From Pyrinomonadaceae bacterium (GTDB lineage Bacteria; Acidobacteriota; Blastocatellia; Pyrinomonadales; Pyrinomonadaceae), in NCBI GenBank assembly GCA_036277115.1, contig DASUNM010000002.1, forward strand, positions 62,001 through 126,000: a DNA stretch of 64,000 nt, in the 5' to 3' direction. Positions 1 through 64,000 of the stretch are shown here, one piece after another; position 1 is the first letter of the stretch, and the number at the start of each line of letters is the position of its first letter. Position numbers and translations under genes: made by a program. The notes beneath the pieces are model-generated. The model ran no database searches. It saw only the letters and a program-made list of their open reading frames with translations, and was not told the origin of the DNA.

Positions 1-185
1 TCATCACGAATTAGGCACGTCGTTTCGCTCCGTCAGGAGCGAAATGTTTATAGAAACCTCGACCCAACATGAAAGCGCTCCGTTAGGAGCGCAATCAAGA
101 AAGGGACGTTGCGCTCCTCCGGAGCTAACAGTTGAATTTGAACTTTGGGCTATAAACATCCTGCCCCTACGGGGCGACGCCCAGG
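1..185. repeat. Cluster of small REP-like hairpins downstream of aspS
   Basis: No gene is visible here. The stretch is a string of short perfect hairpins: TTTCGCTCC/GGAGCGAAA (23-44), GCGCTCC/GGAGCGC (75-92), a GCTCC/GGAGC pair (113-125) and GCCCC/GGGGC (163-175). The first hairpin is followed by AATGTTTATAGAAAC and then CCAAC. A near copy, AATGTATATAGAACC with CCAAC, follows a GTTA-loop hairpin near 51960, so this is a dispersed family and not only the aspS terminator. Confidence 0.7.
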
Positions 186-1994
186 CTAATCCTCATCAAC
201 AATCTTTAGATGCAGCTCTGCCAACTGCTTCGGATCGACTTCGCCCGGGGCGTCGATCATCAGGTCCTGAGCAGAAGCAGTTTTGGGAAAGGCCATCACG
301 TCGCGAATGTTGTCGGTCGGCACCAGCACCATCATCGTGCGCTCAATACCGGAAGCAATGCCGCCGTGGGGCGGCGTGCCATAAGCCAGCGCGTCGAGAA
401 AAAATCCAAACCGCGCGCGCGCCTGTTCTTCAGTCATCCCCAGCGCTTTGAAGACTAGTGCCTGCACGTCGCGGCGGTGAATTCTGATCGAGCCGCCGGC
501 CACCTCAACGCCGTTGATGACAGCGTCGTACGCTTTCGCGCGAAGTTGTCCGAATAGTTCCCTGGTTCCGTTCACCGCGCGCTCCAACGCCGGCACGTCT
601 TCATCTAATGGCGAAGTGAACGGATGGTGCATCGCATAGTAGCGATCGTCGTCTTCGTGATACTCGAACATCGGGAACTCGGTCACCCAGAGCGGTGTGT
701 ACACGCCTTCGGGAATAAGGTTTTCACGTTTCGCGAGTTCATTGCGCAAAGCGCCGAGACTCGCCGTGACGACATCCGGTTTACCGGCCACGATTAGAAC
801 GGCATCGCTTTTTTGCGCGCCTGCGACACCCGCGAGTTCGATAACCTTGTCTTTGCCGAGCGCCTTCAGAAGCGATGACGACACTTCATCGCCAAGTTTG
901 ATCCAGGCCAGAGCGGTCGCGCCATACCTCTTCACGAACTCCTGCAATTCATCCAGGACTTTGCGCGACATCGAAGCACCGCCGCTGACCACGATTCCTT
1001 TGATCTTTCCCCCGGCCGACAAAACCGATTCGTAGGGCGCGAAGATAGTTTCGGCAAGTGCCGTTGAAAAGTCCTGCAACTCCATTCCCTGAATGCGCAG
1101 GTCCGGTTTGTCTGAGCCGAACCGGCGCATGACTTCCGCATAAGTGAGGCGCGGAAAGGGCGTCGGTAACTCGACCTCAATCAGCCGGAATATGCGCGCG
1201 AAGAGACCTTCGACGAGGGCGTAGACCTGGTCGGGCGTCGCAAAGCTCATCTCAACGTCGAGCTGCGAAAATTCCGGTTGCCGATCGGCGCGCAGGTCTT
1301 CATCGCGGAAGCAGCGCGCGATCTGGTAGTACTTGTCGAGTCCCGCAATCATGCAAATCTGTTTCAGAATCTGCGGTGATTGCGGCAAAGCGAAGAACTT
1401 CCCGGGCTGCACCCGCGACGGTACGACGTAGTCGCGCGCGCCTTCGGGTGTGGATTTGATCAGGTTCGGCGTTTCGATTTGGGTGAAGCCCTGTTCGTCC
1501 ATGTACCGATTGATTTCCAAAAGCAGGCGGTGACGAAGTCGCAGGTTCGATTGAAGCTGCGGCCTCCGCAAATCGAGATAACGGTATTTCAAACGCAGGT
1601 CTTCGGCGGCGAGCGCTGTTTCCGAAGCATCGAGCTGAAAAGGAAGCGTACGCGCGTCGTTAAGAATGCGAATCTCTGTGGCTTGAACTTCAACATCGCC
1701 GGTCTCGAGTTTAGGATTGCGGGCGCTTTCGTCGCGCAGCACCACTTCACCGATTACCGCCAGCACATATTCGCCGCGCACGTCCTTGGCCTTCGCGTGC
1801 GCTTCCGGCGCATTTTCCTGGTTGACGACGATTTGCGTGATGCCGTCGCGGTCACGCAGGTCAATGAACGTCAGCGGACCGAAATCACGCCGCCGCCCGC
1901 ACCAGCCCATCAACGTCACGCGTTCGCCGACGTTGTTTTTACGCAGAGCGCCGCATGAATGCGTGCGTTGCAGGTTTCCGAGGTTTTCAATCAT
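186..1994 (-). CDS. aspS: Aspartyl-tRNA synthetase
   Basis: Class II aminoacyl-tRNA synthetase that charges tRNA-Asp in the cytoplasm. The 602-residue length is normal for the bacterial type. An N-terminal OB-fold anticodon-binding domain (about residues 1-110, opening with a THSCGALR-like segment) leads into the catalytic core, where the FRDEDLRADRQPEFSQLD motif 2 region is clear. The bacterial GAD insertion lies at about 290-420. The C-terminal motif 3 reads GIASGIERTMMVL. It is the last gene of a minus-strand series; the 78-bp gap to the SDR gene upstream is filled by a heptad-repeat hairpin. I did not judge whether it is discriminating or also charges tRNA-Asn. Confidence 0.97.
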   Translation of the reverse strand: MIENLGNLQRTHSCGALRKNNVGERVTLMGWCGRRRDFGPLTFIDLRDRDGITQIVVNQENAPEAHAKAKDVRGEYVLAVIGEVVLRDESARNPKLETGDVEVQATEIRILNDARTLPFQLDASETALAAEDLRLKYRYLDLRRPQLQSNLRLRHRLLLEINRYMDEQGFTQIETPNLIKSTPEGARDYVVPSRVQPGKFFALPQSPQILKQICMIAGLDKYYQIARCFRDEDLRADRQPEFSQLDVEMSFATPDQVYALVEGLFARIFRLIEVELPTPFPRLTYAEVMRRFGSDKPDLRIQGMELQDFSTALAETIFAPYESVLSAGGKIKGIVVSGGASMSRKVLDELQEFVKRYGATALAWIKLGDEVSSSLLKALGKDKVIELAGVAGAQKSDAVLIVAGKPDVVTASLGALRNELAKRENLIPEGVYTPLWVTEFPMFEYHEDDDRYYAMHHPFTSPLDEDVPALERAVNGTRELFGQLRAKAYDAVINGVEVAGGSIRIHRRDVQALVFKALGMTEEQARARFGFFLDALAYGTPPHGGIASGIERTMMVLVPTDNIRDVMAFPKTASAQDLMIDAPGEVDPKQLAELHLKIVDED

Positions 1995-1999
1995 AGATA

Positions 2000-2067
2000 G
2001 TCCGTTGTCAGTTGTCCGTGGTCAGTTGTGGGCTGGAGCGACGGACAACTGACTACTGACAACTGCT
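2000..2067. repeat. Heptad-repeat inverted element (GTTGTCA type)
   Basis: The left arm repeats GTTGTCA/GTTGTCC with a 7-bp period. The right arm repeats the complement, ACAACTG/ACTACTG/ACAACTG, also with a 7-bp period, so the two arms fold into a long hairpin. It fills the aspS-SDR gap. It has the same design as the elements at 2858, 18482 and 36674 but a different heptad. Confidence 0.85.
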
Positions 2068-2072
2068 AGTTC

Positions 2073-2855
2073 CTAGAAAAGGACCGTTCCGCCATCAACA
2101 TTTATCGCCTGCCCGTTAATGCCGCGGCCTTCTTCGGAAGCGAGGAGCAGCGCCACGGCGGCAACTTCTTCCGGCGTCACCAGACGGTTCTGCGGGCTCA
2201 TCTTTCTTAGCATGTCGAGCGCGCTATCGGCGGACTTGCCGGTCTTCGCCACGATGTTTTCAATCCCGCGTGTGGTCATGTCGGTTTCGACATAACCCGG
2301 GCAGATCGCATTCACAGTGATCCCGTTTGTCGCCACTTCCAACGCCAGCGACCGCGTCAATCCCAGCACGCCATGCTTTGAAGCCGCATACGCCGAAACA
2401 TAGGGCGCGCCCGTCTTCCCGGCGATGGAAGCTACATTGATGATCCGTCCCCAATTTCGTTCGAGCATTTCCGGCAGCGCGCCGTGCGTGCAACGAAACG
2501 TGCCGCCGAGATTCGTGTTGAGGTGAAGCTCCCAAAAAGGTTCGTCGGTTTTGACGAATAATTCGGACTTGGCCACCCCCGCGTTGTTGACGACTATGTC
2601 GGGACCGCGGCCAAAGTGCGCGCGAAAATTGTCGAGAGCTTCGTTTACTGATTCTCTTTGCTGCACGTCACACTGCAGGGCCAACGCGTCAGTTTTGAAT
2701 TCCGCGGCAACTTCCTTCGCGACCGCATTCACTTCGTCGAGTGTGCGCGCGGCGACGGCAACGCCGGCGCCTTCAGCCGCAAAGGCGTGCGCGATCGCGC
2801 GACCAATACCCCGGCCGCCACCGGTGATGAATGCTAATCGTCCCTCAAGTTTCAT
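2073..2855 (-). CDS. SDR-family oxidoreductase (FabG-like 3-oxoacyl/3-hydroxyacyl dehydrogenase)
   Basis: Classical short-chain dehydrogenase/reductase of 260 residues, a typical length. The nucleotide-binding TGGGRGIGRA motif is at residues 11-20, NNAG follows near 90, the catalytic Ser lies in NVASIAG and the Tyr/Lys pair in YVSAYAASK. The C-terminus ends GINGQAINVDGGTVLF, the usual FabG-like closing segment. Substrate is not readable from sequence. Lying directly downstream of two crotonase genes and the box genes, it may oxidise a 3-hydroxyacyl-CoA in the same beta-oxidation-like route; that is inference. FabG acting in fatty acid synthesis is the alternative. Confidence 0.9.
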   Translation of the reverse strand: MKLEGRLAFITGGGRGIGRAIAHAFAAEGAGVAVAARTLDEVNAVAKEVAAEFKTDALALQCDVQQRESVNEALDNFRAHFGRGPDIVVNNAGVAKSELFVKTDEPFWELHLNTNLGGTFRCTHGALPEMLERNWGRIINVASIAGKTGAPYVSAYAASKHGVLGLTRSLALEVATNGITVNAICPGYVETDMTTRGIENIVAKTGKSADSALDMLRKMSPQNRLVTPEEVAAVALLLASEEGRGINGQAINVDGGTVLF

Positions 2856-2857
2856 GA

Positions 2858-2935
2858 ATAGTTTCGAGTTCCGAGTTTCGAGTTCCGAGTTCGGATCGGA
2901 ACCCGAAACTCAAAACCCAAAACTCGAAACTGAAT
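2858..2935. repeat. Heptad-repeat inverted element (GAGTTCC type)
   Basis: The left arm is GAGTTCC/GAGTTTC/GAGTTCC/GAGTTCG with a 7-bp period. The right arm is GAAACTC/AAAACCC/AAAACTC/GAAACTG, its degenerate reverse complement with the same period. It occupies the whole gap between two same-strand genes, ending 2 bp from the crotonase stop and starting 3 bp from the SDR start codon. It would therefore form a hairpin in the shared transcript. Confidence 0.87.
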
Positions 2936-2936
2936 T

Positions 2937-3728
2937 CTATCTTCCCGTAAATTTCGGCGGACGCTTCTCAAGGAACGCGCTCAGGCCTTCGCGCGCGTCT
3001 TCTGATTCAAAACAGCGAAGCTGCGCGTCCACCTCGTACTGAAGCATCTGCTCGAGCGAATTGTGCTCGCCTGCGTACACCGCTTGCTTCGCGGCGGCGA
3101 TTGAAACAGAAGCGCTATCGCGAAGCCGCTCAGCAAACTTGCGGGTTTCCGTTTCGAGTTCTTCCGGCGCCGTGACCCGATTCAAGAGCCCAAGTTCAAA
3201 GGCTTTCTGCGCGTCAATCGAATCGCCCAGGAAAAATAGTTCGCACGCGATATTCGATGGCAGCGTGCGCGGCAGGAAATAGCTGCCGCCCCAATCAGGA
3301 TGAAAACCGATCTTCACGAATGACTGACTGAAGGTGGCGTCGGTTGAAGCAAATCGCAGATCGCACGCCAGCGCCAGATTGAACCCGGCGCCGGAAGCTG
3401 GTCCATTTATCTGAGCGATCACCGGCTTGTTCATGTGCCGAATCGCAAGGATCACACGGCGCGAGGCGCCGAGCAGGCGCGCAAACTCTTCCGAGTCGTT
3501 ACGCTCGACCAGCTCAGCCATGAAGTTCACGTCGCCGCCCGCACAGAACGCCCGGCCCGCGCCTGTGATGATCACGACGCGGACGGCAGGATCGCTGCCG
3601 GCTTCTTCGAGAGCTTCAGCCAGGTCGCGTCGCATATGACCGACGAACGAGTTGAGGCGTTCAGGCCGGTTCAAAGTGATTGTGACGATACCGGAGTCTT
3701 CCGTGACTTTGATGAAATCGTCAGACAT
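2937..3728 (-). CDS. Enoyl-CoA hydratase/isomerase family protein, PaaG-like
   Basis: Crotonase-fold acyl-CoA enzyme of 263 residues. The oxyanion-hole segments are clear: GAGRAFCAGGDVNFM near 60 and the GPASGAGFNLALACD segment near 110. Both glutamates used by classical hydratases are absent (GAGFN instead of GGGCE; QSFVKIG instead of LPE). An aspartate is present in GFHPDWGG. That pattern is known for PaaG/isomerase-type crotonases, so a ring-opening isomerase or double-bond isomerase is more likely than a simple hydratase. Exact substrate unknown. It sits between the SDR gene and a hydratase-type paralogue in a minus-strand catabolic series. Confidence 0.85.
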   Translation of the reverse strand: MSDDFIKVTEDSGIVTITLNRPERLNSFVGHMRRDLAEALEEAGSDPAVRVVIITGAGRAFCAGGDVNFMAELVERNDSEEFARLLGASRRVILAIRHMNKPVIAQINGPASGAGFNLALACDLRFASTDATFSQSFVKIGFHPDWGGSYFLPRTLPSNIACELFFLGDSIDAQKAFELGLLNRVTAPEELETETRKFAERLRDSASVSIAAAKQAVYAGEHNSLEQMLQYEVDAQLRCFESEDAREGLSAFLEKRPPKFTGR

Positions 3729-3748
3729 AAGAGGGTGCGATGTACGAG

Positions 3749-3831
3749 GTCAGTACCGGAAGCGGTCACGTCATGTGTTACGCGTGCCTGTGACAGCGCC
3801 ACACCCGGTCGCTACCGCTCCCGGTACTGAC
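3749..3831. repeat. Inverted repeat, GTCAGTACCGG family
   Basis: GTCAGTACCGG followed by AAGCGGT on the left is mirrored by ACCGCT followed by CCGGTACTGAC on the right, with about 45 bp between the arms. It lies in the gap between the two crotonase genes and carries no coding signal. Likely another REP-like intergenic element that also gives the transcript a stable stem. Confidence 0.7.
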
Positions 3832-3846
3832 TGCATTGCCTCGCGA

Positions 3847-4659
3847 TCACTTTCCTTTGAATTGCGCTTTCCGCTTGTTCACGTAAGCGTCCAGTCCTTC
3901 TTTTGCATCTTCTGACTGGAACAACTGCTGCTGAAGCTCGCGCTCCAGGGCCAGCGCGGATTCGAACGGTATCTCGGCGCCGGTCTGCACCGCGCGTTTA
4001 ATGCGGCCGACCGCGCGCGACGCTTTGTTCGGCGTGGTGAACTGACCCGCGTAGTCCATAACCTGCTTCATGAAATCTGCGCCGTCCGCCGCGTCGATGA
4101 CTCGGTTAACCAAACCAAGTTGCTCGCCCTTTTCAAAGTCAAACAACTCGCCCGTGGCCATCAACTCGATCGCCTTGGATTTGCCGACGAGACGTGCCAA
4201 ACGTTGCGTGCCGCCTGTTCCCGGCAGAACGCCGAGCGAAACTTCCGGCAGACCCATCTTGCCCGCGCCACGCCGCGCAAGGCGGATGTCTGCCGCCATC
4301 GCGACTTCCAAACCGCCGCCGACACAGTGACCGTTCATGGCCGCGATGACGAGCTTCGGCGTCTGCTCGAGACGACCCAGCGTCTCGTTCGCGTGGAGGC
4401 AAAAGTAGTATTTGAATTCGGGCGTCACCTCGCTGAGCATCGCAATGTTTGCGCCCGCGCAAAAGAATTTCTCGCCTGCGCCGGTGATGACGATCACCTG
4501 CACATTCTCATCCATTCGCGCTTCGAGAATGCGCGCGTCGAGCTGCTGCATCATCTCGTACGAGTATGTGTTAGCCGGCGGATCATTCAGCGTGACGAGC
4601 GCGACGCCTTCGTTAACGGAGTAATCGATGAGCCTTTGTTTTGCTGGTTGTGTTGACAT
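3847..4659 (-). CDS. Enoyl-CoA hydratase
   Basis: Crotonase of 270 residues. Both catalytic glutamates of true hydratases are present: the NGHCVGGGLEVAMAADIR segment and MGLPEVSLGVLPGTGGTQRL. The FFCAGANIAML oxyanion-hole segment is near residue 65. It should add water across a 2,3-trans enoyl-CoA. With the neighbouring PaaG-like isomerase and the SDR it could form a short beta-oxidation module for products of the box pathway. Encoded just downstream of the TetR gene (12-bp gap), so probably cotranscribed with it. Confidence 0.92.
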   Translation of the reverse strand: MSTQPAKQRLIDYSVNEGVALVTLNDPPANTYSYEMMQQLDARILEARMDENVQVIVITGAGEKFFCAGANIAMLSEVTPEFKYYFCLHANETLGRLEQTPKLVIAAMNGHCVGGGLEVAMAADIRLARRGAGKMGLPEVSLGVLPGTGGTQRLARLVGKSKAIELMATGELFDFEKGEQLGLVNRVIDAADGADFMKQVMDYAGQFTTPNKASRAVGRIKRAVQTGAEIPFESALALERELQQQLFQSEDAKEGLDAYVNKRKAQFKGK

Positions 4660-4671
4660 AAAAAATTGAGA

Positions 4672-5325
4672 CTACGCTGTGCGCCAGACGCTGACTTTCT
4701 CAGCCCGCGGCGCCGGCATCGCGACGCGTTCGTTTGACGAAGACAGAAATCCGTTCAGGAACAGCCGCGTAATGTTATCGACGAGTTGGTGCACAGACAA
4801 CTTGCCCGTCGGATCGTACCAGTTGTAAATCCAGTTCATCATGCCAAAGAGCGCGTAAGTCGCAATCGTCACATCTACGCCGGCGCCTTTGCCATTCTGT
4901 TCCTGAATCTCCCTGAGAATCTTGCGAGCGAGTCTAGCGTAACGCTCTTTCTTCGTGGTCACGTGCTTGTGCAGGTCGCCCGCGAGCGATTCCGCTTCGT
5001 GCGACAAAACCTTCATCTCGGCCATGTTCGCGGCGAAGAATGACAGATGATTGTCGATCAGAATCCGCAGCTTCTCGAACGGATCGCTGACCGTCTTGAT
5101 TCGCTCTTCGAGCCGCTCAGACACGCGTCCGAAGCAATGATCCTGGATTAGGTAAAGCAGCTCTTCTTTGGATTTGCAGTAGTGATAGAGTCCGGACAGA
5201 CTCACTTCCGTCTCGCGCGCGATGTCGCGCATTGAGGTTGAGTGATAGCTCTTTTCGGCGAAGATACGCGCGGACGTGCGCAGGATGTGCTCGAGCTTTT
5301 TGTCGTACTTCGAAATGTCACTCAT
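4672..5325 (-). CDS. TetR/AcrR-family transcriptional regulator
   Basis: About 217 residues from the chosen ATG (MSDISKYDKK); an in-frame ATG 17 codons upstream would start inside a palindromic repeat and adds no TetR-like sequence. The N-terminal helix-turn-helix is clear (ILRTSARIFAEKSYHSTSMR, then DIARETEVSLSGLYHYCKSK). A helical ligand domain follows. Position between the box genes and the hydratase genes suggests it represses this acyl-CoA degradation cluster in response to a CoA thioester, as TetR/PaaR/FadR-type regulators do; that is inference from context. No operator could be picked out with confidence. Confidence 0.92.
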   Translation of the reverse strand: MSDISKYDKKLEHILRTSARIFAEKSYHSTSMRDIARETEVSLSGLYHYCKSKEELLYLIQDHCFGRVSERLEERIKTVSDPFEKLRILIDNHLSFFAANMAEMKVLSHEAESLAGDLHKHVTTKKERYARLARKILREIQEQNGKGAGVDVTIATYALFGMMNWIYNWYDPTGKLSVHQLVDNITRLFLNGFLSSSNERVAMPAPRAEKVSVWRTA

Positions 5326-5331
5326 GTTTAG

Positions 5332-5447
5332 TTTGGGAGCGCGGACGCCCTCGTCCGCAAACCGTGCGCAGCACACTTAGGCCATTAACTCACAAAGCTG
5401 GTTCGCGCTTCCCGCTCAATGCGGGCGAGGGCGCCCGCGTTCCCAGC
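5332..5447. repeat. Inverted repeat, GGGAGCGCGGACGCC family
   Basis: The left arm GGGAGCGCGGACGCCCTCG (from 5335) plus TCCGC is mirrored by GCGGGCGAGGGCGCCCGCG and TCCCAGC on the right, about 60 bp apart. The end of the right arm overlaps the first base of the boxB stop codon, so the element abuts or forms the boxB 3' end. It separates boxB from the TetR gene. Confidence 0.75.
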
Positions 5448-6853
5448 TACAATCTTACATATTCAAACTCGAACGGCTTGCCTTTAATTCCTGAGGTCGG
5501 TGGCGCGATCCAGTTCGCGATTTTGCCGATTTCCGTCACCGGCTTCATCAAGCTGCGCACGTATTCACGATCTTCCATTGTCGGCAGCCATTGATCTTTC
5601 ATAGTCTCAAACTGCCCTTTCGAAATGAGATTGCCCTCGATATCGAAGTGATGCCCCGCGTACTCGCCGACGTGCCGGTGGAAACGAATATTCGGCAGGT
5701 ACAGACGCTGGCTGAGGCCTTCATCCGTGAGCGCCTTGTTCCAACGCGCCAAACCCTTCTCGCAGTCTTTCACGTACTCGCCGCGCAGGACTTCGTTCAG
5801 AGCATTTCGCAGCGGCACTTCACGCGGCAAGAGCTTGCCATTTTCGACGACGTTCATCGTGAAGGAGCCTTCGGCCGCGATGTGATCCGTGTACTGCTCC
5901 TGCTCTTTGAAACGGCCTTTCAAGCCGGCCGCGAAGAAGTCTGCCGAGTTCGAACTGATTTCACCGCCAAACAGATCCAGCGAATAGCTGAACCAGAAGT
6001 TGATGTACTTCTGAATAATTTCGAGCGGGATGCCGCCGAGGTCGCGCACCTCTTCGTTCGGACTCTGTTTCATCAATTGCGCCGTGCGTTTGACGACGCG
6101 GCTCAAGCCCGTGTCGCCCACGAACATGTGATGCGCTTCTTCAGTCAGCATGAATTTGCACGTGCGCGCGAGCGGTTCGAAGCCCGATTCAGCGAGGGCC
6201 GACAACTGATACTTGCCGTCGCGATCCGTGAACATCGTGAACGCGTAGAAGTTCAGCCAGTCATCGCACGGTTGGTTGAACGCTTCCAGGATGCGTGGCT
6301 TGTCCGGATTGCCGCTGCGCCTCTCGAGCAATGCATCGGCTTCATCGCGCCCGTCGCGACCGAAGTACGCGTGTAGCAGATAAACCATCGCCCAGAGATG
6401 CCGGCCTTCTTCAACGTTCACCTGAAACAGATTCCGCATGTCATAAAGCGACGGACAGGTGCTGCCGAGAAGGCGTTGCTGCTCGACTGAAGCCGGTTCG
6501 GTATCGCCCTGGGTGACGATGATGCGGCGCAAAGGGTTGCGAAACTCGCCCGGCACTTCCTGATAAACGGGCTGGCCAAAGTTGTCGCCGAAGCCAACCT
6601 TTGCGTCGGGCTGCGCGGGCTCGAGAAAAATTCCCCAGCGGTACTCGGGCATCTTCACGTAATCGAAATGGGCCCAGCCTTCACTGCCCACGTCGATCGC
6701 CGTGCGCAACCAGACATCCTTCTGCTGAAAACCTTCCGGCCCCATGTCCTGCCACCAATCGAGAAAGTTCGGCAGCCACTTCTCGAGAGCGCGTTGAAGA
6801 CGTTTGTCCTCGCTCAAGTTAACGTTGTTAGGAATGCGTTCGTTTAAGTTCAT
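5447..6853 (-). CDS. boxB: Benzoyl-CoA 2,3-epoxidase, oxygenase subunit BoxB
   Basis: Diiron oxygenase that turns benzoyl-CoA into its 2,3-epoxide in the aerobic hybrid (box) pathway. At 468 residues it is family length. The N-terminus (MNLNERIPNNVNLSEDKRLQ) is the classic BoxB start. The six iron ligands known from Azoarcus BoxB can be placed one residue lower here: Glu119, Glu149, His152, Asp210, Glu239 and His242, in the segments VNVEEGRHLW, TMFTD and LTEEAHHMF. It is encoded 11 bp downstream of a 139-residue unknown, which follows boxC within 3 bp. BoxA, the reductase, is not in the window, so electrons must come from a gene elsewhere or another reductase. Confidence 0.96.
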   Translation of the reverse strand: MNLNERIPNNVNLSEDKRLQRALEKWLPNFLDWWQDMGPEGFQQKDVWLRTAIDVGSEGWAHFDYVKMPEYRWGIFLEPAQPDAKVGFGDNFGQPVYQEVPGEFRNPLRRIIVTQGDTEPASVEQQRLLGSTCPSLYDMRNLFQVNVEEGRHLWAMVYLLHAYFGRDGRDEADALLERRSGNPDKPRILEAFNQPCDDWLNFYAFTMFTDRDGKYQLSALAESGFEPLARTCKFMLTEEAHHMFVGDTGLSRVVKRTAQLMKQSPNEEVRDLGGIPLEIIQKYINFWFSYSLDLFGGEISSNSADFFAAGLKGRFKEQEQYTDHIAAEGSFTMNVVENGKLLPREVPLRNALNEVLRGEYVKDCEKGLARWNKALTDEGLSQRLYLPNIRFHRHVGEYAGHHFDIEGNLISKGQFETMKDQWLPTMEDREYVRSLMKPVTEIGKIANWIAPPTSGIKGKPFEFEYVRL

Positions 6854-6864
6854 CTCAACACTCG

Positions 6865-7284
6865 TTATGAAAGCTCAGCCTCATTAAGTAGGTTCTGATC
6901 AATTTGGCGCAGCTTCGGCACAAAGAGATCTATGCCGGCAGCGGTCACTGGAAAACCAAAGCTGGCATTCGCCGGCTCGTGATAGGTAGCATCGTCTTGC
7001 ATCATAATTTCGACGTGCGCATGGCCCACCCCGTCGGTGCATCGAAATTGCAAAGAGCAAAAACCGCCAGCAAAGCCGGGCTTCTGAGTGCCGAACACAT
7101 ACTCTCGTTCGTCGTGCGGCGTTGTGGGAAACCCGGTAATGACATCCGCGAGTTCCGACATTGCATTGATTCCAGCATAGAGTCGCGCCGTGCCGGAGTA
7201 CCTTTCGTTCGTCGCTCGGATATCGATGCCCAGGTAGTCAGGATCGCGATCCCAGACAGTGATAATCAAATTTCCGGACATCAC
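6865..7284 (-). CDS. Unknown protein encoded between boxC and boxB
   Basis: A 139-residue soluble protein with no signal peptide or membrane segment. Two adjacent Met codons open it; either can be the start. It is rich in short beta-like stretches (LIITVWDRDPDYLGIDIRA, YVFGTQKPGFAGGFCSLQFR, HAHVEIMMQDD) and ends FVPKLRQIDQNLLNEAELS. I do not recognise the family. It starts only 3 bp after the boxC stop and ends 11 bp before boxB, so it is very probably cotranslated with them, which argues it is real. Possible roles include an accessory or protective factor for the epoxidase; an unrelated passenger cannot be excluded. Confidence 0.8.
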   Translation of the reverse strand: MMSGNLIITVWDRDPDYLGIDIRATNERYSGTARLYAGINAMSELADVITGFPTTPHDEREYVFGTQKPGFAGGFCSLQFRCTDGVGHAHVEIMMQDDATYHEPANASFGFPVTAAGIDLFVPKLRQIDQNLLNEAELS

Positions 7285-7287
7285 TAG

Positions 7288-8919
7288 CTAGGTCCGCTTG
7301 TAATCAAACTTCGCCTGCGTCGGCTTTCCATAATTTGTCAGCGCCCCATGTTCGCCAACGGCATTAGGTCTCTGAAAGATCCAGTTCTGCCAGGCGGTCA
7401 GTCGCCCATAAATCTTCGTGTCCATCGTTTCTGGTCCGGCGAAGCGCAACGACGCCTCCATGCCGGTCAAAGCGTCTGGCGAAAGCGAAGTGCGCTCTTC
7501 AATCGCCAAACGAATTTCGTCTTCCCAGTCCAGATCATCAGGCGCGAAAGTTACGAGCCCGGCTTCGTCCGCGGCTTCAGTGTCGAACGAGCCTTCGCGC
7601 GCGAACGCTTCGTAAGCTTTCTTGGGCTCGGCCAGGAACCGGGACTGCAAACGCGTCAATCCATTGCTCATCGGAAACGCGCCGGTGTTCAGTTCGCTCA
7701 AGGCGACCTCAACCTCGTCATCCGGATTGTTCAGCATGTAACTGCGGTCAGAGGCGAGCACCAACTCGAACAAATTACCGGCGAAGCAACTGCCGGGCTC
7801 GATGATCGAGAAGAAACTCTTGGCCGTTAGATCGAGCCGGCGGAGGACGCGCGACATGTAAAGGATGATTTCGCGCACCAGCCAGTTATCGCGATTGGCC
7901 GCGATGGCCTTATCAACCGCGAGAACGCTTTCAATGTTTCCTTCGGTGCGAATACAAACCAAACCGATCTCGGCTTCGTTCACGCGCAGATGCAGGAGCG
8001 CATCGTCCAGCTCTCGGTACGCGCGCAACGGCCAGTAATCTTCGCCCAGCTTCTGCATCTCATCGGCTGAAGTTGGGAGGTCGCCTTCAGGCGCGCGCAG
8101 GGTCAAATCGACATAGCGTTTGTCGCGCGAAAGCTTTAACGAGACGTATTTGTAATCGCGGGTGTTGTCAGTTGATTCGAATTTGAGAGGGTTAAGTTTG
8201 ATTCCAGTAACAGGCTTTGGCTGACCATCAGCTCCCACAATCTGGGCTACGCGTTCATCAACCGACTCCTGAAACTTGCTGGTCGCAAACGAATCGTCGA
8301 TTAGCCCCCACTCTTTCGCGCGTTTGCCTTTCAAACCTTCGGCCAGCGTGGAGAAAACATCAGCCCGATCGCGCCGCACCTTGCGCTTATCCACGAGGCG
8401 CGTCAGTCCGCCCGTACCCGGCAACACGCCGAGCAAAGGAACTTCGGGAAGGGAAACGGCCGAGTTGCCGTCGTCAACCAGGTAAATCTCGTCGCAGGCG
8501 ATCGCGAGTTCGTAACCGCCACCGGACGCGGTTCCATTCAAGGCCGCCAGGTAGCGCCGTCCTGAAGCTCTTGAATCGTCTTCAATCGCGCAGCGCGTTT
8601 CGTTTGTAAACTTGCAGAAATTGACTTTGAACGCGTGCGACGACGTGCCGAGCATGTAGATGTTGGCGCCGGCGCAGAAAATGCGCGGCTTCAAACTGGT
8701 GACCACGACGGCGCGCACTTCGGGATGTTCGAACCGAATTCGCTGAATCGCATCAGCGAGCTCGATATCGACGCCCAGGTCGTACGAATTCAGCTTCAGC
8801 TTGTAGCCATCTGCCAGCGTCTCGTCTTCCGCGACGTCCATGGAAAGTTTTGCGACAGCGCCGCCAAACGACAGCTTCCAGTGCTTGTATTGGTCCGGAG
8901 AAGTTTGAAAGTTAATCAT
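7288..8919 (-). CDS. boxC: 2,3-epoxybenzoyl-CoA dihydrolase BoxC
   Basis: Crotonase-superfamily lyase that hydrolytically opens the 2,3-epoxide made by BoxB, giving 3,4-dehydroadipyl-CoA semialdehyde and formate. About 543 residues from the chosen ATG (MINFQTSPDQYKHWKLSF), matching the family. An upstream in-frame ATG at 9087 would add 56 residues translated from palindromic repeats, so it is rejected. Two crotonase-like halves are visible: the first has LKPRIFCAGANIYMLGTSSH and ASGGGYELAIACDEI with PGTGGLTRLVDKRKVRR; the second has SFFSIIEPGSCFAGNLFELV. First gene of the boxC-unknown-boxB unit. Confidence 0.95.
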   Translation of the reverse strand: MINFQTSPDQYKHWKLSFGGAVAKLSMDVAEDETLADGYKLKLNSYDLGVDIELADAIQRIRFEHPEVRAVVVTSLKPRIFCAGANIYMLGTSSHAFKVNFCKFTNETRCAIEDDSRASGRRYLAALNGTASGGGYELAIACDEIYLVDDGNSAVSLPEVPLLGVLPGTGGLTRLVDKRKVRRDRADVFSTLAEGLKGKRAKEWGLIDDSFATSKFQESVDERVAQIVGADGQPKPVTGIKLNPLKFESTDNTRDYKYVSLKLSRDKRYVDLTLRAPEGDLPTSADEMQKLGEDYWPLRAYRELDDALLHLRVNEAEIGLVCIRTEGNIESVLAVDKAIAANRDNWLVREIILYMSRVLRRLDLTAKSFFSIIEPGSCFAGNLFELVLASDRSYMLNNPDDEVEVALSELNTGAFPMSNGLTRLQSRFLAEPKKAYEAFAREGSFDTEAADEAGLVTFAPDDLDWEDEIRLAIEERTSLSPDALTGMEASLRFAGPETMDTKIYGRLTAWQNWIFQRPNAVGEHGALTNYGKPTQAKFDYKRT

Positions 8920-8927
8920 GTATGTGG

Positions 8928-8984
8928 CACAGACTTCAGTCTGTGATCTGCGTTCAAGCGCGGCACAGATTAAAGTCTGTGCCG
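8928..8984. repeat. Two CACAGACT-type perfect hairpins upstream of boxC
   Basis: CACAGACT-TC-AGTCTGTG (8928-8945) and CGGCACAGA-TTAAAG-TCTGTGCCG (8961-8984) are perfect stems. The same stem recurs at 9294-9313. They lie 9-65 bp upstream of the boxC start codon, in the position of its leader or promoter, so they could affect boxC expression. More simply they are a REP-like family. Confidence 0.75.
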
Positions 8985-9077
8985 AAATTCGAACGCTCGT
9001 TCGAAAACGAGAATGATAGGAGAACGAGGAGGGCGGGTCAAGCGGCGGTAAACAGACGCCTGGTTGGCTTGAAGCTT

Positions 9078-9197
9078 TCTCATTCACGCCGCGGCTTTAG
9101 CCCGTGGCTGCCTGCGGCCATTCAAGGGAAACCGTTTAAACGGTTTCCTTCTCCCGTCGACAATTTATCGCCGCGCTAAAGCGACGGCGGAATGAGA
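9078..9197. repeat. Nested palindromic element, GTTTAAAC-core family, copy 1
   Basis: Outer arms TCTCATTC / GAATGAGA enclose CGCCGCGGCTTTAGCCCG, a perfect core palindrome GGAAACCGTTTAAACGGTTTCC less its flanks (9128-9149), and CGCCGCGCTAAAGCGACGG. The same order recurs at 15370-15486 and 20311-20436. No coding capacity. About 120 bp; it resembles a REP/MITE-type element. Confidence 0.85.
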
Positions 9198-9220
9198 CAC
9201 TCTCAAACTGAACCAGCACT

Positions 9221-9263
9221 CCAAAACAAAAGCGCGGAGTGAACTTTGAGAGTCACTCCGCGC
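9221..9263 (-). terminator. Rho-independent terminator for the 9317-9793 gene
   Basis: Read on the minus strand, a perfect 11-bp stem GCGCGGAGTGA / TCACTCCGCGC (9232-9263) is followed by CTTTTGTTTTGG. A second perfect stem, ACACAGACT / AGTCTGTGT (9294-9313), followed by TTTTG, lies between it and the gene, giving two hairpins in series. Confidence 0.75.
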
Positions 9264-9316
9264 CTGCGATTGAAATGTCTTCTGATCTTCAAAACACAGA
9301 CTGAAGTCTGTGTCAC

Positions 9317-9793
9317 TCAGTATTGGGCCGAGCCAACCGGCGGCAGGTTGTAAACGCCGGCCAGGGTGTTCAACTCGTAACGCAGCGCGGACCATGTACT
9401 TTCGACCTTTGGTCCCAAACGCCGGCTACGCATCGCGACATTTAGCTTCGTCGCGATGTCCAAACACTTTCGCACCTCAGCCTTGTTCTCAGCCCACGCA
9501 TCGCGACGATCGAATTCGCGGCGCAGTTCATCGGTCGCTTTCTCTAAATCCTCTGCGTAATCGTTCAGTTGATCTTCGCGCCGCGTGTTGTTGAGGCGAC
9601 TGCGATCCAGAGCCCTGTCAAACTCTTTTTCGAACTTGTCGCCACGATCTTCGACGCGCTTGATGATGCGATCCACGTCGGCTTTGGTGTGGACGCGCCC
9701 ACGCGCGACGCGCGGTTGTGCCTGCGTAATAGCGGGAACCAGCAGGAAGGCAGCTGCCAAAGCCAAAGCAAATCTCGAAAAGTAGGTCTTCAT
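9317..9793 (-). CDS. Small exported, highly charged helical protein
   Basis: 158 residues. A clear Sec signal peptide (MKTYFSRFALALAAAFLLVP, cleavage after AQA near residue 26) is followed by a mature region dominated by Lys, Arg, Asp and Glu. Heptad-like spacing at about residues 40-115 suggests a long alpha-helical coiled coil. It ends GVYNLPPVGSAQY. I do not recognise a named family; such small periplasmic helical proteins are common in Acidobacteriota. It stands alone, with terminator-like hairpins downstream and an inverted repeat upstream. Confidence 0.8.
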   Translation of the reverse strand: MKTYFSRFALALAAAFLLVPAITQAQPRVARGRVHTKADVDRIIKRVEDRGDKFEKEFDRALDRSRLNNTRREDQLNDYAEDLEKATDELRREFDRRDAWAENKAEVRKCLDIATKLNVAMRSRRLGPKVESTWSALRYELNTLAGVYNLPPVGSAQY

Positions 9794-9827
9794 GTTCTCT
9801 CCTTATGCATTTAAATAACGAATGCTT

Positions 9828-9894
9828 GTTTAGAGGCGGGCTACTGCCCGCAGTTCTGGAAATCGCTCAGGCGGGCGGCAGCCCGCCTCTAAAC
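9828..9894. repeat. Inverted repeat, GTTTAGAGGCGGG family, copy 1
   Basis: GTTTAGAGGCGGGCTACTGC is mirrored by GCAGCCCGCCTCTAAAC at the other end. A related copy lies at 48893-48980. The element occupies the space between the exported-protein gene and tRNA-Sec. Confidence 0.8.
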
Positions 9895-9965
9895 GGTTGC
9901 CGCTTTATTGATCGTGACAATCAGACTTTCAGACGCAGGGCGGAGAGATTTTGGCGAAAGAAAAT

Positions 9966-10064
9966 TGGCGGAGGCGTGTAGGAATCGAACCTACCTGAGC
10001 CTGCTCTCGCAGTCTCACTAACGGTTTTGAAGACCGCGCCATTCACCAGAACAGATGCGCCTCC
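9966..10064 (-). tRNA. selC: tRNA-Sec (anticodon TCA), selenocysteine tRNA
   Basis: Read on the minus strand from 10064: acceptor GGAGGCGC, D arm with CTGGTGAATGG, anticodon stem-loop with loop CTTCAAA (anticodon TCA), a long variable arm GAGACTGC-GAGA-GCAGGCTC, T arm GTAGG-TTCGATT-CCTAC, then CGCCTCC, discriminator G and an encoded CCA. The 99-nt length and long variable arm, the CTTCAAA loop, and the GGTTCGATTCC T-loop match bacterial tRNA-Sec and exclude tRNA-Ser or a suppressor tRNA. The eighth acceptor position is a C-A mismatch instead of a pair. Its presence implies SelA, SelB and SelD and at least one UGA-decoding gene elsewhere; none is in the window. Confidence 0.95.
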
Positions 10065-10083
10065 GTTGCGGAAATGGGTGGAT

Positions 10084-10113
10084 AGATTAACGACTTTGCG
10101 CTGATTTTGTCGA
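10084..10113 (-). promoter_or_regulatory. selC: Possible promoter of tRNA-Sec
   Basis: On the minus strand, TCGACA (10108-10113) and TAATCT (10084-10089) are 18 bp apart and end about 20 bp upstream of the tRNA 5' end. Sigma-70-like spacing; the match to consensus is partial. Confidence 0.35.
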
Positions 10114-10206
10114 ACGAAAGGAACTGCGGTCGCGCCCGACACTTAGAAGTGAAACGGCCGGCTCGCCCGAAAGAATCACGCACAAACGCTAAACTCACGC
10201 CTTACC

Positions 10207-11340
10207 ATGAAAGACTGGATTGCCCTCAACATGACTCCCGGTGTGGGCCCGCGTGTGACTGCGCGCCTGCTGGAACATTTCGGATCGGCGGAAGCGATTT
10301 TTGATGCGCCCAGACGAGAGCTCGCCTTGCTGCGTCTGACACCCGAGGCAATCGAGAGCATCGCGAGCCGCGAGCTATTCGAACGCGCTGAACGTGAGAT
10401 TGAAAGCGTCCGCAAGCTCGGCGGCGACATCATTGTGCTTGACGACGGGGTCTATCCAACGCTTCTGCGCGAGACTTACGATCCACCGGTGGTGCTGTAC
10501 GTGCGCGGCCCATGGGCAGAATGCCTCGAGCGGCCATGTGTCGCGATCGTCGGGTCGCGTCGTTGTTCGACGTATGGCCAAAACGCCGCGTTGATGTTGT
10601 CTCGCGAATTGGCCCAGCGCGGCGTCACGATCATTTCCGGAATGGCGCGGGGCATCGATGCGGCTGCGCATCGCGGCGCGTTGGAGGCCGGCGGGAAAAC
10701 TGTCGCCGTGATGGGAACCGGCCTCGATCGGTTTTATCCGCGCGATCACAGCAAACTGGCATTGGAGATTCTGCAAAACGGCGGCGCATTAGTGACGCAG
10801 TTTCCGCTGGCCACACCTCCCGTGTCAGAAAACTTTCCTTATCGCAATCGCGTGATTAGCGGATTGAGTCTGGGAGTGCTCGTCATTGAAGCGGCCGAGA
10901 ATTCCGGTTCTCTGATCACTGCGCGCCTCGCGATGGAGCAGAACCGCGAAGTGTTCGCGGTCCCCGGAAACATCACTTCACGAAATTCCTTCGGCACGAA
11001 CTATCTGATCAAAGGGGCGGGAGCCAAGCTGGTGCAGCAATGGCAGGATGTCGCAGGCGAATTGCCGGCGGAAATCGCAGCGCAACTTCTCCCGCCGCCA
11101 AGTCGGAAGCGCACAAAGAAGGGCGAGCTGGTCGATCAGCTCCAACTTACGCCTGCGGATTTGTCAGAGAATGAACGGGCGATTTTCAGGTTGCTGGTGA
11201 CGGATACGCCGCAGCAAATCGACGCGCTCGCGGATGCGACAAAGCTCTCGATCACCCAACTCACCAGCGCGCTGCTCGCGCTGGAAATGCGCGAGTTAAT
11301 TCGCGCATTGCCAGGCAAGTGTTTTGTGCGCCGGATGTAG
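10207..11340 (+). CDS. dprA: DNA-processing protein DprA (Smf)
   Basis: Loads RecA on incoming single-stranded DNA during natural transformation. 377 residues, normal length. A helix-hairpin-helix-like N-terminus (MTPGVGPRVTARLLEHFGSA) is followed by the Rossmann-type DprA domain with GSRRCSTYGQNAA, SGMARGIDAAAHRGAL, GTGLDRFYPRDH and NRVISGLSLGVLVIEA. A C-terminal winged-helix domain (about 310-377) is present. The next plus-strand gene is topA, with a convergent peroxiredoxin gene between them. dprA near topA is a common bacterial arrangement. On its own it does not prove competence. Confidence 0.96.
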   Translation: MKDWIALNMTPGVGPRVTARLLEHFGSAEAIFDAPRRELALLRLTPEAIESIASRELFERAEREIESVRKLGGDIIVLDDGVYPTLLRETYDPPVVLYVRGPWAECLERPCVAIVGSRRCSTYGQNAALMLSRELAQRGVTIISGMARGIDAAAHRGALEAGGKTVAVMGTGLDRFYPRDHSKLALEILQNGGALVTQFPLATPPVSENFPYRNRVISGLSLGVLVIEAAENSGSLITARLAMEQNREVFAVPGNITSRNSFGTNYLIKGAGAKLVQQWQDVAGELPAEIAAQLLPPPSRKRTKKGELVDQLQLTPADLSENERAIFRLLVTDTPQQIDALADATKLSITQLTSALLALEMRELIRALPGKCFVRRM

Positions 11341-11346
11341 CCGAAG

Positions 11347-11877
11347 TTACTTTTGGAGTTCAGCCAGTGCGGCAAGAACTTCTGCGCTGTGGCCCAGCGG
11401 CTTCACTTTCAGGAAGACCTTAGCGATCTTGCCCTGCGGGTCGATGATGAAAGTGTTGCGCGCCGAGAGCTTCATCCCGTTGTACTCCATCAAGGAGCCG
11501 TACGCGTCAGAGACCTTGGTTTCGGTGTCGGAAAGCAGTTTGAAAGTCAGGCCTTCTTTCTGACAGAAACTCTTGTGCGATTCCGCAGTATCGACGCTGA
11601 TTCCGAGCACGACGGCCTTGGCTGCTTTGTACTTTTCCCCATCCATCTGGAAGTTGCGGGCTTGCAGCGTGCAGCCGCTGGTGAAGTCCTTCGGATAGAA
11701 ATAAAGCACGACCCAGGTTCCGCGAAAGTCCTTCAGCGAGGCCTGATTGCCTTCATTGGTCGTGAGGGTGAATTCCGGAGCAACGCTCCCGACTGCGGGT
11801 GGCTCGGCCGGACTCAACGCGAAAATTGCAGACGCGCAAAGGACCAGAACGCCTAGTATTCCTAAAGGTTTTGCCAT
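11347..11877 (-). CDS. Exported Bcp/PrxQ-type peroxiredoxin
   Basis: Thioredoxin-fold peroxidase that reduces peroxides through a peroxidatic cysteine. 176 residues: an N-terminal hydrophobic segment (about 5-22) that looks like a signal peptide or anchor, then the AhpC-TSA domain. The active site reads YPKDFTSGCTLQ with Cys69, and a second cysteine in HKSFCQKEG (Cys105) fits a Bcp-type resolving cysteine. The export signal is unusual for Bcp, which is normally cytoplasmic; a periplasmic role follows. Convergent with dprA, ending 6 bp from its stop. Confidence 0.9.
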   Translation of the reverse strand: MAKPLGILGVLVLCASAIFALSPAEPPAVGSVAPEFTLTTNEGNQASLKDFRGTWVVLYFYPKDFTSGCTLQARNFQMDGEKYKAAKAVVLGISVDTAESHKSFCQKEGLTFKLLSDTETKVSDAYGSLMEYNGMKLSARNTFIIDPQGKIAKVFLKVKPLGHSAEVLAALAELQK

Positions 11878-11965
11878 GTCTTACCTCGTAGCTGAATGTG
11901 TTAGGGAAGCCTGACTGAGAATACACTGTTAGGCATAATTTCGCAGCTTGCGGTGACGCCGGTTT

Positions 11966-11996
11966 GACACGCGAGTCAAGGTTAGTGGTATTTTCA
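11966..11996 (+). promoter_or_regulatory. topA: Possible topA promoter
   Basis: TTGACA (11966-11971) is followed at 19 bp by TATTTT (11991-11996), preceded by GTGG. The -35 box lies in TTGAC-ACGCGA-GTCAA, a 5-bp inverted repeat that could be an operator. The 146-bp leader to topA shows no riboswitch I recognise. Confidence 0.35.
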
Positions 11997-12141
11997 TGCC
12001 GCCTTCGACCCCGCGTAAATCGGCAAAGCAACCCGGTCATCCAACCAACATTTGTGCGTGACCGGACGGGCGCACTTAATCGGATGTCGCAATTAGATGG
12101 AATCACGGTCAGTTTTTGGAGAGACGGCGCGTAACAGATAA

Positions 12142-14643
12142 ATGGCAAAGAACCTCGTAATCGTCGAATCGCCGGCCAAGGCGAAAACGATCAATAAATA
12201 TCTCGGCAAGGACTTCATCGTGAAGGCCTCAATTGGGCATATCAAAGATCTGCCTTCGAAGGGTCTCGGCGTCGACATCCAAAACAACTTTGAGCCGAGT
12301 TACGAAGTTATCCCCGATACAAGGAAGCGAAATAATAAGAAAATTGTTGCCGACCTGAAGAAAACGGCGAAAACCGCGGACGCGATCTATCTCGCGGCCG
12401 ACCCGGATCGTGAAGGGGAAGCGATTTGCCAGCACCTCGCGGAAGAGATTGTTCCCAAGAAACCGGTCGTCCCGACGTATCGCGTGATGTTCAATGAAAT
12501 TACGAAGCGCGCGGTGCAGGCCGCGTTCGACCATCCGAAGCAAATCGACGAAAACCTGGTAGACGCTCAGCAGGCGCGGCGCATACTCGATCGTTTGGTC
12601 GGCTACAAAGTCTCGCCGCTGCTGTGTCGCACGATCGGCGGACGCTTGAGCGCCGGGCGCGTGCAATCCGTCGCATTGCGAATGGTCGTTGAGCGCGAGC
12701 GCGAGATTGAGGCGTTCGTCAAGACTGAGTATTGGACGATCGCGGCGAACTTGACCGGTAAACAACCGCCGCCGTTCGCCGCGCGCTTGCTGAAGGTTGG
12801 CGAGCAAACTGTTAAGACCAGCGGTTTCGACCAGGATCTGAAGAAATCTGAGATTCTTATCGGCAACGATGCGCAGGCGAATGAGATCGTTTCCGAAGCC
12901 AGGCAACAAAAGTTTGTCGTTAACGAAGTCACCACCAAGGAACGGAAACGAAATCCGGTTCCGCCCTTCATCACTTCAAAGTTACAGCAGGAAGCATCGC
13001 GCAAACTCGGATTCGCGGTGAAGCGCACGATGATGATTGCCCAGCATCTTTACGAAGGGGTTGAGCTGGGCAGCGAAGGTTCCGTCGGCTTGATCACTTA
13101 CATGCGCACGGACTCGATCAGAGTTAGCGAAACAGCTCTCGGCGAAGTGCGCGGGTTTATCGGTCAGCAGTACGGCGCGAATTATCTTCCCGAAAAAGCC
13201 GTTCATTACCGGTCGAAGAAAGACGCGCAGGATGCTCACGAAGCGATCAGGCCGACTGACGTCACACGCACGCCCGACTCGCTGGCGCAGTATCTCAAAC
13301 CTGAAGAACTAAAACTTTACCGTTTGATCTGGCAAAGGTTCGTCGCATCCCAGATGACACCCGCCCTTTTTGATCAGACGACTATCGACATAGGAGCCGG
13401 CCGGTTTATTTTCCGCGCCAGCGGATCGGTGCAGAAGTTTGACGGCTTCCTGAAGGTTTATCAGGAGGGCCGCGATGAGAAACCGGCCGAAGATGAAGAG
13501 GATGAACGCACGCTGCCGCTGGTAACAAAGGGCGAGACCCTGGCGCTGAACACAATCGATCCGGAACAGCATTTCACCGAACCGCCGCCGCGGTTTACGG
13601 AAGCGACGCTGGTGAAAGCCCTCGAGGAAAAAGGTATCGGACGGCCCTCAACTTATGCGGCGATCATGACGACGATCCAGGATCGCGAGTACGTCGAGAA
13701 GAAAGAAGGACGCTTTCATCCCACCGGACTCGGGAAGACCGTCAACGACGTTTTGATCGAAGGCGGCTTTGACGATCTCTTCAACGAGACCTACACCGCG
13801 CGCATGGAAGAAGAGCTCGACGAGATCGAAGAGGGGAAGCTCAAGTGGACCGATGCGATCAAAGACTTCTACGGGACCTTCAGCAAAGATCTGGCGCAAT
13901 TCGAGAAGTACGCAAAGACGGTAAAAGAGAAGGAAACACCTACCGATGAAGTGTGCCTGAAGTGCGGCACGCCCGGCATGGTGCAGAAGCTCGGCCGCTT
14001 TGGAAAGTACCTGAAGTGTAACAGTTGCAGCGCGACGCGCGATGCTGAACCGCAAGCCCCGGCGGATTCCGCTCCGGCCGCTGACGGTGAAGAAGAAATT
14101 GAAGCGTGCGAACTTTGCGGCAAACAGATGCAGCTTAAGCGCGGCCGCTTCGGACCGTTCTACGGCTGTTCGGGCTATCCCGAATGCCGGAACATTCGAA
14201 AGATTTCCAAGAGCGGCAAGATGACCGCGGCGCCGGTGCCGATTGATGAAAACTGTCCCGTTGATGGCGCGCAACTCGTGCGCCGGCAAGGCCGTTTCGG
14301 CGAATTCGTTTCGTGCTCGAATTATCCGAAGTGCAAATACATCAAGCAGGAAACCATCGGCATGAAGTGCCCGAGGCCGGGTTGCGGCGGAGAGATCGTG
14401 GTGAAGAAGTCGCGCCGCGGAAAAGTTTTCTACGGCTGCGCGAATTATCCTAAGTGCGAGGAAGTCTATTGGGACAAGCCGGTGCAGGAACCGTGTCCGC
14501 AATGTGGCAAACCGTTTGTGCTGGAGAAGACGACCAAGAAGGGAACCACTAAGTACTGCTCCGACGCCGAAGGATGCGGATACAAGAGTGAGTTGATGCC
14601 ACTTAGCCCGCCCGAACAACCGACTCAAGAGAAGCGCGCGTGA
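12142..14643 (+). CDS. topA: DNA topoisomerase I
   Basis: Type IA topoisomerase that relaxes negative supercoils. 833 residues. The Toprim domain opens the protein (KNLVIVESPAKAKTINKYLG, then AADPDREGEAICQHLAEE). The active-site tyrosine is Tyr320 in LITYMRTDSIRVS. The GRPSTYAAIM segment is near 500. Beyond about residue 590 there are five Cys4 zinc-ribbon modules (openings CLKCG, CELCG, CPVDG, CPRPGCGG, CPQCG), the last less regular. That is a long zinc tail compared with the three of E. coli. It is followed by a repeat element with an internal terminator. Confidence 0.97.
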   Translation: MAKNLVIVESPAKAKTINKYLGKDFIVKASIGHIKDLPSKGLGVDIQNNFEPSYEVIPDTRKRNNKKIVADLKKTAKTADAIYLAADPDREGEAICQHLAEEIVPKKPVVPTYRVMFNEITKRAVQAAFDHPKQIDENLVDAQQARRILDRLVGYKVSPLLCRTIGGRLSAGRVQSVALRMVVEREREIEAFVKTEYWTIAANLTGKQPPPFAARLLKVGEQTVKTSGFDQDLKKSEILIGNDAQANEIVSEARQQKFVVNEVTTKERKRNPVPPFITSKLQQEASRKLGFAVKRTMMIAQHLYEGVELGSEGSVGLITYMRTDSIRVSETALGEVRGFIGQQYGANYLPEKAVHYRSKKDAQDAHEAIRPTDVTRTPDSLAQYLKPEELKLYRLIWQRFVASQMTPALFDQTTIDIGAGRFIFRASGSVQKFDGFLKVYQEGRDEKPAEDEEDERTLPLVTKGETLALNTIDPEQHFTEPPPRFTEATLVKALEEKGIGRPSTYAAIMTTIQDREYVEKKEGRFHPTGLGKTVNDVLIEGGFDDLFNETYTARMEEELDEIEEGKLKWTDAIKDFYGTFSKDLAQFEKYAKTVKEKETPTDEVCLKCGTPGMVQKLGRFGKYLKCNSCSATRDAEPQAPADSAPAADGEEEIEACELCGKQMQLKRGRFGPFYGCSGYPECRNIRKISKSGKMTAAPVPIDENCPVDGAQLVRRQGRFGEFVSCSNYPKCKYIKQETIGMKCPRPGCGGEIVVKKSRRGKVFYGCANYPKCEEVYWDKPVQEPCPQCGKPFVLEKTTKKGTTKYCSDAEGCGYKSELMPLSPPEQPTQEKRA

Positions 14644-14650
14644 GTTTTAT

Positions 14651-14789
14651 GTAGCCCAGACGTTCACGGCTGGGAAAACTGGTGTCGAAAATTTTGATTA
14701 GCCTCCTTTTCAGGAGGCTTTAGTTTTTTAAAGCTTCTGAAGGAGCTGAGGAATCTCGCCGTTGACCCAGGCGTGAACGCCTGGGCTAC
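14651..14789. repeat. Terminator-carrying inverted element, GTAGCCCAG family, copy 1
   Basis: Ends are GTAGCCCAGACGTTCACGGC on the left and GCGTGAACGCCTGGGCTAC on the right. Inside, AGCCTCC-TTTTC-AGGAGGCT (14700-14719) followed by TTTAGTTTTTT is a good rho-independent terminator for topA. A second copy with the same plan (outer arms, GATTAGCC, AGCCTCC hairpin, T-run) lies at 38093-38234 after lpxA. Confidence 0.85.
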
Positions 14790-14852
14790 AGAAATCTTTC
14801 GACGCATCCGGTGTGAACGTCTCTCCTACAGAAAACGAGTTGACTCCCAACG

Positions 14853-15362
14853 TCACTCCTTCAAATACGCCGCCGAATACTCTACATAGTTCTGCCAGAA
14901 GCGATCGAGACTCAAGACTTCTTCATCGGTCAGAGGCCGCTTCACCCGGGCGGGCATTCCCATCACTAAGCTTCGCGGCGGAATGATTGTGCCGGGCGAA
15001 ATTAGCGAGCCTGCGGCGACCAATGATTCAGCGCCGACACGAACGTCGTCCAGCAGGATCGATCCAATTCCAATCAGAGATTTCCGTTCAACGTAGCAGC
15101 CGTGCAGCGTCACGCTGTGGCCAACGGTGACTTCCTCTTCCAGAATCGTGGGCTTCTCGCCGGTGCGCGTGTGAATGACGCAATTGTCCTGGACGTTCGC
15201 GCGGTCTCCGATGCGGATGTAGAACATATCGCCGCGCACGACCGAACCAAACCAGACGGATGCCTGTTCGCCGACGTGGACGTCACCGATGACTTGCGCG
15301 CTGTCGGCGATGAAAGCCGTTTCGTGAATTTGCGGATGAACACCGCGGAAAGGTCGAATCAT
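14853..15362 (-). CDS. Gamma-carbonic-anhydrase-like hexapeptide protein
   Basis: About 170 residues from the chosen ATG (MIRPFRGVHPQIHETAFIAD). The upstream in-frame ATG at 15509 is rejected because the added 49 residues come from a repeat element. Left-handed beta-helix hexapeptide repeats run from about 18 to 140 (VIGDVHVGEQASVWFGSVVR, IGDRANVQDNCVIHTR, VTVGHSVTLHGCYVE). The metal-ligand histidines of gamma-CA-like proteins are present (NCVIH, VGHSVTLHGC). Members of the YrdA/PaaY/CaiE group share this pattern, so carbonic anhydrase activity is possible, not certain. Confidence 0.9.
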   Translation of the reverse strand: MIRPFRGVHPQIHETAFIADSAQVIGDVHVGEQASVWFGSVVRGDMFYIRIGDRANVQDNCVIHTRTGEKPTILEEEVTVGHSVTLHGCYVERKSLIGIGSILLDDVRVGAESLVAAGSLISPGTIIPPRSLVMGMPARVKRPLTDEEVLSLDRFWQNYVEYSAAYLKE

Positions 15363-15369
15363 GATTTTT

Positions 15370-15486
15370 TCATTCACACCGCGCTTCAGCGCAGTGACTG
15401 CGAAGTGGTGGCCTGACGGGAAACCGTTTAAACGGTTTCCGAACCTTGCTCTGGGGACCCACCGCGCTAAAGCGCGGTGTGAATGA
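15370..15486. repeat. Nested palindromic element, GTTTAAAC-core family, copy 2
   Basis: TCATTCACACCGCGC opens and GCGCGGTGTGAATGA closes the element. The core GGAAACCGTTTAAACGGTTTCC (22 bp, here split by convention at AAAC/GTTT) is perfect and lies at 15419-15440. Same order of parts as 9078-9197 and 20311-20436. It immediately precedes the chosen start of the hexapeptide protein gene. Confidence 0.87.
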
Positions 15487-15505
15487 CACTCGTAGCTCCT
15501 TCGTA

Positions 15506-15901
15506 TCACAATCCTTTCAGCGGTTGCCCCGCCGTGAACTCAACCAGATGTCCGTCGGGATCGCGCACCATCGTGAAGTAACCGACGACTCCGCCAATAT
15601 CCACCGGCGGCTCGACGAGAATGTTTTGCTGCCGCGCCAGTTCAGCAATGCGATCGACGTCTGCGCGCGACTCGCACTGAAATCCGAAATGATCGAGGCG
15701 GGCTTTCACCTCATCCTGCACCACGACCAGGACGAAGACGGGATCCTGCCCGGCAGGCGTCCTCGGTCCCAGCCAAACGTTGTGACGACCTTCCGGGCGA
15801 CGGTCGCGAACGATCGATAGGCCGCAAAGCGAAGTGTAGAAATCGATTGACCGTTCCAGGTCGCTACAGTTGATCGTGATGTGGGTCCAGCGCGGAGGCA
15901 T
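15506..15901 (-). CDS. VOC-family (glyoxalase/dioxygenase-like) protein
   Basis: 131 residues with the two beta-alpha-beta-beta-beta halves of the vicinal oxygen chelate fold. The first begins HITINCSDLERSIDFYTSLC, the second HFGFQCESRADVDRIAEL, and the protein closes FTMVRDPDGHLVEF. His7, the His of LDHFGF and the Glu of HLVEF are the expected metal ligands, so a divalent-metal enzyme is likely. Substrate cannot be told. Sits between two minus-strand genes with no tight coupling. Confidence 0.88.
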   Translation of the reverse strand: MPPRWTHITINCSDLERSIDFYTSLCGLSIVRDRRPEGRHNVWLGPRTPAGQDPVFVLVVVQDEVKARLDHFGFQCESRADVDRIAELARQQNILVEPPVDIGGVVGYFTMVRDPDGHLVEFTAGQPLKGL

Positions 15902-15935
15902 TAACTTTTCACGAAATAGAACTCACGGGCCCCCG

Positions 15936-17162
15936 TCAATAAGTCGTGGCCTGCTTAGTGGCGCGTACCTCGGTTTCCAGTTGCTCTTTATAGGAACTGA
16001 TTCGCTGCCAGACAAGAGTGGTTGAGGCTGGATCGCGTCGGGCTGCGTTCTCGATTTCTGTAATTTCGGAAAGCAGGCGTTGTCTTGCTTCCAGGAACCC
16101 GCGCATCATGATCGAAGCCAGGGTCTTACGATCATATTTCGCGGGAAGCTCCGGGAAACGAGCAAGCAACTCGTCCACAGTTTTACTGTCCACATCAATG
16201 GTAAGTTGTGACACTTCGCTTCTTGCGCGTCCAAGCATTGCCGCGGAATCTTGATCGGGAGCCTCCAGAATGTTTTTCAGTAAAAGCACGGCTCGGGTAA
16301 ATTGCAAACGACGGCCTGTTTGATTGCCGATTACCTGCAATGCTGTCGCAGCTTCTCCCTCGTAAGTCTCGTCATCGAATACCACCGTTCCGACTATGAT
16401 TTTGTTCGAGGGCTCTTCAGCAACATAACCTTGATTGGTTAAACGACGGCCGCGGTTCTCGTGGATCAAAGTGTCAGACGTGCCGCCGGGTTTCATCACC
16501 GGACGCGTGGCGGAGCCGTTGGTCGTTACACCGCTGCGGCCACGCTCTTTAGGCACATAAACATCCAGCGCGACAATGTTCTTGCTTGAAATATTTCGCA
16601 CGGTCAGGCGGTATGCACTTGTATCCGGTACCGGTGATAGAACTACGACTTCAACTGATTTGAGTTTATTAGTTACCACCGGCGCAAACGCCGGGCCCGG
16701 AGTTTCAACTTCGGGAACGAAGCGGACGACTTTAAGCGCGAGCGGCTTGAACCCAAGGGACTTCAGTTCATTGACTTCGATTTTCTCCCCTTCGCGCGCG
16801 AGGTATGAACCGATTGGTCTTTCCACCGGACCGTACTTTGGACCGGGCGCATCGGCCGGCTCAGAGTCGTCGAATACGCCTGCGATCTTGACTCTGGCCG
16901 CGTCGCCTTCCATGACCGCGCGGATCCGTATGCGCGTGAGCGGAGCGCCAGTTGGTTTGAAATCGGGAATGGGATCGGTCGTGCCCATTTCCATTACACC
17001 CCCAGAAGGAGCTTCGAATATGGGCGCGGGAATCCTTTTACGGCCGTCGAGTATCTCTATCGCAAGCTTCGGCTGGGCGGACTTTTCCTGAGCTGGATCA
17101 TGCGAACTGCCTAAGAATACCGCGGCTGCCAGGGTTAGGAGGATCAAGTGAAATCGAATCAT
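15936..17162 (-). CDS. Exported protein of unknown function, 408 residues
   Basis: A signal peptide is visible (MIRFHLILLTLAAAVFLGSS). The mature part holds beta-rich stretches (residues about 30-290: TRIRIRAVMEGDAARVKIAG, YRLTVRNISSKNIVALDVY) and a mostly helical C-terminal third with coiled-coil character (LLSEITEIENAARRD to KEQLETEVRATKQATTY). The segment SAYRLTVRNISSKNI resembles an FxLD/CARDB-like beta-sandwich. I do not recognise a characterised family. No cysteine lipobox is evident, so it is probably periplasmic. Confidence 0.8.
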   Translation of the reverse strand: MIRFHLILLTLAAAVFLGSSHDPAQEKSAQPKLAIEILDGRKRIPAPIFEAPSGGVMEMGTTDPIPDFKPTGAPLTRIRIRAVMEGDAARVKIAGVFDDSEPADAPGPKYGPVERPIGSYLAREGEKIEVNELKSLGFKPLALKVVRFVPEVETPGPAFAPVVTNKLKSVEVVVLSPVPDTSAYRLTVRNISSKNIVALDVYVPKERGRSGVTTNGSATRPVMKPGGTSDTLIHENRGRRLTNQGYVAEEPSNKIIVGTVVFDDETYEGEAATALQVIGNQTGRRLQFTRAVLLLKNILEAPDQDSAAMLGRARSEVSQLTIDVDSKTVDELLARFPELPAKYDRKTLASIMMRGFLEARQRLLSEITEIENAARRDPASTTLVWQRISSYKEQLETEVRATKQATTY

Positions 17163-17288
17163 GGTTTACCTCGATGTTGTTCCGAGTGGAAGTGGAAGGC
17201 TGCATATTTTATCCGGCGACGTTCAGCCTCAGATCAGGGTACGCCGGCGGCAGTATATTCGCTTTCGAGGTAAACAGAAGATTGAAAC

Positions 17289-18461
17289 CTAAGCGCCCGT
17301 CGCCGACGCTTTCATCGCCAGCTCGCCGTTCAGCTTCATGATCTCCAGAGTCATCTCAGCCGACGCGTACATGTCTTTCACGTCGAGCCACTCTTTCACG
17401 GTGTGGATGGCGCGCATGCCCGTGCCGAGGTTGGCGCACTCGATCCCTTTGCGATTGAAAACGTTTGCGTCGCAGCCGCCGCCCGACGCCATCGTTTTGA
17501 CGTCGAGACCCATGCGTTGCGCCGCTTTGAGAACGAGTTGAACTACATGCGATGCATCGGGAACGTCCATTGACGAGTATTCACGAACGACGTGAGCTTC
17601 AACGGATGCCTTCGTAGTTTTTCCGGCCACGGTGACTTCGTATCTGGCGGCGGCGTCTTCAAAGCACTTAGTCATGTGCGCGGTTTGCGCCTCGAGTTTT
17701 TCTTCGCTGTGCGAGCGGGCCTCGCCTTTCATGACGACCAGGTTCGGGGTGATGTTGGTCGCCATGCCGCCTTCGATTTGGCCGATGTTGGCAGTGGTCT
17801 CTTCATCGATGCGTCCGAGTTTCATTGCCGCGATGCCTTCAGCCGCAATCCTGATGGCCGAGATGCCTTCCTCGGGCGCGACGCCGGCGTGCGATTCGAG
17901 ACCGTGAATCCGGTACTCCATGTGATTGGCGGAAGGACCTTTAGTGAAAAGAAATCCGGGATCGTCGGAATCGAAAACAATTCCGTACTTGGCTTTGATC
18001 TTCGTTACATCAACATTCTTCGCGCCGAGCAACCCGACTTCTTCGCAGATGGAAAAGATCGCTTCGATAGGTGTGTGCGGAATGTTGTGGTCCTGGAGCG
18101 AGCGAATCACTTCGAGGATCACGGCGCAGCCACTCTTGTCGTCGCCGCCGAGCACCGTCGTGCCGTCCGTGCGAATGATGTCGCCTTCCACAATCGGCTT
18201 TACGCCTTCGCCGGGAACGACCGTGTCCATGTGCGCGCTCATCATGATCGGCTCGGCGCTGGCGATCGTCCCGGGAAACCGGGCAATCACATTGCCGCTG
18301 TTGCCGCCGACCTTCTCGCCCGCGTCGTCAATCTCGACCTGTGCGCCCATTTCTTCGCAGTACTTCTTGATGCGCTCGGCGATTTCGCGTTCCTTGCGCG
18401 AGTGACTGTCGATCTGCACGAACTCAAGCAGAAGATTTTTGATGCGTTCCTGGTTGATCAT
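17289..18461 (-). CDS. M20-family peptidase, PepT-like tripeptidase
   Basis: Zinc aminopeptidase of the M20 clan that probably releases N-terminal residues from short peptides in the cytoplasm. 390 residues. The metal-site residues are present in order: MSAHMDTVVPG (first His/Asp), VLGGDDKSGC (bridging Asp), SICEEVGLLGA (Glu-Glu), VFDSDDPG (Asp) and a late His in MRAIHTVKEW. The dimerisation domain lies between about 185 and 295. The pattern fits the PepT-like group rather than ArgE/DapE. No signal peptide. Confidence 0.92.
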   Translation of the reverse strand: MINQERIKNLLLEFVQIDSHSRKEREIAERIKKYCEEMGAQVEIDDAGEKVGGNSGNVIARFPGTIASAEPIMMSAHMDTVVPGEGVKPIVEGDIIRTDGTTVLGGDDKSGCAVILEVIRSLQDHNIPHTPIEAIFSICEEVGLLGAKNVDVTKIKAKYGIVFDSDDPGFLFTKGPSANHMEYRIHGLESHAGVAPEEGISAIRIAAEGIAAMKLGRIDEETTANIGQIEGGMATNITPNLVVMKGEARSHSEEKLEAQTAHMTKCFEDAAARYEVTVAGKTTKASVEAHVVREYSSMDVPDASHVVQLVLKAAQRMGLDVKTMASGGGCDANVFNRKGIECANLGTGMRAIHTVKEWLDVKDMYASAEMTLEIMKLNGELAMKASATGA

Positions 18462-18481
18462 CGGGCCTCCGCTACCGCAGT

Positions 18482-18553
18482 TTGAAGTTACAAGTTCCCA
18501 GTTTCAAGTCAACGCCGCGAACTTGAAACTCGAAACTTGGAACTTGGAACTTA
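18482..18553. repeat. Heptad-repeat inverted element (AAGTTCC type)
   Basis: The left arm is AAGTTAC/AAGTTCC/CAGTTTC/AAGTCAA; the right arm is ACTTGAA/ACTCGAA/ACTTGGA/ACTTGGA. Both have a 7-bp period and are complementary to each other. It lies between two minus-strand genes. Confidence 0.85.
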
Positions 18554-18589
18554 CTTGCGGTGCCGCAATCCTACTACACGAAGTGAGGT

Positions 18590-19309
18590 TCAGGAAATAC
18601 TGGCCCGCCACTGCTCGCCCTTTTGTGCTAATGCCTCCAGGGTGCGCTGCAGCTCATCACGTTTTGCGTTGAGCACGCTGGGCGCGGCATCGGCTTCCAC
18701 GTAGATCGGCGGCGCGATAATTACCCGAGCGCGGGTGAACGGTTTGGGTATCTGGGTCTGATCCCAGCTCTTGCGGATCTCCCAGGACTTCGCCGGCACG
18801 ATCACGAATGGCAGGACCGGTTGGCTGGCCTTTTTAGCTATCAACACGGCGCCCATTTTGGCGACGTGCCGCGGACCCTTCGGGCCATCGATCGTGAAGC
18901 CCGCGGGACAGCCCACCTGCAAGAGCCGGATCATCTCAATCGTCGCGCCCGTATGACCACGCGTGGAAGAGCCGCGCACGGTCCCGTAACCGAATCGCTT
19001 AATCAAACGCCCCGTGTATTCCGCGTCGAAGCTGCGTGAACTCATGACGACGATGCCGCGGTCGCGCCAGAAATACGTCGAAAGGAAAACGCCATTGTGC
19101 CAGGTGGTGTAGATGGGCAGTTGGCTGCCCGCCGATGCCGCTTCCAGGTTTTCCCAACCCTCGACCTCGAACTTCAAGGTCGAACCAAGCAGTTTCATGA
19201 CGGCATATAGCGTCAGCCCGATGGCGCGAATCATCATCCGTTCAAGGAACGAATATGAGGAGAGATCGGAAGGCGCATAAGCCCGTTCGATGTTAGCTAC
19301 AGACGGCAT
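18590..19309 (-). CDS. DUF374-type lysophospholipid acyltransferase
   Basis: About 239 residues from the ATG at 19309, which lies 2 bp after the stop of the preceding acyltransferase gene; a longer reading from 19375 would overlap that gene. An N-terminal hydrophobic segment precedes the acyltransferase core. The HX4D-like motif reads TWHNGVFLSTYFWRD, and the glycine-rich segment is GSSTRGHTG. KGPRHVAKMGAVLIAKKASQ matches the substrate loop of DUF374 proteins. It should transfer an acyl chain to a lipid at the inner membrane. Tight coupling with the LpxL-like gene suggests both work on lipid A or phospholipid. Confidence 0.9.
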   Translation of the reverse strand: MPSVANIERAYAPSDLSSYSFLERMMIRAIGLTLYAVMKLLGSTLKFEVEGWENLEAASAGSQLPIYTTWHNGVFLSTYFWRDRGIVVMSSRSFDAEYTGRLIKRFGYGTVRGSSTRGHTGATIEMIRLLQVGCPAGFTIDGPKGPRHVAKMGAVLIAKKASQPVLPFVIVPAKSWEIRKSWDQTQIPKPFTRARVIIAPPIYVEADAAPSVLNAKRDELQRTLEALAQKGEQWRASIS

Positions 19310-19311
19310 GC

Positions 19312-20259
19312 TCAACCATAAATTTCGCGTTCGCCAGGCGGGCGCGTTTTCCAGCGCCGATGGATCCAAAGCCATTGATCGGGATAACGGCGCACGTAAT
19401 CTTCAACGACACCGGTCATCGCCTGCGTGAGGCGGTGCACGTCTTCTGTCTCGTCGCTAGAACGATCGACGCGCAGCGGTTCACCGACCTGCACGACGAA
19501 CTTGCCGCGCGCCTTGTCCCACGGGGCGAATACCGGAAAGACGTCTGCCCCGGTTCGTAACGCTAGCTTCGCGACAATAAAAGTGGTGGCGGCTTTCACG
19601 CCGAAGTAGTCAACGAACACTGCTTCGCGATCGAGCGTGTTCAGATCGACGAGGATTCCCAGGGTGCCGCCGCTTTGCAGAATCTGAAGCATCTCGCGGG
19701 CGGCGTTCATCTTGTCGATCGTTCGGTTGCCGCGGCTCATGCGATACCGATCGACCAGCGCTTCAACCTTTGGGTTATCAATGCGCCGCACCAGAAAACT
19801 CAACGGCTGATCAAACAGCGAGAGGGCAAAACTCGACAACTCCCAGGCGCCAATGTGGCCGGTGAACAGAATCACCCCGCGCCCGGTTTCGCGTCCCGCC
19901 GCCAACCGCTCGAGACCATCGCAATCGACAAACTTGCGCCACGATTCCGGCGACTCTTTTCGAAGGTGGCTGAATACGCCTAACGCGCGGCCAAGATTCT
20001 CAAAACAACCGCGCAGAAGTTCTTCGCGTTCTTGCGGTGAGGCTTCGGGAAAAGCCAGCTCGAGATTCCGCCGGCCAGTCCGTCGCAGTTTGCCAAACGC
20101 GAGTCCGAAGCGCCCGAACGCTCGCCCCGCACGAATCGCGGACGACAACGGCAGCAGCGAAAAGAACCAGAGAATGGTTCGCGCCAGCCAGTATTCGAGA
20201 TTCGTTCGGATCTGTCCGTGTTTGGCCATGGAGACTGAAGACGGCGTAGTGTAGCGCAT
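19312..20259 (-). CDS. LpxL/HtrB-type lipid A acyltransferase
   Basis: Late acyltransferase of the LABLAT family, expected to add a secondary acyl chain to lipid A at the inner-membrane face. 315 residues; an in-frame Met ten codons later (20229) is an equally possible start. An N-terminal membrane anchor (TILWFFSLLPLSSAIRAG) is followed by the HX4E motif in GHIGAWELSSFALSLF. LVDLNTLDREAVFVDYFGVK and the C-terminal RYPDQWLWIHRRWKTRP are characteristic of the family. This links it to the lpx genes at 36.8-39 kb. Confidence 0.93.
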   Translation of the reverse strand: MRYTTPSSVSMAKHGQIRTNLEYWLARTILWFFSLLPLSSAIRAGRAFGRFGLAFGKLRRTGRRNLELAFPEASPQEREELLRGCFENLGRALGVFSHLRKESPESWRKFVDCDGLERLAAGRETGRGVILFTGHIGAWELSSFALSLFDQPLSFLVRRIDNPKVEALVDRYRMSRGNRTIDKMNAAREMLQILQSGGTLGILVDLNTLDREAVFVDYFGVKAATTFIVAKLALRTGADVFPVFAPWDKARGKFVVQVGEPLRVDRSSDETEDVHRLTQAMTGVVEDYVRRYPDQWLWIHRRWKTRPPGEREIYG

Positions 20260-20310
20260 CGAACTCGCGGGTTTATAATTCTCGGTGTCAGCCGCTGGTT
20301 CACTTTGAGT

Positions 20311-20436
20311 TTTCCATTCACACGGCTTTTAGCCCGGTGCGCACACCGCGGTTATGCAACCGGAAACCGTTTCAACGGATTCCTCCCGCCCTTGCGCTGC
20401 TGATCGCCGCGCTAAAGCGACGGCGAGAATGAGAAA
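20311..20436. repeat. Nested palindromic element, GTTTAAAC-core family, copy 3
   Basis: TTTCCATTC / GAATGAGAAA ends enclose CGGCTTTTAGCCCGG, a diverged core GGAAACCGTTTCAACGGATT and GCCGCGCTAAAGCGACGG. The core has lost perfect symmetry, unlike copies 1 and 2. It fills most of the divergent gap between the LpxL-like gene and the radical SAM gene. Confidence 0.83.
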
Positions 20437-20502
20437 TCCGATCAAGTCAACGACAGCTTCCCGTCCGCATCCGTCTGTATTAGACTTCGATTCGCGACCT
20501 CA

Positions 20503-21531
20503 ATGACCGGTAAAGCCAATCCCATTCGCCAGCTCACGCGCTTTGCGCTCGAAGGCATCCCCCAGGACGCTGTGTGTTCGGTGGACGTGACCAACCAGTG
20601 CAACCTGCGCTGTCATCATTGCTACTTCTTTGAGCACGAGCAGCCCGAAAATCTCGCCGTCGAGCGCTGGCGCGCATTCTTCGACAAGTTGAAAGCCGAA
20701 GGCTTCCCTTTTTTCTCATGCACCTGGGTCGGCGGCGAGCCATTGATGCGGCAGGAAATCATCGAGATGGGTTCGCGCTACTTTCGTCGCAACATGGTCG
20801 TGACGAACGGCACGATTCGCATTCCGGATTGGCCACATGTGAACTTTAAAGTGTCGGTTGACGGCGTCGAAGCCCGCCACGATCGTCTGCGTGGAGCGAA
20901 AACTTATCAGCGCATCAAGCGAATGATTCGCGACGCGGCCGAGCGCGGACTGCGCATTGGCATTGCTACCGTCCTGACACGCGAGAACGAGGGCGAGCTG
21001 GAACAGTTCGTCGAAGAATGGAAGAACGAACCGATCAACAGCGGCATCATTTTCGAGTTCTACACTTACATGCACGGCCAGCCTGAGGCCGACAAGCTTT
21101 GGCTGAACTATGAAGAGCGCGATCGCGTAATCGATCGCCTGCTCGCGATCAAAGCGAAGTATCCGGACCTGGTTGAGTGCACCACTCACGCGTTGGAACT
21201 GCTGCGTTCGGAAAACTGCCGCGCCGTGACGGACAATTGTCTGGCTGAGTCAAAGATGGCCTCGTGGGACGTGAGCGGCAATCGCAAAGAGAAGTGCATC
21301 CTGGGGCCCAAGGCCGATTGCGATCGCTGTGGCTGTGCCGTGCCGTTCTGGCTGCATTCATTCGAAGACATGAATCCGGAAACGATGGGCAAGATGTTTG
21401 GTCCCGCGGCCGGCAAGTACGTGAAATTCATTCGGCCGCTGAAGTACCTCCGCCGCAAGACTTCACGGCCCACTGCACCGCCCCCGTCCGTGCTGCATCA
21501 AATCTCGGCCGCCGAGCCTCACGATAATTAA
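20503..21531 (+). CDS. Radical SAM protein
   Basis: 342 residues. The [4Fe-4S] SAM motif is CNLRCHHCY with Cys33, Cys37 and Cys40, preceded by SVDVTNQ. GGEPLM is at about 78-83, in the usual glycine-rich position. KVSVDGVEARHDRLRG is the typical next strand-loop. The C-terminal region holds a cysteine cluster (CILGPKADCDRCGCAVPFWLH) that could bind a second cluster, as SPASM-like proteins do. The substrate is unknown. It is followed at 10 bp by a membrane glycosyltransferase-like gene, so a role in modifying an envelope lipid or glycan is plausible (inference). Confidence 0.92.
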   Translation: MTGKANPIRQLTRFALEGIPQDAVCSVDVTNQCNLRCHHCYFFEHEQPENLAVERWRAFFDKLKAEGFPFFSCTWVGGEPLMRQEIIEMGSRYFRRNMVVTNGTIRIPDWPHVNFKVSVDGVEARHDRLRGAKTYQRIKRMIRDAAERGLRIGIATVLTRENEGELEQFVEEWKNEPINSGIIFEFYTYMHGQPEADKLWLNYEERDRVIDRLLAIKAKYPDLVECTTHALELLRSENCRAVTDNCLAESKMASWDVSGNRKEKCILGPKADCDRCGCAVPFWLHSFEDMNPETMGKMFGPAAGKYVKFIRPLKYLRRKTSRPTAPPPSVLHQISAAEPHDN

Positions 21532-21541
21532 GCGCACTTCC

Positions 21542-23119
21542 GTGTCGCCCGCCTCAGACCATTCCGAAACGAATGCTTCCTTGCCGGCGTTCTGGAGTTC
21601 TTACCCTTACTGGGTGCCGCCGGCGTTGCTCGGCCTCGCGCTTGCCGTTGTTTACCTGAACCCGTTCATCGGCGATTGGGACGCGCTCGATTACACGATT
21701 GCGTCTTTAAATGGTGAGCCTTCGCCGATGGCTTTGGGGCGATCGCTTTTCACGCTTTTCAACTTCGCCCTGTACACCTTCGCACACAAAGTTTTCGGCG
21801 TCGGGCCTGAGAACGCTTACCTGCTTTTCAAATTCGCGGTGGTCGCGCAGGTGCCGCTGGCGATCGTTATGTGTTGGATTCTGGCGCGCGATCTGACGCG
21901 TTCGTTGTTAGCGGCGACGCTTGCCGGGCTGATGATCGCGGTGTGCCCGGTGGTCGTGCTTTACGGCAGTCAGGTAATGACCGAGGTGCCGTCGCTTTGG
22001 TTGTTGGCGGCAGCCTTGATCGTGCATCTACGCGGACTGAGAAGCGGGCGCCTGGGGCTGGTTTTAGCGGGCGCGGCACTGCTCGGATTGGCGGTAAATC
22101 TGCGCGAGACGAACGCATTCTATTTTCCGTGGCTCTTGTTCGCGCCGTTTGTTACTGGATGGAAACTCGATCGCCGAACGATTGGGATGGTCGCGTCTTC
22201 GCTGTTCGCATTCATTCTGTTCGCCGTCGGCCCATTCGCGTTGTGGTTCGCTTTGAGCGCGGGCTATCGCGCGCAGTGGCACATCTGGTTCGAATCGGGC
22301 CGCAGCGAAGCCGCACGTCATCCGCTGGGGCTCGCGAACCTGAAACCGTTTTTCGCGTTCTTCTTCCTCGTTTCGCCGGTTGTGTTCGCGAGCCTGCCGT
22401 TCGCATTCGTCAGCGAATGGCGCCGCCGGGGCTTGACGATCTTGCTGTTGGCGGCGGGCGTCGGTCTGCTCGCCAACGCGATACTGATTCTTAACTACAG
22501 CACGGTAATCAACTGGCGTTACTTCGTGACGGGTTTGCCGGCGATGGCGCCGCTCGCCGCGAACTATCTTCTAAATCTCGGAACAACGAAACTAAAGAGT
22601 CCGCGTTACGCCGTTGCGTCGATAACCACACTGATACTTGTCGTCGCGTTGACGATGGGCCTGCTAATGCGCGCGCGCATTTACGACTATCGCGAGCGGC
22701 TGGTCTTCGCCAGGGATTACATCGAACGATTGCGAATGTTGCCGAATGACGCGGTGGTGATGGCCGGGTTCGCTACCGTCGCGGTGACCTACTGGCGCGG
22801 CATCCGCGTGGGCCAGTGGATTCACATCGGCACCGGCGCCGGATTTCCCGCCGGCAGACTGCAACAGACAATCGAACAGCACTTGCGTTCCAATCAGCGC
22901 GTCTTCATTGACGTCGATCCGCGCTGGTGGCAGCCGTGCTCGTGGCAAAGCGGAGAGATACGCGAACTCGCTGTGATCGAGCCACACTTTCGCTTTCGTC
23001 AGCTAGCGCCGACGATTTTCGAGATACGTTTTCCGGATGACACTTCAGCGACAGATCGGCCGCATCTGGAAAAGTTGTTGCCTGAGAATCGTCCGGAAGA
23101 GGTTAAGAAGTGTTTTTGA
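21542..23119 (+). CDS. ArnT/GT39-like polytopic membrane glycosyltransferase
   Basis: 525 residues with a GTG start 10 bp after the radical SAM stop. About ten hydrophobic segments run from 20 to 380, followed by a short soluble C-terminal domain. The first external loop holds GDWDALDYTIASLNGEPSP, with acidic residues like those of GT-C enzymes (an Asp-Asp pair after the first helix). This fits a lipid-linked-sugar transferase or a related GT-C protein. No family-specific name can be given. It converges with the GGDEF-EAL gene, 10 bp apart. Confidence 0.85.
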   Translation: MSPASDHSETNASLPAFWSSYPYWVPPALLGLALAVVYLNPFIGDWDALDYTIASLNGEPSPMALGRSLFTLFNFALYTFAHKVFGVGPENAYLLFKFAVVAQVPLAIVMCWILARDLTRSLLAATLAGLMIAVCPVVVLYGSQVMTEVPSLWLLAAALIVHLRGLRSGRLGLVLAGAALLGLAVNLRETNAFYFPWLLFAPFVTGWKLDRRTIGMVASSLFAFILFAVGPFALWFALSAGYRAQWHIWFESGRSEAARHPLGLANLKPFFAFFFLVSPVVFASLPFAFVSEWRRRGLTILLLAAGVGLLANAILILNYSTVINWRYFVTGLPAMAPLAANYLLNLGTTKLKSPRYAVASITTLILVVALTMGLLMRARIYDYRERLVFARDYIERLRMLPNDAVVMAGFATVAVTYWRGIRVGQWIHIGTGAGFPAGRLQQTIEQHLRSNQRVFIDVDPRWWQPCSWQSGEIRELAVIEPHFRFRQLAPTIFEIRFPDDTSATDRPHLEKLLPENRPEEVKKCF

Positions 23120-23129
23120 GTGCGAACAA

Positions 23130-25388
23130 CTACGCTGATCTTAGTTGCACCACCGGCGCAGCGGCCGGAGCGGCGAACTCACCTTTGGGAAACAGTGCGA
23201 CTTGCCAGTCAGGTGTGCGGGCAATCCAGCCGTCAATGGCGCTCGCTTCCGCCGGACGCGAGAACAGATAGCCCTGACCGAACTGACAATTCAGCGCGCG
23301 CAGCTGGCCGAATTGCGCGAGCGTCTCAACGCCTTCGGCAACGACTTCCATGCCCATGTTGTCGGCCAGCGACACGATGGTGCGCACGATTTCAATATTC
23401 TCAGCGGCCTCGCCGATACGACCGACGAACGACCGGTCGATCTTCAAAATGTCCACCGGGAAGCGGTGCAAATAACCGAGCGACGAATAGCCCGTGCCGA
23501 AGTCGTCGATGCTCAGTTGCACGCCCAGTGCCTTCAGTCGCCGCAGAAGCTGCACGGCGGTCTCGGCATTTTCCATGACGGCGCTTTCGGTGATTTCAAG
23601 TTTCAAATGCTTCGGCTCAACATGCGTGTCTTGCAAGACGTCGCGAATCTGATTGACTAGCGCCGATTGCGCCAACTGCTTGCTGGACAGATTGACGCTC
23701 ATGAAAAGGTTTCGCGTCGTGTGCGATTGCCACTGCCATTTCGCGAGCTGCTGACAAGCTTCCTTCAGCACCCACATCCCAATCGGAACAATCAAGCCCG
23801 TATCTTCGGCGAGGGAAATAAAGTCGCCCGGGCTGACAAAGCCACGCTCGGGATGCTGCCAACGAATCAGAGCCTCAAAGCCCGCGAGCTGTCCCGTATC
23901 GAGTGAAACGATCGGTTGATAGTGGACGCGGAACTCTTCACGGTCGATCGCGCGGCGCAAGTCGTTCTCCATTTGCAGCAGGTAAACGGCGCGCGCGTGC
24001 ATGCCTTTGTCGAACACTTCGTAGCATGCCTTGCCCTGGGCCTTGGCGCGATACATCGCCGTGTCGGCGTCACGCAGCATCGCTTCCGGATGGTCATACC
24101 CGGTTGAGCTCATCGCGATGCCAATGCTGGTGGTGGTGAAAACTTCATGGCCGCTCAGGTTGAACGGTGACTCCAACTTGGCCTGAATGCGGCGCGCCAT
24201 ACTGGTCGGGTCGCCGGAGTCGGCAATGCCGTCGAGCAAAATTGCGAACTCGTCGCCGCCCAGCCGCGCCACCATGTCACTCTCGCGAATGCAATGCTCC
24301 AATCGACGGGCCATCGCAATCAGCAGTTGATCGCCGATCGAATGGCCCAGACTGTCGTTGACGTTCTTGAAGCGATCGAGGTCCAGGAAGAGCACGGCGA
24401 ACTGATAATCCTCGTGCTGCTTCGCGCGTTCGATGACGAACTTCAGGTTTTCAGCGAGTAGCGCGCGGTTCGGCAGGTTCGTCAGCGTGTCGTGAAAAGC
24501 CGCGTGACGGAAGTGGTCTTTGCTCTCCTGAAGCTGTGCGCCGATCCGTTCCTGTTCGGCGATGTGCCGGTTCAGCTCTTCGACGTGACGTTCGGCCTGT
24601 TCCGCGCGCGCGCGCTCGGCTTCGGCGCGGGCGCTCTCAGCTTCAGCTCGTTCACGTTCAGCCTGTTCCGCCTGTTCGGCGCTGGCTTTAATCTCGTCGA
24701 GATACTTGTGATAGGTGAAGTAAACGATCGAAATCACCGGGGTGCCGACGATCAGGATCGCCAGTCCGGCTTTGTCGAAACGGCTGGCAGTGATCGCCGC
24801 CACCGTGCTGCCCGAGATGTAAGTGATCGAAGTCCAGAGATAATGTGTCTGCCACGTGCGGAGAATGTGGTCCCACTTTTTCAAGGACAGACCGATTGCG
24901 CTGATGCCTGTGTTGATGAAGTACTGAGACAGCGCCATTGCGCCGACCGCAGGGATGAAGTGCTGCCACTCCTGGAACCTGAGGTTCCCAATGGGACCAA
25001 AGAAGAACTCGACGATCAGAACCGTAAGGAGCGTCGAGACAGCCATCATGGCTGAGTTGAATGCGACCGTCAGCGTCGTCTTGCTGATTCTAATTCCGGA
25101 AAACAGCCCTTCCGCCGCCGCCAAAAAGATTCCGGCAAAGCCGCCGTAAACCAGCAAGGCCAGAAAAATGAAGGTGTCAGAAACAGTGACGTTGGTATTG
25201 ACGCGGGGAACTTTCACCGCGAAGCGCGAGCTGACGACCATGGTGATCGCGGCCAGCAGCACGAACCGTACGTCCAGATGTGGTAACGGCATGCGCCACA
25301 TCGCATAGGCGAGCGATACAACGCCGCACGCGACGATGACGTAACGGAAGGCGGTAGAAATTTTTCCTCTGACGGGGGATGCGCTCAT
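23130..25388 (-). CDS. Membrane GGDEF-EAL cyclic-di-GMP protein
   Basis: 752 residues in three parts. About eight membrane segments (12-235) form an N-terminal sensor domain. A charged coiled-coil (about 235-285, rich in Glu, Ala and Arg) links to a GGDEF domain with intact LGGDEFAILLDG at about residue 380 and an EAL domain with intact EALIRWQHPERG and DDFGTGYSSLGYLHRFP. Both catalytic signatures are present, so it may synthesise and degrade c-di-GMP, though one activity often dominates. It likely controls motility, exopolysaccharide or attachment. No partner is recognisable beside it. Confidence 0.94.
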   Translation of the reverse strand: MSASPVRGKISTAFRYVIVACGVVSLAYAMWRMPLPHLDVRFVLLAAITMVVSSRFAVKVPRVNTNVTVSDTFIFLALLVYGGFAGIFLAAAEGLFSGIRISKTTLTVAFNSAMMAVSTLLTVLIVEFFFGPIGNLRFQEWQHFIPAVGAMALSQYFINTGISAIGLSLKKWDHILRTWQTHYLWTSITYISGSTVAAITASRFDKAGLAILIVGTPVISIVYFTYHKYLDEIKASAEQAEQAERERAEAESARAEAERARAEQAERHVEELNRHIAEQERIGAQLQESKDHFRHAAFHDTLTNLPNRALLAENLKFVIERAKQHEDYQFAVLFLDLDRFKNVNDSLGHSIGDQLLIAMARRLEHCIRESDMVARLGGDEFAILLDGIADSGDPTSMARRIQAKLESPFNLSGHEVFTTTSIGIAMSSTGYDHPEAMLRDADTAMYRAKAQGKACYEVFDKGMHARAVYLLQMENDLRRAIDREEFRVHYQPIVSLDTGQLAGFEALIRWQHPERGFVSPGDFISLAEDTGLIVPIGMWVLKEACQQLAKWQWQSHTTRNLFMSVNLSSKQLAQSALVNQIRDVLQDTHVEPKHLKLEITESAVMENAETAVQLLRRLKALGVQLSIDDFGTGYSSLGYLHRFPVDILKIDRSFVGRIGEAAENIEIVRTIVSLADNMGMEVVAEGVETLAQFGQLRALNCQFGQGYLFSRPAEASAIDGWIARTPDWQVALFPKGEFAAPAAAPVVQLRSA

Positions 25389-25410
25389 TAACGGGGAAAC
25401 CTCGCGGAAC

Positions 25411-26307
25411 TTATTCCTGACCCAGATAGATCGTTAGGTACTCACTGTGATAGTCGAACCCGGCGCGCACGTAAAACGCGGCGGCGTTTGCCCTTCGTTC
25501 GTTGATTGTGAGGCAGACTGATCGACCGGGGCGGGCGAGAATTGACGAGAGCTGCAACAAGCATCGCTTGCCGTAGCCTTTTTTCCGTTCGTCGGGGTGC
25601 ACGTGAATTCCTTCGAGGTAGATCATCTCTGGCGTATGGCCCACGATGTCGGCTTTGAAAATCGCTTTTCCATCACGCATCCAAATCCAAATGCGCTGTT
25701 GATCGATGCGCCGCCGCGTGCGGGCGCGAAACCCCTCTGCGTCACGTTCAAGCGGATCACTGCCACCTTCCTGCGTAGCGAGCAGCCCGTTAATCGCGAC
25801 GACGTGCTCGGTCTCTTGAAGCGTCGCCAACCGTAATTCAGCGACCGGTTCAAACGGGGGCGTCTGTTCCATCTTTTCGAACAGCATTTCACGGCACACA
25901 AGGCGCGCCTGTTGTCCGCCCTCGGAGTAATGCTTCCAGAAGGTCTCAACGGTGCGGCGTTCGCCGCGAATGAGGTGAGCGTGTCGGCTGTGAGCAGCCA
26001 GTTGGGCAAAGGCGGCGACCGCGTGATCGGTGCGCGCCTCGACGATAGTAGCATGCCCGATTAGGGCTATGCCTTCAATTTTTTTCGATCCGTTGCGGCA
26101 GACGTAAAAAGTGCCTCGATTATTGGGGCTCACCGCCCCGTTGTCCCGCAGGATGGTGGCGAGAAAGACCGCATGAATGGGCCTTTCGGCAAGAAAACGC
26201 AGGGCCTCAGGCTCCTCGCCAGGCTGCAGCTGATTGCATGTGCGGTCGCCGAGCATCGCGTGGGCCGAGCCGGGGGAGGCCTCATGCTTCATCAAAGTTA
26301 CAGCCAT
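25411..26307 (-). CDS. GNAT-family N-acetyltransferase
   Basis: 298 residues. A less conserved N-terminal half (LRFLAERPIHAVFLATILRD) resembles the DUF4081-type domain of two-domain GNATs. The C-terminal half has the acetyl-CoA-binding motif A (GIHVHPDERKKGYGKRCLLQ) and the closing strand FYVRAGFDYHSEYLTIYLG. The first Met and Met6 (MKHEASPGS) are both possible starts. Substrate unknown. It lies 30 bp downstream of the S8 protease start-to-stop reading direction (the protease gene ends upstream at 26338), so the two may share a transcript. Confidence 0.9.
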   Translation of the reverse strand: MAVTLMKHEASPGSAHAMLGDRTCNQLQPGEEPEALRFLAERPIHAVFLATILRDNGAVSPNNRGTFYVCRNGSKKIEGIALIGHATIVEARTDHAVAAFAQLAAHSRHAHLIRGERRTVETFWKHYSEGGQQARLVCREMLFEKMEQTPPFEPVAELRLATLQETEHVVAINGLLATQEGGSDPLERDAEGFRARTRRRIDQQRIWIWMRDGKAIFKADIVGHTPEMIYLEGIHVHPDERKKGYGKRCLLQLSSILARPGRSVCLTINERRANAAAFYVRAGFDYHSEYLTIYLGQE

Positions 26308-26337
26308 GGTTGTTCCTTGCCGGCGGGTCGAGCGGAC

Positions 26338-29004
26338 CTAGGGCCGCATTGAGGGACCGGGATCACCGTAGATCATCGCTTGTAAAGACATCGCCCAGAT
26401 AGCATCGCCGATAACTACGCCATCGCCGATTACCACACCATCGCCCAGGAGGATGCCATCACCGATAACTACGCCATCGCCGATAACGACACCGTCACCT
26501 AGCAGAATGCCGCTGCAAAACATAGTGCCGTCACCGATGACCACGCCGTCGCTCTTGAAAATTGTGTCGCCAAGGACCACGCCATCGCCAATCACGACAC
26601 CGTCGCCGATGACCACTCCATCCCCAAGGACAACCCCATCTCCGAGCACGACGCCGTCGCCGAGCACCACGCCCTTCGCGTAATAGCTCTGATACTTCGT
26701 AATCAAAGCCGAGCCCCTGGCCCACCAGTGCTCGAAGATGATTCCCTGGGACCAGTTAACCTTTTGGCCGGCGATAGTCGTGCTGGGAGTGGGCGCCGTC
26801 GTTACGGTGAGTAGCGGATCGCCGGGCCTCGTTGTCGTGCTGAAATCGGTGCGCGCCAGTTTGGCAAGTCGCACTGCGCCTTCAGCATTCACTTGACCGG
26901 TGCCCTGCTCGAACGTGTTCCAGCCCCGCAGTGGTTGCGCCGAATACATCAGCATCGCCTTGACCATGTTGGGCGTGAGCTTCGGATTAACCTGCAACAT
27001 CATGGCGGCAATGCCGGAAACGATCGGGGTCGCCATTGAGCTGCCGCTGAGGTACATCAATCGGCGGTTCTCGTTGTTCGATACGCCCGCATCCAGAGTG
27101 GGATACTTGGTGACGAGGTAATTCTTGTCCACGCTTCCCAGGAGTCCCGTGCCCAGCAAACCCGAGCTGCCGGCGTCGGACTCGGCGTAGATCAACTTGT
27201 TACCAGGAGCAACGATATCCGGCTTTAGAATATTGTCGTAGTGAGTCGTCTTGTTGGCATCAGTCCAACGGCTCCGCGTCGGCCCGCGCGAGCTGTAGGT
27301 AGCGACGCCGTCATCACTTCTCACATCAGTGCCAAACGTGTTCGTGGCGCCGACGGTGATCACGGAGGGCTCATTGCCCGGCGCATGAATCTGTCCATAG
27401 ATTTTTCGACCGCTCGCGTCCTTGCCGTTGTTCCCGGCGGCCGCTACCACCACGATGCCAGCATCGGCCAGTGCGCGAGAGGCGCGGCAAATCGGATCGT
27501 TCTTGTAGCTGCTAATGGCTGGCGCCCCAAGGCTCATGTTAACGATGCGAATGTTGTACTTGTCCTTATTCAATGGATTCGTCGAACTAACCGCTTTGGT
27601 GGGATCGGCAGGGCTGAGAATCCAGTTGAGCGCGCTCAGTAATCCTGAAGCCGTTCCGACACCGTTCTTGTTCAAAACGCGGAGGTTAATTACTGAGGCC
27701 CCCGGCGCTATACCCTGATATTTTGTTCCGTCCGAGTAACTGGCGGCGGCGGCCGAGCCCGCGACGTGAGTACCGTGCCCGTAGGGGTCCGTCGCAGTGT
27801 TCTTCTCTCCGGTAAAATCCTTGCTGAATTTGACTCGGTTTGTCCCGGTCGTGAATGCCAGGTGGCTTGAATCCAAACCGGAGTCCAGCACCGCAATGCC
27901 CACACCCTTTCCATCGATGGCCGTCGCGCCCAGCAAGCCGGCGAGAAGTCCCGGCGCGTTGCGAACCTGATCTGTTCCTGTCGTCGCAGTGACGTGACCA
28001 AGACTCTCCACCTTTACATCCGGAGAGATGTAATTCATCGAGTTGCTCTTCATGAGCGGATCGATTGCTGCGACCGGCAGATCGACTTTCATCGCACCGA
28101 GGTTCGGCATGCCATCACCGATGGCAACTCCGTACCGCGCCAACAGCGCGCGAACCTGGCGACTATTGACATCACTGACCTGCACAATTGCAGACACCTG
28201 GCCATTCGGGCCGGCGGACGCCATCAAGTCGCGCATGTCAGGCGCGATCTTCTCGCCTTCGAAGTTCTGGTTGATTGGGCTCTTACGTTTGTCTTTGAGT
28301 GAGTTTGTGTTTTCAGCAGAATCAACTGCGTCCAGAGATATGGTTTCGAAAAGGACGGCGACCGTTTCGTCTGTGCCGATGTAAGAGTCGTAGGCTTCGG
28401 GACTGGCGCCACCAATGACGCTAATGTGGTTCGCGGTTATTGCCGATCGCACGGTCGCGGTGGCTGCGGCCGTGGCGCGTGCGCCCGCGTATTGATGCAG
28501 CTGATCGACGAAGAGAATAATTGTGTCATGTGTGGCCGCGGCTGCGGCGAACACAGAATGAATGCGCAGATTGAAGTCCTCGGACGTTTTTGCGTCTTTC
28601 GCAAGCGCGTCGAGGTTCAGGCTAAATACCCGCTTTCCCTGCAGGTGCAGGGGGACATTGCCGGACGCTATACGCAAGGCAACGCCGCGTGCGACCGACG
28701 CGCGATCAACGTCAGAGGCGCCAATCACCACCGGCGCTCTCGCTGAAGTGTTCGCCAGATTATCAATAACGCTATCGATTTCCGCGTCGAAGCCGCGAAC
28801 GGATTCGAACTTTCCTTGCGACGCTTCCTCGGAAAGGTCCGTCGCATACGCGAAAAGCACGGCGCGTGCATCATCCTTCGAAAGCGTGGGTACTGAGACT
28901 TGGGCGTTTGCGGCTCGGGTGAGGCCGAAACCGGCGGACATCGAAAGCAGTAAAGCCGTAACCACTAGCAAGGCAACTGCGGGGGCAGTTCGTGTTCTCA
29001 TCAT
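26338..29004 (-). CDS. Exported S8 subtilisin with degenerate Clp AAA+ domain and hexapeptide tail
   Basis: About 888 residues from the ATG at 29004 (MMRTRTAPAVALLVV); an ATG at 29052 would add 16 residues before the signal peptide. Residue numbers below count from 29052. Signal peptide to about 50. Residues 71-240 align with the first ATPase domain of ClpC encoded at 29445 (DLSEEASQGKF, PVVIG, GNVPLHLQGKRVFSLNL, IILFVDQLHQYAGA), but the Walker A is GASDVDRA. Residues 285-350 look like an I9 prodomain. The S8 domain has Asp390 (AVLDSGLD), His426 (YGHGTHVAGS) and Ser672 (SGSSMATP). Residues 794-883 are 15 hexads of GVVIGD/GVVLGD type. Divergent from clpC. Confidence 0.93.
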   Translation of the reverse strand: MMRTRTAPAVALLVVTALLLSMSAGFGLTRAANAQVSVPTLSKDDARAVLFAYATDLSEEASQGKFESVRGFDAEIDSVIDNLANTSARAPVVIGASDVDRASVARGVALRIASGNVPLHLQGKRVFSLNLDALAKDAKTSEDFNLRIHSVFAAAAATHDTIILFVDQLHQYAGARATAAATATVRSAITANHISVIGGASPEAYDSYIGTDETVAVLFETISLDAVDSAENTNSLKDKRKSPINQNFEGEKIAPDMRDLMASAGPNGQVSAIVQVSDVNSRQVRALLARYGVAIGDGMPNLGAMKVDLPVAAIDPLMKSNSMNYISPDVKVESLGHVTATTGTDQVRNAPGLLAGLLGATAIDGKGVGIAVLDSGLDSSHLAFTTGTNRVKFSKDFTGEKNTATDPYGHGTHVAGSAAAASYSDGTKYQGIAPGASVINLRVLNKNGVGTASGLLSALNWILSPADPTKAVSSTNPLNKDKYNIRIVNMSLGAPAISSYKNDPICRASRALADAGIVVVAAAGNNGKDASGRKIYGQIHAPGNEPSVITVGATNTFGTDVRSDDGVATYSSRGPTRSRWTDANKTTHYDNILKPDIVAPGNKLIYAESDAGSSGLLGTGLLGSVDKNYLVTKYPTLDAGVSNNENRRLMYLSGSSMATPIVSGIAAMMLQVNPKLTPNMVKAMLMYSAQPLRGWNTFEQGTGQVNAEGAVRLAKLARTDFSTTTRPGDPLLTVTTAPTPSTTIAGQKVNWSQGIIFEHWWARGSALITKYQSYYAKGVVLGDGVVLGDGVVLGDGVVIGDGVVIGDGVVLGDTIFKSDGVVIGDGTMFCSGILLGDGVVIGDGVVIGDGILLGDGVVIGDGVVIGDAIWAMSLQAMIYGDPGPSMRP
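26404..26673 (-). repeat. Fifteen in-frame hexapeptide-coding repeats
   Basis: Eighteen-base units coding GVVIGD, GVVLGD, GILLGD and two diverged versions (TIFKSD, GTMFCS) follow one another without gaps. Each fits the hexapeptide rule of left-handed beta-helix proteins (aliphatic-Gly-x-Gly-Val). Fifteen hexads make five triangular coils. The codons for identical units differ, so the array is old and under protein-level selection, and not a recent slippage product. Confidence 0.88.
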
Positions 29005-29052
29005 TGATTCAATCCTTCGCATCCTGAACATGGCTCGCAGACCACACTCCAC

Positions 29053-29444
29053 GGGCGCGATTCCTTGTGCGAAGGTCGTGCCATCTGATTGGAAATAGTT
29101 AAGTCGTTAGCAGAGAGGCAATTAGGGCTGAGTTCGACCGCGCGGTTCAATCACAATCTCGTCACGCTGACCGAGGTGGCAGTCAAACTAACTGGCTCGC
29201 CGACCAGCAGGGAAGGGTAGTTTCGCAGCCGAGGAACGGGTTCCACATTTCAACCACGCATCGTGATTAAGCGATGGACCGAATGCCAAATTAAGATGGA
29301 GAAGCGCGCGTGGTAATACGCGCATCTAACCCCGCAACCGATGGCTTCGGAATTGAAAGGCTTCTTAGGGTTTGGTGGTTAGGTTATAATGCCCGCGCGT
29401 GGAGGTGGCAGGCCACGCCGCGGCAATCATAACTAATTAGACGA
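29053..29444. promoter_or_regulatory. Divergent intergenic region between S8 protease and clpC
   Basis: 392 bp without a plausible gene. On the plus strand TATAAT (29385-29390) lies 55 bp before the clpC ATG, with a weak TTCTTA (29362-29367) at 17 bp. CGCGCG-TGGTAATA-CGCGC (about 29307-29325) and CGCGCGTGG/CCACGCCGCG (29395-29422) are GC-rich inverted pairs. No CIRCE or CtsR site could be recognised. Confidence 0.45.
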
Positions 29445-31820
29445 ATGTTCGAACGCTACACAGAAAAAGCGCGACGGGTAATTTTTTTCGCTCGCTACGA
29501 AGCGTCGCAATTCGGCGCGCCCGCGATTGAGCCGGAGCATCTGCTGCTCGGCCTGATGCGCGAGGACAAGACGCTCACCGGGCGCTTCTTCCCGCGCGCG
29601 CAGATCACCATCGAAGCAATCCGCCGGGAGATTGAAGGCCGCACGTTGCTGCGCGAACGGATTCCAACTTCCGTCGAATTACCTTTGGCGCCGGAAACGA
29701 AGCGTGTGCTGCATTACTCGCATGAGGAATCTGATCGCCTGCAGCACCGGCACATCGGCACAGAGCATTTGCTGCTCGGACTTTTGCGTGAAGAACGTTC
29801 GATGGCGGCGCAGATTCTATTCGAGCGCGGCTTGCGCCTGAACGCGGTGCGCGACGAGATCGCGCGACAGAGCGGCGCCGACGCGCGTCATCGCAAAGAC
29901 ATTCCGCACCTGCTCGAGTTTTCGCGCGATCTGACGGAAGACGCTTCCAACGATCGCCTCGATCCGTTGATCGGCCGTGAGCCCGAGATCGAACGAGTGG
30001 TGCAAATTCTTTGCCGGCGCACCAAGAATAACCCGGTTCTGATCGGCGAACCTGGCGTCGGCAAAACTGCAATCGTCGAAGGCCTCGCGCAGCGCATCGT
30101 GCGCGGCGAGGTGCCATCGTTCCTCGAGAACAAACGCATTCTCTCGCTCGACATCAGTTTGATCGTCGCGGGTACGAAGTATCGGGGTCAGTTCGAAGAG
30201 CGGCTCAAGCAAATCATGCGCGAGTTGATCGACAATCCGCAGTACATCGTGTTCATCGACGAGCTGCATACTTTGGTGGGCGCGGGCTCGGCGGAAGGGT
30301 CGCTTGATGCGGCGAATATCCTGAAGCCGGCGCTCTCGCGCGGCGAGATTCAGTGCATCGGCGCCACCACACCGGCGGAGTTTCGCAAATCGATCGAACG
30401 CGACCGCTCGCTGGAACGACGCTTTCAGGCCGTCAAGGTTGCACCGCCATCCGAGGTTGAAGCGATCGAGATTTTGTCCGGCGTGCGCGAGCGCTACGAG
30501 AGTTTTCACCAGGTGCATTACGCCGATGATGCGCTGGCCGCCGCTGTGATCCAGTCAAGCCGCTATATTCCCGATCGTTTCCTGCCGGATAAGGCTATCG
30601 ACGTGATCGACGAAGCGGGAGCGCGAGTGAAGCTGCGCGTGCGCGCTGAGCAGGGAAGCATCGATGCGTTGACTGCGTCGTTAACCGAATGGGAGCGCGC
30701 TACCTACGGCCGCGCGCAAGCGCCCATCGAAGAAGAAGATCCCATCGTGGTAGGCGAGGTGACGCGCGGCGACGTTGAAGAGGTGATTGCGCGGTGGACC
30801 GGCATCCCCATCACGTCGCTGAAAGAGGGCGAGTCAAAGAAACTTCTTCGCATCGAAATCGAGTTGCACAAACGCGTCGTTTCACAGCGCCCGGCAATCT
30901 CGGCGCTCGCGCGCGCCATTCGACGCTCGCGCGCAGGCTTGAAGAACCCGCACCGGCCCGTCGGGTCGTTCCTGTTTCTGGGGCCCACGGGCGTCGGCAA
31001 GACGGAAGTGGCCCGGTCACTCGCGCAGTTTCTGTTCGGCAGCGAGCGCGCGATGATTCGCTTCGACATGTCCGAGTTCATGGAGAAGCATTCTGTCTCC
31101 AAATTAATCGGCTCTCCGCCGGGTTACGTCGGGCATGAAGAAGGCGGGCAACTGACGGAACGCGTGAAGCGCTCGCCCTATGCCGTGTTGCTGTTCGATG
31201 AAATCGAAAAGGCGCACACGGACATCTTCAACATTTTGCTCCAGGTCTTTGAAGACGGAATCCTGACCGACGCGCTCGGCAACACCGTTGATTTCAAGAA
31301 CACCATCATCATCATGACGTCGAACATCGGCGCGCGCTTCATTCAGAAGAGAGCATCGCTCGGTTTCCAGGGGACCGCCGACATGTCGAGGACGAAGATG
31401 GAAGAAATGGTGATGAGTTCGGTGCGCCAGACCTTCAATCCTGAGTTCATCAACCGGCTCGACGAGATTATTGTGTTCGACGAACTCGGCGATCCGGATC
31501 TGCTCGACGTGTTGCAGCTGCAAGTGGATCAGATTAACCGGACGATGACGAATCACGGCTTTATCGTTCGCCTGGCTGACGATGCGAAGCGCTGGATACT
31601 CGACAAGACCTGCGCCGATCGCTCATACGGCGCGCGCCCGCTCCGCCGCGCGCTGCAGAAATACGTCGAAGATCCGCTTTCGGAAGCCTTGATTCAGGGC
31701 CAGCTCGGAGAGGCGTCGCTGGTGGAAATGTATGTTGAGAGTGGCGAACTCGGCTTTCGCTCGATCATGATCGATGAAAACGGAGTCGAGCAGCCCAGCG
31801 ATTTGCTGCTGACGCAGTAA
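29445..31820 (+). CDS. clpC: ATP-dependent Clp protease ATPase subunit ClpC
   Basis: AAA+ unfoldase that feeds substrates to ClpP. 791 residues. Two Clp-N repeats fill 1-140 ([26 protein letters not shown]). NBD1 has Walker A GEPGVGKT at 201-208 and Walker B IVFIDE at 268-273. NBD2 has Walker A GPTGVGKT at 513-520 and [11 protein letters not shown]. The middle region between DEAGARV (389) and WTGIP (451) is about 25 residues shorter than in Bacillus ClpC, and I see no UVR-type coiled coil, so adaptor interaction may differ. Standalone gene with its own terminator. Confidence 0.95.
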
Positions 31821-31849
31821 AGACGCACTGCAATTCAAGTGTTTCTATT

Positions 31850-31888
31850 GTCCAAAGTGTGCTCCACTTTGGACTTTCGCTTTATTTT
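31850..31888 (+). terminator. clpC: Rho-independent terminator of clpC
   Basis: Perfect 10-bp stem GTCCAAAGTG-TGCTC-CACTTTGGAC (31850-31874) followed by TTTCGCTTTATTTT. Confidence 0.75.
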
Positions 31889-31899
31889 GCCGGTATAAT
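31869..31899 (+). promoter_or_regulatory. bamA: Possible promoter of the bamA cluster
   Basis: TATAAT at 31894-31899 is an exact -10 box. The best -35 candidate is TTGGAC (31869-31874), 19 bp away and inside the clpC terminator stem. A leader of roughly 245 bp would follow to the bamA ATG; I see no known riboswitch in it. Confidence 0.4.
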
Positions 31900-32148
31900 G
31901 CGCCACTTTGTTGAGCTGAAAACTGGCAACGAGCGAAGGCGGCGGTGAATCCAAGTGCTCCCCAGGCTGCGCGACGCCCAGGTTTGTGTTACGGTTTTCC
32001 CAGTAAACGCTGATTAATTTAAGTGCCGGAACCCCGATTGCTCGTCGGCGTGGAATGGCACAAACTAGCGCTCTTGCTTTGCCCCATCTGGAAACTCAGA
32101 TGGATTGACTAATAAGTATCCGGAAGAGACCTCCAGGGACCGGCACCT

Positions 32149-35100
32149 ATGCATTCATATCGCGTTGTTTGGCTCGCTTTTCTGAGCGCCATCATCTGCA
32201 TTTCTTCACTGGCTTTCGCGAAAACCGCGTACGCCCAAGACCCGCAGCAACGTATCGTTGAAAGCGTAGACATCATCGGCAATCGCCGGCTGCGCAAAGA
32301 CGACATCCTTTATTACGTACAGACCCGTCCCGGCGACGTCTATAACCCGGCCCAGGTGCAGCGGGATCTGCAGGCACTTCTCTCGTACGGGTTCTTTGAT
32401 AAGGTCGAAACGCGAGTCACCGAAGAGGTTGGACCGCGAGGCGGCGTTGTCGTTACGTTTTATGTCAAAGAACTCCCGATCCTGCGCGACATTATTTTCG
32501 CCGGCCTCAGCAGCGTTCCTGAGTCAGATGTCTTAAAAGCATTTCGTGAGCAGCGCGTCGGGGTTTCCAAAGAAGCCATCTACGATCCGGTCAAAGCTCG
32601 CAATGCGATCCGCGTACTAAAGCAATTGCTTGCCGCCAAGGGCTACCCGAACGCGGTCATCACCGAAGAGAAAGAGCAGATTTCGGCGACGTCAGTGGCG
32701 ATCACCTTCCGCATTGACGAAGGCGCGCGCGTGCGTGTGGCGGAGATTGAGTTTGAGGGCAGCAAAGTTTTTAAGAGCGGGCAGCTTCGCAGCCAGATGA
32801 AGTACGTTAAAGAAGCCGGCCTGTTCTCACGAATTAAAGAACAAGACATTCTGCATCGTGAGAAGCTCGACTATGACCTGCATATGGTTGATAACTTTAT
32901 GCGGTCGAAAGGTTATCTGCAGGCGCGCCACGGCGAGCCGCGCATCGAAGGCCTCGGCCGTCGCCGCACGGGCTTTCCGATTTTGCCCTTGCCCTTCCTC
33001 TCTTCTACGGATGACGTGCTGCGCATCACGGTTCCCATCAACGAAGGAAAACTGTTTCGCCTCGGCGACATGAAGATCGAAGGCAACTCGATTTACTCCG
33101 AAGAGTTCATCAAGGCCGTGATTGGTCTTCAGAAAGGCGACATCGCAAACGGCGAGGCGATCAGCAAGGCGCTGTACGAGAATTTGAAGAAGGCTTACGG
33201 CGCGCAGGGCTTTATTCAATACACGGCTGAAATTCAACCGACGTTTAAAGATAATCCGCAGAAGCCCGATGAAGGCGTCGCGGATTTTCTAGTTACGATC
33301 GACGAAGGCAAGCAGTTTACGTTGCGCCGGCTCGAGTTCACGGGCAACACCTTCACGCGCGACAACGTGCTTCGTCGTGAAGTGCTGATCAACGAAGGCG
33401 ATATCTACAACCAGAACAACTTCGAGTATTCGATCATTCGGTTGAACCAGCTGGGCTACTTCAACCCGATCGACAAGGACAAGGACGCCGACTATCGCAC
33501 TAATGAAGAAGAAGCGCTGGTTGATATCACTCTGAAAGTTTCGGAGAAAGGCCGCCAGGAAATTTCCTTCAACGGCGGCATATCGGGCATCGGCGGGTCG
33601 TTTTTCGGTCTGCACTACGCGACGAACAACTTGTTCGGCCGGGGCGAAGTGCTCTCAATTGATTTGGCGGCGGGCAATCGCCAGCGCAGCTTCAGCCTTT
33701 CGTTTACCGAGCCGTACATCAAGAACCGACCCATTACCGCAGGCTTTTCTATCTTCGCCTATTCGCAGAAGTTTTTTGGCGAAGGCACGGCGCTTTCCTC
33801 GAACATCGACGCGCAACAGGGGCTATTCGGCTCGGCTTTGGACTTTGCGCAGGCCAGTTCAGAAAACCTCTTCACCCGCGACTCGTACGGCGTTTCAGTC
33901 TTCGCTAGTTCGCCGCTGTCTGAGTTCTATCGCAAACGGCCGTTCACGCAATTTTCGCGGGTCGGACTTTCGTACCTGTTCAGCATGTCCAGCACGAAAG
34001 ATCCGGAAGTTAACGAGAGCGGGGTGGCGGAAGCGTTCATTCCCATCGTTTACCGGCAGCCGAACATCATCACGAGCCGCATTACCGGAACGTTTGCCTA
34101 CGACGTGCGCGATTACAAAGGCGGCATCGACGCGACCTCGGGCCGTTCGTTGTCGGTGGGGTTGGCCTTCGCCGGATTGCTCGGCGACGTGCGCACGTAT
34201 CAACCGACGGTTGAATTCACTCAGTTTTATCCGATCCGCAACAAGAAGAGCAATAACCCGCAGGTCTTCGCATTCCGCATTCAGGCCGGCACCGTTGGCG
34301 CATTCGCGATTTCCAATAAAGTCAGCGGCGCCAACTCGCTCGCGTTTGTTGACGGCGTCCCGGTTTACGAGCGCTACTTCCTCGGCGATGAGTTTTCGAT
34401 TCGCGGGTATCCACCGCGAGGTATCAGCCCGTTCTATCCGCTCGACACTTATATAACTTCGCAAAACGTTGTGATCGCCACCAACTCGTCAGGCCCGGCC
34501 GCTTCCGCGGGACTGCCGCCGCAGTTGGCTCTGATGGGATTGTTCACCGGACCGGAAGGAAACAACGTGGCGCAGCTCGGCCGAAGTTACTTCCGCCTGG
34601 GTGGCGATTCCCAACTGCTTGGGAATTTTGAGTATCGCATTCCCATCTTTGGCAGTACGGTCTCGGCCGCCTTGTTTGCTGACATTGGATCGTCTTTCAA
34701 TTGGCGCACCGGTGGCGACCAAAGTTTTTCCAGCGAGTTTCTACCGGATCTGCCGTTTCTACAAACCGTCGGCTCGGTGCCTTGCCCCAGGTTTGGGCCC
34801 CTCGCGACTCTACCCGTCACCCTCAGTTCGCTGGTTTTCTGCAAGAATCCACAATTGGCGGTTCAACCTTTCTTCGGCGCTCTCGTCGCGCGAGACAATC
34901 GCCTCGTAACGCAGACGGAACTTGACGAGAATCAGGTTGGGATAATTAACCCGGCAACAGGGCTTCCGCCGGGATTTCAGCCGGTATTCTTTCGCGGCGA
35001 GGCGCAGACGACGACCGTCGCGCGTCTGGGTGAAGCCAAGTTCGCCAAAATCAGCGATTTTCACACCAGTATCGGGGGCGAGCTGCGGGTGCAAGTGCCG

Positions 35101-35238
35101 GTTCTAAACGTGCCTTTTCGGCTGATTTATGCGTATAATCCGAGGGCGCGCGGCGACTTCCAGATTATTGACGGCGTGCCGTTTATTTTCAACGAGAAGA
35201 AAACCACGTTTCGGTTTAGCGTCGGCCGCACCTTCTAG
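32149..35238 (+). CDS. bamA: Outer-membrane protein assembly factor BamA
   Basis: Omp85 insertase that folds beta-barrel proteins into the outer membrane. 1029 residues, longer than the approximately 800 of Proteobacteria. Signal peptide at the N-terminus (LAFLSAIICISSLAFAKTAY). Five POTRA domains are likely between 35 and 470 (repeat openings such as RIVESVDIIGNRRLRKDDIL and FTLRRLEFTGNTFTRDNVLR). The barrel follows, with the RGYPPRGISP segment of the conserved L6 loop at about 750, and ends in a C-terminal Phe. Long insertions in the last third (about 870-960) hold two cysteines that could pair. First gene of a bamA-skp-skp-fabZ-lpxA-lpxI series. Confidence 0.96.
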   Translation: MHSYRVVWLAFLSAIICISSLAFAKTAYAQDPQQRIVESVDIIGNRRLRKDDILYYVQTRPGDVYNPAQVQRDLQALLSYGFFDKVETRVTEEVGPRGGVVVTFYVKELPILRDIIFAGLSSVPESDVLKAFREQRVGVSKEAIYDPVKARNAIRVLKQLLAAKGYPNAVITEEKEQISATSVAITFRIDEGARVRVAEIEFEGSKVFKSGQLRSQMKYVKEAGLFSRIKEQDILHREKLDYDLHMVDNFMRSKGYLQARHGEPRIEGLGRRRTGFPILPLPFLSSTDDVLRITVPINEGKLFRLGDMKIEGNSIYSEEFIKAVIGLQKGDIANGEAISKALYENLKKAYGAQGFIQYTAEIQPTFKDNPQKPDEGVADFLVTIDEGKQFTLRRLEFTGNTFTRDNVLRREVLINEGDIYNQNNFEYSIIRLNQLGYFNPIDKDKDADYRTNEEEALVDITLKVSEKGRQEISFNGGISGIGGSFFGLHYATNNLFGRGEVLSIDLAAGNRQRSFSLSFTEPYIKNRPITAGFSIFAYSQKFFGEGTALSSNIDAQQGLFGSALDFAQASSENLFTRDSYGVSVFASSPLSEFYRKRPFTQFSRVGLSYLFSMSSTKDPEVNESGVAEAFIPIVYRQPNIITSRITGTFAYDVRDYKGGIDATSGRSLSVGLAFAGLLGDVRTYQPTVEFTQFYPIRNKKSNNPQVFAFRIQAGTVGAFAISNKVSGANSLAFVDGVPVYERYFLGDEFSIRGYPPRGISPFYPLDTYITSQNVVIATNSSGPAASAGLPPQLALMGLFTGPEGNNVAQLGRSYFRLGGDSQLLGNFEYRIPIFGSTVSAALFADIGSSFNWRTGGDQSFSSEFLPDLPFLQTVGSVPCPRFGPLATLPVTLSSLVFCKNPQLAVQPFFGALVARDNRLVTQTELDENQVGIINPATGLPPGFQPVFFRGEAQTTTVARLGEAKFAKISDFHTSIGGELRVQVPVLNVPFRLIYAYNPRARGDFQIIDGVPFIFNEKKTTFRFSVGRTF

Positions 35239-35347
35239 TTTCAGAACGTCAACGCTTAAGCCGCAGAGGCAAACCAATCCGGCGATCAGGACAACTAAGT
35301 TTTCAGTTCCAATCGCCTCTTGAATTTAAGGAGTAGTACGACAGGTT

Positions 35348-35992
35348 ATGAAAGTAATTCGTGCGACAGCCGCGGTCGCTTTTTTCGTGGCATTGACGGT
35401 CGCTTCGGTTTCCGCGCAGACGCGCCCGGCCGCCGGCACCGGCACGCAACCGCGGCCAGCCGCTACCCCCGGGCCCACCGCTCCATCAACGGTCAGCGTC
35501 CCGGATAGCAAAGTCGCTTTGATCGATAGCTCGGCCTTCGCCGATGAGAAGCAAGGCATCGCCAAGTTCGTCAGCGCACTGAAGAGAGTGAATGCTGAGT
35601 TTCAGCCGCGCCAGACCGAGCTGCAGAACCTGCAACAACAAATCGAAAAAGCTAAAAGCGATTTGCAGAAGGCTGCTCCGGTACAGGATGCGAAGGTTAC
35701 TCAACAGCAGCAGGACCGCATCGCCGTGATGGAAACAGACTTTAAGCGCAAGGGTGAAGACGCGCAGGCGGCTTTCAATAAGCGTCTTGAGGAAGTCCTG
35801 GGTCCAATTTACGAAGACATCGGCAAAGCGCTCGACGTTTTTGCCAAGGCTCGGGGCATAACCCTGATTCTGGATGTCACGAAAGTTCAGGGTATCGTGA
35901 GCGCGGCGGACGCGATGGACATCACGCGCGCCTTCATTACTGAATTCAACAGTAAGAACCCGGCCACCGCGTCGTTGACAGCGCCGAAGTAA
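35348..35992 (+). CDS. OmpH/Skp-family periplasmic chaperone, copy 1
   Basis: 214 residues: signal peptide (MKVIRATAAVAFFVALTVAS, cleavage near AQT), a low-complexity Pro/Ala/Thr linker (about 25-55), a short strand (KVALIDSSAFADEKQGI) and the long coiled-coil pair typical of Skp (about 75-145, FQPRQTELQNLQQQIEKAKS). It holds unfolded outer-membrane proteins in the periplasm on their way to BamA. Lies 109 bp after bamA. A paralogue follows. Confidence 0.9.
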   Translation: MKVIRATAAVAFFVALTVASVSAQTRPAAGTGTQPRPAATPGPTAPSTVSVPDSKVALIDSSAFADEKQGIAKFVSALKRVNAEFQPRQTELQNLQQQIEKAKSDLQKAAPVQDAKVTQQQQDRIAVMETDFKRKGEDAQAAFNKRLEEVLGPIYEDIGKALDVFAKARGITLILDVTKVQGIVSAADAMDITRAFITEFNSKNPATASLTAPK

Positions 35993-36069
35993 CCGGAGCT
36001 TGAGGAACCGAACAGATGCGGAGATTGGCCGGTTGCCTCTCTCCGCATTTCGCCGTTAAGTAACTAACC

Positions 36070-36669
36070 ATGAAACGAATTTTGTTGCCACTTTTGCTCG
36101 TTACGATCTCAGCAGCCGCGTCTGCCCAGACGCCCGGCACGACCACTTCGGCCCCACCACAAACGGCGGCGGTACCGCGCAGCAAGATCGCGGTCATCTA
36201 TTCCGGAGCCTTCCAGGATGCGAAAGAGGGCATCACCCGGTTTGCTGCGACTGTTACCAAACTGAACGCCGAGTTTCAGCCGATTCAAAACGAACTGAAC
36301 CAGACGGCGCAAAGATTGAACGCCCTGCAGGAAGAGATCAAGAAGATGCAGGGAGGCACGACGCCCGCTACTCCGCAGCAGATTCAGGCGAAGATTGAAC
36401 AGTTTGACACCCAAAAGAAGGCTTACGATCGCAAGGGTGAAGACGCCCGGCTAAATTATCAAAGACGCCGCGGCGAATTGCTGATGCCGTTACAGGAAGA
36501 TGTCGGCAAGGCACTCGACGTGTTCGGCAAGGCGAATGGCATTACCATGATTATCGATGGGACTCAGGTGCCGCTGGTTTACGCTGCCGATACCATCGAC
36601 ATAACCAAGGCGTTCATCGCGGATTACAACCGCCGAAACCCGGCGACTACAGCAGCAACGCCCCGGTAA
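36070..36669 (+). CDS. OmpH/Skp-family periplasmic chaperone, copy 2
   Basis: 199 residues with the same plan as the preceding gene: signal peptide (MKRILLPLLLVTISAAASAQ), short linker, KIAVIYSGAFQDAKEGITRF, coiled coil, and a matching end (GKALDVFGKANGITMIIDGT, DITKAFIADYNRRNP). The shared segments show a tandem duplication followed by divergence. Skp works as a trimer; two paralogues could form mixed or separate trimers. Confidence 0.9.
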   Translation: MKRILLPLLLVTISAAASAQTPGTTTSAPPQTAAVPRSKIAVIYSGAFQDAKEGITRFAATVTKLNAEFQPIQNELNQTAQRLNALQEEIKKMQGGTTPATPQQIQAKIEQFDTQKKAYDRKGEDARLNYQRRRGELLMPLQEDVGKALDVFGKANGITMIIDGTQVPLVYAADTIDITKAFIADYNRRNPATTAATPR

Positions 36670-36673
36670 CTAA

Positions 36674-36780
36674 CCATTTCCCATTCGTCATTTGACAGCT
36701 TTCATTTGCCATTGCCCGGTCAGCAGATGCTGTGGTGCCAATGAGCAAATGAAAAATAGAAAATGACAAATGGAAAATGA
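36674..36780. repeat. Heptad-repeat inverted element (CATTTGC type)
   Basis: The left arm is CATTTCC/CATTCGT/CATTTGA/CAGCTTT/CATTTGC/CATT; the right arm is CAAATGA/AAAATAG/AAAATGA/CAAATGG/AAAATGA. Both have a 7-bp period and complement each other. The final repeat unit supplies the ATG at 36777 that can start fabZ. Confidence 0.87.
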
Positions 36781-37235
36781 GCTTTCCAATGGAAACCGTT
36801 CTCGACTCTGAAGGAATAAAAAAACTCCTCCCGCACCGCTATCCGTTTTTGCTCGTCGATCGGATCATCGAACTCATTCCCCGCACGCGCGTCGTCGGGA
36901 TCAAACAAGTCAGCATCAACGAAGAATATTTTCAGGGCCACTTTCCGGGCGCGCCGGTAATGCCCGGCGTTCTGGTAATTGAAGCGCTCGCTCAATGCGG
37001 CGCGATCCTGGCGCTGCGTGAAATCGAAAATCGCGATCAAAAGCTGGTGCTCTTTACCGGCATAAAGGAAGCGCGCTTTCGACGCCCGGTGGTGCCCGGC
37101 GACACCCTGGTGCTGGAAGTGACGGCGTTGCGGACCGGCTCGCGCATTCAGCGCATGCGCGGCGAAGCAAAAGTCGACGGACAGATTTGCGCGGATGCCG
37201 AACTTACGAGCGTCATCGCCGATCGAGAACCGTAA
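36777..37235 (+). CDS. fabZ: 3-hydroxyacyl-ACP dehydratase FabZ
   Basis: Hotdog-fold dehydratase of type II fatty acid synthesis. 152 residues. KLLPHRYPFLLVDRI carries the catalytic His, and GHFPGAPVMPGVLVIEALAQ the catalytic Glu. Two starts are possible: the ATG at 36777, which lies in the repeat element, or MET at 36789, which matches usual FabZ N-termini just as well. Neither has a strong ribosome-binding site. It lies 8 bp before lpxA. The fabZ-lpxA pair is classic for lipid A synthesis, where both use 3-hydroxyacyl-ACP. Confidence 0.95.
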   Translation: MSFPMETVLDSEGIKKLLPHRYPFLLVDRIIELIPRTRVVGIKQVSINEEYFQGHFPGAPVMPGVLVIEALAQCGAILALREIENRDQKLVLFTGIKEARFRRPVVPGDTLVLEVTALRTGSRIQRMRGEAKVDGQICADAELTSVIADREP

Positions 37236-37243
37236 ACCCCACG

Positions 37244-38059
37244 ATGAGTTCTCCATTCATGCAAAGCGAGAAACAGTCGCAATCGAATCAGATCCATTCG
37301 TCTGCCATCGTCAGCCCACGCGCGCGCATCGGCGACGGCTGCTACATCGGCCCGTACGTGACGATTGGCGACGACGTTGAACTCGGCCACGGGGTGCGCA
37401 TCGACTCGCACTGTGTGATCGACGGGCGCACGCGCATCGGCGATGAAACACACATTTATCCGTTTGTCTCAATTGGCCTGCCGCCGCAGGACCTGAAATT
37501 TGCCGGCGAAGATACTGAGACTGAAATTGGCCGCCGCAATCGCATCCGTGAATTCGTTACCATTCATCGCGGGACCACAGGCGGTGGCGGCATCACGCGC
37601 ACCGGAGACGATTGCTTCCTGATGGCGCAAACGCACATCGCGCACGATTGCCTGATCGGCAATAACGTGATCATGGCCAACGCGGCAACGCTTGCGGGCC
37701 ACGTTATCGTGCAGGACAGCGCCAACATCGGCGCGTACTCAGGCGTGCACCAGTTCTGTCGCGTCGGCCGTGAGGCCTATGTCGGTGGCTACTCGGTGGT
37801 GGTGAAAGACGCTCTGCCCTTCGCGCTCACGGTGGGCAATCACGCAAAGTGTTATGGCTTGAACAAAGTCGGCATGCGCCGGCGCGGCTACTCGCGTGAG
37901 ACGATGGACGCGCTCCATCACGCCTTTCACTTATTGCTGACTGCAAAACTCAACACTTCACAAGCCGTTGGACGGATTCGCGCGGAGATTGGTGGCATCC
38001 CCGAAGTTGAGGAACTGATCGCGTTTATCGAGACTTCGCAACGTGGAGTAGTGAAGTGA
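37244..38059 (+). CDS. lpxA: UDP-N-acetylglucosamine acyltransferase LpxA
   Basis: First enzyme of lipid A synthesis, moving a 3-hydroxyacyl chain from ACP to UDP-GlcNAc. 271 residues from the ATG at 37244, 8 bp after fabZ; a longer reading from 37187 would overlap fabZ and add residues unlike LpxA. Left-handed beta-helix hexads fill the first 190 residues. The catalytic His is in MAQTHIAHDCLIGNN. The C-terminal helical domain begins with NKVGMRRRGYSRE. The SIGLPPQDLKFAGEDTE segment is typical of LpxA. Followed by tandem terminators. Confidence 0.96.
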   Translation: MSSPFMQSEKQSQSNQIHSSAIVSPRARIGDGCYIGPYVTIGDDVELGHGVRIDSHCVIDGRTRIGDETHIYPFVSIGLPPQDLKFAGEDTETEIGRRNRIREFVTIHRGTTGGGGITRTGDDCFLMAQTHIAHDCLIGNNVIMANAATLAGHVIVQDSANIGAYSGVHQFCRVGREAYVGGYSVVVKDALPFALTVGNHAKCYGLNKVGMRRRGYSRETMDALHHAFHLLLTAKLNTSQAVGRIRAEIGGIPEVEELIAFIETSQRGVVK

Positions 38060-38092
38060 TAAACGGCGAGGCGTAAGACTCTGAGCTTTTGC

Positions 38093-38234
38093 GTAGCCCG
38101 GGCGTTTACGCCTGGGAAAGCGTGGACGAAAGTTTCTGCCCCATTTATGGGGCTTTTTGAATTAGCCTTAGAAGCCTCCTAAAGGAGGCTCGGTTTTTTG
38201 CTCGTTTCTCCCCAGGCGTAAACGCCTGGGCTAC
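38093..38234. repeat. Terminator-carrying inverted element, GTAGCCC family, copy 2
   Basis: GTAGCCCGGGCGTTTACGCC on the left and GGCGTAAACGCCTGGGCTAC on the right. It sits between lpxA and lpxI and contains two terminator hairpins. Same plan as 14651-14789, which follows topA. Confidence 0.87.
38138..38199 (+). terminator. Two tandem rho-independent terminators after lpxA
   Basis: GCCCC-ATTTAT-GGGGC followed by TTTTT (38138-38158), then AGCCTCCT-AA-AGGAGGCT followed by CGGTTTTTT (38173-38199). Both are perfect stems. They should uncouple lpxI from the bamA-lpxA transcript. Confidence 0.8.
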
Positions 38235-38253
38235 GGAAAGCAATGGCAGTTCA

Positions 38254-39051
38254 ATGAAGCTGGGACTCATCGCGGGGAACGGTACATTTCCGTTCCTGGT
38301 CCTTGAAGGTGCGCAGAAAGCCGGCGCGCAGGTCGCGGTCGCCGCCATTCGTGAAGAGACCGATCCGCAAATCGAAAAAGTTTCGGACAATGTAACCTGG
38401 GTTGGTGTCGGCCAGCTCGGCAAGATGCTGCGCTTTTTCAAAAAGGAAGGCGTGGATAAGGCAATCATGGCCGGCCAGGTCAAGCACGTTCAGATCTTCA
38501 GCAGCTCAATTCCCGATCTGCGCATGGTTAAGATGCTTCTGCGTCTGCCGCGCAAGAACACTGACGCTTTGATCGGCGCGGTCGCGAATGAACTGGCCAG
38601 CGAAGGAATTGAGCTGATCGATTCCACCTATTTTTTGCAGGAGCATCTGCCGCAACCGGGGAGCCTGACCAAACGGAAACCTGACGAACGCGAGCGGGGC
38701 GATATCGAATACGGACTCGAAGTAGCGCACGAAATTGCGCGGCTCGATCTCGGCCAGACAATCGTGGTTCGCGATCGGGCGTGTGTCGCGATTGAAGCGA
38801 TGGAAGGCACGGACGCCGTGATTAGTCGCGCCGGCCAACTGGTGCGTGGCCGGTTAACCGTCGTCAAGATCGCCAAACCCGGTCAGGACATGCGATTCGA
38901 TGTGCCCGTGGTCGGCCTCTCAACCATTCAAACGATGATTGAGGCTGGCGCGACCTGTCTATGTCTGACCGCCGGGAAGACTCTGATGTTTGAACGGGAT
39001 CAGATGCGTCAGCTCGCGGACAAAAACAAGATCGCGATTGTGGCTGTTTAG
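38254..39051 (+). CDS. lpxI: UDP-2,3-diacylglucosamine pyrophosphatase LpxI
   Basis: Hydrolyses UDP-2,3-diacylglucosamine to lipid X in organisms lacking LpxH. 265 residues, normal length. The N-terminus MKLGLIAGNGTFPFLVLEGA and the central AIMAGQVKHVQIFSSSIPDL and EGTDAVISRAGQL segments are diagnostic of the DUF1009/LpxI family. The C-terminal domain ends with DMRFDVPVVGLSTIQTMIEA. Its place next to lpxA supports the call. LpxD, LpxC, LpxB and LpxK are not in the window. Confidence 0.95.
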   Translation: MKLGLIAGNGTFPFLVLEGAQKAGAQVAVAAIREETDPQIEKVSDNVTWVGVGQLGKMLRFFKKEGVDKAIMAGQVKHVQIFSSSIPDLRMVKMLLRLPRKNTDALIGAVANELASEGIELIDSTYFLQEHLPQPGSLTKRKPDERERGDIEYGLEVAHEIARLDLGQTIVVRDRACVAIEAMEGTDAVISRAGQLVRGRLTVVKIAKPGQDMRFDVPVVGLSTIQTMIEAGATCLCLTAGKTLMFERDQMRQLADKNKIAIVAV

Positions 39052-39171
39052 GGCCGGAGGACCAGCTTGACTTAAGCGTCGAATGGGAATAAAAGGCTGA
39101 CCATAACCCGGTCATCATCAGCTTTCCGAAGCATTTCGTTCTCAAAAAAGTTTCTTTAGGAGGAGTACATC

Positions 39172-39864
39172 ATGGCATTACGTTTAGGAGATACGGCGCC
39201 GAATTTCACGGCCCAAACCACTGAGGGATCAATCGATTTTCACGAATGGATTGGCGACAGTTGGGCGGTTTTGTTTTCGCACCCGAAGGATTTCACCCCG
39301 GTTTGCACGACTGAACTCGGCTATATGGCCAGCATCAAGCCCGAATTCGACAAGCGCAACGTGAAGGTCATGGGACTAAGCGTCGACCCGGTCGAAAACC
39401 ACGCGCGCTGGTCGACTGATATCGCAGATGCGACTGGTCACGCGCCGAATTATCCGATGATCGGTGATACCGACCTGGCCGTGGCGAAGCTTTATGACAT
39501 GTTACCCGCCTCGACGTCCGGGACTGCTGAAGGGCGCACTGCGGCAGACAACATGACGGTGCGGACCGTCTTCGTCATTGGGCCGGACAAGAAGATCAAA
39601 CTGATGTTCGTCTATCCGATGGGGACGGGCCGGAACTTCGATGAAGTTCTGCGCGTGATCGATTCGATTCAGTTGACGGCGAATCATAGTGTCGCGACGC
39701 CGGCGAATTGGAAAGACGGCGACGACGTAATCATCGTGCCGGCGCTGAACGACGAAGCGGCGAAGGAAAAATTTCCGGACGGTTGGAAGACGATCAAGCC
39801 TTACCTGCGCGTCGTTCCGCAGCCGAACAAGAAGAAGAGTGACACGGCCACGGCCGGCTCGTAA
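39172..39864 (+). CDS. 1-Cys peroxiredoxin (Prx6-type)
   Basis: 230 residues. AhpC/TSA domain with the peroxidatic Cys45 in HPKDFTPVCTTELGY; no second cysteine, so it is a 1-Cys enzyme needing an external reductant. The C-terminal 1-cysPrx domain (about 160-215, ATPANWKDGDDVIIVPALN) is present, as in Prx6 and yeast Prx1. A strong AGGAGG ribosome-binding site precedes the ATG. A terminator follows at 39887-39922. Likely cytoplasmic peroxide defence. Confidence 0.95.
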   Translation: MALRLGDTAPNFTAQTTEGSIDFHEWIGDSWAVLFSHPKDFTPVCTTELGYMASIKPEFDKRNVKVMGLSVDPVENHARWSTDIADATGHAPNYPMIGDTDLAVAKLYDMLPASTSGTAEGRTAADNMTVRTVFVIGPDKKIKLMFVYPMGTGRNFDEVLRVIDSIQLTANHSVATPANWKDGDDVIIVPALNDEAAKEKFPDGWKTIKPYLRVVPQPNKKKSDTATAGS

Positions 39865-39886
39865 GCGGACTCAATCCAAAAAAATT

Positions 39887-39922
39887 AAAGGCGCGGAGTG
39901 GCAATGCCCTCTGCGCCTTTTT
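39887..39922 (+). terminator. Terminator of the 1-Cys peroxiredoxin gene
   Basis: AAAGGCGC ... GCGCCTTTTT with an inner loop of about 18 bases. It may also serve the converging DUF4139 gene, which ends at 39941. Confidence 0.65.
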
Positions 39923-39940
39923 GTGTCTGTCTGTGCCGGT

Positions 39941-41230
39941 CTAGTCACTTTCGACCGTGTAGGTAATCGTCACCTTACCACCGGCGGGGACTGTTGCCTT
40001 GAACTGGACCGTGTTTGCGCCGAGGGTCTCAGCGGCAACGGTACTTTCGGTGATCTTCCATTCGTTGTCGTCGTAACGTTCGATGCCCTCCCGCACGAAA
40101 GCCTCGGCGGGTGCAGAGCCCCGGTTCATCAAAACGATCTCGACTCTCGTCACCAGTTTGTTATCGCTCTCATTTGCTAAGCGCTTGTCTACGACCCGAC
40201 GTTCCAAGATCCGCCGGGTACCGAAGATTGTGGTTGAACGGCCCTGGCTCAGGCTGAACTCCCCATTGGGCGGGACGAAACCGATGCGATCCTGTCCGAC
40301 GATCTGCGAAATGGCGCCTTCGCGCTGATATATCGTAACCAGTCCGGCGGGCATCGGTGCGCCGGCAGAGTTTTTCAATACCAGCCGCACTTCTAACCCG
40401 CGCGGCAGCAGAATGAAGCCGCCGCGTCCCATCGTCTGCGCGTCGTAGGTGTTCTCGAAGATGTTTCGTTGGACGACCCCCAGCCGCGCGCGCTGAAAAA
40501 TCGGAAAGCGGCTAATGATGGCATTGGCGTTCAGACTTATGTTGTTACCGAGCGTGAAGCGATCGAAGGCGCTCAGGGTTGAGACATCCGCGAATGAGGT
40601 TCCACTAGGCCGGTCCTCGTCCGGGCGGGAAATGTTTGATTGCGCCTGCGTCGTGTATTCCCGCCGGTAACCATCGCTTGATCCGTCGGACAACAGCGAG
40701 ATTTCGCCCGCTACCAGATCGATTGTCCCGGCGTCGAGATCCACGCCGGTGTTGTTGTTCAGTGACACCCACGAATCCAGCATCGCGGCGGTGGGTGGCG
40801 CGCCCTTGGCCGTTGGTTCCAACACCAGCAAGTAATCCGCCTGCCATGAGATGCCCGGCGCGAGGTAGTCCACCTGAACTCGTTTGCGCCCCGCAGGCCC
40901 GCGATTTTGAATGACGAGATGCAACACCGGCGATTTTTCGTTATTCACCTGTGGACCGTCATAGGTCACGTCCTGCCGTAAGACTTCCGCGTCCTCGGCG
41001 ATGACGCGCACGGTGCGGATGCTGGCGCGCGGCATCAAGCTGCGCCAAACGATCGTGTTGCGCCCTGGCTGCAACTCGATCATCCGCTCGTCGAGAAACT
41101 CTGCAATGTTCGCGTTGTAAACCGTCAGATGCGCAAGATTGTGCGGAGCGTTTTGCGCGCGTGCAGGCAAGCATGCGAAGCCACAAAACAAAAAGGCCAA
41201 CAGTAAAGAACATGATTTTCTCAGCATCAA
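39941..41230 (-). CDS. Exported DUF4139-domain protein
   Basis: 429 residues with a signal peptide (SCSLLLAFLFCGFACLPARA). The mature region matches the DUF4139 plan: LTVYNANIAEFLDERMIELQ, a beta-rich middle (VDYLAPGISWQADYLLVLEP, VSLNNNTGVDLDAGTIDLVA) and a C-terminal Ig-like end (VQFKATVPAGGKVTITYTVE). Related to the mucoidy-inhibitor MuiA-like group, for which the molecular role is not known. Stands alone. Confidence 0.85.
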   Translation of the reverse strand: MMLRKSCSLLLAFLFCGFACLPARAQNAPHNLAHLTVYNANIAEFLDERMIELQPGRNTIVWRSLMPRASIRTVRVIAEDAEVLRQDVTYDGPQVNNEKSPVLHLVIQNRGPAGRKRVQVDYLAPGISWQADYLLVLEPTAKGAPPTAAMLDSWVSLNNNTGVDLDAGTIDLVAGEISLLSDGSSDGYRREYTTQAQSNISRPDEDRPSGTSFADVSTLSAFDRFTLGNNISLNANAIISRFPIFQRARLGVVQRNIFENTYDAQTMGRGGFILLPRGLEVRLVLKNSAGAPMPAGLVTIYQREGAISQIVGQDRIGFVPPNGEFSLSQGRSTTIFGTRRILERRVVDKRLANESDNKLVTRVEIVLMNRGSAPAEAFVREGIERYDDNEWKITESTVAAETLGANTVQFKATVPAGGKVTITYTVESD

Positions 41231-41353
41231 GGATCTCCTTCTTCGAACCAGACTGGTGCCGTCAATCTAACGCACGCGGAGTGGCAAGACAAAGACGTGG
41301 TTTGCGAGTAATCTTGCTCAGCTTTTCGCACCAAAACCACGAAGGGGGAACAA

Positions 41354-42370
41354 ATGCGACAGATCGTGACCACCGGAAACGGTGACGTTGGAGTGATGCG
41401 CGTTGAAGAGGCGCCCGATCCAAAACCAGGTGCGGGCGAAGTCCTGATTCGCGTGAAAGCCGCCGGTCTGAACTTTGCCGACATCCTCGCGCGTCAGGGT
41501 TTGTACCCCGACGGCCCTCCCAAGCCTTGCGTAATGGGTTATGAAGCTTCCGGCATTATCGAGGACGTGGGCGAAGGTGTCGATCGAAATCTGATGGGTA
41601 AGGCCGTCATCGCAATGACGCGCTTCAAAGGTCAGGCCGAACTCCTCGTCGTTTCGGCCGCGCAAGTGTTTGCGAAACCTGACGCGCTCACATTCGAAGC
41701 AGCCGCTGCCATTCCAGTGAATTACTTAACGGCATGGGCGCTGCTAGTGACGATGGGCGGTCTGAGGAAGGACGAGGCCATCCTGATTCATAACGCGGGG
41801 GGCGGTGTTGGATTAGCGGCCCTGGACATTGCCAAACACATCGGCGCGCGCACTATCGGCACGGCCAGCCCCGGGAAGCACGAGTTTCTTTATCAGCGCG
41901 GATTGGATCATGCGATTGACTATCGCAATCAGGACTGGCTGCCGGTGCTCATGGATCTGACGGGCGGCCGGGGCGTGGAACTGGTTATCGATCCGTTAGG
42001 CGGTCCCAGCTGGAAGAAAAGTTATCGCGCCCTCCGCGCCACGGGTCGCATGGGCGTCTTTGGAATGTCGGTGGCTTCGGCTTCAGGAATTCGTGGCAAG
42101 CTGCGCGCCTTTAAAGCGATTGCGCAAATGCCCCGCTTTAGTCCGCTTGGACTGATGAACAGAAACAAAGGCGTGTTCGGTCTGAATCTGGGTCACATGT
42201 GGCGCGAAGGCGAAAAGGTGCGCGACTGGACGCAGGAGATCATGCGCGGTGTCGCTGAAGGCTGGATTCGCCCGCACGTCGATCGAGCATTTCCTTTCGA
42301 TCAAATCGCCGACGCCCACCGGCACATGGAACAGCGTAAGAACACGGGCAAGGTTGTCCTCGTGCCTTAG
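41354..42370 (+). CDS. MDR-superfamily NAD(P)H:quinone-type oxidoreductase
   Basis: Medium-chain dehydrogenase/reductase of 338 residues, without the structural-zinc cysteine cluster. N-terminal GroES-like domain (VKAAGLNFADILARQGLYPD), Rossmann domain with HNAGGGVGLAALDIAKHIGA, and an end like VAT-1/quinone reductases (FDQIADAHRHMEQRKNTGKV). It likely reduces quinones or enals with NADPH. A purine-rich GAAGGGGGAA lies just before the ATG. No functional link to neighbours is evident. Confidence 0.9.
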   Translation: MRQIVTTGNGDVGVMRVEEAPDPKPGAGEVLIRVKAAGLNFADILARQGLYPDGPPKPCVMGYEASGIIEDVGEGVDRNLMGKAVIAMTRFKGQAELLVVSAAQVFAKPDALTFEAAAAIPVNYLTAWALLVTMGGLRKDEAILIHNAGGGVGLAALDIAKHIGARTIGTASPGKHEFLYQRGLDHAIDYRNQDWLPVLMDLTGGRGVELVIDPLGGPSWKKSYRALRATGRMGVFGMSVASASGIRGKLRAFKAIAQMPRFSPLGLMNRNKGVFGLNLGHMWREGEKVRDWTQEIMRGVAEGWIRPHVDRAFPFDQIADAHRHMEQRKNTGKVVLVP

Positions 42371-42609
42371 CTTTTTACGTGACCGTCCGCTTGTGGCAAG
42401 CAGTGCAGTTTTTCGAAGTCGGCGACAGCGGATGCATAGCGGGCGCGTCCGTCTCCCACCGATTTGTGGCCACATTCAAATTCAGTCTCGCGCAAATCTC
42501 ACGAGCCGATCTCCGTCCGCATACACCTCGCAGGTGTGGGCACCCACATTGTTGCGTACCCCGCGACGGCCGAAGATTCTTCTTCACGAGGCTTTAATAT
42601 TCGACAGCG
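42371..42609. other. Intergenic region with small hairpins and a CxxCH-coding stretch
   Basis: 239 bp between two plus-strand genes. ACACCT-CGC-AGGTGT and GTGGG-CA-CCCAC (42523-42547) are small overlapping palindromes. On the minus strand a 70-codon reading frame (42375-42587) ends with KNCTACHK, a c-type haem-binding motif, but no signal peptide or other cytochrome features are seen. I treat it as a possible remnant or a chance frame. Confidence 0.4.
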
Positions 42610-43764
42610 ATGAAGACTTTCGACGTAGTGGTGATCGGAGCCGGCTTGGCAGGATTACAGTGCTCGCGCCTGTTGGCGGCGCAGGGTTTTCGCATACTGC
42701 TGGTTGATCGAAAACCGACGCTCGCGCATTCAGTACATACGACCGGAATCTTCGTGCGGCGGACCCTTGAGGACTTTAAGTTTCCCGAAGATTGCCTCGG
42801 TCCGCCCGTGCGGCACGTCACTCTTTATTCGCCGGCGCGGAGGTCGATGGAGCTTTCAAGTCCGCACGATGAGTTCCGGGTGGGCCGGATGGGTTTGTTA
42901 TACGAACGATTCCTGGAGCACTGTCTCGAGGCAGGCGTCGAATGGATGCCGGAAACTCGTTTTACCGGCCTGACTGACTCTGAAGCCGGTCGCGTTGTGC
43001 ATCTTGAGGGCCGGGGATCCACGCACCAGGTGCGAACGCGTTTGATCGTGGGCGCTGATGGCGCCAATTCGCGCGTGGCGCGCGCCCTCGGGCTCGATCA
43101 AAATCGGGAATGGATTGTCGGCATCGAGGAAGTCCTCGAGGACGTGCCGCTGGACGGCCCACCGAGATTTCACTGTTTTCTTGATCCGCGGCTGTCGCCG
43201 GGTTATCTCGCATGGGCGGTCCATGATGGAGAGCAGGTACACGTCGGCGTCGGCGGTTATTCAGCGCGCTTTGATCCGCAGGAAGCTTTGGAGGAATTCA
43301 AGGGAAGTCTGAACGGCATTCTTGATCTGAGGAATGCGAGGTTCGTGGAAAAGCGCGGCGGGCGCATACCCGTGGGTGGCGTCATGCGACGTATTGCGAA
43401 CGAGCAAGGTTTGTTGGTCGGAGACGCCGCCGGTGCTGTTTCCCCGCTGACGGCCGGTGGCCTCGATCCCTGCATGAGGCTCTCGACTTTTGCTGCTAAC
43501 GAGATCACCAACTATCTACGGACGGCCGGACGTTGTTCTCTCGCCAAATATTCCGGTGAGCAGTTTCGCGCGCGATTCATCTCGCGTCTTTGGTTGCGAC
43601 GCGTGCTCAAGACGATTAACCAACCAGCGCTGGTTGAATTGGGGTGCGGAGTAATGCGTCTGCCACTGTTGCGTTCGTTTGCGTGGCACGTCTTCTTTGG
43701 ACGCAACTCGTTTCCGGATATTGACTCAACCATCGCGGCGTCACCCGCCTCCGAACTAGCCTAA
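42610..43764 (+). CDS. FAD-dependent oxidoreductase of the geranylgeranyl-reductase type
   Basis: 384 residues. The FAD-binding dinucleotide motif VVIGAGLAGLQCSRLLAAQG opens the protein. The second FAD contact, LLVGDAAGAVSPLTAGGLDP, is near 280, and the NADH-type contact LIVGADGANSRVARALG near 150. This layout is that of geranylgeranyl-reductase-like flavoproteins that reduce isoprenoid double bonds or hydroxylate lipids. Substrate unknown. A terminator-like pair of hairpins follows. Confidence 0.9.
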   Translation: MKTFDVVVIGAGLAGLQCSRLLAAQGFRILLVDRKPTLAHSVHTTGIFVRRTLEDFKFPEDCLGPPVRHVTLYSPARRSMELSSPHDEFRVGRMGLLYERFLEHCLEAGVEWMPETRFTGLTDSEAGRVVHLEGRGSTHQVRTRLIVGADGANSRVARALGLDQNREWIVGIEEVLEDVPLDGPPRFHCFLDPRLSPGYLAWAVHDGEQVHVGVGGYSARFDPQEALEEFKGSLNGILDLRNARFVEKRGGRIPVGGVMRRIANEQGLLVGDAAGAVSPLTAGGLDPCMRLSTFAANEITNYLRTAGRCSLAKYSGEQFRARFISRLWLRRVLKTINQPALVELGCGVMRLPLLRSFAWHVFFGRNSFPDIDSTIAASPASELA

Positions 43765-43817
43765 TAAGCCGGGGTGAGCGAACAAACTCGCCGAGCTGCG
43801 TAGCAGCGGTCTTAGCT

Positions 43818-43870
43818 AAGCCCAAAGCTTCGCCTTGGGCTTAAATACAACCGTCCCGATAAATCGGGAC
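43818..43870 (+). terminator. Hairpin pair after the flavoprotein gene
   Basis: AAGCCCAA / TTGGGCTT (43818-43842) and GTCCCGAT-AA-ATCGGGAC (43853-43870) are stable stems. Neither has a good T-run, so termination or a REP-like origin are both possible. The remaining sequence up to 44054 shows nothing else. Confidence 0.5.
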
Positions 43871-44054
43871 TTCGTTGAAATACTGTCAGCCAGATCTGAA
43901 GTGATCAGCGATCAATCAAGAGCATTTAGCATCACCTAAGACTTATTGGGCGAAGCCGCAAAGTAGGACACCCCGGACACTAAACGTTTCCCTGCAAACT
44001 CTTCAGCGATTGGTGTATCATCCCGCGAAATTTTGCTGCTTCGAGGATCAATCC

Positions 44055-47000
44055 ATGACCAAGCGTCTCCTTTCCCTGCTCGTCCTGTGCTTTTTTCTGA
44101 CCACCCTGTCCGCGCAAACCAGACAGACGCCTTCGGCTGATGACTACAACGCGATTTTCAAATCGCTTAAGTGGCGCTCCATCGGGCCGTTTCGCGGCGG
44201 ACGCTCAGTGAGTAGCACCGGCGTCGTAGGCGATCCGAAGACGTACTACATGGGCACGACCGGTGGCGGTGTGTGGAAGACCGACGACATGGGCCTGAGT
44301 TGGCGGAACATTTCAGACGGCTATTTCAAGACGGGTTCAGTCGGCGCGATCGCCGTCGCGGAAAGCGATCCGAACGTGGTTTACGTCGGCATGGGTGAGC
44401 ACGCAGTGCGCGGCGTGATGACGCACCACGGCGATGGCGTTTACAAATCGACCGATGCGGGCAAGACATGGAAGAAGATGGGCCTTGATGCGACGCAACA
44501 CATCGCTCGCATCGTCATTGATCCGAAGAATCCAAACATTGTCATCGTCGCCGCGCAGGGCGCGCTTTACAGTTCTTCGAAGGAACGCGGCATCTACAAA
44601 TCAACTGACGGCGGCGCGACGTGGAAGAACGTTCTGTTCGTGAGCGACAAAACCGGCGCGGCGGAATTGTCCATGGACATGACGAATACGCGAATTCTTT
44701 ACGCGGCGATGTGGGAACACGGACGTTTGCCCTGGAAAGTCATTAGCGGCGGCCCGGGCAGCGGACTATACAAATCGACCGATCAGGGCGAGACGTGGGA
44801 AAGATTGAAGGAAGGCCTGCCGGAAGAAATGGGCAAGATGTCGATCACCGTGAGCCGTTCCAATCCGGAAAAAGTTTATGCGTTGATAGAGAGCGATTCC
44901 GACAAAGAAGCGGGTGGCCTGTTCGTTTCAAACGACGCCGGAAAGAAATGGAGCCGCATCACGAACGATCATCGTCTCGTGCAGCGCGCCTGGTACTACA
45001 TCGAGCTGTTCATCGATCCGAAAGACGAATACACCATCTATGTGTTAAGCGCGCCCGCGCTGCGATCCATCGATGGCGGCCGAACCTGGGAAACGTTGTC
45101 GGGCACCCATGGCGATTTTCACGACCTATGGATCAATCCGGACGATTCGAAGAACTTCGTCATCTCGAACGACGGGGGCGCGGCGATAACTTTCAACGGC
45201 GGCAAGACGTGGAGCACGCAGACCAATATGCCGACGGCACAGATGTATCGCATCAACGTGGACAATCAGTTTCCGTATCGTATCTACGGCGGACAGCAGG
45301 ACAACACCTCAGTCTCGATTGCCCACCGCGAACTTGGCGGCGGAGGCATTTCGACTAACAGTTGGACTTACTCAGCCGGCGGAGAAAGCGCCTTCCTTGC
45401 CTTCGATCCTGACGATCCGAAACTCGTCCTCGGGGGAAGTTATCAGGGCACCATCGAAGTGCTAAACGTGAATGCAAAAGGCGGCACCAGCATCATGGCC
45501 GCACCCATCCAGTACCTGGGAATGGACGCAAAGGATCTGAAGTATCGTTTCAACTGGAACGCGCCGATCATCTGGAGCAAGCACGAACCGAACACCTTCT
45601 ATCACGGCGCGCAGTACGTTCTGAAGACGAGCGACTGGGGCAAGACATGGAAGGAAGCTTCGCCCGACCTGACGCGTAACGAAAAAGAGAAGCAGGGGAA
45701 AGGCGGCGGCCCGTACACCAACGAAGCCGTCGGCGCAGAGAACTACGGCACCCTCGCGTACATCACAGAATCGCCGCACGAGAAGGGCGTGATTTGGACG
45801 GGCAGCGATGACGGACTGGTGTATTTAACGCGAGACGGCGGCGCTAATTGGAAGAACGTGACGCCTCGCGGTTTGTCCGAGACTCTCATCAATGCGATTG
45901 AGGTTTCGCCGTACGACAAAGCCACTGCGTACATCGCGACCACGCGCTACAAGTTCAACGATCACCGTCCGGGCCTTTACAAGACCACTGATTATGGCGC
46001 GACCTGGTCGAAGATCGACAACGGCATTCCGGCGAACGCTTTTACGCGCGTGGTGCGCGAGGACGACGTCCGCAAAGATCTGCTGTTTGCCGGGACGGAA
46101 CTCGGCGTGTTCATTTCGTGGGACGGCGGTAGAAACTGGTCACCATTTCAATTGAACCTGCCGGTTACGCCGATAACAGATCTGCGCGTGCACAAAGGAA
46201 ACCTGATCGCCGCGACCTCGGGCCGATCGTTTTGGATACTTGACGATTTGAATGTGCTGCGCCAGTACAAGAAGGACACGCCGGCTTTCAGCCTCTACCG
46301 GCCGGCGAACCCCTATGTCGTAAATGGCTCCAGCGAACAGGATGGCACCAGCGAAGATTTCACCGGCGCTAACACCTTCCGTGGCGTGAATCCGGCCACG
46401 GGCGTAGTCATTCATTATCACCTGCCAGAGTTGAAAAAGGATGAGCACATCTCGCTCGAGATCAAAGACGCCGAGGGCAATCTCGTGCGCACTCTTTCTT
46501 CCAAAGGCGATGAGAAATTCAGGCGCTGGGACGGCGGTCCACGAGCCGAACCACTGCTTCCAAAAAAGCAGGGCCTGAACCGTTTCGTTTGGGACACGCG
46601 TTACGCGACGATGCCGGGCATTCCAGGCGTTTACATCGAAGCCGGCTATGCAGGACACAAAGCTCCACCGGGCAGATACTCGCTCACGTTGAAGAGTGGC
46701 AGCCAGACTCTCTCGACTGAAGTCGAGATCCTCGCGAACCCGCTCTATCCGACTGACGCGGCGACGTACCGCGAGTACCACAGCACCATGTTGAGCATGG
46801 AAACTGAATTGGCGACCATGCATCGAATGGTGAACGACCTCTACGAGAAACAGAAACAGTTAGAGTCCCTCATCAACTCGATTCCCTCCGGCGACAAGTA
46901 CGCGGCAATTAAGAAGGAGAGCGAAGCGCTTCTCCGGAAGATGAAAGCGTGGGACGAAGAGATGGTGCAGCGTAAATCGAAGGCGTACGACGACGTCGAG

Positions 47001-47219
47001 AACTTTCCGAACAAGTTCACCGCCAATTATCTTTTCATGATCAATGCGACGGAGAGCGACATACCCAGAGTCAATCAACCGTCGCTCGATCGGATGAGAG
47101 AGTTGAACGCGCAGTGGGCTTCATTGAAAGCCCGAGCCACCGAAATTCTCGACCGAGACATTCCTGCACTGAACAAGCGCATGTGGGACGCGGGATTAGG
47201 AGCGATCTGGAAGTTTTAG
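44055..47219 (+). CDS. Large exported BNR/sortilin-like (VPS10) beta-propeller protein
   Basis: 1054 residues from the ATG at 44055; a longer reading from 44010 would add 15 residues before a clear signal peptide ([20 protein letters not shown]). Multiple Asp-box repeats (S-x-D-x-G-x-T-W) are visible: [55 protein letters not shown]. They imply two beta-propellers over residues 40-750. A fibronectin-like region and a C-terminal coiled coil follow. Such proteins are common in Acidobacteriota and Bacteroidota and are often annotated as glycosyl hydrolases, without proven substrate. Confidence 0.92.
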
Positions 47220-47300
47220 GTTTTTCGCGCCCTCAGGCCCCAAATCCCGTCTGCGTTTTGCCGCGGCATCTAAATTGCGGACAATAGCCCAGAACGCTAT

Positions 47301-48182
47301 TTGCCGTTGAAAACGAGACACTACGTTTGGCTTATTCTGGCCGTGCTTCTGGGCACGGCCTTGAATTCGTTTGCGCAAACACCGCAGTCGCCACTGCCGC
47401 CGCCCACTGGCTATGTCAACGATTACGTTGGCGCCATCGATCGCACGACAAAGAGTGAACTGGAAGCGACGCTCACGAATTTGGATCGCCAGCAGGGAAT
47501 TCAGTTCGCCGTCGCGGTCGTCGAGACTGCGGGCGGTCAGACTATCTTTGACTACTCGCTTGCCGTCGCGCGTGGCTGGGGCTTGGGTTCGAAGGATACC
47601 CAGAAGCCCAGCCTTCTCCTGGTTGTCGCTCTCAAAGATCGAAATGCCTTCACGCAGATCAGCCGTCACCTTGAAGGCGACATTCCGGATGGACTCGCCG
47701 GGCAGATTCAGCGCGAGAAGATCATCCCCGCCTTTCGTGCGGGTGAGTACGGCCGCGGGATACGAGACACGATCTACGAATACATCAGGACAGTGGCGCG
47801 GAAACAGGGATTCAGTACCGACAAGATTTTTCCTGCCGGAACCACCTCGCAGCCACCGGTTCGCGCGGCGCGTCCGCAGACGAACAGATGCATGTCGATC
47901 ATCGTCATCGGCGTCATCGTGATCGTCGTACTCGCGCTTCTCGCCGCGGCGCGTAGAGGCGGAAGAGGCGGGCCCGGAAGCGGCGGCGGCAGCGGCTGGC
48001 TCGGGTGGATGGTCTTGAGCATGCTGCTCAGTGGCCGCGGGGGTTCAAGCTCGAGTGGCTGGTCGGGCGGCGGATTTGGCGGGTTTGGCGGGGGCGGAGG
48101 CGGCGGCGGTGGAGGCGGCGGCTTCGGTGGCTTCGGCGGCGGCGGAGATTTTGGCGGCGGGGGAGCCGGAGTTAGCTGGTAA
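47301..48182 (+). CDS. TPM-domain protein with glycine-rich tail (YgcG-like)
   Basis: 293 residues with a TTG start (another TTG two codons later is possible; no ATG fits). Signal peptide (TRHYVWLILAVLLGTALNS) is followed by the TPM domain at about 35-160 (GYVNDYVGAIDRTTKSELEA, LEGDIPDGLAGQIQREKIIP). A transmembrane segment lies at about 197-215. The last 60 residues are almost all Gly, Phe and Ser with a terminal Trp. The domain acts as a periplasmic phosphatase-like module in other bacteria. Paired with a LemA gene 76 bp downstream, as is frequent for this family. Confidence 0.9.
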   Translation: MPLKTRHYVWLILAVLLGTALNSFAQTPQSPLPPPTGYVNDYVGAIDRTTKSELEATLTNLDRQQGIQFAVAVVETAGGQTIFDYSLAVARGWGLGSKDTQKPSLLLVVALKDRNAFTQISRHLEGDIPDGLAGQIQREKIIPAFRAGEYGRGIRDTIYEYIRTVARKQGFSTDKIFPAGTTSQPPVRAARPQTNRCMSIIVIGVIVIVVLALLAAARRGGRGGPGSGGGSGWLGWMVLSMLLSGRGGSSSSGWSGGGFGGFGGGGGGGGGGGGFGGFGGGGDFGGGGAGVSW

Positions 48183-48258
48183 TCATTACGACACGAATTC
48201 GCGTCGTTTACAGCAAATACAGCGGTTAAGTTAAGCTACATCAAAAGGAGATTCGCAA

Positions 48259-48876
48259 ATGGGTAAGAAAGTTGGTCTGATCGTTCTGGGTGTCATCGTG
48301 GTGGTCGGGCTGATCCTCGCCATCTGGGGAATTGGCAGCTACAACGGACTGGTAACGAAGAGGCAGAATGTGGATGCTCAGTGGGCCGAGGTGCAGAACC
48401 AAATGCAGAGGCGGGCTGATTTGATTCCAAATATCGTAGCCACGGTCAAAGGCATTGCTGGTCTCGAAGAGCGAGTATTCACGCGAATCGCCGAAGCGCG
48501 CTCGCAACTGCTCTCGACGATTCAGAATCCGAACGCCACCACGGAACAGAAGATCGCCGCCGATCAGAATTTGACCACCGCGATGCGCGATGGAGGCCTG
48601 CTGGGCACAGGTGGCCGCTTTCTGATGATCACCGAGAATTATCCGCAGTTGAAATCTAATGAAAATTTTCTTCGATTGCAGGATGAATTGGCCGGGACCG
48701 AAAACCGGCTGGCCACATCCCGGCGCGACTACACTCTGGCGGCGCAGGATTACAACACATCGCGAAGCAGATTTCCGACCGTGCTGATTGCCGGGCTACT
48801 GGGATTTCCAGCGCAGCCGTACTTTCAAGCGGATCCGGGAGCGCAACGCGCGCCGACGGTCGATTTCAGCAAGTAG
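48259..48876 (+). CDS. lemA: LemA-family protein
   Basis: 205 residues. A single N-terminal membrane anchor ([20 protein letters not shown]) is followed by the LemA signature [20 protein letters not shown] and [18 protein letters not shown], then a long helical hairpin. The C-terminus holds [19 protein letters not shown], typical of the family. A good AAAGGAG ribosome-binding site precedes the ATG. LemA proteins are inner-membrane proteins of unclear function; the TPM partner is adjacent. Confidence 0.95.
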
Positions 48877-48892
48877 CCGCAAAGGGCCGAAT

Positions 48893-48980
48893 GTTTAGAG
48901 GCGGCGTGCTATGCGTATTTAACGTTTAGAGGCGGCTACCGCTCGCCGAGTAGAGTCGGGCAAGTAGCCCGGCTCTAAAC
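48893..48980. repeat. Inverted repeat, GTTTAGAGGCGG family, copy 2
   Basis: GTTTAGAGGCGGC occurs twice in direct orientation (48893 and about 48933), closed by GCCCGGCTCTAAAC (to 48980) in inverse orientation. Related to 9828-9894. Confidence 0.75.
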
Positions 48981-48997
48981 GACGACGGGTTCCCTGG

Positions 48998-49735
48998 ATG
49001 ACTATGGCCGAAGAGACAAATTCTAAGGTTCTTCAGCGGTTGGTCGAAGACTTAATCGCCGCGCACGGGCAGAACCTCGCTTCAATCACGGTGTATGGCT
49101 CAACTGCGGTTGAAGAAACAACTGACGACCGCGCACATCACAACGTGCTGGTGGTACTGCGTCGAGTGGCTGTAGAAGACCTGCAGCGATCAGTTGAGCC
49201 GGAACGCGTCTGGACGAAAGCGAGGCAGCCACTGCCTGTCTATTTCTCGCTCGATGAATTGCAACGCGCGGCTGACGTTTTTCCCATTGAGTTTCTGCAA
49301 ATGCAGAAGGCGCGGCGGGTGCTACACGGGTCAGATCCGTTGGAGTTAGTCGAGACTTCGGACGCCAACCTGCGTCACCAGCTTGAATACGAACTCAGAA
49401 CGAAGTTTCTCCAGCTGCGGCGGCTCTATTTTCCCGCGTCACAGTCAGCGGAAAAGCTGGCCGCGCTGATGGTCGAAAGCCTGTCCAGTTTCGCAGCTCT
49501 GTTTCGGGCGGTGTTGATGCTGCGGGGCAGGGAAGTTCCCGTCGCCAAACGGGACGCGATCCATGCCACGGCAAATGAGTTGGGTCTGGATGTGGCGCCG
49601 TTTGACCGGATTCTCGAACTCAGCGGTTCGCCAAAAGCGAAACTAAATGAAGCTGAGGCAAACGAGCTCTTCGGCGCGTACCTCACGCAACTCGAACGCG
49701 TCATTGACGCCGTCGATCAAATCCCGGGTCATTAA
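48998..49735 (+). CDS. Nucleotidyltransferase-like protein
   Basis: 245 residues. The segment LASITVYGSTAVEETTDDRA resembles the GS motif of the nucleotidyltransferase fold, but the Asp-x-Asp that normally follows is replaced (HHNVLVVLRR), so catalysis is doubtful. The C-terminal half (about 110-240) is helical, like HEPN/substrate-binding domains of such proteins. No neighbour suggests a toxin-antitoxin pair. Function unknown. Confidence 0.75.
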   Translation: MTMAEETNSKVLQRLVEDLIAAHGQNLASITVYGSTAVEETTDDRAHHNVLVVLRRVAVEDLQRSVEPERVWTKARQPLPVYFSLDELQRAADVFPIEFLQMQKARRVLHGSDPLELVETSDANLRHQLEYELRTKFLQLRRLYFPASQSAEKLAALMVESLSSFAALFRAVLMLRGREVPVAKRDAIHATANELGLDVAPFDRILELSGSPKAKLNEAEANELFGAYLTQLERVIDAVDQIPGH

Positions 49736-49744
49736 CTTCTCTTC

Positions 49745-49784
49745 TTATTGTTTTAGCAGGCGAGTTATTGTTTTAGCAGGCGAG
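49745..49784. repeat. Perfect tandem duplication of 20 bp beside tRNA-Gln
   Basis: TTATTGTTTTAGCAGGCGAG occurs twice without a gap (49745-49764, 49765-49784), ending 4 bp from the tRNA 3' CCA. Confidence 0.9.
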
Positions 49785-49788
49785 AAAT

Positions 49789-49862
49789 TGGCTGGGAGGC
49801 AGGGACTCGAACCCCGATAGCCAGATCCAGAGTCTGGTGTCTTACCATTGGACGACCTCCCA
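49789..49862 (-). tRNA. tRNA-Gln (anticodon CTG)
   Basis: On the minus strand: acceptor TGGGAGG, D loop with AATGGTAAGAC, anticodon stem CCAGA, loop CTCTGGA, stem TCTGG, T loop GTTCGAGTC, 3' acceptor CCTCCCA, discriminator G and encoded CCA. 74 nt. Standard cloverleaf throughout. Confidence 0.95.
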
Positions 49863-50159
49863 GCAGCGAAATCGAATTTACAAGCGCCACGCTGCCAAAG
49901 TCAAACCACTTGCATTACAGCGCACCGACGCACCGTGGAGTTACTCACGGCGGTCCTTTTCGGCCGGCGCTTAGCGCGCGTGGCGCGCGCGTACCTGTGG
50001 CTCGCATAATTCCTTGCGAAATGTGCGCGGTTGCGAGGTCACAGTGCGTGAAAAAAGTCTTGCGCGTTAGACCGACAATCAGCAGAATGAGGTGGCGGCA
50101 CCCTCATCGATTTTGCCGACTCTTCACGGTCGTCGACTTCAAAGGTTCTACCCCGACAA

Positions 50160-50456
50160 ATGAGCCAAACAGAATCCCCCGACACCGAATTGGACCGCTT
50201 GCGGGTCACTGTTCAAGATTACGAAAACAGACTCTCCGAGGCGGCCACGTTAGTCGCGCACGTCAGGCATGAGATTAACAATCCACTGGCAGCTTTGTTG
50301 GGCCAGGCGCAGTTGCTTTTGCGTGAAGAAGACCTGAGCGAGAAGTCGCGGCGGCGCGCGGAAACTATCGAGAGTCAGGCGAAGAGGATCGAACAAATAG
50401 TGGGAGAGCTTCGGGCGGTGCAGGCGCCATCCACTGCACTCAACAATCAAAGCTAG
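50160..50456 (+). CDS. Stand-alone HisKA (phosphoacceptor) mini-protein
   Basis: 98 residues. A coiled-coil opening (TELDRLRVTVQDYENRLSEA) leads to an H-box like those of histidine kinases, VRHEINNPLAALLGQAQLLL, and then the second helix of the dimerisation domain (KSRRRAETIESQAKRIEQIV). The stop follows immediately; no ATP-binding domain is encoded downstream, where the pirin gene begins on the other strand. This could be a phosphotransfer protein or a truncated kinase. No sensor domain. No partner response regulator in the window. The 297 bp upstream show no other gene. Confidence 0.75.
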   Translation: MSQTESPDTELDRLRVTVQDYENRLSEAATLVAHVRHEINNPLAALLGQAQLLLREEDLSEKSRRRAETIESQAKRIEQIVGELRAVQAPSTALNNQS

Positions 50457-50468
50457 CCCCCGGCGTAC

Positions 50469-51167
50469 TTAAGCGAGATCAAACAGGAGCACTTCCGCTC
50501 CGTCGTTAGCCGCGAGTCGCAATTGATTTTCGTTGCTGACCGCGGCGCCGTCGCCTTGCTTTAACTCGTGCCCGTTGACGTTAAGGTTTCCGCGCGCGAC
50601 TTGAATCCAGGCGTAACGTTTGTCGGCTAGCGTGTGCTCAATCGATGAGCCGGGTGGGAAGATCGTCGCATACAGACGCGCGTCCTGCTGAATCGTGACT
50701 GAGCCGTCGCGACCGTCTTCGGATGCCACCAGGCGCAAGCCTCCGCTGCGTTCTTCTTCCGAAAAGAATTTCTGTTCGTAGCCTGGCGGCAGATTTCGCG
50801 CCCGCGGCATAATCCAAATTTGCAGCAGGTGCACCGCCTCAGTCGCTGACGGATTGAATTCGCTGTGCGCGACACCGGTGCCGGCGCTCATGCGCTGCAC
50901 ATCGCCGGGACGAATTACTGAACCATTCCCCATGCTGTCGCGATGCTCCAGCTCGCCTGAGAGGATGTACGTGATGATTTCCATGTCGCGGTGCGAGTGC
51001 GTCGGAAAACCCTTCGCCGTGGCGACCCGATCTTCGTTGATGACGCGCAAGCTGCGAAAATGCGTATGCGCGGGATCGTAATACTGATCGAACGAGAAGG
51101 TGTGATAAGTGTCGAGCCAGCCGAGATCAAAATGGCCGCGTTCTTCTGATTTGCGAATTTTAATCAT
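50469..51167 (-). CDS. Pirin-family protein (quercetin-dioxygenase-like cupin)
   Basis: 232 residues from the ATG at 51167 ([20 protein letters not shown]). An upstream ATG would start inside a palindromic repeat. The bicupin pattern is present: [20 protein letters not shown] with the metal-binding His-x-His and Glu, and HSEFNPS in the first cupin. YhhW-like members oxidise quercetin in vitro; the physiological role is unclear. Last of a four-gene minus-strand series. Confidence 0.93.
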
Positions 51168-51170
51168 GAT

Positions 51171-51217
51171 GGAGCGCCCGCATCCCTGCGGGCGGAGCGC
51201 AGGCATCTTGCCTGCGA
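51171..51217. repeat. Tandem small hairpins between pirin and the P-loop gene
   Basis: CCCGC-ATCCCT-GCGGG and CGCAGGC-ATCTT-GCCTGCG lie in tandem, each preceded by GGAGCGC. They are the 5' leader of the pirin gene. REP-like. Confidence 0.7.
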
Positions 51218-51218
51218 A

Positions 51219-51938
51219 TTAAACAGCAACCACAGAGGGCACCGAGGAAATTTGAGCGACGTCGCAAATCGCCTCGATTAGTTTCGACAAGTCCGCGCGC
51301 GTGTAAATCTCCAGCCCTTCAGTATCCAACTCAATCGATAAACCTGCGCGCCATTGGTCGAAGTCTCGCATTGCCGTCGCTCGATCTGAATCGTCGATGG
51401 TCGAGAGATACATCGCGTCAGCCTTGGCCAGGATTCTTTTTGATGACGTCTTCAATTTGTTATCGCCAGCGCGCGCGCACATGATCGCGTAATCCGCTTC
51501 GACATAGTCGAGAAAGCTGTTGCCTTCGACGATCACGCCGGCGGATTGCACGCGGGATAACGCCTCGTTGATTCCCGCTTCAACCTGATCTTCGCCGACG
51601 ATGACCCAGTGCACGTTCACCGCGCCGGCGTCCCAAAAGCGTCCCGTATCTTTACCGGTTTCGTAATTGCCGGCCCGTCCCGAACGAATCAGCGGCTCAT
51701 CGCGCAGCAGTTCGCTAACGCAACAGCCGCTCGGATCTTTGCCGCAAGAACGGTAATGGCCACGCGTCAGTTTGATCGCTTCCCATTCGGTACGCACGCC
51801 TCCGGCGTGCAGCATGCCGGAGGCATGCGTACCAATTGATAGCCGTGCAAGCAATTCACACACGAGCGTCGTCTTGCCTGTGTTCGACGACAAGCCGCTG
51901 ACAGCGACGATGATGGGACGGCGATCGTTCATTCTCAA
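51219..51938 (-). CDS. P-loop NTPase, MobB-like, with in-frame palindrome
   Basis: 239 residues (Met3 is an alternative start). The Walker A GLSSNTGKT is at 15-23. Later segments (WEAIKLTRGHYRSCGKDPSG, FWDAGAVNVHWVIVGEDQVE, AGVIVEGNSFLDYV) resemble MobB-type GTPases that help guanylate the molybdenum cofactor; the link to the molybdoenzyme two genes upstream fits. Residues 36-50 are encoded by a 45-bp palindrome (51789-51833) that looks like an inserted REP element. The family call is moderate. Cysteines in CGKDPSGCC could bind metal. Confidence 0.8.
   Translation of the reverse strand: MRMNDRRPIIVAVSGLSSNTGKTTLVCELLARLSIGTHASGMLHAGGVRTEWEAIKLTRGHYRSCGKDPSGCCVSELLRDEPLIRSGRAGNYETGKDTGRFWDAGAVNVHWVIVGEDQVEAGINEALSRVQSAGVIVEGNSFLDYVEADYAIMCARAGDNKLKTSSKRILAKADAMYLSTIDDSDRATAMRDFDQWRAGLSIELDTEGLEIYTRADLSKLIEAICDVAQISSVPSVVAV
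51789..51833. repeat. 45-bp palindromic element inside the P-loop gene
   Basis: The left arm starts GGTACGCACGCCTCCGGC and the right arm ends GCCGGAGGCATGCGTACC. Arms are 22 bp, differ at two positions and are joined by one base. Each arm is itself a hairpin with a TCC/GGA loop (GCACGCC/GGCGTGC and GCATGCC/GGCATGC), and the two differences are a compensatory pair. Confidence 0.85.
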
Positions 51939-51943
51939 TAACG

Positions 51944-52028
51944 TTTGGAGGCCCGTTAGGGCCGTAATGTATATAGAACCCCAACGCTGACTAAATCATT
52001 AGCTCCTTTATCGCTCCTACGGAGCGAA
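51944..52028. repeat. REP-like hairpins, same family as 1-185
   Basis: GGCCC-GTTA-GGGCC is followed by AATGTATATAGAACC and CCAACGCTGA, then CGCTCC-TA-CGGAGCG. Matches the order of parts at 23-70. Lies between the P-loop gene and msrC. Confidence 0.7.
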
Positions 52029-52496
52029 CTAGCCACTCGCATCAACCAGAATTCTTGTCAACTTTTCCAGCCCCTCACCATCGACCGTATCGAACCTTCC
52101 CATCAAGGGGCTGTCGAGATCGAGCACACCGATCAGATGCGAATCTTTCAGCAACGGTACCACGATCTCGGAGTTCGAAGCGCTGTTGCAGGCAATATGG
52201 CCCGGAAACTCGTGCACGTTCGGCACGATTACCGTTTCACCTTTCGCTGCGCTCGCGCCGCACACGCCCTGACCAATCTTTATTCGGACGCACGCTGGTT
52301 GGCCCTGGAACGGTCCCAACACCAACTCACCGTCCTTCACAAAATAGAATCCGGCCCAATTCAAATCAGGCAATGAGTGAAAGACAACGGAAGAGAAGTT
52401 GGCCGCGTTCGCGACCAGGTCGCGCTCACCGGCGAGCAGAGCAGAGAGTTGCGCCGCGAGTTGGTCGTAGAGTTCGGACTTTGAAGTCGTCATCAA
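52029..52496 (-). CDS. msrC: Free methionine-(R)-sulfoxide reductase
   Basis: GAF-domain enzyme that reduces free methionine R-sulfoxide. 155 residues, normal length. The three cysteines of the catalytic relay are present: Cys69 (QPACVRIKIG), Cys79 (QGVCGAS) and Cys103 (GHIACNSAS), spaced like E. coli fRMsr 84/94/118. NWAGFYFVKDGELVLGPFQG and GVLDLDSP are typical. Cytoplasmic repair enzyme. Confidence 0.96.
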   Translation of the reverse strand: MMTTSKSELYDQLAAQLSALLAGERDLVANAANFSSVVFHSLPDLNWAGFYFVKDGELVLGPFQGQPACVRIKIGQGVCGASAAKGETVIVPNVHEFPGHIACNSASNSEIVVPLLKDSHLIGVLDLDSPLMGRFDTVDGEGLEKLTRILVDASG

Positions 52497-52588
52497 TAGT
52501 TTGGATGCCTTGCCTTACTTAGTCACGAAGAGACGGGACATGATTAATATAATGCACAGAATGTCAGATCCAAGTCTTGTGAATCCCG

Positions 52589-54937
52589 TTAATCCTGTCC
52601 ATTTTCTTCCGAGCTTCGAATACTAATCACCACGCTCTTCGATGCCGGCGTATGGCTCTTGTCCGCGAAATGACCCAGCGGCACCAGCACGTTGGCTTCC
52701 GGAAAATACGTGGCGGCGCATCGCCGCGGAATACTGTACGGCACAACCGCGAATTGCCGTGCGATGCGTTCTTCGCCATCGAAATGACTAACGAGATCTA
52801 CGAGTTGGCCGTCTTTCAACTCTGACGAACGAATGTCTTCAGGGTTCAGGAAAACCACGCGCCGGCCATTGTGAATCCCGCGATAGCGATCGTCGAGGCC
52901 GTAAATCGTGGTGTTGAATTGATCGTGGCTGCGCATCGTCATCATCAGAAACTGATCCGGCTGCAAATTAATTTGCGGCAGTGGATGAACGGTAAAGTGC
53001 GCTTTACCATCGCGCGTTATGAACTTCCGTTCGCGAATTGGGTTGGGCAGATAGAAGCCGCCCGGTTGTCGCACGCGCGTATTGTAATTGTCGAAATCCG
53101 GAATCACGTGTTCGATGTGTTCGCGGATGCGATCGTAATCACCAATCAGAGCGTCCCAATCGACCGTGCTTCTCGCCCCGAGCGTCGCTTTGGCCAGGCC
53201 GGCGACAATTGCTGGTTCGCTTAACAAATGTTCTGATGCAGGTTCCAGACGGCCTTGCCATTCTTCCACAACCGCCATTGAGTTTTCTGTTGTCACAAAC
53301 TGTGGGCCGGTAGCCTGCTGATCAATTTCAGTGCGGCCGAGACACGGCAGAATCAATGCCTTCTGTCCCGTGATCAAGTGCGCGCGATTGAGCTTCGTGG
53401 AAACGTGCGCGGTCAGACGACAACGGCGCAAGGCTTCAGCCGTGAATTCCGTGTCCGGCGTCGCCGAGAGAAAATTTCCGCCTAATGCGAAGAAGACTTT
53501 AGCCGATGCGTCGTCCATCGCGCGGATCGCATGCACAGTGTCCAGGCCGTGATGTCGCGGCGGGCTAAAACTAAATTCCTTTCCCAGGCTGTCGAGGAAC
53601 TGGGTGGTTGGCTGCTCCCAAATGCCCATGGTGCGATCGCCCTGCACGTTGCTATGACCGCGCACGGGGCACAGACCGGCGCCGGGCTTTCCCATCTGTC
53701 CGCGCAGCATCATTAAATTGACGATCTCCTGGATGTTGCCGACCGCGTTCTTGTGCTGGGTCAGGCCCATCGCCCAACAGAAGATCACGCGCTCTGATTC
53801 GAGAAAGACACGCGCCGCTTCTGCGATCTTTTCCTTTGTGATGCCTGATTGTTCGACGATGTCGTCGAGCTGAACCCCGCGCAACGCTTGCCGGAACTCT
53901 TCAAAACCGGTCGTGTACTGGGTTATGAAATCGTGATCGAGGACTTGGCCGGGCTGACGGTCTTCGACATCAAGGACTTCCTTCATGATGCCTTTCAGCA
54001 AAGCAACGTCGCCGTTGATGCGCACCTGCAAAAACAAATCAGCGAGCTTGGTGCCGCTGCCAAGCCAGTTCCAAACCTCCTGCGGATGCTTGAAGCGCGT
54101 CATGCCGGCTTCCGGCAGTGGGTTGATATGCACAATCTTGCAGCCACGCCGTTTGGCGGCCAGCAACGTCGATAACATGCGCGGATGATTGGTGCCCGGG
54201 TTTTGCCCGATCACGAAAATCGAGTCGCAGAGAGTGAAGTCTTCCAGCGTCACCGTGCCTTTACCGAAACCGAGCGCCTCTTTCATTCCCGTGCCGCTGG
54301 ACTCATGACACATGTTCGAGCAGTCAGGCAGATTGTTTGTGCCGAACTGGCGCACGAAAAGCTGATAGAGAAACGCCGCTTCGTTGCTGGTGCGGCCTGA
54401 TGTGTAAAAAATCGCTTCGTCAGGTGACGCGAGGGCATTCAGCTCGTTCGCAATGAGCGCGAAAGCATCCGGCCAATCAATGGGCTCGTAGTGCTGCGCG
54501 CCTTCGCGGAGGATCATCGGGTGCGTTAGGCGGCCCTGTTGGTTTAGCCAGAGATCCGTCTGGTCGGCTAGCTCTTTCACGCTCCACTTCGCGAAGAACT
54601 CAGGCGTGACACGTTTCGTGGTGGCTTCATCAGCGACGTGCTTCGCGCCTTCCTCGCAGAATTCAAAATGCGAACGCCCGCTGTCGGGCTCAGGCCAGGC
54701 GCAGCCGGGGCAATCGATCCCATCCGGTTGATTCACCTGCAACAAGGTTCGCGCTCCGCGCACGACGCCCATTTCGCGCAGCGCGAAACGTGCGGCGGTT
54801 AGCGCAGACGCCATGCCCCCGGCAGCCTTGCTGATTGGTTTGACGTCAGGCGGCGCCGGCTCAACAGGGGGTTGAGCGCTTGCTATCGTCTGGTCAGAAG
54901 ACTGAGGGGCATCGTCGTCGATTCTTGATTGAGCCAC
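52589..54937 (-). CDS. FdhF/YdeP-family molybdopterin oxidoreductase
   Basis: 782 residues. N-terminal region with DGIDCPGCAWPEPD, the YdeP-type cysteine motif, then the molybdopterin domains: FYTSGRTSNEAAFLYQLFVR, CHESSGTGMKEALGFGKGTV, GQNPGTNHPRMLSTLLAAKR, PVRGHSNVQGDRTMGI, and the C-terminal MoCo-dinucleotide-binding MRSHDQFNTTIYGLDDRYRG. The family is related to formate dehydrogenase FdhF, but the Sec/Cys ligand is not evident; YdeP-type proteins are linked to acid resistance without proven reaction. No Tat signal, so cytoplasmic. First gene of the series with msrC and the P-loop protein. Confidence 0.94.
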   Translation of the reverse strand: MAQSRIDDDAPQSSDQTIASAQPPVEPAPPDVKPISKAAGGMASALTAARFALREMGVVRGARTLLQVNQPDGIDCPGCAWPEPDSGRSHFEFCEEGAKHVADEATTKRVTPEFFAKWSVKELADQTDLWLNQQGRLTHPMILREGAQHYEPIDWPDAFALIANELNALASPDEAIFYTSGRTSNEAAFLYQLFVRQFGTNNLPDCSNMCHESSGTGMKEALGFGKGTVTLEDFTLCDSIFVIGQNPGTNHPRMLSTLLAAKRRGCKIVHINPLPEAGMTRFKHPQEVWNWLGSGTKLADLFLQVRINGDVALLKGIMKEVLDVEDRQPGQVLDHDFITQYTTGFEEFRQALRGVQLDDIVEQSGITKEKIAEAARVFLESERVIFCWAMGLTQHKNAVGNIQEIVNLMMLRGQMGKPGAGLCPVRGHSNVQGDRTMGIWEQPTTQFLDSLGKEFSFSPPRHHGLDTVHAIRAMDDASAKVFFALGGNFLSATPDTEFTAEALRRCRLTAHVSTKLNRAHLITGQKALILPCLGRTEIDQQATGPQFVTTENSMAVVEEWQGRLEPASEHLLSEPAIVAGLAKATLGARSTVDWDALIGDYDRIREHIEHVIPDFDNYNTRVRQPGGFYLPNPIRERKFITRDGKAHFTVHPLPQINLQPDQFLMMTMRSHDQFNTTIYGLDDRYRGIHNGRRVVFLNPEDIRSSELKDGQLVDLVSHFDGEERIARQFAVVPYSIPRRCAATYFPEANVLVPLGHFADKSHTPASKSVVISIRSSEENGQD

Positions 54938-55017
54938 GGCGAGGTAAGTTTACGATGAAGATACTAAGGAAGCGCAATTCACTAAGAGCGGTGTCCGCAA
55001 CCGAGTCATTGAGAAGT

Positions 55018-55134
55018 GTCCTATTTTGTCTTTGCGGCGCTTTGCGTCTTTGCGACTTTGCGGGAAATGGTCCTTACGTGCGAATTGTCGGTTCACGCCA
55101 AGGCGCTAAGACGCAAAGACACGCAAAGTAGGAC
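55018..55134. repeat. Octad-type inverted element (CTTTGCG repeats)
   Basis: The left arm starts GTCCTATTTTG and repeats CTTTGCG with an 8-bp period. The right arm is ACGCAAAGAC-ACGCAAAG and ends TAGGAC. Same fold-back design as the heptad elements but with an 8-bp period. A CGCAAAGTAGGAC end also occurs near 43970. Confidence 0.8.
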
Positions 55135-55240
55135 TCACCGCGTCATTGACTTACCCTCACGTTTGGCTTAAAAGCATCTTCTTCACTTCAAGTCGGTCAG
55201 TTCTCAAATTTTCATGTTGCAGAGTCTTCAAGGAGTTCAA

Positions 55241-58200
55241 ATGAACCTTAGACGCATCAGCATCTCGTTGGGCGCAAGCCTTCTCTTCATCACCGCCGCT
55301 GCTTTAACGTCACACGCGCAGGCCAACTACACGCGCGACCCGAACCAGCCGACGGACGAGGAATACACGCGCAAGATCGCCGAATATACGACCGAAAAGT
55401 TTTTCAACTCGCCGCTAACCGATTATCTACCGGCCTCGCCCACTGTCCCGTCGCCCAAGGCTGTGCTTGGTGATGTCGCTGGGGCGCCGGGGAAGCTGCC
55501 GTACTCGGAAGAGATCTATCGCTACATGCGCATGCTCGAGAAGGCCAGCCCGCGGGTGAAGGTGTATTCAATCGGCACAACGGAAGAAGGGCGCGAGATG
55601 ATTGCGGTGGCGATTGCCTCGGAGTCACTCCTGGCGAAGCTCGACGAGAATCGAGCGCGGCTCAACAAGCTGGCTGATCCGCGCACGATCAACATGAACG
55701 ATGCGGAAGCTGATCGATTGGTGGCGGATACGTTTCCGATTTACTACATCACTGGCACGATCCACTCGACCGAAACCGGTTCGCCCACCGCGCTGATGGA
55801 ACTGGCTTATCGTCTTGCCGTCGATGAAAGTCCTTACATCAAATCCATTCGCGAGGGGATGGTGACGCTAATCACGCCGGTCGTCGAGGTTGATGGGCGC
55901 GATCGCATGGTCGATGTTTATAACTGGCACCTCGCGAACCCGGGAAAGAACTGGCCCAACCTGCTTTATTGGGGTAAATACGTGGCGCACGACAACAATC
56001 GCGACGCGATGGGTTTGTCGCTGAAGCTGACGCGCAACGTTCTCAACACCTATCTCACCTGGAAGCCGCAGGTGCTGCACGATTTGCACGAGTCGGTTCC
56101 TTATCTCTACGACAACACGATTGGTGACGGCCCGTATAACGCCTGGGTCGATCCGATCCTGACGGATGAGTGGCAGATGATCGGCTGGCAAAACGTTTCC
56201 GAGATGACGAAGTTCGGCATGCCCGGAGTGTTCGCGCACGGCACGTTCGATACCTGGTCGCCCGGATATCTGATGTTCATTGCGGCGACGCACAACGGCA
56301 TCAGCCGTTTGTATGAAACTTTCGGCAACGCCGGCGCCGATACTCTGGTGCGCACACTTTCGCCCAACGACTACGAACGGACCTGGTACAAACAGAATCC
56401 GCCCCTCCCGCGGGCGCGTTGGTCGCAGCGTAACAACAACAATTACCAGCAGACGGCGCTGCTGATCTCGCTGGATAACTTCAGCCGAAACAGCAAACTG
56501 TTCCTTAAGAACTTCTACTTGAAATCGAAGCGTTCGGTCGAAAAGCCGAAGAACGAAGGACCGGCCGCTTACGTTTTCCCGAGCGATGACCCGCGGCCGG
56601 GCAATCAAGCAACTATCCTGCGAGTACTGCAGGCGCAGGGCTGCGAAGTTCATCGCGCGACCGCGCCGTTCACGGTGACGATGAAGAAGAAACCAGGTCG
56701 CGGCGGCCCGAGGCCAATCGCCGGCAGTTCGCCTACGCCGTCTCCGGCCAAAGCGGACGATACCGAATCGCGCACGTTCCCGGCCGGCAGTTATCTCGTG
56801 CGTATGGATCAGCCGTACAGCCGCATCGCTGACGCACTGCTCGACTATCAATATTGGAGTCCACGCGATCCGCAACAGAACGTTTACGATGACACCGGCT
56901 GGACGTTCGGCGAACTCGGTAACATTCAGGTCGTGCGGGTGACCGATGCCAAAGTTCTAAACGCGGCGATGGATCGCGTCACCGGTGAAGTTCGTTCGGC
57001 TGGCGGCGTGACGGGCACTGGATCGATTTACGTCGTGAATGCGAATGCTGACAACAGTCTGATTACCCTGCGCTATCGCCTGCGCCGAGCATCGTTCGAC
57101 GCCGCGGAAGAACCGTTCGAAGCCGCGGGAAAGAAATTCAATCGCGGCTCGTTCATCATTCGTAATGCGACCGCCGATGAGGTTAACAAAGCGACGTCTG
57201 AACTCGGACTTCAAGCGTTCGCCATCGCAACCGCGCCGACTGTGAAAACTCATCCAGTGAAAGCCGCACGGGTCGCAATCTTGCACACATGGTTAAGCAC
57301 GCAGGATGAAGGCTGGTGGCGGCTGGCGTTTGATCAGATGGGAGTGCCTTTCGATTACATCAGCACGCAGGACGTCGCGAAGGACAGCGACCTGAACAGG
57401 AAATACGACGTGATTATCTTTGGGCCGGGCGGCGGCAACATCAATGCAGTCATTCAAGGCCGGCCGATGTACGGTAATCCGATCCCGTGGAAAACGACTT
57501 CATTGACGCCCAACATCGGCAAGATCGATTCGACCGATGACATTCGTCCGGGGCTTGGTTTCAGCGGCGTACTGAACCTTCAGAATTTTGTGAAGAACGG
57601 CGGCGTGTTCATTGGCAGTGACGACTCAGCGGATTTCGCCGTGTCCAGCGGCTTCACGCCCGGTGTCACGATTCAGCGCAGCACGCGTCTGCGCGCCATC
57701 GGGATAGTCGCGAAGACGCGCATGGTCGATTCGACGAGTCCAATTGCCTACGGCTACAGCGATACGCTGTCCGTTTACACCTTCAACGGTCCCATCTTCA
57801 ACATCAGTAACATAGCTGGCGCTCCGGGACGACGCCCGGGTTCGCCTCAGCGCATGACCGGCCGCGGAACACCCGACGATCCGGACGTGGTGCAAGGTCG
57901 GCCTCCCGCAGAGTTGCCTGAGCCCCCTCCGAGTTGGGAAGTTTGGGAAGCCGCACCGGTTCCGGAAGAGCAACGCCGCAATTTGATCGGATTGATTCCG
58001 TCGGCGCAACGGCCGCGCGTGATTCTTCGTTGGGGTGACGCGCGTGAGCTGCTCGTTTCAGGATTGCTGGACGGCGGCGACGAACTCGCGCAGCATGCCG
58101 CCGTGATCGATTCGCCGCTCGAGAAGGGTCACGTCATCCTGTTCTCAAACAATCCAATGTGGCGCGGACAGACCATGGGGAGTTATTCGCTCGTCTTCAA

Positions 58201-58255
58201 CGTGATTCTGAATTTCGATAACTTGAACGCGGGAAGGAAGCTGGACAACAGATAG
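55241..58255 (+). CDS. Large exported M14 zinc carboxypeptidase-like protein
   Basis: 1004 residues from the ATG at 55241, which has AAGGAG six bases upstream; an ATG at 55214 is rejected for lack of both a site and a family match. Signal peptide (ISISLGASLLFITAAALTSH). The M14 domain has the zinc motif HSTE (His175, Glu178) in TGTIHSTETGSPTALME, and NREW-like acidic context further on. The C-terminal third contains a class-I-glutaminase-like fold segment (KYDVIIFGPGGGNINAVIQ). Members of this group occur in Acidobacteriota as secreted peptidases. Confidence 0.92.
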   Translation: MNLRRISISLGASLLFITAAALTSHAQANYTRDPNQPTDEEYTRKIAEYTTEKFFNSPLTDYLPASPTVPSPKAVLGDVAGAPGKLPYSEEIYRYMRMLEKASPRVKVYSIGTTEEGREMIAVAIASESLLAKLDENRARLNKLADPRTINMNDAEADRLVADTFPIYYITGTIHSTETGSPTALMELAYRLAVDESPYIKSIREGMVTLITPVVEVDGRDRMVDVYNWHLANPGKNWPNLLYWGKYVAHDNNRDAMGLSLKLTRNVLNTYLTWKPQVLHDLHESVPYLYDNTIGDGPYNAWVDPILTDEWQMIGWQNVSEMTKFGMPGVFAHGTFDTWSPGYLMFIAATHNGISRLYETFGNAGADTLVRTLSPNDYERTWYKQNPPLPRARWSQRNNNNYQQTALLISLDNFSRNSKLFLKNFYLKSKRSVEKPKNEGPAAYVFPSDDPRPGNQATILRVLQAQGCEVHRATAPFTVTMKKKPGRGGPRPIAGSSPTPSPAKADDTESRTFPAGSYLVRMDQPYSRIADALLDYQYWSPRDPQQNVYDDTGWTFGELGNIQVVRVTDAKVLNAAMDRVTGEVRSAGGVTGTGSIYVVNANADNSLITLRYRLRRASFDAAEEPFEAAGKKFNRGSFIIRNATADEVNKATSELGLQAFAIATAPTVKTHPVKAARVAILHTWLSTQDEGWWRLAFDQMGVPFDYISTQDVAKDSDLNRKYDVIIFGPGGGNINAVIQGRPMYGNPIPWKTTSLTPNIGKIDSTDDIRPGLGFSGVLNLQNFVKNGGVFIGSDDSADFAVSSGFTPGVTIQRSTRLRAIGIVAKTRMVDSTSPIAYGYSDTLSVYTFNGPIFNISNIAGAPGRRPGSPQRMTGRGTPDDPDVVQGRPPAELPEPPPSWEVWEAAPVPEEQRRNLIGLIPSAQRPRVILRWGDARELLVSGLLDGGDELAQHAAVIDSPLEKGHVILFSNNPMWRGQTMGSYSLVFNVILNFDNLNAGRKLDNR

Positions 58256-58287
58256 AGGGAATCTCGCCCGCAAGCACTGGAAAGAAC

Positions 58288-60783
58288 ATGAAACGACTGA
58301 TCATCACACTCACGCTGATTCTCTTGTGCGCGACGGTTAACTTCGCACAGCCTCGCTCGAGTTCCGAGACAAAGTCCGCAACCATCAGCGAAAAGACCGC
58401 CGGCATGCAGAAGTTCGCCGGCTTCTTTCCGTTCTATTGGGACGCGAGGGCCGGCAAAGTCTGGCTGGAGATCGACAAGTGGAATTCCGAGTTCCTTTAC
58501 GTTGAAGCTCTCCCGGCGGGAATCGGATCGAATGACATCGGTCTCGATCGCGGCCAGTTGGGTGACAGTTACATCGTGCGGTTTGAGCGCACCGGCCCTC
58601 GCGTTTTGCTGATTGCCCCTAACCAAAATTATCGCGCGATCAGTAACAACGCCGATGAGCGACGCTCAATTAGAGAAGCGTTTGCGGAATCGACTCTGTG
58701 GGGATTTGAAGTCGCGGCTGAAGAAGGCGACCGCGTGCTGGTTGATGCCACCGCCTTCTATCTGCGCGACCATCACGGAATACCCGGCACGCTGCAACGT
58801 CTGCAGCAGGGACAGTTTCGTTTGGACGCGTCGCGCTCGGCGTTCTTCTTGCCCAATACTAAAAACTTTCCCAAGAACACCGAAGTCGAAGTGACGTTGA
58901 CGTTTACGACCGACGGAGATCCCGGCGGCCTGGTTCGCTCAGTCACGCCGAATGCCCAGGCGATCACGGTTCGCGAACGCGTCTCGTTCGTCGAACTGCC
59001 GCCGCCGGGTTACAAACCGCGTGAAAATGATCCGCGCGCGGGCTATTTCGGAATTCAATACATGGATTTCGCGACGCCCATCACGGACGTGATCACGAAG
59101 CGCTACATCGCGCGTCATCGGCTGGAAAAGAAGAATCCGTCAGCCACGGTCAGCGAGGCGGTCGAGCCGATCGTTTACTACGTCGATCGCGGCGCGCCTG
59201 AGCCGGTGCGCTCGGCTTTGATCGAAGGCGCAAGTTGGTGGAGCCAGGCGTTCGAAGCGGCCGGTTATCGAAACGCATATCGCGTCGAAGTCATGCCGGC
59301 CGATGCCGACCCAATGGACGTGCGTTACAACGTGATTCAGTGGGTGCATCGCTCGACGCGCGGCTGGTCGTATGGAAGTTCACTGGAGGATCCGCGCACG
59401 GGCGAGATTATTCAGGGACGCGTGTCGCTCGGTTCGCTGCGCGATCGTCAGGACTTTCTGATTGCCCAGGGTCTGATTGCTCCGTACGGCAAAGACAAAT
59501 CAGTCGTTGGAAAAATCCTTGAGCAGGTGGTGCTGGCTCGTTTGCGACAGCTCTCGGCCCACGAAGTTGGTCACACGCTGGGTTTGCAACACAACTTTGC
59601 AGCGAGCATCAACAACCGCGCTTCGGTGATGGATTATCCGGCGCCGTTTGTGAAGCTGGGCGCGGACGGGTCGCCCGATATTTCGGAAGCCTACGCGAAG
59701 GGGATCGGCGATTGGGACAAAGTGGCGATCGCCTACGGCTATCAGGACTTTCCTGCGGGTACGGACGAAAAAGCTGCGCTCGACAAGATCTTGCGGGATG
59801 CTTTGGGACGCGGGCTGATGTATCTGACGGATCAGGATGCGCGTCCCGGCGGCGCATCGACTTCGGTAGCGCATCTTTGGGACAACGGCACGAACGTTAT
59901 CGATGGCCTCGCGAACATCACGCGCGTGCGCGGCGTCGCGCTCAGCCGTTTGGGCGAGAACAACATTCGCGAAGGCGCGCCGCTGGCGACACTCGAAGAT
60001 GTTTTGGTGCCGCTCTACATGGGCCATCGCTATCAAGTGGAAGCCGTGGCGAAAGTGATTGGGGGCGAAGACTACAGTTTCAGCCTGCGTGGCAAAGGCG
60101 ATCGCAATCCGCAAATCATTTCGCCGGACGAGCAGAAGCGAGCCTTGTATGCGGTGCTCGAGACCCTGAAGCCACACAATCTAAGGCTTCCCGAATCGTT
60201 GTTGCGTTTGATTCCGCCTCGTCCGCCTGGCTATCCGCGTAATCGCGAACATTTTCGGATTCGGACCTCGCCGGCTTTTGATGCGCTGGCCCCGGCTGAA
60301 GCCTACGCGAACCATGTCACTGAATTTCTTTTCAATCCCGAACGTGCCGCGCGCATTGTTGAGTTCCACGCGCGCCATGGCGCGGAATATCCGATGTTAG
60401 GTGACGTGTTCGATAAGATTCTCGACGAGACCTTTCGTGCAAATGTCACCAGCGGCTATGACGGCGAGATTCAGCGCACCGTGAATGCGGTCGTGCTGAA
60501 TAAGCTAATGACGCTTGCGGCAAATGAGCGCGCTTCAAATCAGGTGCGCGCAATTGCAGAATTGCAGTTGGAAGGATTGAGAGATTGGGCGGCGACGCAC
60601 GCCAACCAGACACGCGACCAAAATCAACGCGCCTTCCTGCTGTACACCACGAATCAAATCAAACGCTTTCAGGACGATCCGAAAAAGATGAATCTGACAC
60701 GGCCGAACGATCCTCCCGACGGCCAGCCGATTGGAACCGACTGGTGGGCGATGTCTGAGCGCGAGTGGTGCGGGTGGCGATAA
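58288..60783 (+). CDS. Exported zinc metalloprotease, DUF5117/DUF5118 type
   Basis: 831 residues. Signal peptide (MKRLIITLTLILLCATVNFA), then a DUF5118-like start and DUF5117 domain, then the metzincin motif HEVGHTLGLQHNF with His425, Glu426, His429 and His435. The DUF4953 region follows at about 440-560 (SVMDYPAPFVKLGADGSPDI is the Met-turn area). It starts 32 bp after the M14 gene, so the two exported proteases probably form an operon. Likely digests proteins in the periplasm or outside. Confidence 0.94.
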   Translation: MKRLIITLTLILLCATVNFAQPRSSSETKSATISEKTAGMQKFAGFFPFYWDARAGKVWLEIDKWNSEFLYVEALPAGIGSNDIGLDRGQLGDSYIVRFERTGPRVLLIAPNQNYRAISNNADERRSIREAFAESTLWGFEVAAEEGDRVLVDATAFYLRDHHGIPGTLQRLQQGQFRLDASRSAFFLPNTKNFPKNTEVEVTLTFTTDGDPGGLVRSVTPNAQAITVRERVSFVELPPPGYKPRENDPRAGYFGIQYMDFATPITDVITKRYIARHRLEKKNPSATVSEAVEPIVYYVDRGAPEPVRSALIEGASWWSQAFEAAGYRNAYRVEVMPADADPMDVRYNVIQWVHRSTRGWSYGSSLEDPRTGEIIQGRVSLGSLRDRQDFLIAQGLIAPYGKDKSVVGKILEQVVLARLRQLSAHEVGHTLGLQHNFAASINNRASVMDYPAPFVKLGADGSPDISEAYAKGIGDWDKVAIAYGYQDFPAGTDEKAALDKILRDALGRGLMYLTDQDARPGGASTSVAHLWDNGTNVIDGLANITRVRGVALSRLGENNIREGAPLATLEDVLVPLYMGHRYQVEAVAKVIGGEDYSFSLRGKGDRNPQIISPDEQKRALYAVLETLKPHNLRLPESLLRLIPPRPPGYPRNREHFRIRTSPAFDALAPAEAYANHVTEFLFNPERAARIVEFHARHGAEYPMLGDVFDKILDETFRANVTSGYDGEIQRTVNAVVLNKLMTLAANERASNQVRAIAELQLEGLRDWAATHANQTRDQNQRAFLLYTTNQIKRFQDDPKKMNLTRPNDPPDGQPIGTDWWAMSEREWCGWR

Positions 60784-60790
60784 AGTAGGG

Positions 60791-61708
60791 TTAGTTCGTT
60801 GTTGTCTGAACAGGGGGAACTGGTGTCGTCTGAGTTACGGGCCGTGCCGGGATCGCGGGTATGGGAGGACATTGGAAGTTATCCTTGAGAACTGCCTCAA
60901 GCTTAAACGCTCCCGTAATCTCGTGGAAACGAGCAGTGTCCCTCGCTTTCTTCTCCCCTTGAAGTAAGTTTACATGGCAAGCAAATCCATTAATGACGCT
61001 GCGTTGAGGCTCTTTTAAGAAGATTTCCGGATCCGCGGTGTCTTCAGCCACGTCCACGTTCTTAAACACTCCAGGTTCTTTCGTTTCAAGTTCTCGGATG
61101 ACGTGCAAATACTTGTCGATAATTGCTTCGTTAACCGTCTTCCCGGTTTTTGGGTTAAGCGTCTCAATCAAGCCTTTCTGATATTCGGGCCAATTTTGCA
61201 AAGCTGCGATGTCAAATGTCACGTGTCTCGGTTGCGTAAAATCAAAATCCCTCGAAATCAAATTACAAATGCTGCCGGCCAGCCGCTGTTCCTGCTCTTC
61301 TCTTTGCGTAGGTGTGAGGTAGATGGATTCTTTGAGGGCGTCGAGGTCCTGTTTTAAAGTCAGCACTCGCGCGATAGTCAGTTTGTCGTTTGACGAAAAG
61401 AGCAGGAGCTGTTCATACCCAATGCGATAATCATTGAGTTCTCGACTCTTGCGGTCGTCCTCTCTTGCTTGTCGACCCTTTGACTGTTCGTTTCCAAAGA
61501 TGACAACACCCAAAATAAATCCCGCAATTGAGATTACCGCAGTGATGATGGGGACAAAACGACCGATTCTCGACTCCAATTTGGTGCCGCGTTCTAATTC
61601 TGTGACTTCCAGTTGCAGCTTCCGCAGCTCGGCGACCGCAGTCTTGAACTTGATCTCTTCAAGAGAAGTTTGAGCGGAATTATGCTCACTGTTACTCGGT
61701 TCGGCCAT
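60791..61708 (-). CDS. Membrane-anchored protein of unknown function
   Basis: About 305 residues from MAEPSNSEHN (Met8 of the longest reading; the first is also possible). A helical N-terminal segment (SLEEIKFKTAVAELRKLQLE) precedes one membrane span (IITAVISIAGFILGVVIFGN) and a charged soluble domain of about 200 residues, ending in a Pro/Thr-rich tail. No family recognised. The base composition is noticeably less GC-rich than its neighbours. It converges on the metalloprotease gene 8 bp away. Confidence 0.75.
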   Translation of the reverse strand: MAEPSNSEHNSAQTSLEEIKFKTAVAELRKLQLEVTELERGTKLESRIGRFVPIITAVISIAGFILGVVIFGNEQSKGRQAREDDRKSRELNDYRIGYEQLLLFSSNDKLTIARVLTLKQDLDALKESIYLTPTQREEQEQRLAGSICNLISRDFDFTQPRHVTFDIAALQNWPEYQKGLIETLNPKTGKTVNEAIIDKYLHVIRELETKEPGVFKNVDVAEDTADPEIFLKEPQRSVINGFACHVNLLQGEKKARDTARFHEITGAFKLEAVLKDNFQCPPIPAIPARPVTQTTPVPPVQTTTN

Positions 61709-61752
61709 AGTTCCCACTTTCCCGACCACGATCGCCGTTCTTTTAGTTCATC

Positions 61753-62160
61753 TCACTTCCAGGTTATCGCGAGCTGATAGCGGCTCGATGTCTTGCTCGT
61801 GCAATTGTTAATTGCTAATACATATTTCCTTCCGGAGTAGAGTTTGTCCTGCCACCAGTTAACGTTCTTCGTAATCTTTGTTGACGGCCCGAGTGAATAA
61901 ATTTCAAATTTTAACGCAGAGTCAGTTACCTTGATCTCCACGTTTGCGTCTGCCTTCAGGTTCGCAACGTAATAATCAATCGAGCTTCTGGCTGGGACTG
62001 TTCCCGTAACCTTTTGTGGGCCGCTTCGTGGCTTTGCAAGTGTCAATGGCTTGGGTAGAGCAGTACATTTCGTCAAACTCCCCGAAGCACCAGGGTTCCC
62101 AACTGGCAGGCTCACCATCGCCAGAATGAGAACACATAACCCAAACATTCGTTGTTTCAT
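61753..62160 (-). CDS. Small exported beta-rich protein, unknown
   Basis: 135 residues. Signal peptide (QRMFGLCVLILAMVSLPVGN). The mature part is beta-rich (GTVPARSSIDYYVANLKADA, VEIKVTDSALKFEIYSLGPS) and ends YQLAITWK, like a PPC/jelly-roll-type sandwich. Two cysteines (KCTAL, NNCTSK) could form a disulfide. It is cotranscribed with the membrane protein downstream (45-bp gap), and the pair may act together. No function known. Confidence 0.75.
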   Translation of the reverse strand: MKQRMFGLCVLILAMVSLPVGNPGASGSLTKCTALPKPLTLAKPRSGPQKVTGTVPARSSIDYYVANLKADANVEIKVTDSALKFEIYSLGPSTKITKNVNWWQDKLYSGRKYVLAINNCTSKTSSRYQLAITWK

Positions 62161-62253
62161 GACTTACCCTCCCAGCGGCGCGAGACCTTAATTGCCGTTG
62201 ATTTTAATCCCAAAACAACTTACGCGCCAGAAATAGAAAAGCGGGAAACATGA

Positions 62254-63576
62254 TCAAAGCTTGTTCAGATCCAGTTTTTGCACAGTCTGCAGGAGTACAT
62301 TCGCGCCATTCTCAATGTCCTTCGGGCGCGAGAATTCCTTCGGTGAGTGGCTAATCCCGCCCACACTGGGAATAAAAATCATGCCGACCGGCCCGAGGCG
62401 CGCCATGTCCTGTGCGTCGTGACCGGCGCCACTCGGCATCACTTTCGTAGTCAATCCCAATTCCTTTGCCGATTGATCGATAAGGCGGCGAATCGTTGGG
62501 TCGGTGGGCGCGGGAATGTTTGTGTTGATCTCTTTGAAGTCGAAAGTGACTTTGTTTGTCCTGGCGATCTGATCGGCTTCCGCGCGAATCTTTTGATAGA
62601 GAGTCAGAATCTTCGCAGCGTCCAGGTCGCGCAGCTCAAGACTCAGAACAACCTTGCCGGGAATTACGTTAGGCGCGCCAGGCAAAGCCTGAATGCGACC
62701 GACCGTACCGACCTGACGCCCGGGCACACCAGTCACCACGCGATTGACGGCCTCGATAAATTTCGCGGCAGCCAGCAGCGCGTCCTGGCGGTTGTTCATC
62801 GGTGTCGTGCCCGCGTGATTCGCGAAGCCTTCAATCGTCACGTCCCACCAGTTGATACCGACGATGCCTTCGACGACGCCGATGTCGATCTTTTCCGCGT
62901 CAAGGACGCCACCCTGTTCGATGTGCAACTCGAGGTAGGCGGCGATGCTCTGGGGCCGGCGACGAACTGAAGCAATCTTTGCGGGATCACCACCGATAAA
63001 TTTAATGCCTTCGCGAATCGTCTTGCCGCTGCGGCTTACGAGATCGAGTTCTTTTTCAGTCAACACTCCGCTGATCGCCCCGCTCCCGATCAAACCGCCC
63101 TCTTCATTTTGAAAAATGATCACTTCGAGCGGGCGGTTCGGTTTGATGTTGTTTTCCGCGAGGGTTTGAGCAACTTCAATCGCGCCCAATGAGCCGACGT
63201 CGCCGTCGTAATTGCCACCGTCCGGAACGCTGTCAATGTGCGAGCCCAAAACCAGCGGCGGCATCTTGGTTTCACCGCCCGCTGCATGGCGCCGGCCGAT
63301 GATATTTCCCGCGGCGTCGATCGATACATCGAGCTTTGCTGCGCGCATCAGCCCCATCACGTACTCGCGCCCCTGTCGATCCGCTTCGCTGTAAGCGAGA
63401 CGCGACACGCCGCCCTGCGGGTTCTTTCCGAACTCTGCGAGGGCCTGCAGGTTGGCGTTGAGACGCGTCCCATTAACGCGCACGGTGCCTGAACCTTGAG
63501 CGATCGCGCGCGACCGCCTCAACATGACGCCGCCGGTGGCCGTCGCCAGTCCTAAACCAAATTCACGTCGATTCAT
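62254..63576 (-). CDS. M20 amidohydrolase (allantoate/N-carbamoyl amino acid hydrolase type), exported
   Basis: 440 residues. The N-terminus (MNRREFGLGLATATGG) has a twin-arginine motif and hydrophobic stretch, so Tat export is likely; most family members are cytoplasmic. Metal residues: His113 (GSHIDSVPDG), Asp124 (NYDGDVGSL), Glu158/159 (QNEEGG), a His in LELHIEQGG and a late His in GAGHDAQDMARL. Central LHIEQGGVLDAEKIDIGVVE is characteristic of the hydantoinase/carbamoylase group. Substrate, an N-carbamoyl or ureido compound, is inferred from the family. Confidence 0.93.
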   Translation of the reverse strand: MNRREFGLGLATATGGVMLRRSRAIAQGSGTVRVNGTRLNANLQALAEFGKNPQGGVSRLAYSEADRQGREYVMGLMRAAKLDVSIDAAGNIIGRRHAAGGETKMPPLVLGSHIDSVPDGGNYDGDVGSLGAIEVAQTLAENNIKPNRPLEVIIFQNEEGGLIGSGAISGVLTEKELDLVSRSGKTIREGIKFIGGDPAKIASVRRRPQSIAAYLELHIEQGGVLDAEKIDIGVVEGIVGINWWDVTIEGFANHAGTTPMNNRQDALLAAAKFIEAVNRVVTGVPGRQVGTVGRIQALPGAPNVIPGKVVLSLELRDLDAAKILTLYQKIRAEADQIARTNKVTFDFKEINTNIPAPTDPTIRRLIDQSAKELGLTTKVMPSGAGHDAQDMARLGPVGMIFIPSVGGISHSPKEFSRPKDIENGANVLLQTVQKLDLNKL

Positions 63577-63724
63577 GGCCGCTTCAATACTCGATCAAAC
63601 CGATCTTGGCAAGCCTGTTCCCGCCGAGTTTGTTATCATGCCCGCGAACTCATTGGGTCAAGTGTTCAAAGATTGATCGATAACCCATCCGCTTATGCAG
63701 GTGGTACTGACCTGTTCTTCAAGT

Positions 63725-64000
63725 ATGAACCTCTACGACGAGTTTGAATGGCGCGGCATGCTGTACGAAGCGACGCCTGATCTGCGCGACGTGCTTGCAA
63801 AGGAAAAGGTCACGGCGTACATCGGCTTCGATCCGTCCGCGCCCAGCCTGCATGTCGGATCGCTTCTGCCGGTCATGGGCCTCGCGCGTCTGCAGCGATT
63901 CGGTCATACGCCGATTGCGATTGCGGGCGGCGGCACCGGACTGATTGGTGATCCGAGTGGAAAGACGAAAGAGCGCCAACTTCTGGATCACGGGCAAGTG
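63725..64000 (+). CDS. tyrS: Tyrosyl-tRNA synthetase, N-terminal part
   Basis: First 92 codons of a gene that runs off the window. Class I synthetase start: [20 protein letters not shown], then [20 protein letters not shown] with the HIGH-like HVGS, then [20 protein letters not shown]. The last segment is diagnostic for TyrRS. The C-terminal KMSKS motif is outside the window. Confidence 0.93.

Follow-up and report, generated by a model that had tools for sequence, protein, structure and literature searches.

The window, the whole stretch of 64,000 nucleotides that was analysed, carries a three-gene cassette (23130-29004, minus strand) encoding a predicted exported S8 protease, then a GNAT acetyltransferase and then a membrane GGDEF-EAL protein. 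The reading frame of the protease gene is uninterrupted from a GTG at 29052 or an ATG at 29004 down to its stop, and residue numbers are counted here from the GTG. The protein consists, in this order, of a signal peptide, a pseudo-AAA domain, a linker, a propeptide-like region, the S8 domain and hexapeptide repeats:

26338..29004, minus strand: gene for the exported S8 protease that bears the pseudo-AAA domain (ATG at 29004, stop at 26338; possible alternative start at the in-frame GTG, 29052)
28900..29004, minus strand: signal peptide, residues 17-51, read from the sequence (probable cleavage after ANAQ)
28318..28881, minus strand: pseudo-AAA+ domain, corresponding to the large subdomain of ClpB NBD1 only, residues 58-245
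28699..28722, minus strand: former Walker A, GASDVDRA (GEPGVGKT in ClpB)
28495..28521, minus strand: former Walker B, IILFVDQLH (VILFIDELH in ClpB)
28003..28266, minus strand: propeptide-like region, residues 263-350, preceded by a linker and starting with F.G[DE]K[VI]..D[LM]R
26923..27912, minus strand: peptidase S8 catalytic domain, residues 381-710 (PF00082, E 4.7e-48)
26398..26673, minus strand: C-terminal hexapeptide GVVxGD repeats, residues ~794-885 (PF00132, E 7.5e-14; PF25084, E 2.6e-9)
25411..26307, minus strand: GNAT acetyltransferase, second cassette gene (PF13508, E 1e-8), after a 30-base gap
23130..25388, minus strand: membrane GGDEF-EAL protein, third cassette gene (PF00563, E 3.8e-81; PF00990, E 3.2e-51), after a 22-base gap

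The Sec-type signal peptide (MMRTRTAPAVALLVVTALLLSMSAGFGLTRAANAQ), which had been proposed in the first-pass annotation, can be read directly from the protein, and a hydrophobic segment precedes the pseudo-AAA domain in all 47 homologues; on this basis the protease is predicted to be exported. The catalytic Asp, His and Ser and the oxyanion Asn of the S8 domain are intact, and the catalytic residues are kept in 47 out of 47 homologues. The C-terminal repeats are of the left-handed beta-helix type. They are also present in most S8 paralogues without the AAA domain.

The first-pass annotation described the region upstream of the S8 domain as a degenerate Clp-type AAA+ domain. Its ungapped alignment of residues 71-153 to ClpC residues 161-243 was exact, with 27 identities in 83 positions; the best ungapped match to ClpC anywhere in 2,000 shuffled copies had 20 identities. 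Searching the PDB with phmmer placed the ClpB NBD1 structure 1jbk on top (E 9.9e-24), followed by Hsp104, ClpC and ClpA, and the NCBIfam models for ClpB (4.7e-29), ClpV (8.9e-26) and ClpA (7.3e-24) all matched. A profile built from the pseudo-domains alone scored the ClpB of the same genome at 218 bits, as high as the members of the profile, and the ClpCs at about 171-181 bits. The structural comparison used AlphaFold2 (AF2) models of low to medium confidence. The full-length model, made from a three-row alignment without Clp proteins, was poor overall (mean pLDDT 36.6) but usable in its AAA part, for which Foldseek returned Hsp104 fragments and 1jbk as the best matches (1jbk E 5.1e-12, TM 0.70 by target length). 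A second model reached a mean pLDDT of 63.9 and also found 1jbk (E 6.7e-11, TM 0.69), a result that is partly circular because its alignment included the ClpC of the window. Thus, of the checks that had been suggested earlier, modelling of the whole protein gave little as a global fold and identified the AAA part as a ClpB/Hsp104 NBD1, and the profile search succeeded with the PDB and NCBIfam and failed with Pfam-A, where no AAA family reached threshold.

A chance or generic alpha/beta match could explain why the Pfam AAA models stay under threshold for this protein: the whole protein has no AAA family match in Pfam-A up to E 1, and PF00004 compared directly gives E 0.046. The same PF00004 is matched by 9 of 23 homologues (best 8.3e-7), and homologues reach 52% identity to the family's ClpB. 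Together with the PDB, NCBIfam, pseudo-domain profile and Foldseek matches, this leaves a fortuitous resemblance with virtually no probability, and the domain is almost certainly a degenerate Clp NBD1. Because Pfam-A misses the domain in this protein, Pfam annotation would not reveal it; standard domain libraries can overlook such domains.

The earlier assignment to ClpC gave way to ClpB. When the PDB, NCBIfam and the proteins of the same genome are searched, ClpB scores above ClpC, and it is the closer type for 43 of 46 pseudo-domains; the best identity, 52% to the ClpB of the same family, is seen in two of them (L019 and L040). In the phylogenetic tree, all 46 pseudo-domains fall on one side of a single branch (support 100/99), and their clade branches from within the ClpBs of the family to which the window belongs (100/89.8). 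Constraining the pseudo-domains to group with ClpC costs 12-13 log units. The AU test rejected this grouping for a less diverged set (p 0.02) and was not decisive for all sequences (p 0.12, not rejected), nor was a grouping that joins them to both ClpC and the third Clp type rejected (p 0.24). Apparently, judging from these comparisons, the lineage captured the NBD1 large subdomain of its own ClpB, once. We also considered the clpC gene that adjoins the protease gene (29445-31820) as a cause of the fusion, and dropped it because the two are neighbours only within the window's genus. In two genomes of this genus, a further Clp ATPase gene with an unusual pore loop, MLRGM, lies directly beside clpB (for instance L100, 2662-3990, plus strand).

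The motifs quoted in the first-pass annotation were correct, including the lost Walker A lysine and the replacement of the Walker B glutamate by glutamine, and the losses extend across the family. Walker A (GxxxxGK[TS]) is absent here, and among the 46 homologues its Lys is found in one and its Thr in none. Walker B, D-E in Clp proteins and DQ here, retains its Asp in 31 and its Glu in 18 homologues, never paired with an intact Walker A, so that both motifs occur together in 0 of 46. The pore-loop Tyr is missing from all 46, the two Arg fingers persist in three and one, and in 42 the Walker A octet carries a net negative charge. Over Clp-invariant residues, mean retention is 0.18 at 11 motor positions versus 0.41 elsewhere (p 0.007). 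Several core positions are nearly fixed, for instance a Leu in 45 and a Phe in 43 of the 46, as is the Asp-Leu-Thr preceding the domain (40-43 of 46). Beyond what had been noted before, only the large subdomain is present: Clp matches stop at about residue 240-255, the Clp lid (small subdomain) is absent, and the propeptide-like region follows. The Walker A consensus differs among subclades (GESDLDRD, SDSQAVRD, D..GE..E). Two homologues look, from their motifs, like intermediate stages of degeneration, L017 keeping GETGVGKA with VDNL, and L016 keeping a Walker B DE (IDEL). We found neither a surface nor a motif that is conserved in the pseudo-domains specifically; the conserved positions look like fold core. 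From these residue patterns, the motor is predicted to be dead across the whole pseudo-domain family, with the alpha/beta core kept.

The check for the same architecture in other genomes was borne out. The full-length fusion is present in at least 51 of the 72 genomes searched from the window's own family (our count from the listed matches) and in none of 32 genomes from other Blastocatellia families. Among 297 genomes spread over the phylum it was found in none outside the family, at a threshold set above the score of ClpB, so that very divergent copies could be missed; genomes beyond the phylum were covered by a pattern scan only. No other architecture bearing the pseudo-domain was seen, and a short frame of 361 aa in one genome (G050) proved to be a frame-shifted copy of the same protease gene. 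In that genome, one gene copy is split by a frameshift within the S8 domain (L113, 5116-7688, minus strand). Another genome (G021) carries two tandem pseudo-AAA genes (L032, 1426-4931), the second truncated where the locus ends. In the open-access literature, we found no paper that describes such a fusion.

The dN/dS of the domain is about 0.08-0.24, which is approximate as dS often exceeds 1; in the pair with the least saturation it is 0.09 (dS 0.87), comparable to the S8 domain of that pair. Family-wide, the domain evolves faster than S8, its identity to Clps falls to about 19-25%, and very degraded copies exist (for instance L047, E 1e-6). These ratios indicate that the pseudo-AAA domain is maintained by selection despite its lost ATP-handling residues.

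AAA-less S8 paralogues, four of which are encoded in this genome, consist of a signal peptide, a short linker, the propeptide and the S8 domain, and the F.G[DE]K[VI]..D[LM]R motif sits directly after their signal peptide. In the AAA-bearing proteins, the domain occupies the linker between signal peptide and propeptide. The propeptide-like region has a beta-alpha-beta-alpha-beta order in AF2 models of low to medium confidence, and in one homologue it matches the Fervidolysin prodomain (PF22148, E 0.0011). The S8 tree is poorly resolved at its deep forks; it requires the trait to change twice, which fits one gain and one loss of the domain. A second AAA-bearing clade, with L002 of this genome and L124, lies outside the cassette (neighbourhood seen for L124).

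Many genera keep the gene order of the cassette, whether the AAA domain is present or not (L009, L010, L114-L123, L125-L127). We compared 15 cassette loci that bear the AAA domain and have long flanking sequence. The GNAT gene is present in 14 of them, and so is the GGDEF-EAL gene; in the one locus that lacks the latter (genome G023), its place is taken by a protein with a comparable membrane portion and an apparent HD-GYP domain. A GNAT gene also adjoins AAA-less S8 genes of the window's family and of family f2, frequently together with the gene of the membrane protein. Because they share these neighbours, the cassette probably predates the capture of the AAA domain. Only the cassette points to a possible link of the protease to c-di-GMP signalling. 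An analogy is the LapD/LapG system, in which a periplasmic protease is under the control of a c-di-GMP receptor.

Propeptides of S8 enzymes assist folding, inhibit the enzyme and are cleaved off at maturation. Since the pseudo-AAA domain precedes the propeptide and would normally leave with it, its simplest role is that of an added pro-region module, and we see about an even chance that it serves as such an ATP-independent part of the S8 zymogen. The large subdomain of ClpB NBD1 would have been captured and placed between signal peptide and subtilisin propeptide, and would then have lost its residues for nucleotide binding and catalysis, those of the pore and the Arg fingers, with the alpha/beta core staying in place. 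The domain, we infer, may now be a protein-binding or self-associating scaffold for the folding, inactivity or placement of the zymogen, and may be cut away along with the propeptide at maturation of the protease. The earlier suggestion of a folding, oligomerisation or inhibitory module for the protease is a reasonable possibility. Clp AAA domains make ring and client contacts, and this general knowledge, along with the retained AAA fold, would suit a domain that stays on the mature enzyme and binds substrates or partners, or forms rings, without ATP. We nevertheless consider this rather unlikely, because the domain sits N-terminal to a propeptide-like region that is normally cut off in S8 enzymes, and has lost the Arg fingers and pore Tyr, through which rings and clients are usually contacted. 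It is very unlikely that the pseudo-AAA domains form an extracytoplasmic ring, that is, an ATP-free, ring-gated secreted subtilisin assembly; if they did, such an assembly would be built from a dead ClpB module.

Given the faster evolution of the domain compared with S8, a loosely constrained spacer is possible. That the domain is a decaying passenger, a near-neutral insertion acting merely as a spacer, would agree with its fast divergence, with very degraded copies such as that of L047 and with S8 paralogues of the same genome that manage without it. We regard this as improbable, as at least 51 genomes retain the domain in frame, with the low dN/dS given above and near-invariant core columns over 46 homologues, and the S8 tree needs at most one loss. 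Repurposing of the old nucleotide pocket to sense another ligand appears extremely unlikely: the Walker A loop is still present, with consensus sequences particular to subclades, but none is common to them, the loop has turned acidic and is thus ill-suited to phosphate, and the lid subdomain is missing. The extra pro-region module remains the reading that we prefer.

Taken at face value, this family of Acidobacteriota (class Blastocatellia) encodes a predicted exported subtilisin with what appears to be a dead ClpB motor domain. A cytoplasmic chaperone motor domain would thus have moved outside the cytoplasm, given the predicted export, and been kept after the loss of its motor. With a single lineage, an extant donor ClpB and graded relatives (L017, L016), the change from ATPase to non-catalytic module can be traced stepwise.

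Features in common between the pseudo-domain and the NBD1 of ClpB/Hsp104 (PDB 1jbk) are the large-subdomain fold, the YxxDLTxxAxxGK linker motif ahead of it, the GDVPExLRNKR segment and the core hydrophobics. Unlike ClpB/Hsp104, its protein is predicted to be exported and lacks the lid, NBD2 and the Clp N domain; the pseudo-domain itself lacks Walker A, pore loop and Arg fingers, and is joined to an S8 protease. In its signal peptide, propeptide-like region and intact catalytic residues, the pseudo-AAA protein resembles secreted S8 subtilases that have a fervidolysin-type prodomain; it differs from them by the captured domain before the propeptide and by the C-terminal hexapeptide repeats. As in ClpAP and ClpCP, a Clp AAA domain is combined with a serine protease, but this likeness is formal only: the pseudo-AAA protein is a single chain, with a subtilisin instead of ClpP, predicted to be extracytoplasmic and devoid of motor residues.
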